DNA of 34,140 bases from an uncultured Bacilli bacterium (GTDB lineage: Bacteria > Bacillota_I > Bacilli_A > RF39 > UBA660), in assembly GCA_947623665.1 (NCBI GenBank), contig CANQHJ010000010.1, forward strand, positions 1 to 34,140, in the 5' to 3' direction. The translations under genes were made by a program, and so were the position numbers. The notes beneath the pieces are model-generated. The model made no database searches. It was not told the origin of the DNA and was given only the letters and a program-made list of their open reading frames with translations. Every line of letters begins with the position of its first letter. Positions within the stretch are counted from its first letter, which is position 1. Of this stretch, positions 1 through 34,140 are shown in pieces.

Positions 1-212
1 CCTTCTTCATCTTTTAGGGGATATGCATCAGTTAATGTTACTCCATTTGATGTTTCATTATATACAAATGATACTGCTCCTGTAGTTATTTCATTTTCTT
101 TTGTTCCTCTCTTTGTATATTGAAATGCTGCATATGTTACTCCTACTATTGTTATTAATAATAATAGTAGACTTATTATTAATACTGTTTTTTTATTCTT
201 ATCTTTTCTCAT
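1..212 (-). CDS. SipW-type signal-peptide secreted protein, N-terminal part only
   Basis: The gene runs off the left edge of the window, so only about 70 N-terminal residues are visible. The protein begins MRKDKNKKTVLIISLLLLLI and continues to TYAAF: a lysine-rich start, a long hydrophobic core and a short Ala-rich end, followed by a polar, Thr/Asn-rich segment. This resembles the signal sequences of camelysin/TasA-like proteins processed by SipW-type signal peptidase, which suggests a secreted or surface protein. The start ATG (212-210) has a GTGAGG ribosome-binding site just upstream. It is transcribed away from the regulator gene at 346. The mature function cannot be judged from this fragment. 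Confidence 0.6.
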   Translation of the reverse strand, partial: MRKDKNKKTVLIISLLLLLITIVGVTYAAFQYTKRGTKENEITTGAVSFVYNETSNGVTLTDAYPLKDEE

Positions 213-246
213 TTCACAACCTCACTTTATCAAAAAATATATACGT

Positions 247-303
247 ATTATAATTTGTACATATTATAATTCAATTTAAACTAGGCGTTATAAATAGTAT
301 AAT
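247..303. promoter_or_regulatory. Divergent promoter pair
   Basis: On the plus strand, TTTAAA (275-280) and TATAAT (298-303) are 17 bases apart and lie 43 bases before the ATG at 346. On the minus strand, TTGAAT (274-269) and TATAAT (252-247) are 16 bases apart and face the gene at 212. The -35 boxes overlap here, so a protein bound to this spot could affect both genes. This is motif matching in very AT-rich DNA. Confidence 0.45.
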
Positions 304-345
304 TTATATAGCAATAAGCTATAAATAGAAAAGAGGCGAATATAA

Positions 346-621
346 ATGCTTTTAAAAAAAATTGTTGCACTCAATATAAAATACTATAGATTTCAACAAG
401 ATATATCACAGAAAAAATTATGTAAATTACTTGATGATATGGATATTTCTTATTTAAGCGCTATAGAATGTGGAAGTGTTAATCTAACATGTTCAACTAT
501 AGAGCATATAGCAGAAAAACTTAACATGGAGAATTATAAACTTTTTGATATAGAAACTGCTAATCTTGCTAAAGACTTTCCTAATAGTTTAACTGAATAT
601 AGAAAGGAACACAAAAAATAA
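346..621 (+). CDS. Small XRE-family helix-turn-helix regulator
   Basis: This 91-residue protein is almost entirely one HTH_3/XRE domain (about residues 5-65). The pattern runs NIKYYR, then QDISQKKLCKLL and YLSAIECGSVNLT, then IAEKLNM, matching the cro/C1 and restriction 'C-protein' fold. It has no sensor domain. The ATG follows AAAAGAGGCG with good spacing. It is the first of three XRE-type genes lined up before the restriction-modification operon, so control of that operon or of its own promoter is a reasonable inference. A phage or plasmid origin for the regulator is equally possible. No terminator is clear in the 130 bases after it. Confidence 0.8.
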   Translation: MLLKKIVALNIKYYRFQQDISQKKLCKLLDDMDISYLSAIECGSVNLTCSTIEHIAEKLNMENYKLFDIETANLAKDFPNSLTEYRKEHKK

Positions 622-689
622 TTTATATCATCCTTTATATATGTTTTAATATGTACTATTTTTATATCGTATAACAATATCTTAGAACA

Positions 690-706
690 TGACGTCCAGA
701 AAGTCA
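690..706. promoter_or_regulatory. Dyad TGAC-N9-GTCA, candidate operator
   Basis: A short inverted repeat, TGAC (690-693) and GTCA (703-706), lies in the 130-base gap between the first and second XRE genes, 46 bases before the ATG at 752. It is GC-richer than its surroundings. Size and position would suit an operator for one of the neighbouring regulators. The arms are only four bases, so chance is a real alternative. Confidence 0.25.
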
Positions 707-751
707 ATAAAAAACAATCACAATTGTAAAATTTTTTTATAGGTGATTTTT

Positions 752-1207
752 ATGGACAATAGAGAAGTAAGATTTTATGATTTAAGGATTGATAATGACA
801 AAAAGCAAAAAGAAATTGCACAAACGTTAAAAGTAACTACAGAAGTATATGCAAAATGGGAAAGAAGGGTTAATGATATACCTATTATTCAAACTAATAA
901 TCTAGCTAATTATTATAATGTAAGCTTAGATTATTTATTAGGTATGAGTAATAATAAAAAACATGATGGTAGAAAAAATATAAATTTAGATTTAATGAGG
1001 AAAAGAATAAAAGAACTTAGAGAAAACCAAAATAAAAGCCAAGAAGAATTAGGAGAGAAAATAGGTTTTAGTCAACGTCTTTATGCTCATTATGAAAAAG
1101 GAACACGTACTCCTAAAACTTTTAAACTTTATTTTATAGCACTCTATTTTAATGTATCAATGGATTATTTAACAGGTAGATCAGATGATAAAAAAATTAA
1201 TAATTAA
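752..1207 (+). CDS. Regulator with two tandem XRE helix-turn-helix domains
   Basis: The 151-residue protein carries two copies of an XRE-type domain. Copy one (about residues 5-68) ends in NVSLDYLLGMS and copy two (about 83-146) ends in NVSMDYLTGRS; each contains a DNA-recognition stretch (KQKEIAQTLKV; SQEELGEKIGF) and a Y-A-x-W/Y-E turn. The copies are joined by a short basic linker. A single chain with two such domains may bind a dyad as a monomer, or a longer operator as a dimer. The start at 752 is chosen because AGGTGA lies five bases before it; an in-frame GTG at 743 overlaps that site and is unlikely. A terminator follows, so it is not cotranscribed with the third regulator. Confidence 0.8.
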   Translation: MDNREVRFYDLRIDNDKKQKEIAQTLKVTTEVYAKWERRVNDIPIIQTNNLANYYNVSLDYLLGMSNNKKHDGRKNINLDLMRKRIKELRENQNKSQEELGEKIGFSQRLYAHYEKGTRTPKTFKLYFIALYFNVSMDYLTGRSDDKKINN

Positions 1208-1235
1208 AAAAATCTATAACTTTTATATTAACATT

Positions 1236-1264
1236 ACATATATAAAGACTATATATGTTTTTTT
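1236..1264 (+). terminator. Rho-independent terminator after the double-HTH gene
   Basis: ACATATATA (1236-1244) pairs perfectly with TATATATGT (1250-1258) across a five-base loop, followed by a run of seven T. It separates the first two regulators from the third regulator and the restriction-modification operon. Confidence 0.7.
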
Positions 1265-1306
1265 GTATAATAAACTTATATTTGTCAACTGGTTTCCGAA
1301 AAGATA

Positions 1307-1335
1307 TTAACAAATCTAAAGTTGTCTGGTATAAT
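1307..1335 (+). promoter_or_regulatory. Strong extended -10 promoter for the restriction-modification operon
   Basis: TTAACA (1307-1312), a 17-base spacer and TATAAT (1330-1335) with a TGG extension form one of the best promoters in the window. It lies 23 bases before the ATG at 1359, so the leader is short. Related elements TTGTC-AAC-TGGT (1282-1292) and TTGTCTGGT (1322-1330) flank the -35 box and overlap the -10 box, which would suit repression by one of the XRE proteins. Confidence 0.65.
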
Positions 1336-1358
1336 AAAAGTATAGGAGCGTGAAAAAA

Positions 1359-1859
1359 ATGAAAAAAAATGAAACTGCTCTAGGAGATATTGTAAAAAAA
1401 GCTAGAAAAGAAAAAAAGCTTTCTGCAAGAAAATTAGCTGAATTATGTGAAGTTAGTCATACAGAAATTAATAATATTGAAAAAGGTATTAGAGTGAGAC
1501 CTGCTTTATTAACTTTAAAAAATTTTGAAAAATATTTAGGACTAGACTATATAAAATTATGTAAATTAGTAGGATATTCTGAAGATATAATTAAATATGG
1601 TGATGAGAATATTGTTATATCTTATGAAAAATATGATAAAATTTTACAAGATTATAGAAGAGAAATAAAACATGCTGTTTTTTTAGTAGAATCAAAAAAA
1701 AGATTGGGAAAAAGAATAAAAGAGTCATTTGATGTAATTAATAAATTCATTGAAACGTTAGATGATGTTCCAGAAGATGTGAAGAAAGAGATTAGATGGA
1801 TATATAATGATCTTAAAAATATAGATACTAAGTATGAAAGTTTAATGCACGAAAGATAA
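1359..1859 (+). CDS. XRE-family regulator with C-terminal helical region, first gene of the R-M operon
   Basis: The 166-residue protein has an N-terminal XRE domain (about residues 7-70: LGDIVKKARKEKKLSARKLA, then SHTEINNIEKG) and a charged C-terminal half predicted to be helical, unlike the two smaller regulators upstream. The ATG at 1359 is preferred: AGGAG at 1344-1348 is 10 bases away, whereas the in-frame GTG at 1350 touches that site. The first methyltransferase begins 20 bases after its stop, so it is probably cotranscribed with the restriction system and is the best candidate for its controller. Control of methyltransferase and nuclease timing by such 'C-proteins' is known in many type II systems; here it is inferred from position. 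Confidence 0.78.
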   Translation: MKKNETALGDIVKKARKEKKLSARKLAELCEVSHTEINNIEKGIRVRPALLTLKNFEKYLGLDYIKLCKLVGYSEDIIKYGDENIVISYEKYDKILQDYRREIKHAVFLVESKKRLGKRIKESFDVINKFIETLDDVPEDVKKEIRWIYNDLKNIDTKYESLMHER

Positions 1860-1879
1860 AAATTTAGAAGGAGAATAAT

Positions 1880-2998
1880 ATGAAAGGATTATCATTATTT
1901 GCTAATGTTGGTATTGCAGAAACATATTTGGATGAAATGAATATTGATATTGTCATTGCAAACGAATTATTAGAAAATAGATGTAAATTTTATAAATATT
2001 GTCATCCAAAAGCAAATGTGATTTGTGGTGATATTACAAGACCAAATGTTTATAACAAAATAATAGAAGAGTCAAAAAAAGAAAAAATTGATTTTATAAT
2101 TGCAACTCCACCATGCCAAGGAATGAGCTTAGCAGGTGCAAAAGATCCTTTGGATCCTAGAAATTCACTAGTCAAATATGCCATAGATGCTATTTTAGAT
2201 TTAAAACCGAAATTTGCTTTATTAGAAAATGTCGTTCAACAACTAAAAACACCTATTGAATATGATGATAAAACTATTCTTATTCCAGAATATATAAAAA
2301 AAAGATTGGGGCAAGAATATAATATTAATTCTGAACAAATTATAAATGCAATGGATTATGGAGTACCTCAAAATAGACAAAGAGCTATATTTTTATTTTC
2401 TAGAAAGGATACAAAAATAAAATGGGAATTTCCAGAAAAGCATAAAAAAATTGTTACATTACGAGAAGCAATTGGATCTTTACCTTCTTTAGATCCTCTT
2501 ATAAAAGAAGAAAATATGAGAAATAAATTACCTGATTATGAAATCAAAAAAGAAAAAGGATTAAAAGTTAGTAAATATCATTATGCAAAAATGGCCCCTT
2601 GGAGACAAATAGAAGTAATGCTTCATACTAAAACAGGAACATCTGCATTTCAAAATCAAGTATATTATCCCAAAAATGTTGATGGAAGAAAAATAAAAGG
2701 TGGAGCATTTACATATATGAGAATGGATTGGGATAAACCAGCTCCAACAGTTACTATGTACAATGGTTCTATTTCATCGTTTACTAATGTACATCCAGGA
2801 AGAAAACAAGAAGATGGAACATATAGTGATCCAAGAGTTTTATCTTTATATGAACTATTTATTGTTACATCTTTACCAAAAGATTGGAATCCACCTAAAT
2901 GGGCTAGTGAAAATTTTATTCGACAAGTTATAGGTGAAGGAATACCACCATTATTAATAAAAGAACTTGTAGGTGTGATTATGAAGGAAGGTGATTAG
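1880..2998 (+). CDS. DNA (cytosine-5) methyltransferase, first of a tandem pair (LlaJI M1-like)
   Basis: This 372-residue enzyme transfers a methyl group from S-adenosylmethionine to cytosine C5 in a specific DNA site. Visible motifs in order: motif I-like SLFANVGIAE near the N-terminus, motif IV ATPPCQG with catalytic Cys79, motif VI LENV, motif VIII QNRQR at about 164-168, a variable target-recognition region (about 200-290), and motif X-like IGEGIPP near the C-terminus. It follows the third regulator by 20 bases with an AGAAGGAG site, and the second methyltransferase starts on the base after its stop. In the LlaJI system two such enzymes each methylate one strand of an asymmetric site; the same division of labour is inferred here. 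The target sequence is unknown. Confidence 0.93.
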   Translation: MKGLSLFANVGIAETYLDEMNIDIVIANELLENRCKFYKYCHPKANVICGDITRPNVYNKIIEESKKEKIDFIIATPPCQGMSLAGAKDPLDPRNSLVKYAIDAILDLKPKFALLENVVQQLKTPIEYDDKTILIPEYIKKRLGQEYNINSEQIINAMDYGVPQNRQRAIFLFSRKDTKIKWEFPEKHKKIVTLREAIGSLPSLDPLIKEENMRNKLPDYEIKKEKGLKVSKYHYAKMAPWRQIEVMLHTKTGTSAFQNQVYYPKNVDGRKIKGGAFTYMRMDWDKPAPTVTMYNGSISSFTNVHPGRKQEDGTYSDPRVLSLYELFIVTSLPKDWNPPKWASENFIRQVIGEGIPPLLIKELVGVIMKEGD

Positions 2999-4108
2999 AT
3001 GAAAGCTGTATCATTATTTGCAAATGTAGGTATTGCAGAAACATACTTTAAAGATATAAATATAGATGTTATAGTGGCAAATGAATTATTAGAAGATAGA
3101 GCAAGATTTTATTCACATTTATATCCTTCTACTGATATGATAGTTGGAGATATAACAGACAAAGAAATATTTAATAAAATAGTTAATAGAACAAAAAACG
3201 AACAAATAGATTTATTAATTGCAACCCCACCTTGCCAAGGAATGAGTGTAGCAGGAAATAGAAATCCTTATGATAAGAGAAATACACTTATCAAATATGC
3301 TATTGATTATGCATTAATAATAAAGCCAAGATATATTTTCTTTGAAAATGTTGTTCAACAATTAAAAACACCAGTTGAATATAAAGATAAAAAAATGATA
3401 ATACCAGAGTATATAGAAAAAAGATTAGGGACTGATTATTTTATAAATGAAGAAAAAATAATAAATGCAATGGACTATGGAGTACCTCAAAATAGAAAAA
3501 GAGCTATTTTTCTATTAACAAGAAAAGACCAAAGAAAAAGATGGAAATTCCCAGAAAAAGAGAAACATATTATAACTTTAAAAGAAGCAATAGGATCTTT
3601 ACCTTCATTAAATCCATGTATTAGAGAAAAAGAGTTTAAGAATAAATTAGAAATAACAAAATTAAATAATGTTCATCCATGGCATAAACCTCCAACTCAT
3701 GCTTGGAGACATATTGAAGCTATGATACATACCCCAACAGGCCATTCGGCATGGGAAAATGAAAAATATTATCCAAAAAAAGCAGATGGAAGTCCCTCAA
3801 AAGGATATGATACAACTTATCATCGTATGGATTGGAATAAACCAGCTCCAACAGTTACTAGATATAATGGTGTAATGGGATCACAAATGAATGTACATCC
3901 AGGAAGGAAACAAAAAGATGGGACATATAGTGATCCAAGAGTTTTAACAATATATGAACTAATGAAAGTATCATCGTTACCAGATGATTGGAATATTCCT
4001 AAATGGGCTAGTGAAAATCTTATAAGATATGTTATAGGGGAAGGAATACCACCATTAATGGTAAAAAAGATAATGGAAGAAATAAGCAAGGAGGAATATA
4101 ATGGATAA
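2999..4108 (+). CDS. DNA (cytosine-5) methyltransferase, second of a tandem pair (LlaJI M2-like)
   Basis: This 369-residue paralogue of the preceding enzyme matches it over most of its length by eye, including the same odd motif I (FANVGIAETY), PPCQG with catalytic Cys79, ENVVQQLKTP, QNRKR and IGEGIPP. The main difference lies between about residues 205 and 290, the target-recognition region, where M1 has KVSKYHYAKMAPW and this copy has NVHPWHKPPTHAW. That fits duplication followed by a change in the strand or sequence recognised. The ATG directly abuts the stop of M1, with AAGGAAGGTGAT inside the M1 end as ribosome-binding site. Its last codons overlap the McrB-like gene by 8 bases, implying translational coupling. 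Confidence 0.93.
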   Translation: MKAVSLFANVGIAETYFKDINIDVIVANELLEDRARFYSHLYPSTDMIVGDITDKEIFNKIVNRTKNEQIDLLIATPPCQGMSVAGNRNPYDKRNTLIKYAIDYALIIKPRYIFFENVVQQLKTPVEYKDKKMIIPEYIEKRLGTDYFINEEKIINAMDYGVPQNRKRAIFLLTRKDQRKRWKFPEKEKHIITLKEAIGSLPSLNPCIREKEFKNKLEITKLNNVHPWHKPPTHAWRHIEAMIHTPTGHSAWENEKYYPKKADGSPSKGYDTTYHRMDWNKPAPTVTRYNGVMGSQMNVHPGRKQKDGTYSDPRVLTIYELMKVSSLPDDWNIPKWASENLIRYVIGEGIPPLMVKKIMEEISKEEYNG

Positions 4109-6704
4109 GTGGATTTTCGTAAATAATATTACAAGTATTGATAAACTATACTTATTGACAAAAACTGTTTCAGAAGTTGAAATAAACAAAAATAATAGTG
4201 CAGTTGAATTGACGAATGTATTAAATCAAAATGGCGCTAATAGAAATGTAGCAAATAATCATCCAATTAATTATGTATTATTTTACAAAATGGTGTATCT
4301 TGATGGTAATACATATAAGACTACAGATTATGGTAATTATTTAATAAAAAATTATGAAAAAATAATATCGGATAAAAAATTATGTGCTGAATTTTTCTTT
4401 AATGTGTTGTTAGAAATAAAATATCCTAATGATACAGTAGAAACATCAAATAAATATTCATTACATCCATTTAAAATATTGTTTAAAATATTGTTTGATA
4501 AAAGACTTAATAAAAAGATAACTATAGATGAATTTAGTAAGTATATTTCTTTGATAAAAAAAGAAGAAGATTATACGACTTTTGTTCAGTTGTTATTAAA
4601 TCACAGAATTAATAATTCTCCAATGCCATTATGTGAAGAAATTGCTCAGCTACCAAAAGTAGTAACGGGTTGGATAAATTCATTTAATATAATTAAAAAG
4701 GAAGGAAATGAAATTATGATATCAGATGAATTAAATTTAAAATTACCAAACATAAATATTAACAATGAGATAAAAGCATTACCATTTTCTAAAAAATTTA
4801 TATCGTATGTATTAAAAAAACACTTATTTGATGGATTATCTAGAAGTGATATTGATTTTTCATTTTATGGCGTAAAAAAGTATAACGGGATGATGTCTCA
4901 AATAATAATAGAATATTTTGGAATTAACAATGATAAAGGCATTTATAATGGATTTAAATTTGAAACAGTTGATAATTTTTTAAGATTACAAACAGATTCC
5001 AAATATTTAAAATTAGCAGAAGCAATGAATAATGAGTTTGATAATGAAAAAAAGGCACATATAGATATCTTTAAAAAATTTTATCTTGCAAACGTAAAAA
5101 GCCAAGATTCAGAAGAAGAAAAAAGAATTTTATTGGATAATAAATTTAAAAAAGAGTATCCTTTAGAAAAGATTCTTAATTTTACTATTGATGATTATAA
5201 AAATTATTGTTATAAGTTAGAATATGATAAGGAAACATATAAAAATATAGGATTTCCACTTGGAGCTGGAGGTGCATATAAGTATGGATTTTATCAAAAA
5301 AAAGAAGACAAAAAATTTAGAGATGGAAATAATGAAATAATTGCAGATGAAAACGTCGATAAATATTTTAATGAATATAAAACACAATTATATAATTATT
5401 TGAAAGAAGTAGAACAATCAAAAGAATGGATTGACCCTAGAAACAACTATAAACTTCTTGCTAAAACCAATTATTCTAATGTATGGTTACAAAAATTAAT
5501 ATGTTCATATTTTCCAGAAAAAGTAATAAATATCTATAAAAGAGAAAAATTATATGAATTTGCAAATTATTTAAATATTCCTATAGACTATAATTGGTTA
5601 CCAAATCAAGTTTCTTACGAAATTAATAAATGGATTAGAAATAATATTCCGGAAGTTAATAATTATCATCCGTTTTATATAGGAAATACTATTTATAAAT
5701 TTTTAGATGTTGATCCAGAAGCAAAAGATCAAGATAATTTTGGTGAAGAATTCATATCTGGTGGATATAATGTAATTTATTATGGAACTCCAGGTTGTGG
5801 AAAAAGTCATACAATTAATGAAAATTATAATAAGTCAAATGGATTTGAAAAAAGTTTAGTTCATAGAGTAACTTTCCATCCTGAATATTCTAACAGTGAT
5901 TTCATAGGACAAATTCTTCCCAAAACTAAAGATAAAAAAGTTGAATATGAATTCCAAGCTGGGCCATTTAGTATTGCTTTATTAAATGCTTTAAAGAATC
6001 CTGATAAAAAAGTATGTTTAATTATTGAAGAAATTAATAGAGGAAACGCATCAGCAATATTTGGAGATATTTTTCAATTGTTGGACAGAGATGAATTTGG
6101 TAAAAGTATATTTGAAATAGATAATGAACCACTAAAAAAATTCTTAACAGAAGAGAAAGTTAATGTTAAGAAAATATTTATTCCATCAAATCTATGGATT
6201 GTGGCAACTATGAACACAAGTGATCAAAATGTATTTACATTAGATACAGCATTTAAACGTAGATGGAAAATGAAAAGAATACCTAATAAATTTAATATGG
6301 ATAATGATTATGATAAAGAGTTATCAAAGATGTATATTCCAGGAAGTAGTTATACTTGGGAACAGTTTGTTAATACAATAAATAAAACAATCTTAAAAAA
6401 TAACCCTACAGGATTAAATAGTGAAGATAAACAATTGGGTATATATTTTGTAAATAAAGAAGAATTATCCTTATCACCATTAAACCAAGATAAGGAAATC
6501 ATAGACAAATTTATTGAAAAAGTATTATTATATATATGGGATGATATTGCTAAAATAGATCTTGAATTATGGTTTGATGATGATATCAATTGTTTTGATG
6601 ATTTAGTTGAAAAATATTATAATGAAAACCTAAGAGTATTTAAAGATTTATTTACTGATCAACAATCAATAGAGTCACAAGTAAACTATGAAGAAAAAAT
6701 TTGA
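4101..6704 (+). CDS. McrB-like AAA+ GTPase restriction subunit (LlaJI R1-like)
   Basis: The 867-residue protein has a long N-terminal half (about 1-540) that I do not recognise, followed by a McrB-type AAA+ domain: Walker A GTPGCGKSH (about 562-570), Walker B LIIEEINRG (about 640-648), and the signature MNTSDQN (about 704-710) before LDTAFKRRW, which holds the arginine finger region. McrB proteins are unusual AAA+ motors that prefer GTP and drive DNA translocation together with McrC. In LlaJI R1 proteins the N-terminus binds a specific sequence, so the N-terminal half here is the likely specificity part. The start has a perfect AAGGAGG and lies inside the end of the second methyltransferase. 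The nuclease gene overlaps its end by 17 bases. Confidence 0.88.
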   Translation: MDKWIFVNNITSIDKLYLLTKTVSEVEINKNNSAVELTNVLNQNGANRNVANNHPINYVLFYKMVYLDGNTYKTTDYGNYLIKNYEKIISDKKLCAEFFFNVLLEIKYPNDTVETSNKYSLHPFKILFKILFDKRLNKKITIDEFSKYISLIKKEEDYTTFVQLLLNHRINNSPMPLCEEIAQLPKVVTGWINSFNIIKKEGNEIMISDELNLKLPNININNEIKALPFSKKFISYVLKKHLFDGLSRSDIDFSFYGVKKYNGMMSQIIIEYFGINNDKGIYNGFKFETVDNFLRLQTDSKYLKLAEAMNNEFDNEKKAHIDIFKKFYLANVKSQDSEEEKRILLDNKFKKEYPLEKILNFTIDDYKNYCYKLEYDKETYKNIGFPLGAGGAYKYGFYQKKEDKKFRDGNNEIIADENVDKYFNEYKTQLYNYLKEVEQSKEWIDPRNNYKLLAKTNYSNVWLQKLICSYFPEKVINIYKREKLYEFANYLNIPIDYNWLPNQVSYEINKWIRNNIPEVNNYHPFYIGNTIYKFLDVDPEAKDQDNFGEEFISGGYNVIYYGTPGCGKSHTINENYNKSNGFEKSLVHRVTFHPEYSNSDFIGQILPKTKDKKVEYEFQAGPFSIALLNALKNPDKKVCLIIEEINRGNASAIFGDIFQLLDRDEFGKSIFEIDNEPLKKFLTEEKVNVKKIFIPSNLWIVATMNTSDQNVFTLDTAFKRRWKMKRIPNKFNMDNDYDKELSKMYIPGSSYTWEQFVNTINKTILKNNPTGLNSEDKQLGIYFVNKEELSLSPLNQDKEIIDKFIEKVLLYIWDDIAKIDLELWFDDDINCFDDLVEKYYNENLRVFKDLFTDQQSIESQVNYEEKI

Positions 6705-7917
6705 TTTAAAAGATATTTGTCATGTTTCATCAAATTCTTTTAATGATGATTATGTTGGAATTAAGTTTTTAGAAGATGGTATTAAAGTATATTTTCCTTT
6801 AGGATATGAAATTCCATCTAATAATTCAGATTGTAGAAAAAGTATAATAAAACTTCTAAAAACTATATCTATTGAAAAAAAATTAAATAAAAGTGACTCT
6901 AAATATTCATTAACTAAAGGAAAAGATAGAGAAATTCCAATAAATTCATTCTTATGGATAATTAATGATTATTTAAATAATGGTTTGTATAATGATAAAG
7001 AAAAAATATATGTAAAAGGGAAAAATGGAAAAATAAATTGGAAAAAGACATTAAATACAAAATTCTATGTTAGTAATAGTTCTGTTATTTATTTAGATAC
7101 TTATGTAGAGAAAAACACTTTAGAGGATAATATAATTACAGATATTCATGCTTACTGCGTAAATATTAGTATTGATTATATTGGCTGGATTTTTGGAAAT
7201 ATACCACGACCAAATTATAATAATATTAGAACAGATAAAATCAATTATTATATAGCTATAATTAATAAAGAATTTTTACAATCATTTGAAGATAAAAAGA
7301 AGGAATTATTACTAAATCTAAAGAAAATATTAGAAATGACAGGTGGTAAAAATAAGAATAATTTAAAAAATATAGGCACTAATAATTATAAATACATTTG
7401 GGAGTATATGGTTAAATCAGTATATGGAAATTTAGATCCTAAATTGTATTTTCCAAATTCCAAATATAAATTAATATATCTAGAAAATGCAATAGATTCT
7501 ACAAAGTTAAGACCTGATACAATATTAGAAGTTGGGAAAGATTTATATATTTTAGATGCTAAATATTATAAGTATGGTGTAACAAAAAATCCTTCTGATT
7601 TACCTAACACAGATTCTATACAAAAACAAATTACTTATGGTGATCATGCAAAAAATAAAATTAATAAACATGAAAAGATATTTAATGCATTTATTATTCC
7701 ATACAACAAATATAATAATAAATTCGGTTTAGAAAAAAGTATTGAATATGTTGGATTTGCAAAAAGTAGTTGGAGGAACAGTAACGAACTATATGATCAT
7801 ATAAGCATTATACTAATGGATACTAGATTTTTAATTGATTGTTATAACAGACAACAAAATAATGAATTAAGTAAATTATTAGCATCAATTCAAAAAATAG
7901 TTGATACTTTTGAATAA
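6688..7917 (+). CDS. McrC/LlaJI-family PD-(D/E)xK restriction endonuclease subunit (R2-like)
   Basis: The 409-residue protein is the nuclease partner of the McrB-like GTPase. The C-terminal half holds a PD-(D/E)xK core: Pro-Asp at 276-277 (LRPDTILEVG), then LDAKYYK with Asp290 and Lys292, a McrC-like arrangement. The N-terminal part (about 1-200) probably contacts the GTPase ring and activates GTP hydrolysis, by analogy with McrC. Its ATG lies 17 bases inside the McrB-like gene, so the two are likely made in a fixed ratio. No clear terminator was seen before rnr. The four-gene order (two C5 methyltransferases, McrB-like, McrC-like) matches LlaJI rather than classical McrBC, which cuts methylated DNA and has no methyltransferases. 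Confidence 0.85.
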   Translation: MKKKFDLKDICHVSSNSFNDDYVGIKFLEDGIKVYFPLGYEIPSNNSDCRKSIIKLLKTISIEKKLNKSDSKYSLTKGKDREIPINSFLWIINDYLNNGLYNDKEKIYVKGKNGKINWKKTLNTKFYVSNSSVIYLDTYVEKNTLEDNIITDIHAYCVNISIDYIGWIFGNIPRPNYNNIRTDKINYYIAIINKEFLQSFEDKKKELLLNLKKILEMTGGKNKNNLKNIGTNNYKYIWEYMVKSVYGNLDPKLYFPNSKYKLIYLENAIDSTKLRPDTILEVGKDLYILDAKYYKYGVTKNPSDLPNTDSIQKQITYGDHAKNKINKHEKIFNAFIIPYNKYNNKFGLEKSIEYVGFAKSSWRNSNELYDHISIILMDTRFLIDCYNRQQNNELSKLLASIQKIVDTFE

Positions 7918-8003
7918 TTCATAATTAAAATATTTATAATGTAAATAATATACAAAAAATCTAAAAAATGTTAAAATGATTATAATATGAAGAGGTGTTG
8001 GTA

Positions 8004-10109
8004 ATGAAAGAAAAAATAATAAATTTATTAAAAACAGAACAAAAAGCATTATCAATTTATGATATTCAAAACAAACTATCTTTAACTTCTTTAGAAGAAA
8101 TAAAAGAAATGACAGATACATTAAGAGTATTAGAAGATGATGTAATAATTTATCATACTAATAAAGATAGATATATGTTATTAGAAGATAGTCATTTAAA
8201 AAAAGGAGTTATTAAAGTAAATAAAAAAGGATTTGGCTTTGTAATAGTAGATGACTTAAAAGATGATATTTATATTAGTGAAGAAAATATGAATGGTGCT
8301 ATTCATGATGATACAGTATTAGTAGAAGTAACTAGTAAACTAAATATAGAAAGAATAGAAGGAAGAGTCCTTAAAATAATAAAAAGAAAACAAGATAAAT
8401 ATATAGGAGAATATTATGAGAAAAATAAAAAAGGACACTTACTTTTAGATGATAAAAAAATAAAATTAAATATAGAAATACCAAAAGAAAAATCTTTAAA
8501 TGCAGTAGATGGACATAAAGTTGTAGTAAAACTTAATAAAAAAATAAATAATAATACAAAATATGAAGGTGAAGTAATAGAAATACTAGGTCATAAAAAT
8601 GATCCAGGAGTAGATATTTTATCTATAGTTTATAAATATAACATTCCAACAACCTTTCCAGATGAAGTAAAAGAGCAAGTAAAAAGTATTCCTATGGAAG
8701 TAACAGAAGAAGAAATAAGAGGAAGAAAAGACTTACGAGAAGAAATGATTTTTACAATAGATGGAGATGATACTAAAGACATAGATGATGCTGTATCAAT
8801 TAAAAAATTAGAAAATAATCATTATGAACTTGGAGTACATATCGCAGATGTTTCTTATTATGTTAAAGAAGGAACACCACTAGATAAAGAAGCCTTAGAA
8901 AGAGGAACAAGTGTATATTTAGTAGATAGAGTTATTCCAATGCTTCCTCACGAATTATCAAATGGAATATGCTCACTTAACCCAAATACAGATAGACTAA
9001 CCATATCTTGTGTTATGGAATTTGATGAAGAAGGAAAACAAGTAGATTATGATATTTTTGAAAGTGTAATTAGATCAAGAAAACAAATGACTTATAACAA
9101 TGTTAATAAAATTTTAGAAGAAAACATTACACCAGAAGGATATGAAGAATTTGTAGATAGTCTAAAAGATATGGCAGAACTTTCAAAAATCTTAAGAAAG
9201 ATGAAAGTAGCTCGTGGATATATCGACTTTGAAATAGAAGAAGCAAAAATAAGAGTAGATGAAAACTGTCATCCAATAGAAATAGGACTTAGAAATAGAG
9301 GTACAGGAGAAAAATTAATAGAAGATTTTATGATTGCAGCCAATGAATGCGTTGCAACCCATATTTTCTATATGAATCTACCATTTATTTATCGTATTCA
9401 TGAATATCCAAAAGAAGAAAAAATAAGAAGCTTTTTAGGATTTGTATCAAGCCTAGGATATCAAGTAACAGGAAATATTAAAGATAATAGTCCTCAGACT
9501 ATTCAAAGAATAATTAAATCATTAGAAGACAAACCAGAATTTAAAATATTATCAACACTTCTATTAAGAAGTATGCAAAAAGCAGAATATCGTGCAGAAA
9601 ATTTAGGACACTATGGACTTGGAAGTAAATGTTATACACACTTCACATCTCCAATTAGACGTTATCCAGATACAACAGTTCATAGATTATTAAGAACATA
9701 TTTATTTTCTAAAAACTTAAGCACAAGAACATTACAAAGTTGGGAAGAAAAATTAACCTATATTGCACTTCAATCATCTTCACGTGAAAGAGCAAGCGTA
9801 GAATGTGAAAGAGAAGTAGAAGATATGAAAATGGCAGAGTATATGGAAAATCATATAGGAGAAGAGTTCGAAGGAATGATATCCTCTGTAACTAATTTTG
9901 GAATGTTTGTAGAATTAGATAATTTAATAGAAGGACTGGTTCATCTAAGAGATATGAAAGGATTCTATCATTACGATGAAGAAAAATTAACATTAACAGA
10001 AGAAAAAACAAACTTAAAATATAGAATAGGAGAAAGGATAATTGTAAGAGTAGTAAGAGCATCTAAAGAAGAAAAAACAATAGACTTTGAAGTTATAAAA
10101 AAGGTATAG
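8004..10109 (+). CDS. rnr: Ribonuclease R
   Basis: This 701-residue 3'-to-5' exoribonuclease degrades structured RNA and works with SmpB-tmRNA to remove non-stop mRNA. Domains in order: N-terminal winged helix (about 5-55), cold-shock domain 1 (KKGFGFVIV, about 70), cold-shock domain 2, catalytic RNB domain from about 245 with FTIDGDDTKDIDD carrying the metal-binding Asp253, 259, 261 and 262, the FTSPIRRYPD motif, and a C-terminal S1 domain (EGMISSVTNFGMFVEL). Length and motifs are canonical, unlike the two paralogues at 23324 and 25627. The ATG at 8004 has GAGGTG six bases before it; an in-frame GTG at 7995 overlaps that site. capA follows after 4 bases, smpB and ssrA further on. Confidence 0.96.
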   Translation: MKEKIINLLKTEQKALSIYDIQNKLSLTSLEEIKEMTDTLRVLEDDVIIYHTNKDRYMLLEDSHLKKGVIKVNKKGFGFVIVDDLKDDIYISEENMNGAIHDDTVLVEVTSKLNIERIEGRVLKIIKRKQDKYIGEYYEKNKKGHLLLDDKKIKLNIEIPKEKSLNAVDGHKVVVKLNKKINNNTKYEGEVIEILGHKNDPGVDILSIVYKYNIPTTFPDEVKEQVKSIPMEVTEEEIRGRKDLREEMIFTIDGDDTKDIDDAVSIKKLENNHYELGVHIADVSYYVKEGTPLDKEALERGTSVYLVDRVIPMLPHELSNGICSLNPNTDRLTISCVMEFDEEGKQVDYDIFESVIRSRKQMTYNNVNKILEENITPEGYEEFVDSLKDMAELSKILRKMKVARGYIDFEIEEAKIRVDENCHPIEIGLRNRGTGEKLIEDFMIAANECVATHIFYMNLPFIYRIHEYPKEEKIRSFLGFVSSLGYQVTGNIKDNSPQTIQRIIKSLEDKPEFKILSTLLLRSMQKAEYRAENLGHYGLGSKCYTHFTSPIRRYPDTTVHRLLRTYLFSKNLSTRTLQSWEEKLTYIALQSSSRERASVECEREVEDMKMAEYMENHIGEEFEGMISSVTNFGMFVELDNLIEGLVHLRDMKGFYHYDEEKLTLTEEKTNLKYRIGERIIVRVVRASKEEKTIDFEVIKKV

Positions 10110-10113
10110 TAGT

Positions 10114-11286
10114 ATGAAAAAAAAGAGAAGATTAAATTTTAAAGTTAGTTTATTATTTATAATATCATGCCTAATGATAATTTTAGGTATTTTCTTAGAG
10201 GCTTTAAATACATCTTCTCCAAAAGAACAACCAAAACCTAAAAAGAAAAAAGTAGTAGAAAAAGATACAAAAAAAGAATACAATGCAAGTCTTATAATGG
10301 TAGGAGATTCTCTAATTCATAATACAGTATATAATGATGCCAAAATGCCAGATGGTAGTTATGACTTTAAACCAATGTTAGAAAACATAAAACCAATTGT
10401 AAAGGAATATGATTTAGCATACTACAATCAAGAGACAGTTTTAGGAGGAACATCTTTAGGACTTTCAAGTTATCCTAGATTTAATTCTCCACAAGAAGTA
10501 GGAGATGCATTTATAGATACAGGATTTAATGTAGTGTCCCTTGCAACTAATCATACAATGGATAGAGGAGAAGAAGGAATTCTATCATCAGTTGAATATT
10601 GGAAAAACAAAAAAGACATTGTAACCGCAGGAAGTTACTCATCATTTGAAGAAAGAGATAAACCACATATATTTGAAAAGAATGGAATCAAATATGCCTT
10701 TTTATCTTATACTACTTGGACAAATGGATTAAATACTCCAACAGGAAAAGAATATTTAAATAATGTATATTCAGATGAACTAGCAGCCGCAGATATTGCA
10801 AGAGTAAAAGATGAAGCAGATGTTATTTTAGTTGCAATGCATTGGGGAACAGAATATTCAAACGGAATCAACGAAGATCAAACACGAATAGCAAACTACC
10901 TATCAAACTTAGGAGTAGATATAATAATAGGAGCACATCCCCATGTAATCGAACCCGTAGAATATATAAATGATACATTAGTAATTTATTCACTTGGAAA
11001 CTTTATTTCAGATCAAGACACAAATGATAAATTAACAGGTTTAATGATGTCTGTAAATATCAAAAAAATAGTTGATAAAGATGAAAAATCTGTTATAATA
11101 GAAAACCCAAAAGCAGAATTAATATACACTAAATCCCAAAGTGGAAGAAAAAGAGACTTTAAAGTATATACATATAAACAATTAAATAGTACTATCTTCC
11201 CAGGATATATGGAATACTATGAAAAATATAAAAATATTATTTTAGGAAAAACAGACAAAGTACAAATAGATTCACTTGGAGGTTAA
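10114..11286 (+). CDS. CapA/PgsA-family metallophosphatase-like membrane-anchored protein
   Basis: This 390-residue protein has a single N-terminal hydrophobic segment (about 10-30, SLLFIISCLMIILGIF), then a Pro/Lys-rich linker and an extracellular domain of the PGA_cap family. Family motifs are visible: MVGDSLIH, ATNHTMDRG, MHWGTEY and IGAHPHVIEPVEY, which carry the Asp, Asn and His ligands of a calcineurin-like metal site. Relatives take part in poly-gamma-glutamate capsule formation or have unknown surface roles; no capB/capC partners are nearby, so a capsule role is not supported. It sits between rnr and smpB, 4 and 1 bases away, and is probably cotranscribed, though functionally unrelated to rescue as far as can be seen. 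Confidence 0.85.
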   Translation: MKKKRRLNFKVSLLFIISCLMIILGIFLEALNTSSPKEQPKPKKKKVVEKDTKKEYNASLIMVGDSLIHNTVYNDAKMPDGSYDFKPMLENIKPIVKEYDLAYYNQETVLGGTSLGLSSYPRFNSPQEVGDAFIDTGFNVVSLATNHTMDRGEEGILSSVEYWKNKKDIVTAGSYSSFEERDKPHIFEKNGIKYAFLSYTTWTNGLNTPTGKEYLNNVYSDELAAADIARVKDEADVILVAMHWGTEYSNGINEDQTRIANYLSNLGVDIIIGAHPHVIEPVEYINDTLVIYSLGNFISDQDTNDKLTGLMMSVNIKKIVDKDEKSVIIENPKAELIYTKSQSGRKRDFKVYTYKQLNSTIFPGYMEYYEKYKNIILGKTDKVQIDSLGG

Positions 11287-11287
11287 A

Positions 11288-11725
11288 ATGGAAATATACA
11301 ATAGAAAAGCAAAACATGATTATTTTATAGATGAACAAATAGAATGTGGTATAGTCCTAACAGGAACAGAAATAAAGTCAGTAAGAGAAGGAAGTTGTAA
11401 CATAAAAGATAGTTATGCCATAATAAAAAATGGAGAATGTTTTATTTTAAATATGTTCATTGCACCATATAAACAAGGAAATATATTTAATCATGAAGAG
11501 ACTAGAACTAGAAAATTATTACTACATAAAAAAGAAATAAAAAAACTAGAAGAAAAAGTAAAATTAAAAGGACTAACACTAGTACCTTTAAAAATATATT
11601 TCACAAAAGGACATGCAAAAATGTTATTAGGTATTTGTCGTGGTCGTAAAAGTTATGATAAAAGAAATTTAATAAAAGAAAGAGATATACAAAGAGAAGT
11701 AGCTAAAAAGATGAAAAACTATTAG
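11288..11725 (+). CDS. smpB: SmpB, tmRNA-binding protein
   Basis: The 145-residue protein binds tmRNA and places it in the empty A site of stalled ribosomes. Recognisable features: the N-terminal NRKAKHDYFI, the GIVLTGTEIKSVREG core, NMFIAPY, the TRTRKLLLHKKEI segment, and the basic C-terminal tail with GRKSYDKRN and the end REVAKKMKNY that enters the mRNA channel. Length is typical of the family. The ATG at 11288 has GGAGG five bases upstream; the more upstream in-frame TTG overlaps that site. Only one base separates it from the capA stop. Its RNA partner ssrA lies 483 bases downstream on the same strand. Confidence 0.96.
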   Translation: MEIYNRKAKHDYFIDEQIECGIVLTGTEIKSVREGSCNIKDSYAIIKNGECFILNMFIAPYKQGNIFNHEETRTRKLLLHKKEIKKLEEKVKLKGLTLVPLKIYFTKGHAKMLLGICRGRKSYDKRNLIKERDIQREVAKKMKNY

Positions 11726-11752
11726 TTACTTTTTTTAAAAGGGAGTGAAAAT

Positions 11753-12172
11753 ATGGATAATGATAGATTAAAACATAGTTTAAGTGTTGCAAGAAAAATG
11801 ATTGAAATTGGTAAAGAAAATAATTTAGATGAAGAACAATTAAAAGAACTATTTTTATTAGGATTTGTACATGATATTGGTTATGAATTTGTAGAAGATA
11901 CAAAAGATCATCCAAAAGTAGGAGGAGAAATATTAAAACAAAGTGGATATAAATATTGGAAAGAAGTATACTATCATGGTAGACTTACAAATGAGTATGA
12001 ATCTTTATATTTAAAAATTCTAAATCAAGCAGACATGCAAATAGATAAAGTAGGAGAAGATGTAGGTTATGATAAAAGATTAGAAGATATTTTAAAAAGA
12101 TACGGAAAAGATTCTAATGCGTATCTTAAATCTAAAGAAATGATTGAATCACTAAAAGTAAACACAGACTAG
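11753..12172 (+). CDS. HD-domain phosphohydrolase-like protein
   Basis: The 139-residue protein carries an HD-type metal-binding pattern: His8 (LKHSLSV), His40-Asp41 (FVHDIGYEF), later histidines at HPKVGG and YYHGRL, and an Asp in NQADMQID. It is a stand-alone small HD domain, as seen in proteins that hydrolyse nucleotides or other phosphate esters; the substrate cannot be told. The start has AAAGGGAGTG about 5 bases upstream. It lies 27 bases after smpB and directly before the tmRNA promoter, so it probably ends the rnr-capA-smpB transcript. No separate terminator is obvious before ssrA. Confidence 0.75.
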   Translation: MDNDRLKHSLSVARKMIEIGKENNLDEEQLKELFLLGFVHDIGYEFVEDTKDHPKVGGEILKQSGYKYWKEVYYHGRLTNEYESLYLKILNQADMQIDKVGEDVGYDKRLEDILKRYGKDSNAYLKSKEMIESLKVNTD

Positions 12173-12189
12173 TAAAAAGCAATAAAATA

Positions 12190-12198
12190 TGTTATAAT
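12190..12198 (+). promoter_or_regulatory. Extended -10 promoter of tmRNA
   Basis: TGT-TATAAT (12190-12198) ends ten bases before the mature 5' end of tmRNA at 12209. No good -35 box lies 17 bases upstream, which fits an extended -10 promoter. Confidence 0.6.
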
Positions 12199-12208
12199 TA
12201 ATTCATAT

Positions 12209-12581
12209 GGGGATGTTATGGTTTCGACGGAAGTATTAGAGCATAGATGGCAAGTCGAATGTCTACGTTACAGACACAAAAAAATAAATGCAAACAAAAT
12301 TAAAAATGTACTAGCTAATTTAGGTGCTACACCTGAATTAACTTATGCCTAGTTGAAGGCAGTACGCTTTCTTTAATCTAATCTTACGTAGATTTAAGAA
12401 GGTTCATTTTTAGTAAGATATATCTTAATCTCGTCTAAGATTAAGAAGAACTTTAAGACTAGTTTACTTACTTGGTCGTTAACTACTTGGTAAGTAAATG
12501 AATATAATTAGTTAACTAAACTTGTAGAGGTTTATGTATCGGTATTTTCGGACAGGGATTCGATTTCCCTCATCTCCACCA
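12209..12581 (+). ncRNA. ssrA: Transfer-messenger RNA (tmRNA)
   Basis: The 5' end GGGGATG pairs with CATCTCC before the encoded ACCA 3' end, forming the tRNA-like acceptor stem (one G-U pair). Hallmarks are the 5' stretch GGTTTCGACGG and the T-arm GGGATTCGATTTCCC near the 3' end. The tag reading frame starts at GCA 12290 and ends at TAG 12350-12352, giving ANKIKNVLANLGATPELTYA. The terminal Tyr-Ala differs from the usual Leu-Ala-Ala but recalls Mycoplasma tags ending in aromatic-Ala. After the tag come the helices expected for the pseudoknot region. It is a one-piece, non-permuted tmRNA and lies downstream of rnr and smpB, its functional partners. Confidence 0.97.
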
Positions 12582-12593
12582 TTTTGATATTTC

Positions 12594-12625
12594 AACTTAC
12601 GGGCTTTATGTTCGTAAGTTTTTAT
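12594..12625 (+). terminator. Terminator of tmRNA
   Basis: AACTTACG (12594-12601) pairs perfectly with CGTAAGTT (12613-12620) over an 11-base loop and is followed by TTTTAT. It begins 13 bases after the CCA end. Confidence 0.8.
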
Positions 12626-12651
12626 AAATATAAAATAAGTAGGAGAAGTTT

Positions 12652-13719
12652 ATGAGTAAAGAAAATATAAAAGAAGTTATTATAGAAGGAGTAACAACAA
12701 AAGATTTTTCTATTTATTTTAAAGAAAAAGATTCAAACGCAACAATTAATAGACTAGATAAAAGAGATTGGAAAGCAGTAATTTTTTGTGAATATAGTGA
12801 AAATAGAAAAGTAAAGTTCAAAAAAAGACAAGAAATAAATGTTATGCTATCTAAATGGGAACAATTTAAAGAAAATGAAGAAATAATAATAAAATATGGA
12901 CTAAAGTCAATTATAGGCAGTGGTAAAATAAAACATATAAACAAATATGAAAAAAAATTACAACTTACAAATTTAAAAATATATATAAAAGATGACAAAT
13001 TTAAAAACTCAGAAGAAGGATATTATCGTGAAAACCCAAAAGATTTATTTAGACCAATGGACAAAAAAGAATTAAAAAACTATGAAAAAACAATAGGAAA
13101 ATGTGAACAAACAATAGAAAAATATAAAAAATTAAAAACTGATGATATAGAAAAGTATATTAATAAAATGTATAAAATTTATTATGATATGTTAATATAT
13201 ACACTACAAAATAATAATACTCCTATTTCAAATAATAAAATGAATGCTATATGTTCTTATATGGCAATACAAAAGAATATAAAAGGATGGATTTTATCAC
13301 CACCTAATTGTTTCATAAAAAATATTAAACCAGAATATGATGCAATAATTTTAGAAAAAGCACAACAAAAAGAAGCAAAGTATATTTATGACTTAGAAGA
13401 AGTTAAAGCTACAATAGAAATAAAAACAGGAGGTATTATATATTATAATGAAAAATCTAAAGAATATATTGAACAACAACGTAAAGCTTATACAGATAAC
13501 CCAGAATATAATAAACTAAATAAAAATATAAAACATGTTTATTTTTCATTCCATGAATCAAATAGTCAAACAGGTAAATTAGTATATTTTAATATTTATA
13601 AAGATATAAAAAAATTAGGAGAAGATTTTATTCCGATTTTCTTAACAACAAAAATAAAAGACGTTCAATATGTAATACCATTAGATTGGGATTTAGATGA
13701 AATATTAAAATTATTATAA
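12652..13719 (+). CDS. Unrecognised protein with a possible PD-(D/E)xK nuclease core
   Basis: I do not recognise this 355-residue, lysine-rich protein as a named family. The N-terminal 110 residues end in a beta-rich stretch (SGKIKHINKYEKKLQLTNLK) that could be an OB-like fold. The C-terminal third contains PEYDAIILEK with Asp230 and, after a helix-like insertion, ATIEIKTGG with Glu256 and Lys258. This D...ExK spacing and hydrophobic pattern fit a PD-(D/E)xK core of the kind seen in DUF6602-like and other restriction-related proteins. It starts 27 bases after the tmRNA terminator with AGGAGAAG, at a spot where mobile DNA often inserts. It is probably cotranscribed with the acetyltransferase 23 bases downstream. 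A DNA defence role is only an inference. Confidence 0.5.
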   Translation: MSKENIKEVIIEGVTTKDFSIYFKEKDSNATINRLDKRDWKAVIFCEYSENRKVKFKKRQEINVMLSKWEQFKENEEIIIKYGLKSIIGSGKIKHINKYEKKLQLTNLKIYIKDDKFKNSEEGYYRENPKDLFRPMDKKELKNYEKTIGKCEQTIEKYKKLKTDDIEKYINKMYKIYYDMLIYTLQNNNTPISNNKMNAICSYMAIQKNIKGWILSPPNCFIKNIKPEYDAIILEKAQQKEAKYIYDLEEVKATIEIKTGGIIYYNEKSKEYIEQQRKAYTDNPEYNKLNKNIKHVYFSFHESNSQTGKLVYFNIYKDIKKLGEDFIPIFLTTKIKDVQYVIPLDWDLDEILKLL

Positions 13720-13742
13720 AATAAATTAAGGAGTGGATCATT

Positions 13743-14234
13743 ATGGATTATAAAATAGAAAAAGCCAAAGAAGAAGACTTAGATACTATTTCAAATTTAA
13801 TATATTCAAGATGTGTATGGTTTAAAGAGAAAAATATTCCAGGATGGGATTTAAATTTTTATCCTAATAAATATAATAAAAATTACTTTAAAGAACAAAT
13901 GCAAAAAAATAAATTATTTGTTGCAAAGGCCAACAATAAGGTATGTGGTGTTATGTTGTTAAAAGAAGAAGATAGTACTTATTGGCCTGATAATGAATCT
14001 TCTTATTACATACATCATTTAGTAACTGATATAAAACTAAAAGGTGTAGGAAAAAAATTAATAATTTATGCAATTGATCAATGTAAAAAAGAAAATAAAA
14101 AATTTTTAAGACTAGATTGTTATCAAAAAAGTCAATTTCTTAATGAATATTATAAAAAATTAGGATTCATTAATGTAGGAAAAGGAACAAATGTAAATTA
14201 TAAATATAATTTATGGGAAATGAAAATATCCTAA
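13743..14234 (+). CDS. GNAT-family N-acetyltransferase
   Basis: The 163-residue protein has the GNAT fold: YKIEKAKEEDLDTISNLI at the N-terminus, a central strand KVCGVMLLKEE, the acetyl-CoA site HHLVTDIKLKGVGKKLI (pattern V-x6-G-V-G-x-x-L, slightly degenerate as G-V-G in place of R/Q-G-x-G), and a C-terminal NEYYKKLGFINVG. Enzymes of this family move an acetyl group to small molecules, peptides or proteins; the substrate cannot be inferred. It follows the preceding gene by 23 bases with AAGGAGTGG and is closed by a strong terminator, so the two make one short operon. Confidence 0.85.
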   Translation: MDYKIEKAKEEDLDTISNLIYSRCVWFKEKNIPGWDLNFYPNKYNKNYFKEQMQKNKLFVAKANNKVCGVMLLKEEDSTYWPDNESSYYIHHLVTDIKLKGVGKKLIIYAIDQCKKENKKFLRLDCYQKSQFLNEYYKKLGFINVGKGTNVNYKYNLWEMKIS

Positions 14235-14269
14235 CAAAAATTTAATATTAAAAAAAGAAAAAAACAATC

Positions 14270-14297
14270 TGCACTTCCATAGAAGTGCATTTATTTT
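14270..14297 (+). terminator. Terminator after the acetyltransferase gene
   Basis: TGCACTTC (14270-14277) pairs perfectly with GAAGTGCA (14282-14289) over the loop CATA, followed by TTTATTTT. An A-rich tract precedes it. Confidence 0.85.
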
Positions 14298-14325
14298 GGA
14301 AATATTATTGATTTTAGGTTATAAT
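14296..14325 (+). promoter_or_regulatory. Promoter for the YfhO-family gene
   Basis: TTGGAA (14296-14301), an 18-base spacer and TATAAT (14320-14325) directly follow the previous terminator and lie 39 bases before the ATG at 14365. Confidence 0.5.
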
Positions 14326-14364
14326 ATATACGGATTAGTTACTAATTAAAAAGAGGCGATTTTA

Positions 14365-17025
14365 ATGATGAAAAAAATATTAAAAAATAAAAATTTTAAT
14401 ATTTTTATGAAGTATACTTTAAGTTTTGGAATTATAATGTCTTTTATTTGTTTGTTCTTTATAAAAAGACATATCAACTTTATTTGGTTAGAAGACGGTT
14501 TAAACCAACATTTTATAACTTTAAATTATTTTAAAAGTATTTTAGAAAATCTAACATTTAATACATTCACCTGGAAAATAGGTTTTGGAATGGATATGTT
14601 TAGTAATTTATCTTATTATATTATAGGAGATATATTTTCATATATAAGTATTTTAGTACCAAAAAATTTATTGAAGTATTTATATTTTATTTTAGTACCT
14701 ATACGTCTATATTGTACAGGAATAACATTTTTATTATATTGTAAATACAAAAACAAATTAACAGACTCCAGTGTAATAGGAAGTATAATATATACCTTTT
14801 GTGGTTTTGCTTTAATATCGTCTATAAGACATCCATATTTTATAAATGCTATGATAATATTTCCACTAACTTTAATAGGAATAGAAAAATTTATAATAGA
14901 AGATAAAAAAATATTTTATATCTTAACAGTGTTTTTAATGTTTTTTAATAGTTTTTATTTTGGATATATGAATGCTTTAGTTATAGGAATATATGGAATT
15001 ATTTTAACTATAAATAAATATAAAAAAGATTATAAACAAGAAATAAAAGTATTAATAAAAGCATTATTATACGCTTTTATAGGAATATTAATGTGTAGTA
15101 TGATTTTATTACCAACCATATATCAATTTTTAAACTCTCCAAGAACAACACTTGCCTCTGAATTTTATTATGATATTAATTATTATAGGCATTTAATAAA
15201 ATCACTAGGAACAATTACAAATAATTTTGATAATTGGTCAATCATCAATATTTCATCTATAGTACTGTTCTCCTTACCAATATTTTTAAAAAACAGAAAA
15301 AAACATATAGAAATATTTATACTAATGATAATACTATCTCTACCATTATTATCATCATCTATTTCATTTATTGTATCAGGATTAAATTATCCAAATAATA
15401 GATATGTATATATGCTAATGTTTATATTATCATTCATAACAGTAATTGCTCTTGATAATAAAAATCAAAATATAGACATAAAAAAATATTTAATTATATT
15501 AATAATATATTTACTTTTTATAATAATGTTTGATGTTGGAAAAACAGTATCTCTTTTAGTAAGTATAATAATATTTATATTAATACTTATAATATACTTA
15601 TATAAAGATAAAATAAAAAAAGAGTATCTTCTATATTTTATAAACTTAATAGTTATAATTGGAATAATATTTAATAGTTATTATTTATATGATGTATATT
15701 ATGATAATTATATTTCAGAGTTTATAGAAAATTATAATGTTGAAGAAACTTATAATACTGTATCTTGGAATTATGATAATTTTGATGAAGCAATAAAATA
15801 TATAAAAGAAAAAGATAAAGGATTTTATAATATAGGAAAAGAGCCAGATACACTTTGGAATTTAGGACTTTATAAAAACTACAATTCTATAAATTATTTT
15901 TACTCTATCAATTCTAATCTTTACAATTTTTTATCAACAGATTTAAATAATAGAGAAAACTATGTAAATGCAGATATAAAAGAATTTGATAATAGGACAA
16001 AAATAAATTCTTTATTAGGAGTAAAATATTTTATCTCAAATAAAGAAAAAAATATATATAATTATCATTTAATAAAACAAATAGGTAATACTTATATTTA
16101 TAAAAATAACAATACTGTAGACTTTATAAGTTTTTACAATGAATGTATTAATGAAACGGACTATGAAAAATTATCTGATTTAGAAAAAGAAGATTCCCTC
16201 TTAAAATATTATATAAAAAATAAATGTGATAATAAAAATATAAAATTAGATAAAATACAACAAATAGATTATAAATCAAATATCAAAAATAATAAGATTA
16301 CTTTAAATTTAGATGAGAAAAAGAAAGTAATATTAAAACCAACAAAAAAAATAACTGGAGAGTTATTTCTAAAAATTGATAATATAAAATATAAAGAGTT
16401 TTCATTAGAAGAACAAGCAGACTTCTTATTTTATAGAGATATAGAAAAAGATAAATATAAAAAAGATAATAAATGGCATATAAAAAATTCTGGCTTTGAA
16501 CTTACTGCTTCAACCCCAAAAACTTCTAAAACAGAAATAGTATATGATAACAATTATATTTATAACACAAACAATAAAGATATATTAATTAATTTAGGAT
16601 ATTATGATAATTATGATAGTGATATAAAAATAGAGTTATCTAAATATGGAATATATACTTTTGATAATCTAAAGTTATATACAGTACCAATGAATAATTA
16701 TAAAGAAAATATAAAAAATTTAAATAGCATTAATTTTAAATTACAAAGACAAGAAGATAATTATATAAGTGGAAATATAAATGTAAGTGAAAATGGAATA
16801 ATAAACTTTAGGACACTTTATAACAAAGGATGGACTGTAAAAATAGATAATAAAAAAGTTTCAACTTTTAAAAATAGATATTTCCTTGCTACAAAAATAA
16901 AGAAAGGAAATCATAAAATAGAACTTATATATAAAACACCATATTTAAAAGAAGGAATAATTTTATCAATAATAGGCTTTATATTATTTATTACAATAAG
17001 TTTAGTATCAAAGAAAAAATTGTAG
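14365..17025 (+). CDS. YfhO-family integral membrane protein (probable GT-C glycosyltransferase)
   Basis: The 886-residue protein has about a dozen hydrophobic segments between residues 15 and 440, a large polar, Asn/Lys/Tyr-rich domain (about 450-855), and a final membrane helix (EGIILSIIGFILFITISLVS). The first outer loop contains LEDGLNQHF, the acidic/Gln motif typical of YfhO proteins and related GT-C enzymes that use lipid-linked sugars. YfhO relatives in Bacillus and Listeria add sugars to lipoteichoic acid; a cell-envelope glycosylation role is therefore likely here, with substrate unknown. The start has AAGAGGCG upstream; the first of two adjacent ATG codons gives better spacing. It ends in a terminator shared with the convergent gene. 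Confidence 0.82.
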   Translation: MMKKILKNKNFNIFMKYTLSFGIIMSFICLFFIKRHINFIWLEDGLNQHFITLNYFKSILENLTFNTFTWKIGFGMDMFSNLSYYIIGDIFSYISILVPKNLLKYLYFILVPIRLYCTGITFLLYCKYKNKLTDSSVIGSIIYTFCGFALISSIRHPYFINAMIIFPLTLIGIEKFIIEDKKIFYILTVFLMFFNSFYFGYMNALVIGIYGIILTINKYKKDYKQEIKVLIKALLYAFIGILMCSMILLPTIYQFLNSPRTTLASEFYYDINYYRHLIKSLGTITNNFDNWSIINISSIVLFSLPIFLKNRKKHIEIFILMIILSLPLLSSSISFIVSGLNYPNNRYVYMLMFILSFITVIALDNKNQNIDIKKYLIILIIYLLFIIMFDVGKTVSLLVSIIIFILILIIYLYKDKIKKEYLLYFINLIVIIGIIFNSYYLYDVYYDNYISEFIENYNVEETYNTVSWNYDNFDEAIKYIKEKDKGFYNIGKEPDTLWNLGLYKNYNSINYFYSINSNLYNFLSTDLNNRENYVNADIKEFDNRTKINSLLGVKYFISNKEKNIYNYHLIKQIGNTYIYKNNNTVDFISFYNECINETDYEKLSDLEKEDSLLKYYIKNKCDNKNIKLDKIQQIDYKSNIKNNKITLNLDEKKKVILKPTKKITGELFLKIDNIKYKEFSLEEQADFLFYRDIEKDKYKKDNKWHIKNSGFELTASTPKTSKTEIVYDNNYIYNTNNKDILINLGYYDNYDSDIKIELSKYGIYTFDNLKLYTVPMNNYKENIKNLNSINFKLQRQEDNYISGNINVSENGIINFRTLYNKGWTVKIDNKKVSTFKNRYFLATKIKKGNHKIELIYKTPYLKEGIILSIIGFILFITISLVSKKKL

Positions 17026-17045
17026 ATTTTAACCTACAATTTTTT
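17014..17045. terminator. Bidirectional terminator between convergent genes
   Basis: AAAAAATTGTAG (17014-17025) pairs with CTACAATTTTTT (17034-17045) across an eight-base loop. A-rich and T-rich arms give a U tract in both directions. The stem contains the stop codons of both genes (TAG on each strand), so both open reading frames end inside the hairpin. Confidence 0.8.
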
Positions 17046-17816
17046 TATATTTTTATATCCTTTATTTAATGTCTTAACAAAATCTTTAGGAATTTTTTTA
17101 TTAGCTTCAAATATTAAATTTGAATTAATTCCATACATAGCTTCAGCCATAGAGCCAACAATACAAGCATTAGTATCAGTATCTCCACCATAAGAAATTA
17201 CTTTTCTGATACTTTCATCAAAACTATTAGAAGTAAAAAGAGCATATAAACAATTATCAATAGTTTCATAACAAGTAGAATTAAACTTAGAAAAATCTTT
17301 ATATTGAAAATCTAAATTCAACTTATTAATAATTTCTTCTTTAGAAAGACCTTTTCTAGATAAAAAGATAATTAAAGAAACAGTAGTTGCACAATTAATT
17401 GCTTCCTCACTATTATGTGAAGGAATAGTAGCTTTAACAACGTTTTCTACAACTTCCTCTTCTGTATTAAATAAATAACCGATAGGAGAAATTCTCATCA
17501 TTGCACCATTACCAATACTACTACCTTCAAAATCCTCTTTAATCCATTTTATAAAACCAGGAGAAAAAGAAGTTTTAAAATAAGGTTCAAAATCAGGTTT
17601 ATAATCTATAAATCTTTTACCATAAAGTTTTAAATATTCTTTATAATCACCTTTATTAAGTACAGCATCCAACAAAGCAACAGTTAAAATAGAATCATCA
17701 CTAAAAAATCCTTTGTTATTAATTAGGTCTCCATTAATTTTAATATGTTTAATTTTCTTAATTTGTTCATATTCATAAATAGAACCAGCTATATCTCCAA
17801 TAATAGCACCATACAT
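17034..17816 (-). CDS. ADP-ribosylglycohydrolase-family protein
   Basis: The 260-residue protein belongs to the ARH/DraG family, which removes ADP-ribose from modified proteins or metabolites using two magnesium ions. Visible motifs are GAIIGDIAGSIYE at the N-terminus, FSDDSILTVALLDA (metal-binding S-D-D), and SYGGDTDTNACIVGSMAEA near the C-terminus (metal-binding D-T-D). Length is slightly short but all metal motifs are present, so an active enzyme is expected. The ATG at 17816 lies six bases after GAGGTG, and this ribosome-binding site overlaps the purF stop codon; the two genes are therefore closely coupled. No ADP-ribosyltransferase is seen nearby, so the substrate is open. Confidence 0.88.
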   Translation of the reverse strand: MYGAIIGDIAGSIYEYEQIKKIKHIKINGDLINNKGFFSDDSILTVALLDAVLNKGDYKEYLKLYGKRFIDYKPDFEPYFKTSFSPGFIKWIKEDFEGSSIGNGAMMRISPIGYLFNTEEEVVENVVKATIPSHNSEEAINCATTVSLIIFLSRKGLSKEEIINKLNLDFQYKDFSKFNSTCYETIDNCLYALFTSNSFDESIRKVISYGGDTDTNACIVGSMAEAMYGINSNLIFEANKKIPKDFVKTLNKGYKNIKKL

Positions 17817-17821
17817 TTCAA

Positions 17822-19264
17822 TCACCTCTTTTTCTTAGTAAATTGAATAGGAGTATTTTCAAAACGATTTTTATCTATACTATCAGGAACTTCAACTGGA
17901 TATACCCCAGAAAAACATCCAGTACAAATACCGTCTAAATTACAATTATAAGTTAATTTATTTAAATTTTCTAAACTTAAATAATCAAGAGAATCAGCAC
18001 CTATTATTTTTCTAATTTCCTCTACAGTTCTCTCATTAGAAATTAAATTTTCTTTATTATCAATATCAGTACCAAAATAACAAATATCTCTAAAAGCAGG
18101 AGATGCAATTTTTATATGAACTTCTTTAGCACCAGCTTCATAAAGAGATTTTATAATTTTTGTAATAGTAGTTCCTCTTACAATAGAATCATCAATTAAT
18201 ATTATTCTCTTATCCTTAACGGCATCACGTATAGGATTAAGTTTTAAATTAACTAAATCACGTCTTTTATCTTGAGCATTTTGTATAAAAGTTCTTCCAA
18301 TATATTTACTTTTTACAAAAATATTTTTATAAGGTATACCAGACTCCATAGAATAACCTAAAGCAGCATCAAGTCCCGAATCAGGAACACCAGCAACTAT
18401 ATCTGCATCTACTTTTGATTGCCTTGCTAAAAAACGTCCCATTAATTCTCTAGCATATTGAACATTAAGACCATCAATTGTAGAGTCTCCTCTAGCAAAA
18501 TATATATATTCAAAACTACATAAACTTTTATTTTCATTAGGAAAAACTTTATAACTATTTATTTTATTGTTTTCAACAACTACCATTTCCCCAGGTTCTA
18601 CATCACGAGTTATTTTATGACCAGTAATATCTAAAGCACAACTTTCAGAAGAAAAAGTAACTCCACTATCATCAATACTCATACAAAGTGGTCTAAATCC
18701 ATGAGGATCTCTTACTGCAATTAATTTTCTAGGGGACATAATCAAAAGAGAATAAGCACCTTTAATTTTCTCCATAGTATTTTTAACAGCTTCCTCAATA
18801 GAGTGAGTTTTAATCCTCTCTTTAATAATTGTATGAACAATAACTTCTGTATCACTAGTAGTTGTAAAAACATGCCCCTGATTTTCAAGTTCTTCTTTAA
18901 TATCAAAAGCATTAGTTAAATTACCATTATGAGCTACTACTATAGTTCCTTTTTTATGATTTCTCACAATAGGTTGAGCATTGTTTTTATTACTATTACC
19001 AGTAGTAGAATATCTAACATGACCAACTGCAATTTTACCTTTAGGAAGTAATTTTAAACAATCATTTGTAAATTTATCAGAAACAAGACCTAAATCATGA
19101 TGATAATTAATAATACCATAATTATTAACTGCAATACCACAACTTTCTTCTCCTCTGTGTTGTAATGCAGAAAGACCAATACATACCTCACTTACTAAAT
19201 CTTCCTCATCATTAAATGAATAAACACCAAAAACCCCACACTCTTCACTAATTTTATCAGACAT
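17822..19264 (-). CDS. purF: Amidophosphoribosyltransferase
   Basis: This 480-residue enzyme performs the first committed step of purine synthesis: PRPP plus glutamine gives phosphoribosylamine. The N-terminus MSDKISEE-CGVFG has the nucleophile Cys9 after an eight-residue propeptide, as in Bacillus PurF. The glutaminase domain (HRGEESCGIAV, GHVRYSTTG, AHNGNLTN) is followed by the phosphoribosyltransferase domain with the PRPP loop ILIDDSIVRGTT. C-terminal cysteines (ICYFG, YNCNLDGICTGCFSG) fit the 4Fe-4S cluster form. The ATG at 19264 has AGAGGTG upstream. No other purine biosynthesis gene lies in the window. No clear promoter lies between it and the terminator-like hairpin after the upstream gene. 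Confidence 0.95.
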   Translation of the reverse strand: MSDKISEECGVFGVYSFNDEEDLVSEVCIGLSALQHRGEESCGIAVNNYGIINYHHDLGLVSDKFTNDCLKLLPKGKIAVGHVRYSTTGNSNKNNAQPIVRNHKKGTIVVAHNGNLTNAFDIKEELENQGHVFTTTSDTEVIVHTIIKERIKTHSIEEAVKNTMEKIKGAYSLLIMSPRKLIAVRDPHGFRPLCMSIDDSGVTFSSESCALDITGHKITRDVEPGEMVVVENNKINSYKVFPNENKSLCSFEYIYFARGDSTIDGLNVQYARELMGRFLARQSKVDADIVAGVPDSGLDAALGYSMESGIPYKNIFVKSKYIGRTFIQNAQDKRRDLVNLKLNPIRDAVKDKRIILIDDSIVRGTTITKIIKSLYEAGAKEVHIKIASPAFRDICYFGTDIDNKENLISNERTVEEIRKIIGADSLDYLSLENLNKLTYNCNLDGICTGCFSGVYPVEVPDSIDKNRFENTPIQFTKKKR

Positions 19265-19287
19265 CAAAACACCTCTTTTCAAAATAA

Positions 19288-19313
19288 TTAAAAAAACTTA
19301 GAAAATCTAAGTT
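19288..19313 (-). terminator. Terminator or attenuator between superoxide reductase gene and purF
   Basis: Read on the minus strand, AACTTAGA and TCTAAGTT (19313-19306 and 19302-19295) form an eight-base stem with a three-base loop, followed by seven T. It lies directly after the superoxide reductase stop and only about 30 bases before the purF start, leaving little room for a separate purF promoter. Partial read-through is likely. Confidence 0.7.
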
Positions 19314-19686
19314 ATTTAATTTCACTTTTCCAAAGCCCATGTAGATTACAATAAGCATATAAAGTACCTTTATCTTCATCAAACTCTATGGAAGCATCCA
19401 TTCCAGGTTTTAAATATGCAAATTCTTCCTTTTCATCATTTACAAAAGCAATCCATTCTATATAATGTTCTTCTTCCATAACATGATTAACTTCAACTCT
19501 AAGTTTTCCATCTTTAACTTCATAAGTTGGTACATGTTTTTCAAATGCAGCATCAACACTATTAGGAGTTAATACTTCCATAGATTCTCCACAACATACA
19601 ACACCACAATTTTTGCATTTACAATCCTTAAATACTTTTACATAAGCTCCACAATTTTTACATTTTTTAATTAATAATTCTCTCAT
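19312..19686 (-). CDS. dfx: Desulfoferrodoxin-type superoxide reductase
   Basis: The 124-residue protein reduces superoxide to hydrogen peroxide without making oxygen, a defence typical of anaerobes. The N-terminal desulforedoxin-like part has cysteines KCKNCGAY and CKCKNCGVVCCGE for an Fe(Cys)4 centre. The neelaredoxin part has the iron ligands in FEKHVPTYE, VNHVMEEEHYIEW and YCNLHGLW (four His and one Cys). The key Glu/Lys region EKHVP is intact. Its ribosome-binding site GAGGAGA lies within the last codons of the upstream FAD oxidoreductase, one base apart, so the two are cotranscribed. The gene symbol is assigned from family similarity. Confidence 0.94.
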   Translation of the reverse strand: MRELLIKKCKNCGAYVKVFKDCKCKNCGVVCCGESMEVLTPNSVDAAFEKHVPTYEVKDGKLRVEVNHVMEEEHYIEWIAFVNDEKEEFAYLKPGMDASIEFDEDKGTLYAYCNLHGLWKSEIK

Positions 19687-19687
19687 A

Positions 19688-21085
19688 TTATCTCTCCTCT
19701 TTTCTTAAAATATCTCTTGCAGCAATTAAACCAGTTGCAGCCGCAGTAACAATATTTCCAGCCTTACCAGCACCATCACCAACAAAATAAATATTTTTAT
19801 CCTTTAATTTCATATTATTATCTGTATCTATTTCATTACTAAAAAATTTTATTTCAGGACCATAAAGTAATGTTTCTCCATTATTAACACCAGGAATAAT
19901 TTTATCCAGAGTATCAAGTCCTTCTATAATATTTTTAATAATTCTATGAGGTAAAACCAAAGCAAGATCTCCTGCTACAACATCTTTTAAAGTAGGTTCA
20001 ATAAAACCTTTCTTTATACGATTCATATTACTTCTTCTTCCCATTTTTAAATCTCTAAGAGTTTGTAAAATAGGTTTTCCATCTCCTAAAGTATTTGCAA
20101 TCTTTGCAATACTCTCACCATATTCACGAGTATTAGTAACAGGTTCAGTTAAACTAACACGTGAAATAAAAGCAAAGTTAGAATTATCTGATTTAATATC
20201 CTTTAAAGCATGCCCATTAACACAAATATAACCATTATAATTTTCTTTTGCAACAAATCCTCCAGGATTAGTACAAAAAGTTCTTATTTGATCTCCATAA
20301 GTATCAGTTGTAATAAATATTGTTGGATCATAAATAACATTTGTAATAGGTGCTAAAATTTCTTTTCTAACCTCAACCCTAACACCAATCTCAATACTTT
20401 GAGAAGTATATTGAATATTATATTTATCTGCAAACTCTTGAACCCATTTTGCACCAGTTCTACCAGGCGCTACTACAACATATCTACCATATACTGATTT
20501 AATATTTTTTCCTTTTTTATATTTAACCTCACATTTCTCATTATTATATATAACATCTTCTACATCAACATTTTCCAAAACATCAACATTATGTTTAACT
20601 AAATAATCAGTAAAGTTTTTTATGTAAGTTGGTAACTTATCACTACCTAAATGTTTTTGTTTAATAATTAGAAGACTAGCTCCAACTCTTGCAATTTTCT
20701 CTTCAAGGGATAAAGCCTCATCCATATTAGTAGGATAAACTTCAGAATCCATTTCAAATTTATTAAAAATCTCTTCAGTATCATCTATAATTTTAAAAGC
20801 TTCACTTCTATCTAAATACTTAAATAAATCAGACTTCCCAAGTTTAGGAATGAAATTAAGTTTTCCATCAGAAAAAGTACCAGCACCCCCATATCCAGAA
20901 AGTATTGCACACGGATTACAATTAAGACAAATTCCATTTTTATTTTTATTCATTGGACAAACTCTATTATCCGCAAGTCTACCTTTATCAAGAAGTAAAA
21001 TTTTTAAATTTTTATTTTTTAAAGAAAGCTCATATGCAGTAAAAAGTCCTGCAGGTCCAGCTCCCACTATAATTACATCATACAT
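19688..21085 (-). CDS. FAD-dependent oxidoreductase (COG2509-like dehydrogenase)
   Basis: The 465-residue protein opens with a dinucleotide-binding motif, VIIVGAGPAGLFTAYEL, with an acidic residue at the end of the second strand (LLLDKG). A cysteine cluster, CPMN then GICLNCNPC, precedes SGYGGAGTFSDGKL. The C-terminal FAD motif is IYFVGDGAGKAGNIVTAAATG. This layout fits the family of uncharacterised FAD-dependent dehydrogenases; some relatives are annotated as NAD(P)/FAD-dependent oxidoreductases without a known substrate. It heads an operon with superoxide reductase, so a link to redox or oxygen stress is plausible but unproven. The ATG has GGTGGTG upstream. It diverges from the gene at 21201, and the 115 bases between must hold both promoters. 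Confidence 0.85.
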   Translation of the reverse strand: MYDVIIVGAGPAGLFTAYELSLKNKNLKILLLDKGRLADNRVCPMNKNKNGICLNCNPCAILSGYGGAGTFSDGKLNFIPKLGKSDLFKYLDRSEAFKIIDDTEEIFNKFEMDSEVYPTNMDEALSLEEKIARVGASLLIIKQKHLGSDKLPTYIKNFTDYLVKHNVDVLENVDVEDVIYNNEKCEVKYKKGKNIKSVYGRYVVVAPGRTGAKWVQEFADKYNIQYTSQSIEIGVRVEVRKEILAPITNVIYDPTIFITTDTYGDQIRTFCTNPGGFVAKENYNGYICVNGHALKDIKSDNSNFAFISRVSLTEPVTNTREYGESIAKIANTLGDGKPILQTLRDLKMGRRSNMNRIKKGFIEPTLKDVVAGDLALVLPHRIIKNIIEGLDTLDKIIPGVNNGETLLYGPEIKFFSNEIDTDNNMKLKDKNIYFVGDGAGKAGNIVTAAATGLIAARDILRKEER

Positions 21086-21176
21086 AAAAACACCACCCTA
21101 ACAATTTTATTATAACATCCTCCTAAAAAAAACAAAAGCATGAAAATAAATTTATAAAAAATAATAAATTTTATAG

Positions 21177-21182
21177 TATAAT
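21177..21182 (+). promoter_or_regulatory. Likely -10 box for the ComEC-like operon
   Basis: TATAAT at 21177-21182 lies 18 bases before the ATG at 21201 with AGGAGG between. No good -35 box was found, and the leader would be very short, so this is a weak call. Confidence 0.3.
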
Positions 21183-21200
21183 GATAATAGGAGGATCAAG

Positions 21201-22103
21201 ATGAGTAAAAGAGATTTAAGAAAGATAATAACTAGTCTAATGATAATTGTAGCAATCTGTATTACTACGGTATTATCAACTTTTCTAGAGCCAACAAAAG
21301 GATCAGAAAAAACACAAGAGTCTATGAAAATAGAAGGAGATAATTTAAAAGTATATTTTTTAGATGTTGGACAAGCTGATTCAATTCTAATACAAGATAA
21401 AAATGAATTTATGTTAATAGATGCAGGAAATAACGAAGATGGAGAAAAACTAGTAGAATATTTTAAATCACTTGGAATAACAAAATTTAAATATGTAATT
21501 GGAACTCATCCTCACGAAGATCATATCGGAGGAATGGATAATATTATAAATAATTTTGATATAGAAAAATATTATATGCCAGATGCTATCACAACAACAA
21601 AAACTTTTGAAAGTGTACTTGATGCTCTAGGAAATAAAAACTTACAATTTGATGTTCCAAAAGAAGATGAAGTAATAACTTTAAATAATGCTACTATTAA
21701 GTTTTTACATTCAGAAGATGGAAAAAGTGATTTGAATGATACATCTATTGTTTTAAAAATGACATATGGAAATAAGAAGTTTTTATTCACAGGAGATGCT
21801 ACTAGTAATGTAGAAAAGAAAATAATAAACAAAGATATATCTTGTGATGTTTTAAAAGTAGGTCATCATGGATCACAATACAGTACAACAGAAATTTTTT
21901 TAGAAAAAACAGACCCAATATATGCAATTATCTCAGTAGGAAAAAACAATACTTATAAACATCCAAGAGAAGAAACTCTAAATAAATTAAAAGAAAGAAA
22001 CATAAAAGTTTACAGGACAGATCAAGATGGAACAATTATTGCTACAACAGATGGAGAAGAAATAAAATTTGAGACAATTAAAACAGATTTGGATGGTGAA
22101 TAA
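21201..22103 (+). CDS. Membrane-anchored ComEC/Rec2-like metallo-beta-lactamase-fold hydrolase
   Basis: The 300-residue protein has one N-terminal hydrophobic segment (about 10-28) and an extracellular metallo-beta-lactamase domain. Its start VYFLDVGQADSILIQ, metal motif GTHPHEDHIGG, FLFTGDAT and VGHHGSQYS match the C-terminal domain of ComEC proteins, which is thought to act as a nuclease on incoming DNA. There is no ComEC channel domain, so this is the stand-alone secreted form common in Firmicutes. The ATG follows AGGAGG. A small DUF3006-like gene follows after one base, a pairing seen in many clostridia. Confidence 0.88.
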   Translation: MSKRDLRKIITSLMIIVAICITTVLSTFLEPTKGSEKTQESMKIEGDNLKVYFLDVGQADSILIQDKNEFMLIDAGNNEDGEKLVEYFKSLGITKFKYVIGTHPHEDHIGGMDNIINNFDIEKYYMPDAITTTKTFESVLDALGNKNLQFDVPKEDEVITLNNATIKFLHSEDGKSDLNDTSIVLKMTYGNKKFLFTGDATSNVEKKIINKDISCDVLKVGHHGSQYSTTEIFLEKTDPIYAIISVGKNNTYKHPREETLNKLKERNIKVYRTDQDGTIIATTDGEEIKFETIKTDLDGE

Positions 22104-22104
22104 A

Positions 22105-22332
22105 ATGAAATATGCAATAGATAGAATAGAAGAAAATATTGCTATACTTGAAGATATAAATACAAAAGAGAAAATAGAAATAAATGTAGAAGAATTACCA
22201 AAAGAAATAAAAGAGGGAAATATTTTATTATTTAAAGATAATAAATATATTATAGATGAAGATGAAGAAGAAAAAAGAAGAAAAATTATTTTAGAAAAAT
22301 TTAATAAATTGAAAAGAAATAGTAAATACTAA
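22105..22332 (+). CDS. Small DUF3006-like protein
   Basis: The 75-residue protein begins MKYAIDRIEENIAILED, matching the start of DUF3006 proteins, continues with a small beta-barrel-like stretch, and ends in a very charged tail (DEDEEEKRRKIILEKFNKLK). It has no known activity. Its start is one base after the preceding stop, with GGATGGTGA inside that gene's end; an upstream in-frame start would overlap the metallo-hydrolase gene and adds residues unlike the family. Repeated pairing with ComEC-like hydrolases in other genomes suggests a shared role. Confidence 0.75.
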   Translation: MKYAIDRIEENIAILEDINTKEKIEINVEELPKEIKEGNILLFKDNKYIIDEDEEEKRRKIILEKFNKLKRNSKY

Positions 22333-22348
22333 ACATGAAGGTGATAAG

Positions 22349-23239
22349 ATGAAAAAGGTAGTAATAATAGGTTGTGGAAAAGTAGGTATAACTTATGCTT
22401 ATTCATTAATTAGTACTAAAATGAATTTAGATGAAATAGTTCTTATAGATATAGATAAAGAAAAATTAAATGGAGATTATCTAGATTTAAAACACTCTAT
22501 CTGTTTTAGTGAAAATGATTTAAAAATCAAAATAGGAGATTATGAAGATATAGAAGATGCTGATATAATTTGTATAACTGCAGGAGTAGCACAAAATACT
22601 AATACAACAAGATTGGAAGATATAGAAGGTGCAAAAAATATATATAAAGAAATAACAGATAAATTAAAAAAATATAAATTTAATGGTATTTATTTAATTG
22701 CTAGTAATCCTAATGATGTAATGTGTTATTCTATCCATAAATATTTAGGATATAATCCTAATAAAATTTTAGGAAGTGGAATAAGTCTAGACACTTCAAG
22801 ATTTATAGAAATATTATTAGATGAAGGATATGAAACAGATGGATATGTTTTAGGAGAACATGGAGATAGCTCTTTTATACCATGGAGTAATTTTACAATT
22901 GATGAAAAAAATCCTAATGAAGTCTTCACACAAGAAGAACAAAATGAAATATTAAAAAAAGTACATAATATTAGTAAAGAAATTATTAAAAGTAAAAAAG
23001 CAACTTATTATGGAGTAGCAACTAATCTTACAAGAATTACAAAATGTATTTTAGATAATATAAAATATACAATGCCACTATCTTGTTATGATAAAGAAAA
23101 TGATGTTTTTATTGGTAATATAGCAACCATAAATAAAGACGGACTTGTAGAAAAAATAAAAATAAATTTTACAGAAAAAGAAGAAATGGAGTATCAAAAT
23201 TCTGTAAATATATTAAAAGAATATAATGAAAAATTATAA
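22349..23239 (+). CDS. L-lactate dehydrogenase-like protein
   Basis: The 296-residue protein has the Rossmann motif VVIIGCGKVGITYAYSL, Asp35 for the NAD ribose (LIDID), Gln82 where lactate enzymes have Gln102 (malate enzymes have Arg), Arg88, Asp148/Arg151 in ISLDTSRF, and the active-site His171 in GEHGDS. All catalytic positions fit reduction of pyruvate to L-lactate with NADH. It is short for the family (usually 310-320), and the substrate loop reads QNTNTTR instead of the common Q-x-P-G-E-T/S-R, so 2-hydroxy-acid specificity could differ. It follows the DUF3006-like gene by 16 bases with GAAGGTGAT and ends in a terminator, probably as the last gene of that operon. Confidence 0.85.
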   Translation: MKKVVIIGCGKVGITYAYSLISTKMNLDEIVLIDIDKEKLNGDYLDLKHSICFSENDLKIKIGDYEDIEDADIICITAGVAQNTNTTRLEDIEGAKNIYKEITDKLKKYKFNGIYLIASNPNDVMCYSIHKYLGYNPNKILGSGISLDTSRFIEILLDEGYETDGYVLGEHGDSSFIPWSNFTIDEKNPNEVFTQEEQNEILKKVHNISKEIIKSKKATYYGVATNLTRITKCILDNIKYTMPLSCYDKENDVFIGNIATINKDGLVEKIKINFTEKEEMEYQNSVNILKEYNEKL

Positions 23240-23244
23240 ATGAT

Positions 23245-23274
23245 ATACTATTCTTAAATGAATAGTATTTTTTT
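23245..23274 (+). terminator. Terminator after lactate dehydrogenase
   Basis: ATACTATTC (23245-23253) pairs perfectly with GAATAGTAT (23260-23268) across a six-base loop, then a run of T. Confidence 0.85.
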
Positions 23275-23323
23275 ATAGTCAAAAAAAATATTGTATGTTA
23301 ATATTAAATTAGGGGGAAGCAAT

Positions 23324-25630
23324 ATGGAAGAATTGATAAATAAATTATTTCTAAAAATAAAAAAGCCTATATCATTAGAAGAAATTTTTATTATTGCTAA
23401 AGCAGATACTTTAGAAAAAAGAAAAGAGATAGAAAAAATTATAAGGGAAAAAAGTGAAAAATATGAATTATATCACTCGGAAGAAGGATATATTTTAATA
23501 TATAAAACATCCAAAAGAGTTGGAACATACCATAGTAATGGTACAGATAAAAAAATAGTAGTTGATAATAAACAATATCCATTACTTTTAGATAAAACAA
23601 ACAATGCTATTGATAGAGATAAAGTATTAGTAGATATTCCAGCATTTAATTTAATTGGACAAAATCTAACAGAAGAAGAAAAAGAGTTAAAAAAGAATAA
23701 ATCAGTTATTATAGAAAAAATAATAGATAGAAATTTAGATAGTATAATTGGTACAATTTATCAAGAAAATGACCAATATTTTGTAATGCCATCTAAAGAA
23801 GAATATAAAACATTAAAAATTTTATTAGAAGGAAAAGATTATGAACCAGGACAGAAAGTATTTGTAAAATTAAAACAAGAAGAAAATTCTACAGATACAA
23901 ATACTTATTATCCATCATTAATAGAAAAAATAGACTTTGAAGAAAGTTTAGATGATATAGCTTTAGAAGCATATAAATTTGGGATATATAGAACTTTTAC
24001 AGAAGAAACAAAAGAACAAATAAAAAACATTCCAGATACAGTAAGAGAAGAAGATAAAAAAGGTAAAGCAGACCTTACAGATTGGGAAATCTTCACAATA
24101 GATGGAGATAATACCAAAGATATAGATGATGCTATATCCTTATACGAAGATAAAGATGGAAATACAGTTTTAGGAGTACATATTGCATACCCAGCTTATT
24201 ATATAGAAAAAGAAAGTCCTTTGTATAAAGAAGCATTATCAAAAGGAACAAGTTGTTATCCCACAACAGGAAGAGTATTTCCAATGTTACCTAAAAAACT
24301 ATCCAATGGAATATGTTCACTTAATCCAAATGTAGAGCGTCTTGCAATATCATATATAATTACTTTTGATAAAAATGCTAATGTAATAGATTATAAAATA
24401 ATGGAAAGTGTAATTAAATCGAATATCCAAATGACTTACAATAAAGTAGAAGATTTATTAAGTAAAGGTATTATTCATGAAGGGTATGAAGAACACAAAG
24501 AAACTCTAGTAAAAATGCAAACTCTTGCAAAAAAATTAGAAGAGAAAAGAAAAAAACGTGGTGCCTTAATGCTAAATTCTAAAGATATTAAAATATCTAC
24601 AGATAAAGATGGAAAAGCTAATGCAATTGAAGAGAGAACACGAAGAGAATCAGACAAAATAATAGAATCCTTTATGGTTGTAAGTGCAGAATGTTATGCA
24701 AAATTTTGTGAACAGAAAAACATTCCATGTATTTATAGAAACCATGATGTCCCATTACAAGAAAACATAAATAGATTTATAAAAGAATTAAAACTATATG
24801 GTATAGAGTATAATGAAACTGTTGATGTAAATGATTACAACAGTATTCAAAAATTTTCTGAATATATAATGGAACACGATATCCAAGGACAGATATTAAT
24901 GAATATGTTTATTAGAAATTTAAGAAAAGCAAATTTTGGAGTAGAAAATATAGGACACTGTGGACTAGCAAGTCCAGGACATGTACCAAATACATCTCCT
25001 ATGAGAAGAGGAAACGATTTTATAGACCAATATGTATTAAAAGAAATATATTTAAGTAAAATTTCCTCACCACAAGTAAAAGAAGAAATAGAAAAAAACA
25101 TTCCTGCTCTTAGTAAACATCAAATAAAAAACCTAACAGTATCAAATAATATGTTAAAAAAAGCAGAGAAGCCTCTTACACTTGTAAGAATAGCCTGGGA
25201 AAAAACTTTATCTTTAGTAACAAGCCATTTATCTACTCAAGAAATAAAAGCTAACAAATGTGAAAGATCTGTATGTCATATGAAAATGGTAGAAAAAATG
25301 ACAGAAGAAATAGGAAAAGATTGCAAAGGAACAATAATAGGACTTAATAATAAAAATATAACAGTTATGTTAGATAATTCTGCAGAAGTAATAATCCCAT
25401 TAAAAAACTTACCAGAAGAAGAATGTACTTATGATAGAAAACTAGGATATATAAAATCAGAAAATAATAATTATTTCTTTGGAGATAAAGTAATAGTAAA
25501 AATAGAAGATGCTAATACAGAAGATAGAAAAATATATTGTCATCTAACAGAAAAAATAGAAGAAAATGCAGCATGTAGTGAAAGTGTAAAAAAATATAAA
25601 AAACAAATTAAGAGTGGAGGTATACAATGA
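23324..25630 (+). CDS. Divergent RNase R-like exoribonuclease, first of a tandem pair
   Basis: This 768-residue protein has the RNase R layout: N-terminal winged-helix-like part (about 1-60), two cold-shock-like parts (about 65-200), RNB domain from about 250 and a C-terminal S1-like domain. The metal-binding aspartates are kept in FTIDGDNTKDIDD (Asp260, 266, 268, 269). Several conserved RNB positions are changed: HIADVS becomes HIAYPA (Tyr289), and the TSPIRRYPD motif becomes TSPMRRGND (about 557-565). Catalysis is likely retained, but substrate path or specificity probably differs from canonical RNase R at 8004. The start follows AGGGGGAAG; an upstream in-frame TTG is less likely. The second copy overlaps its stop by four bases. 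Confidence 0.85.
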   Translation: MEELINKLFLKIKKPISLEEIFIIAKADTLEKRKEIEKIIREKSEKYELYHSEEGYILIYKTSKRVGTYHSNGTDKKIVVDNKQYPLLLDKTNNAIDRDKVLVDIPAFNLIGQNLTEEEKELKKNKSVIIEKIIDRNLDSIIGTIYQENDQYFVMPSKEEYKTLKILLEGKDYEPGQKVFVKLKQEENSTDTNTYYPSLIEKIDFEESLDDIALEAYKFGIYRTFTEETKEQIKNIPDTVREEDKKGKADLTDWEIFTIDGDNTKDIDDAISLYEDKDGNTVLGVHIAYPAYYIEKESPLYKEALSKGTSCYPTTGRVFPMLPKKLSNGICSLNPNVERLAISYIITFDKNANVIDYKIMESVIKSNIQMTYNKVEDLLSKGIIHEGYEEHKETLVKMQTLAKKLEEKRKKRGALMLNSKDIKISTDKDGKANAIEERTRRESDKIIESFMVVSAECYAKFCEQKNIPCIYRNHDVPLQENINRFIKELKLYGIEYNETVDVNDYNSIQKFSEYIMEHDIQGQILMNMFIRNLRKANFGVENIGHCGLASPGHVPNTSPMRRGNDFIDQYVLKEIYLSKISSPQVKEEIEKNIPALSKHQIKNLTVSNNMLKKAEKPLTLVRIAWEKTLSLVTSHLSTQEIKANKCERSVCHMKMVEKMTEEIGKDCKGTIIGLNNKNITVMLDNSAEVIIPLKNLPEEECTYDRKLGYIKSENNNYFFGDKVIVKIEDANTEDRKIYCHLTEKIEENAACSESVKKYKKQIKSGGIQ

Positions 25631-27921
25631 AAGAAAAAATAGAAAAAGTATTGCATTTAACAAAAGGATATTTATCTCTTGAAGAAATATTTTATCTTAC
25701 TGGAACAACGACCCAAGAAGAAAAAGAAGAAATAAAAAAATATCTTCAAAAACAAGTAAAAAATTATGAGATAGATTATCAAAATGATAAATATATTCTA
25801 ATGAGAAAAACATCAAAAAGAAAAGGTGTTTTTAAATCGGGAAAAACAATTGATAAAGTAATTGTTGGTAATGAAGAATTTATATTAGAAAAAGATGAAA
25901 TACATAATGCTATAGATAAAGATGAAGTATTAGTAAATATTCCATATTTAGAATATAATAGAACAAAAAAAAGTAAAAGAAAAAAGAAGACTAAAAAATT
26001 AAATCATGTTACCATAGAAAAAATAATAAATAGAAACTTAGATAGTATGATTGGACAAGTATATCAATATAAAGATAAGTTCTATTTAAGACCTGATGAT
26101 AAAGAAAAAAGAAAATTAAAAGTAGAACTAACAGGAGATGATTTTGTTCCAGGAGAAAAAGTGTTTGTAAAACTAAAACAAGATAAACAATCACTAGATA
26201 ATAATATGTATCATACAAGTATGGAAGAAAAAATAGGATTTGCAAATGAACCAGAAACAGATATTCAAATGGAAGCATATAAATTAGGAATATATAAAGG
26301 ATTTTCCAATGAGACTTTAGAAGAATTACAAGAAATACCAAATGAAGTAAGAGAAGAAGATAAAAAAGGAAAAGCAGATCTTACAAATTGGGAAATATTC
26401 ACAATAGATGGAGATGATACTAAAGACATAGATGATGCTATATCTTTATATGAAGATAAGGATGGAAATACAGTTTTAGGAGTACATATAGCATATCCAG
26501 CATATTATATAAAAAAAGATGGAGCAATCTATCAAGAAGCTTTACTTAAAGGAACAAGTTGCTATCCAACAAGTAGTAGAGTATTTCCAATGTTACATCC
26601 AAAATTATCTAATGGAATATGTTCACTTAATCCAAATGTAGAACGCCTTGCCCTATCTTATATAATTACTTTTGATAAAAATGCCAATGTAATAGATTAT
26701 AAAATAATGGAAAGTGTAATCAAATCAAATATTCAAATGACTTATACTAAAGTTAATGATTTATTAGATAAAAATATAATACATAACGGTTATGAAGAAC
26801 ATAAAGAAACACTATTAAAGATGAAAGAATTATCAGATAAATTACAAGAAAAAAGAAGAGCTAGAGGAGAATTAAATATATTAAGTAAAGAATTAAAAAT
26901 ATCTTTAGATGAAAAAGGAAAAGCAATTTCAATAGATACTAGAGAAATGACTACATCAGATAAAATAATAGAATCATTTATGGTTGCAAGTGCAGAATGT
27001 TATTCTGACTTTTGTACAAAATATAACATTCCATGTGTATATAGAAATCATCAAGTACCAGAATTTTATAAAATTAATAAATTTTTACAGCTTTTAGAAT
27101 CATGTGGAATGCCATATAAAGAAAAAATAGATTGCAATAGTTATAAGAGTATTCAACAATTATCTGACTTTGTAAATGCAACAGGTCAACTATCACCAGT
27201 ATTAATTAATAGATTCGTAAGAAGTCTACAAAAAGCCGATTTTGGTCTTGAAAATATAGGACATAGTGGACTAGCAAGTTCAGGGCATGTACCAAATACT
27301 TCTCCAATTAGAAGAGGAAACGATTTTATAAATCAATATTCACTTCAAGATTTATATCTATATAGAATAAATTCTCAAGTAGTACAACGACAAATAGAAG
27401 AAAAAATTCCAGAATTACATAAAAAATCTATTGCAAATTTAAAAATATATGCTAATATGAATTGGTACAGTAATGAAACATTAGCACTCAAACGAACACA
27501 ATGGAGTGAAGAAATAGATTCACTAACAGAACATTTATCACTTCAAGAAATAAATGCAGATAGATGTGAAAGACTTGTTAATAAAATGAAAATTGCAGAA
27601 AAAATGTCAGAAGAAAAAGGAAAAATTTATGAAGGAATAATTAGTGGTTTTAATCAGAATAATATCTATATTCAATTGGATAATTTAATAGAAGGATTTA
27701 TTAATGTACATCAATTACCTGGTAATCATATTTATAACGAACAAGATAATTATATAAAATCACCTAATAATGAAGACAATTATTATTTTGGAGATAGAAT
27801 AAAAGTCTCTGTTAAATCTGCTAATAAGAAATTAAAACAAGTAGAATTTAAACTAGAAGAAAAAATAAAAGAAAATACTCTTTGTAAAAAAGTAATAAAT
27901 TCAAAAACAAAGAAAAAATAG
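25627..27921 (+). CDS. Divergent RNase R-like exoribonuclease, second of a tandem pair
   Basis: The 764-residue protein is a close paralogue of the preceding one, with long identical stretches such as KDIDDAISLYEDKDGNTVLG. Asp261, 267, 269 and 270 are intact in FTIDGDDTKDIDD. It shares the same deviations from RNase R: HIAYPAYYI, SCYPTSSRVFPML and TSPIRRGND. Differences from copy one concentrate in the N-terminal 200 residues and in the S1-like end (YEGIISGFNQNNIYIQLDNL), which in this copy looks closer to a normal S1 domain. The genes overlap as ATGA with GGAGG upstream, so they are translationally coupled and may form a hetero-oligomer or a substrate-specialised pair. A hairpin and tRNA-Thr follow. 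Confidence 0.85.
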   Translation: MKEKIEKVLHLTKGYLSLEEIFYLTGTTTQEEKEEIKKYLQKQVKNYEIDYQNDKYILMRKTSKRKGVFKSGKTIDKVIVGNEEFILEKDEIHNAIDKDEVLVNIPYLEYNRTKKSKRKKKTKKLNHVTIEKIINRNLDSMIGQVYQYKDKFYLRPDDKEKRKLKVELTGDDFVPGEKVFVKLKQDKQSLDNNMYHTSMEEKIGFANEPETDIQMEAYKLGIYKGFSNETLEELQEIPNEVREEDKKGKADLTNWEIFTIDGDDTKDIDDAISLYEDKDGNTVLGVHIAYPAYYIKKDGAIYQEALLKGTSCYPTSSRVFPMLHPKLSNGICSLNPNVERLALSYIITFDKNANVIDYKIMESVIKSNIQMTYTKVNDLLDKNIIHNGYEEHKETLLKMKELSDKLQEKRRARGELNILSKELKISLDEKGKAISIDTREMTTSDKIIESFMVASAECYSDFCTKYNIPCVYRNHQVPEFYKINKFLQLLESCGMPYKEKIDCNSYKSIQQLSDFVNATGQLSPVLINRFVRSLQKADFGLENIGHSGLASSGHVPNTSPIRRGNDFINQYSLQDLYLYRINSQVVQRQIEEKIPELHKKSIANLKIYANMNWYSNETLALKRTQWSEEIDSLTEHLSLQEINADRCERLVNKMKIAEKMSEEKGKIYEGIISGFNQNNIYIQLDNLIEGFINVHQLPGNHIYNEQDNYIKSPNNEDNYYFGDRIKVSVKSANKKLKQVEFKLEEKIKENTLCKKVINSKTKKK

Positions 27922-27940
27922 AAAACATTAAGTTTTCTAT
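27918..27940 (+). other. Hairpin between the RNB pair and tRNA-Thr
   Basis: ATAGAAAAC (27918-27926) pairs with GTTTTCTAT (27932-27940) over a five-base loop. It overlaps the stop codon and ends two bases before the tRNA. There is no T run, so it may mark RNA processing or mRNA 3'-end protection rather than termination; the tRNA may be cotranscribed with the RNB genes. Confidence 0.5.
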
Positions 27941-27942
27941 AT

Positions 27943-28018
27943 GCCGACTTAGCTCAGTTGGTAGAGCAACTCATTCGTAATGAGTAGGTCAAAGGTTCAA
28001 GTCCCTTAGTCGGCACCA
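27943..28018 (+). tRNA. tRNA-Thr (anticodon CGU)
   Basis: The 76-base gene folds as a standard cloverleaf: acceptor GCCGACT/AGTCGGC, D-arm AGCTCAGTTGGTAGAGC, anticodon stem ACTCA/TGAGT with loop TTCGTAA (anticodon CGT, reading ACG), T-arm with GGTTCAAGTCC, discriminator A, and an encoded CCA. ACG is a rare codon in such AT-rich DNA. No duplicated 3' end was seen downstream, so there is no sign of an element integrated here. Confidence 0.97.
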
Positions 28019-28029
28019 TTTATGATTAT

Positions 28030-28053
28030 ACAACCAAATTAGGTTGTTTTTTT
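28030..28053 (+). terminator. Terminator after tRNA-Thr
   Basis: ACAACC (28030-28035) pairs with GGTTGT (28042-28047) across a six-base loop and runs into TTTTTTT. Confidence 0.85.
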
Positions 28054-28079
28054 GTGATAAAAGTTAATTGTTTGTATCT

Positions 28080-28114
28080 TATCATATATGTATTTTTCTT
28101 ATATATGATATAAT
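28080..28114 (+). promoter_or_regulatory. Extended -10 promoter overlapped by an inverted repeat
   Basis: TGA-TATAAT (-10 at 28109-28114) lies 35 bases before the ATG at 28150. A perfect ten-base inverted repeat, TATCATATAT (28080-28089) and ATATATGATA (28101-28110), with an 11-base spacer covers the -35 region and runs into the -10 box. That placement suits a repressor operator. AT-rich palindromes are common by chance in this genome. Confidence 0.45.
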
Positions 28115-28149
28115 ATAGTTAAGTAAATATTAATTAAGAGGTAAAATGC

Positions 28150-29565
28150 ATGAACAAAGAAAAGTTAGAAGAAATAGTTATAAGAAAATATTTAAATAAT
28201 GAAGATTATGTTGTTAGAATTGAAAAAGAAAAAAAGAAAGAAAATGGAAAAATTAAATATCAAAAAGACTTTGTTGTAAAAGTATACTATCAAGGTATTC
28301 AAAGTTTTATGGTAAAGAAAAATGAATTGACATTAAATGTTGCAATGTTTACATTGAAAGGAAATAAACCATTTACTCCTGTTCATGATGATAAAATAGA
28401 ATATTTAAAAGACAAAGGATTTCATTTTCAAATAGGCTTTAATAGTAGTGGAGATTTAAGAAATGAAACACATAAGAAATATTATCTAAAAATAAAGCCA
28501 TCTAAAAATATTGAATTATATAAGAATAATCAAAATATACAAAATGAAATGAAAGAAATGCTAAAAAAAGTAAAGGATTATAAAAAAGATGCTATTCATA
28601 AAGAAATAGATAATATAAATTATTTCTTATTTGATAATAATGATATTGAATATAATGATCTTATAAAATTAACAGCTAAATTAATAAGAAAAATTGAAGG
28701 TGTCCAAAAAATAGAATGTAATGAAAAAATTGTTTCTCCAAAAAATATAAATGAAGAAGATTTACAAAAATTAGATAAAATTATAAATGAAAAACAAGAA
28801 GAATATAATAAAGCAGATACAAAATCATCAGATACAAAATTATATGGAGAAAAAATGTTTCAACAAAATCTTATGGTTAAAATGAATAAGGCTAAAACGG
28901 GTAAAGATATAAGTATTTTAAATAAAGAGCCATTTAATAAAAATACTCATGCATTCTTAATGGAATATAATTTTTATGAGGCAAGTTATATAGAAAAAAC
29001 AAGACAAAGCAAAAAAGGAAGAGTAGATAATTTATTTATAAAAGACAATAAAATATTATTTGTTGAACTTAAATATGATGAAAATGTTATTGGGGGAAGT
29101 CATGGAATCCATAGACATTTAATTGATATTTATAATAGTAGTAAGAAAAATAAACAATTTAGAGAAGAGATATATGAAGATGTAAAAATTTATAATGAAG
29201 GATTAAAAGAGTATATTCAAGATTATCAAAAATATCAAATTGATATTAAGAAAGATGGTTTTGATAAAGATATAGAGTTTGTCATCATTTGTGGTTATAG
29301 TAATGGTAATAAAGAAAAAGTAATTGAAGAAATAAATAGAGTAAAAAATATGACTTTTAAAGATTTTGTTGAATCAAAGGAAGTTACTTATGACGAATAT
29401 AAAAAAGAAAAAAAAGCATTAGGCAAAAACGATGAAAAACTTTTAAATATGAAAGTAACAGAATTAATTGAAGAAATGGAACATATAGATAATAAATTTA
29501 AATGTGATGTTAATATATATTTAAGTGATGAAAATTTCACAAATATTGAAAAAGTATCATTATAG
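28150..29565 (+). CDS. Unrecognised protein with a C-terminal PD-(D/E)xK-like nuclease core
   Basis: I do not recognise a named family in this 471-residue protein. Residues 1-120 form a beta-rich part with conserved-looking patches (QSFMVKKNELTLNVAMF, FTPVHDD, GFHFQIGFNSSGD); residues 130-240 are highly charged and probably helical. The C-terminal third has GRVDNLFIKDNKILFVELKY, with Asp293, Glu306 and Lys308 in the exact D-x12-ExK spacing of PD-(D/E)xK nucleases, followed by a helix with GIHRHLID. A role in cutting or binding nucleic acid is therefore likely, but target and biology are unknown. The ATG has AGAGGT upstream. The gene stands alone between tRNA-Thr and a terminator that overlaps its stop. 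Confidence 0.65.
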   Translation: MNKEKLEEIVIRKYLNNEDYVVRIEKEKKKENGKIKYQKDFVVKVYYQGIQSFMVKKNELTLNVAMFTLKGNKPFTPVHDDKIEYLKDKGFHFQIGFNSSGDLRNETHKKYYLKIKPSKNIELYKNNQNIQNEMKEMLKKVKDYKKDAIHKEIDNINYFLFDNNDIEYNDLIKLTAKLIRKIEGVQKIECNEKIVSPKNINEEDLQKLDKIINEKQEEYNKADTKSSDTKLYGEKMFQQNLMVKMNKAKTGKDISILNKEPFNKNTHAFLMEYNFYEASYIEKTRQSKKGRVDNLFIKDNKILFVELKYDENVIGGSHGIHRHLIDIYNSSKKNKQFREEIYEDVKIYNEGLKEYIQDYQKYQIDIKKDGFDKDIEFVIICGYSNGNKEKVIEEINRVKNMTFKDFVESKEVTYDEYKKEKKALGKNDEKLLNMKVTELIEEMEHIDNKFKCDVNIYLSDENFTNIEKVSL

Positions 29566-29578
29566 ATGCTTTTTTTTA
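29550..29578 (+). terminator. Terminator overlapping the stop of the PD-(D/E)xK-like gene
   Basis: AAAAGTATC and GATGCTTTT (29550-29558 and 29565-29573) pair with one G-U over a six-base loop, followed by a T run. The stop codon lies in the loop and first stem base. Confidence 0.7.
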
Positions 29579-29583
29579 TTGTA

Positions 29584-29641
29584 TTTACAGCCTTTTACAG
29601 TAAACTTTACATGAAATGAACCAAATAGTGAAAGTTTTACA
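29584..29641. repeat. Four TTTACA repeats in the intergenic region
   Basis: TTTACA occurs at 29584, 29594, 29606 and 29636, the first three about one helical turn apart. The cluster sits just before the promoter of the beta-CASP gene and could be a binding array. The motif is short and AT-rich. Confidence 0.35.
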
Positions 29642-29649
29642 CGCACAAT

Positions 29650-29678
29650 TTGAAAAGAAAAAAATAAAATGCTAAATT
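29650..29678 (+). promoter_or_regulatory. Promoter for the beta-CASP/exonuclease-fold operon
   Basis: TTGAAA (29650-29655), a 17-base spacer and TAAATT (29673-29678) with a TGC extension lie 24 bases before the ATG at 29703. Confidence 0.45.
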
Positions 29679-29702
29679 ATATTCCAAAAGGAAGGAAAAC
29701 AT

Positions 29703-31442
29703 ATGAAAAACGATATTAAATTATTTGAGGATTATGTTTTAAAAAAAGCAAGAAAGTATTATTCTAATAATATTCCAAAAAACATGAAAGAAGTTTTAGA
29801 TAAGGAGTTAGAATATATAAAAAGCCATGAATTAATAGATACTATTTATATGGTTGAAAATATTTTACATTATGATAAAAAATATATAGGTTCAACATAT
29901 TTAACAGGGGATTTAGAAAATTCTTTAGTATTATATATTTTAGGATTAACTAAAAAACCAGACAATTACCATATAGATTCTTTTAATGGTAAATCATATT
30001 ATATTGAGTTTAATGTAGATGAATTATTTCTAGAAGATGTAAAAAATGAGTTCGTAACATTATATAAAGAAAAAATTATAACTGATGAAAATATGGATTA
30101 TAATGAATTTTTATTTCTTAAAGGAGATTATAATTCTAAAGATCTAAATTCTAATAGGAATGATTATTGTAATATAATTTCATTTAGTAGTTTTAATCCG
30201 AAAGAAAATAATAATAATTTGAAAGTAAGAATAATTAAAGGAACTAATCAAATCGGTGGTTGTATTACTGAAATAGAAAGTAAAGATGCTAGAATTATAA
30301 TTGATTTTGGAGAAGATTTACCAGATGAAGAAACAAAAGGAAAACATGAGAACCCTATGATAGATGGTCTTACAACAGGTATAAAAAAATATGATGCAGT
30401 ATTTATTACACATAGTCATGGTGATCATATTGGTCTTATTGATTATATTCTAGATGATATTCCTGTATATGTTGAAAAAGAAAGTAAAAAAATATATGAA
30501 TTATTAAATGCATTTACATATAAAGAAACTAGATTCAAAACAAGAAAGATGGAATTTAATAAACCAATTATGATTAAAGATATGAAAATAACTTTATTTA
30601 TAATAGATCATTCATCATACAATTCCGGAATGTTACTTATAGAAAGTAAAGGTAAGAAAATACTTCATACAGGAGATTACAGAAATCATGGAAGAAAGGG
30701 TAAAATATTTACAAAAACTCTAAAAGAAATTGGACAAGTAGACTTACTTATTACAGAAGGAACAACTTTCGGAAGAAAAAAAGAAAAATATAAAACAGAA
30801 GAAGATTTAGAAGAAATAGAAAGAAAAATATTTAAAAAATATAATCAAATATTTATATTACAAGCATCAACTAATATTGATAGAATAGTAACTTTTTATA
30901 AAGCATCTAAAAAAAATAAAATCTTTATAGAAGATATATTTACTGCAAATATTACAGATGCTTTAGATAGTAAAATACCAACACCTAAAAAATTTTATAA
31001 TGTCTATGCATGGATACCATTAAAATATCAAAAAAAGTCTTTGAAGTTTAAAGAAAAATATTTTAAGCCCTTTGAAGAAAAATGTGATTCAAAAGTGGTA
31101 TTTCAAGATTTCACTATGCTCATAAAAACATCTATGTTAAAAGATTTAGAAATGTTAAAAGAAAAAGATGCTATTACTAATGCTTGCTTAGTGTATTCTA
31201 TGTGGGAAGGATATTTAGAACAAGATAGTTTTAAAAACTTTATAGAAGGTGCAAAAGAGTTGGGAATAGATTATAAATTTATACATACATCAGGGCATGG
31301 AGATGATGAAGCAAGAAAACTTGTTGAAGAATATATAAAACCAAAAAAAGTTATCCCAATACATACAGAAAATAAAGAACAAGCAAAAGAAGTGTTTAAA
31401 AATGCTATTATATTAGAAGATAATGAAGAATTAGAAATATAA
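29703..31442 (+). CDS. RNase J-like beta-CASP metallo-hydrolase with an unusual N-terminal domain
   Basis: The 579-residue protein has two parts. Residues about 190-579 are a metallo-beta-lactamase/beta-CASP nuclease related to RNase J: THSHGDHIG (His237, 239, Asp241, His242), His303, HTGDYR (Asp325), ITEGTTFG, TSGHGD (His532) and IPIHTE (His554). All metal and beta-CASP motifs are present, so activity on RNA or DNA is expected. Residues about 34-110 resemble the palm of C-family DNA polymerases (DnaE/PolC): YLTGDLENSLVLYILGLT aligns by eye with the G-R-G-S-x-x-S-L-V-x-Y-x-L-G-I-T motif, while the catalytic Asp pair appears replaced in YIEFNVDE. It is followed after 18 bases by an exonuclease-fold gene. 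Confidence 0.75.
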   Translation: MKNDIKLFEDYVLKKARKYYSNNIPKNMKEVLDKELEYIKSHELIDTIYMVENILHYDKKYIGSTYLTGDLENSLVLYILGLTKKPDNYHIDSFNGKSYYIEFNVDELFLEDVKNEFVTLYKEKIITDENMDYNEFLFLKGDYNSKDLNSNRNDYCNIISFSSFNPKENNNNLKVRIIKGTNQIGGCITEIESKDARIIIDFGEDLPDEETKGKHENPMIDGLTTGIKKYDAVFITHSHGDHIGLIDYILDDIPVYVEKESKKIYELLNAFTYKETRFKTRKMEFNKPIMIKDMKITLFIIDHSSYNSGMLLIESKGKKILHTGDYRNHGRKGKIFTKTLKEIGQVDLLITEGTTFGRKKEKYKTEEDLEEIERKIFKKYNQIFILQASTNIDRIVTFYKASKKNKIFIEDIFTANITDALDSKIPTPKKFYNVYAWIPLKYQKKSLKFKEKYFKPFEEKCDSKVVFQDFTMLIKTSMLKDLEMLKEKDAITNACLVYSMWEGYLEQDSFKNFIEGAKELGIDYKFIHTSGHGDDEARKLVEEYIKPKKVIPIHTENKEQAKEVFKNAIILEDNEELEI

Positions 31443-31460
31443 AAGAAGGAGATAATATAT

Positions 31461-32486
31461 ATGGAAAATTATGTAATAATAAATACAGATGAAAATGATT
31501 TTTTAAAAGATCCATTCGATGATACTTCTCTAATAAAATTAGAAGCAATTAAAATCGATAAAAACTTTAATGAACTAGATAGATTTTTTGAATATATAAA
31601 ACCAAAAAAAGAATTATCAAAAGAAATAGAAGACATAACAGGAATAACTAATACTATGTTAAAAGAAAAAGGTATTTCTCTAAAAGAAGCTTTAGAAAAA
31701 TTTTTAGATTTTAAAAAAGACTCTTCTTGGATTATTGGTTATTATGCAGATTGGGATATGTCTCTTGTTGTAAAAGGAATATATGAAACTAAGATTGAAG
31801 ATAATAATATTATGAATTTTATAAGTTTAAGGGATTATATAGAGTGTAAAACTGATTTAAGAAAAAAAGTTAAGTCCCTAAAGTTCGATAACGTTGTTAA
31901 CTACTATAATATAAAATATAATGATTTAGAAAAAGAGTGGCTGGATATAACTATAAGTTTATTAAAAATATTAGTTAAAAAAGAAAATGTAGAAACAATA
32001 GAAGATTTTAAAGAAAAAAATATTCCAAAATTTTTATTTCAAGGACTTTCTAAAAGAAGTACAAAAGTAAAAGTTAGATTTCATCATGGAAAAGATGAAT
32101 TTGCTATAAGAAATATAGAATTTATAGATAAAACACCTGATAGAAAAGTCTCATATGTAACAGCATATAATGCAATAAATAGATATGAAACTACTTTTTA
32201 TGAATTGATACTTTTTAGAAAATGGGGCGCTCAAATAATAGATGACTTTATTTATATAAATGATAATAATATAGATTATATAGACTTTTATTTTATTAGA
32301 AAAGATATTAAAGATAAAGAACTTTTAGAAAGTCTAAAAAATAATATTTCATGTTTAGATAAATGTGAAAGAAACTTAAGGTATGATGGTACTCTGAAAG
32401 AGCTAAAAGAACACTGTAAAGAACTTGGAAAAGATAATTTAAATAAAATAATAGAACATATAAAAATAAAAAAAAGAAAAAAATAA
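31461..32486 (+). CDS. DEDD exonuclease-fold (DnaQ/PolC epsilon-like) protein with degraded active site
   Basis: The first 180 residues of this 341-residue protein follow the DnaQ/PolC proofreading pattern: YVIINTDEND where exonucleases have V-F-D-x-E-T-T-G, then LIKLEAIKID, FFEYIKPKKELSKEIEDITG, ITNTMLKEKG, and IIGYYADWDMSLV where the second acidic residue (Asp) is kept. The first D-x-E pair reads N-x-D and the final H-x4-D is not clear, so catalysis is doubtful. Residues about 190-341 are unrecognised and end in a lysine-rich tail (KIKKRKK) that may bind nucleic acid. It is in an operon with the beta-CASP protein, with GAAGGAG upstream, and may act as a binding or targeting subunit. Confidence 0.6.
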   Translation: MENYVIINTDENDFLKDPFDDTSLIKLEAIKIDKNFNELDRFFEYIKPKKELSKEIEDITGITNTMLKEKGISLKEALEKFLDFKKDSSWIIGYYADWDMSLVVKGIYETKIEDNNIMNFISLRDYIECKTDLRKKVKSLKFDNVVNYYNIKYNDLEKEWLDITISLLKILVKKENVETIEDFKEKNIPKFLFQGLSKRSTKVKVRFHHGKDEFAIRNIEFIDKTPDRKVSYVTAYNAINRYETTFYELILFRKWGAQIIDDFIYINDNNIDYIDFYFIRKDIKDKELLESLKNNISCLDKCERNLRYDGTLKELKEHCKELGKDNLNKIIEHIKIKKRKK

Positions 32487-32515
32487 TAGTAAATAACAAT
32501 TTATATTAAGAAATA

Positions 32516-32538
32516 GTAAACTAGTGAGTTTGCTTTTT
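32516..32538 (+). terminator. Terminator after the exonuclease-fold gene
   Basis: GTAAACT (32516-32522) pairs with AGTTTGC (32527-32533), with one G-U, over loop AGTG; TTTTT follows. Confidence 0.7.
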
Positions 32539-32557
32539 CTTTGGTAAAAAGTTATAA

Positions 32558-32585
32558 TTGTATAAATAATTGATTCAACTATAAT
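32558..32585 (+). promoter_or_regulatory. Promoter for the HExxH gene
   Basis: TTGTAT (32558-32563), 16 bases, TATAAT (32580-32585), 22 bases before the chosen ATG. The leader would be short. Confidence 0.4.
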
Positions 32586-32607
32586 ATTGGATTTGGATGT
32601 GATGATT

Positions 32608-33354
32608 ATGAAAAATAATAAAATTCCCGTTATTAAATTTAAACCAATGGACATAAATGATAATATTACTCTTGTTAAAGAGTTTTATTTTTTAGAAAAC
32701 GATTCCATTAGTACGCATGAATTTACATTACAACTTTTTCCTAAACTTAGAGATATAGATAATAATATAAGTAAAGAAAGAAAAGAAAAAATAATAGATA
32801 ACGTCGTAAGAGAAGAATATAAAAAAGAAAGAGATAATATTATAAAAGATGTAGAAAGATATAATGGTTTATGGAAAGATTATAATGATAAATATTTTAA
32901 TACACTTTGTGAGTACTTTGGAGTAAATTTTCCAGATGATTTAAATGTAATAGATGCAACAGTTGGACTTTTACCTGTTAATCCTAGATTTTTAGATAGT
33001 TATAGTTTTTCTATTTGTTGCGGTGAAAAGAAAGATAAAGTTATAGAAACTTGTGCACATGAAACTCTTCATTTTATATGGTTTATTAAATGGAGGAATC
33101 TTTTTCCAAATACTAAAAAATATGAAATGGACTCCCCTTATTTAGTTTGGAAATATAGTGAAATGGTAACAGACCCTATTTTAAATAATAAACCTTTTGA
33201 TACTTTTAATTTTAGAGAACATGGTTATGATAATTTATATAAAATTATGGACGGAAATATCAAAGTCATGGATAAGCTTAGAGAATTATATTCTAAAGAT
33301 ATTTCTATTGAAGAGAAAATAAAAGATGGATTTGAGTACATAAAAAAAATATAA
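32608..33354 (+). CDS. HExxH-motif protein, probable zinc metallopeptidase fold
   Basis: This 248-residue protein carries CAHETLHFIWF with His151, Glu152 and His155 (HExxH), and a downstream acidic candidate third ligand in KYSEMVTD (Glu185). That is the gluzincin-like layout: two His and one Glu about 30 residues later. The N-terminal 110 residues are charged and helical, with no signal peptide or membrane segment, so it should act in the cytoplasm. I cannot place it in a named peptidase family. The ATG at 32608 is chosen by spacing from GGATGTGAT; an ATG six bases earlier is also possible. It has its own promoter and stands alone. Confidence 0.6.
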   Translation: MKNNKIPVIKFKPMDINDNITLVKEFYFLENDSISTHEFTLQLFPKLRDIDNNISKERKEKIIDNVVREEYKKERDNIIKDVERYNGLWKDYNDKYFNTLCEYFGVNFPDDLNVIDATVGLLPVNPRFLDSYSFSICCGEKKDKVIETCAHETLHFIWFIKWRNLFPNTKKYEMDSPYLVWKYSEMVTDPILNNKPFDTFNFREHGYDNLYKIMDGNIKVMDKLRELYSKDISIEEKIKDGFEYIKKI

Positions 33355-33374
33355 AAATATACTTAAAAATAAAA

Positions 33375-33403
33375 TTTATAATTAATATAAAATATAGTAT
33401 AAT
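33375..33403 (+). promoter_or_regulatory. Promoter for the NMNAT-like gene
   Basis: TTTATA (33375-33380), 17 bases and TATAAT (33398-33403), 42 bases before the ATG at 33446. Confidence 0.45.
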
Positions 33404-33445
33404 ATATTTATAAGAAAACTAAACGATAGAAAATGGGGTGATAAT

Positions 33446-34042
33446 ATGAAAAATAATATTAAAGTAGGAGTGTTTTTAGCAAGAATGCAACCTATACATA
33501 ATGCTCATTTATACATGGTAAAAAAAGCCCTAGAAGAATGTGATAGAGTATTAATTGTCTTAGGTAGTGAGAATAAATCTAATATGTTAAGAAACCCATA
33601 TGATGTTAATTTAAGAAAAGAAATGTTAAGAGAATGTTTAGATATGGATGAAAATAATAAAATTTCCATAATAACATTGCCAGACTGGTCAACAGAAGAA
33701 AATCATGAAGATACAAAAATATGGGGAAGATACTTTTACTATAATGTAGTATCTAGAATATCACAAAAACATTTTTCATTATATTATTCTGATGATAAAG
33801 AAATACTTGATAGTTGGTTTAAAAATACAGAAGTAGAAAAATATATAACTTACCGTAATTTTGATAGAGCTAATTTATTTGAAGGTTTATCAGCAACCAA
33901 AATAAGAAAAGCACTTATAGAAGATGATTATGATTATATAAAAAAGTTTTGTCCACAATCAGTAGTAAATCGTTTTGAGTTATTAAAGTCATACTATGAG
34001 GAAGTAAGAAAAAATCCATGTGAAGATTTCACTATGGAATAG
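33446..34042 (+). CDS. Nicotinamide-nucleotide adenylyltransferase-like nucleotidyltransferase (NadM/NadR type)
   Basis: The 198-residue protein begins GVFLARMQPIHNAHLYMVKKALEE, matching the nucleotidyltransferase start G-x-F-x-R-x-Q-P-x-H-x-G-H with the paired His of the H-x-x-H site kept (Gly replaced by Ala). It continues with LIVLGSENKS, NPYDVNLRKEMLRE and the C-terminal LSATKIRKAL, which corresponds to the I-S-G/S-T-x-I-R motif. Such enzymes join NMN (or a related nucleotide) and ATP to make NAD. This form resembles archaeal NadM and the NadR core, not NadD. The gene has its own promoter and GGGGTGAT ribosome-binding site. Other cytidylyltransferase-fold activities remain possible. Confidence 0.8.
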   Translation: MKNNIKVGVFLARMQPIHNAHLYMVKKALEECDRVLIVLGSENKSNMLRNPYDVNLRKEMLRECLDMDENNKISIITLPDWSTEENHEDTKIWGRYFYYNVVSRISQKHFSLYYSDDKEILDSWFKNTEVEKYITYRNFDRANLFEGLSATKIRKALIEDDYDYIKKFCPQSVVNRFELLKSYYEEVRKNPCEDFTME

Positions 34043-34044
34043 AT

Positions 34045-34082
34045 AAAAATTTAAAATCTCAGATTTTAAATTTTTATTTTTT
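34045..34082 (+). terminator. Terminator after the NMNAT-like gene
   Basis: A 15-base perfect inverted repeat (34045-34059 and 34061-34075) with one central base, so the real loop is formed by opening inner pairs, followed by ATTTTTT. The remaining 58 bases to the window end hold no feature I can support. Confidence 0.75.
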
Positions 34083-34140
34083 GAGTTCCGGTAAAAAATA
34101 GGAAACAAAAGAAAAAATGAATTTGTGTTTTCCACAGATT

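Follow-up and report, generated by a model that had tools for sequence, protein, structure and literature searches.

Among the beta-CASP nucleases, the SNM1-type enzymes are repair nucleases and a histidine in motif C is the mark of the RNA type; inactive homologues of family Y polymerases are known scaffolds. In type VII CRISPR-Cas, the beta-CASP protein Cas14 is an immune effector that is accompanied by inactivated scaffold proteins (PMC10910872). In the ImuA-ImuB-DnaE2 mutasome, the non-catalytic scaffold is made of an inactive polymerase together with a RecA-fold protein, according to the available portion of a 2026 survey of bacterial polymerases, a portion that describes no inactive C-family group (PMC12926913).

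The window, i.e., the whole stretch of 34,140 nucleotides analyzed here, is one contig of the 1.4-Mb genome of a small, gut-type bacterium of the class Bacilli and contains a mobile cassette of three genes that recalls each of these systems in part (Table 1). With type VII CRISPR-Cas (Cas14) the cassette has in common a beta-CASP protein, here a putative effector, combined with an inactivated putative scaffold, and the beta-CASP family of the window matches Cas14 by sequence. Unlike in type VII, however, the putative scaffold is derived from the replisome, the other two genes of the cassette show PD-(D/E)XK and exonuclease features, no cas5 or cas7 homologue is recognized among the neighbours, and no CRISPR-like repeat array was found near the cassette (positions 24000-34140 searched). 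The likeness to the ImuA-ImuB-DnaE2 mutasome lies in the pairing of an inactive polymerase with a RecA-fold partner as a putative scaffold, whereas the cassette, taken together with its larger relatives, employs an inactive homologue of family C rather than family Y and a DnaB-like ATPase, has nucleases as the active parts and is mobile. The likeness to PolC itself comprises the palm segment, in relatives also the PHP and partial fingers regions, and a homologous exonuclease fold; compared with PolC, active sites are lost (PHP and the dNTP loop in the best-preserved relatives, the aspartate pair in some relatives and in the window) and the clamp-binding and OB parts are absent. Literature searches found no described system of such makeup, and PADLOC 2.0.0 matched no component to the core proteins of a known anti-phage system, the exceptions being a match to a DEDDh model of generic scope and a weak one to WYL.

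Extent and mobility of the cassette

The three genes, arranged in a row on the same strand, constitute one cassette that is shared with a bacterium of a different genus (genome G004): blastn aligns the two loci at 86.9% identity over positions 28081-32487 and at 76% from there to 32588, where the similarity ends. The flanks are unrelated, the right one being comparable over only ~0.5 kb of G004. Between these two genomes, dS amounts to 0.14-0.39 for the cassette genes and 1.33 for the host PolC; therefore, the cassette has moved recently. The tRNA-Thr gene beside the cassette is the likely context of insertion. Only 18 bp separate the fusion gene from the exonuclease gene, and a promoter scan gave a result at chance level.

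The original prediction had treated the fusion and exonuclease genes as a unit of two. Their coordinates and reading frames proved right, both belong to the cassette, and the two are adjacent in the second genus as well; the gene before them (28150-29565), which encodes the commonest partner of the nuclease, had been missed.

Table 1. Features of the cassette and its immediate surroundings in the window (aa, amino acids).
Feature	Positions	Strand	Evidence or remarks
tRNA-Thr	27943..28018	+	Directly left of the cassette
Terminator-like hairpin	28030..28047	+	Between tRNA-Thr and the cassette; 1 found vs 0.4 expected
Mobile cassette	28081..32588	.	Shared with a second genus, G004, between unrelated flanks; blastn
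PD-(D/E)XK-motif protein, 471 aa	28150..29565	+	Motif GRVD-(x)-VELK, residues 290-308 (29017-29073)
Fusion protein, PolC-palm-like N-terminus and MBL/beta-CASP nuclease, 579 aa	29703..31442	+	Profile matches, motif alignment
PolC-palm-like domain, residues 1-172	29703..30218	+	PF07733; relatives' profile; homology firm over ~1-103, detected to 126
MBL/beta-CASP nuclease domain, all catalytic motifs	30219..31439	+	PF12706, PF00753, motif conservation
PolC/DnaQ-type exonuclease fold with degenerate active site, plus C-terminal half, 341 aa	31461..32486	+	Profile matches

Two further loci flank the cassette. A tandem pair of RNase R-like genes (23291-25630 and 25627-27921) lies directly upstream of the tRNA-Thr gene, outside the part conserved in G004, and positions 32587-33354 encode a 255-aa protein with an HExxH-like stretch (AHETLHF) and a possible metalloprotease fold that matches no family.

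The nucleases

The D...ExK motif of the first protein is kept in all its relatives, and only 2 of 285 background ORFs carry such a motif. The protein has no match in Pfam or among solved structures; its AlphaFold model has a pLDDT of 37, with an alignment that is shallow and, as for the fusion protein, consists of the rows of the window, L033 and L034 only. Its N-terminal half changes fast (dN/dS 0.71). Across phyla, no partner of the beta-CASP family is commoner than a gene of this kind, which flanks it in Chloroflexota, in a second family within the class and on plasmids from six further genera (Butyrivibrio, Rhizobium, Ochrobactrum, Cereibacter, Sphingomonas, and Cupriavidus). This nuclease pair is apparently the core that the loci have in common.

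The beta-CASP domain of the fusion protein starts at residue 173 and comprises 407 aa. It contains HSHGDH at residues 237-242 (30411-30428) together with H303, D325, E352, H532, and H554, and the catalytic motifs (HxHxDH, the other MBL metal ligands and beta-CASP motifs A-C) are invariant over 15 relatives, in agreement with the intact nuclease of the original prediction; both PF12706 and PF00753 score above their cut-offs on the MBL part. The MBL and beta-CASP motifs are those of RNase J, aCPSF1 and EF2904; by sequence, RNase J and EF2904 are the nearer relatives of the domain and SNM1 is more distant, and the motif-C histidine that it carries points to a beta-CASP enzyme of the RNA type. The designation as RNase J-like does not hold, however, in the sense of orthology. 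Compared with RNase J, aCPSF1 and EF2904, the family is short (~410 aa), forms a family of its own and has a PD-(D/E)XK-motif neighbour; the RNase J models score far below their cut-offs (TIGR00649, 65.9 bits vs 400; NF047419, 78.6 vs 820), RNase J is a protein of ~550 aa with a C-terminal domain, and another ORF of the genome is of the RNase J type.

A second beta-CASP clade (L048-L055 and L127; ~395 aa) is devoid of polymerase parts, and several of its copies adjoin a gene for a ClpP-like protease and a ~103-aa ORF.

Parts derived from replication proteins

The relation of the N-terminal region to C-family polymerases, proposed originally from the order of motifs, is supported by two profiles, the searches having produced polymerase matches. 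The Pfam profile PF07733 (alpha subunit of C-family polymerases) matches residues 8-84 with E=3.2e-4 and 20.8 bits, against a curated cut-off of 23.9 that relatives of the window protein pass clearly. A profile of the relatives only, trained without the window protein and its near twin, yields 32.8 bits on residues 1-172 (E=6e-8; E-values of such home-made profiles rest on small sets of related sequences), and none of 20,000 shuffled versions of that segment exceeds 16.1 bits. The family profile of the relatives, in turn, matches the solved PolC 9qpc with E=4e-70. A profile built solely from intact PolCs of the family does not detect the palm part of the window, and hhalign against intact PolC gives a probability of 34% over residues 2-36. 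The link between the window palm and PolC runs through intermediates and is weak when measured directly against intact PolC. In the AlphaFold model, pLDDT is below 50 over residues 34-171, with a shallow alignment of 3 sequences.

The strand YIEFNV of the window sits where the catalytic D-x-D is expected, in an alignment that is good to residue ~103 and weak beyond. At YIEFNVDE, where the original prediction noted changed acidic residues, D-x-D is replaced in this alignment; the exact equivalence of YIE with D-x-D is plausible but less than certain. The GSRGS motif is replaced as well.

The third protein of the cassette is, in accord with its original assignment, a PolC/DnaQ-type exonuclease homologue in which D-x-E has become N-x-D. 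It matches the respective PolC region (E=6.5e-14), PF00929 (38.2 bits vs a cut-off of 24) and PolC exonuclease structures (E=7e-16), and reads N8-T9-D10 at the D-x-E position, with the third aspartate kept and the region of the active-site histidine lost. Its twin in G004 reads N-x-E, and a relative in G142 keeps D-x-E without the histidine.

In the six best-preserved degenerate PolCs among the relatives, the HxH of PHP is lost and the GSRGS dNTP loop is changed throughout, whereas D-x-D is kept in four and lost in two. These proteins group together in a single, long-stemmed clade (100% support), at ~36% identity to any PolC, and constitute an old lineage of their own; an origin by recent decay of polC in the host was considered and rejected on these grounds and because the genome has a separate, intact PolC. 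The DnaB-like proteins of the relatives match PF03796 (DnaB_C; E down to 4.6e-13) and solved helicases (E=1e-3), and their Walker A motif is broken. Given the dead active sites of PolC, DnaB and exonuclease and the intact nuclease motifs, the replication-derived parts are therefore inactive or losing activity, and the two nuclease domains are intact. Between the window and G004, the palm part has a dN/dS of 0.31 and the beta-CASP domain one of 0.14, which indicates purifying selection.

A second family of degenerate PolC is represented by an orphan 346-aa protein consisting of dead palm and fingers, which is 63% identical in two genera (L086:5537-6574 in G000:C25 and L179:6631-7668 in G276:C5) and is located away from the nuclease.

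Larger clusters in related genomes

Leaving aside matches to RNase J, the beta-CASP family itself is encoded in ~20 of the 243 genomes of the bacterial family, in 27 of 288 genomes drawn at the level of the order, 9 of 395 at the level of the class and 3 of 392 at the level of the phylum. The recurring gene order is: regulator, KOW/NusG-like protein, DnaB-like ATPase, degenerate PolC, second DnaB-like ATPase, beta-CASP, PD-(D/E)XK. The regulator is found in 8 of the 243 genomes, all 8 of which also have the beta-CASP gene. The nuclease is recurrently paired with polymerase parts, as predicted: a palm or a degenerate PolC lies beside the beta-CASP gene in 15 of the 20 loci examined, of which three are near-identical, so that independent cases are fewer, and two (G221 and G142) are split over contig ends; the genomes are MAGs, in which contig ends cut several clusters.

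The architectures of the palm-containing proteins are diverse: PHP, palm and fingers (748 aa), PHP and palm with partial fingers (666-684 aa), PHP and palm (593-640 aa), a DnaB-like fusion (903 aa), a palm by itself (353 aa), a palm that follows another protein (543 aa), and the palm-beta-CASP fusion of the window. In G325, the cluster contains no palm, and plasmids of Proteobacteria carry the pair of nucleases without polymerase parts. The window, unlike the larger clusters, has no regulator, DnaB-like or KOW gene, and this minimal version may work differently.

The clusters are horizontally transferred and their nuclease modules are swapped. Genomes G175 and G270 are 69% identical in PolC and 76-88% in the genes of the cluster; among G225, G086 and G190, the host PolC shows 59-66% identity and the degenerate PolC 84-87%, and between G225 and G190 the degenerate PolC is 86% identical vs 41% for beta-CASP. 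An origin from phages was examined and rejected: the only matches to the nuclease in viral contigs were short, distant ones of the MBL type, the fusion protein and the degenerate PolC had no match there, and the matches in phage records were to ordinary PolC-like proteins or distant.

In G276, the cluster (L123:4381-10475) and an intact, full-length polC are 95 bp apart; the respective 1590-aa PolC was considered as a full-length copy of the system and rejected, since no other intact full-length PolC was found in G276. Restriction-modification genes, WYL regulators, DUF1016 nucleases and a recombinase occur among the neighbours of the clusters, as anecdotal observations. A YhcG/DUF1016 PDDEXK nuclease gene adjoins the cassette in two genera (L036:11238-12338 and L121:4445-5521). 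In the Butyrivibrio proteoclasticus plasmid pCY186 (L129/L137), the beta-CASP gene, a PD-(D/E)XK-motif gene and a WYL gene are located near genes for two degenerate DnaE-like palm proteins, dnaX, PolC and DnaB.

Possible functions

The reading that we favour, to which we give an even chance, is that of a mobile, defence-type nuclease cassette in which dead replisome parts would link the nucleases to replication, as adaptors or as baits. It fits because the distribution is patchy, the clusters are transferred, effectors are exchanged, two nucleases are present, some parts change fast, and the neighbours include restriction-modification, WYL, DUF1016 and recombinase genes. Cas14 offers a precedent for a beta-CASP effector of immunity with an inactivated scaffold; counting against the reading are the lack of PADLOC matches, the weak direct link of the palm to intact PolC and the smaller gene set of the window. 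For such a cassette we infer a defensive role, protein binding and an order of events along the following lines. The PD-(D/E)XK-motif and beta-CASP proteins would be live enzymes, with the PD-(D/E)XK motif suggesting DNA and the motif-C histidine suggesting RNA as the substrate, whereas the PolC-derived palm and the exonuclease fold would no longer catalyze anything and would serve as protein-binding adaptors or baits. As adaptors, they would dock on a foreign replisome; as decoys, they would mimic the host PolC and DnaB, such that a phage attack on the host replisome would be sensed and the nucleases freed. The specific version in which inactivated PolC (PHP, palm and exonuclease) and DnaB are the bait that triggers a PD-(D/E)XK and beta-CASP effector, which would amount to a new form of immunity by replisome mimicry, is a tentative proposal with perhaps one chance in four.

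Several other readings were weighed against this one. The genes could be worn-down replication genes of a former mobile element, with the nucleases acting in copy control or competition; this module for replication and maintenance of an element would account for the mobility of the clusters and for pCY186, where the nuclease genes and the two degenerate palms lie near the plasmid's own PolC, DnaB, dnaX and initiators. It is nevertheless improbable, given that the clusters examined in the bacterial family include no initiator or complete replisome gene, that the degenerate parts are under purifying selection and have moved with the nucleases, and that on plasmids of Proteobacteria the nuclease pair does without polymerase parts. 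Slightly less probable still is a mutasome-like repair complex, in which the inactive polymerase and a RecA-fold scaffold would play the parts of ImuB and ImuA for DnaE2 and the beta-CASP enzyme would act like SNM1 on crosslinks or breaks. Complexes of an inactive polymerase with a RecA-fold protein do exist (PMC12926913), but the patchy, horizontally transferred distribution, the greater similarity of the beta-CASP domain to RNase J and EF2904 with its RNA-type motif-C histidine, and the lack of an active polymerase partner in the cassette all argue against a role in repair.

That the nuclease pair works alone, and that palm and exonuclease are chance hitch-hikers on their way out, appears unlikely to a somewhat greater degree: many bacteria have the pair without polymerase parts, as does the palm-less cluster of G325, yet polymerase parts persist in three quarters of the loci and in several architectures, with dN/dS well below 1. 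Least credible by far is a host RNA-processing factor, a paralogue of RNase J with a structural N-terminal extension. The RNase J models do match the MBL part, but at scores far under their cut-offs, and the accessory distribution and the separate RNase J-type ORF speak against such a function.

Implications

Under the favoured reading of a defence-type cassette, these genes look like an undescribed nuclease system, probably directed against viruses or plasmids. If this is true, replication proteins would have found a new use in a mobile lineage that couples live nucleases to dead parts of PolC, DnaB and exonuclease, and whether bacteria guard the replisome with decoys becomes directly testable. 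The simpler PD-(D/E)XK and beta-CASP pair, which occurs on plasmids in several phyla, would itself qualify as a candidate module of defence, likewise undescribed.
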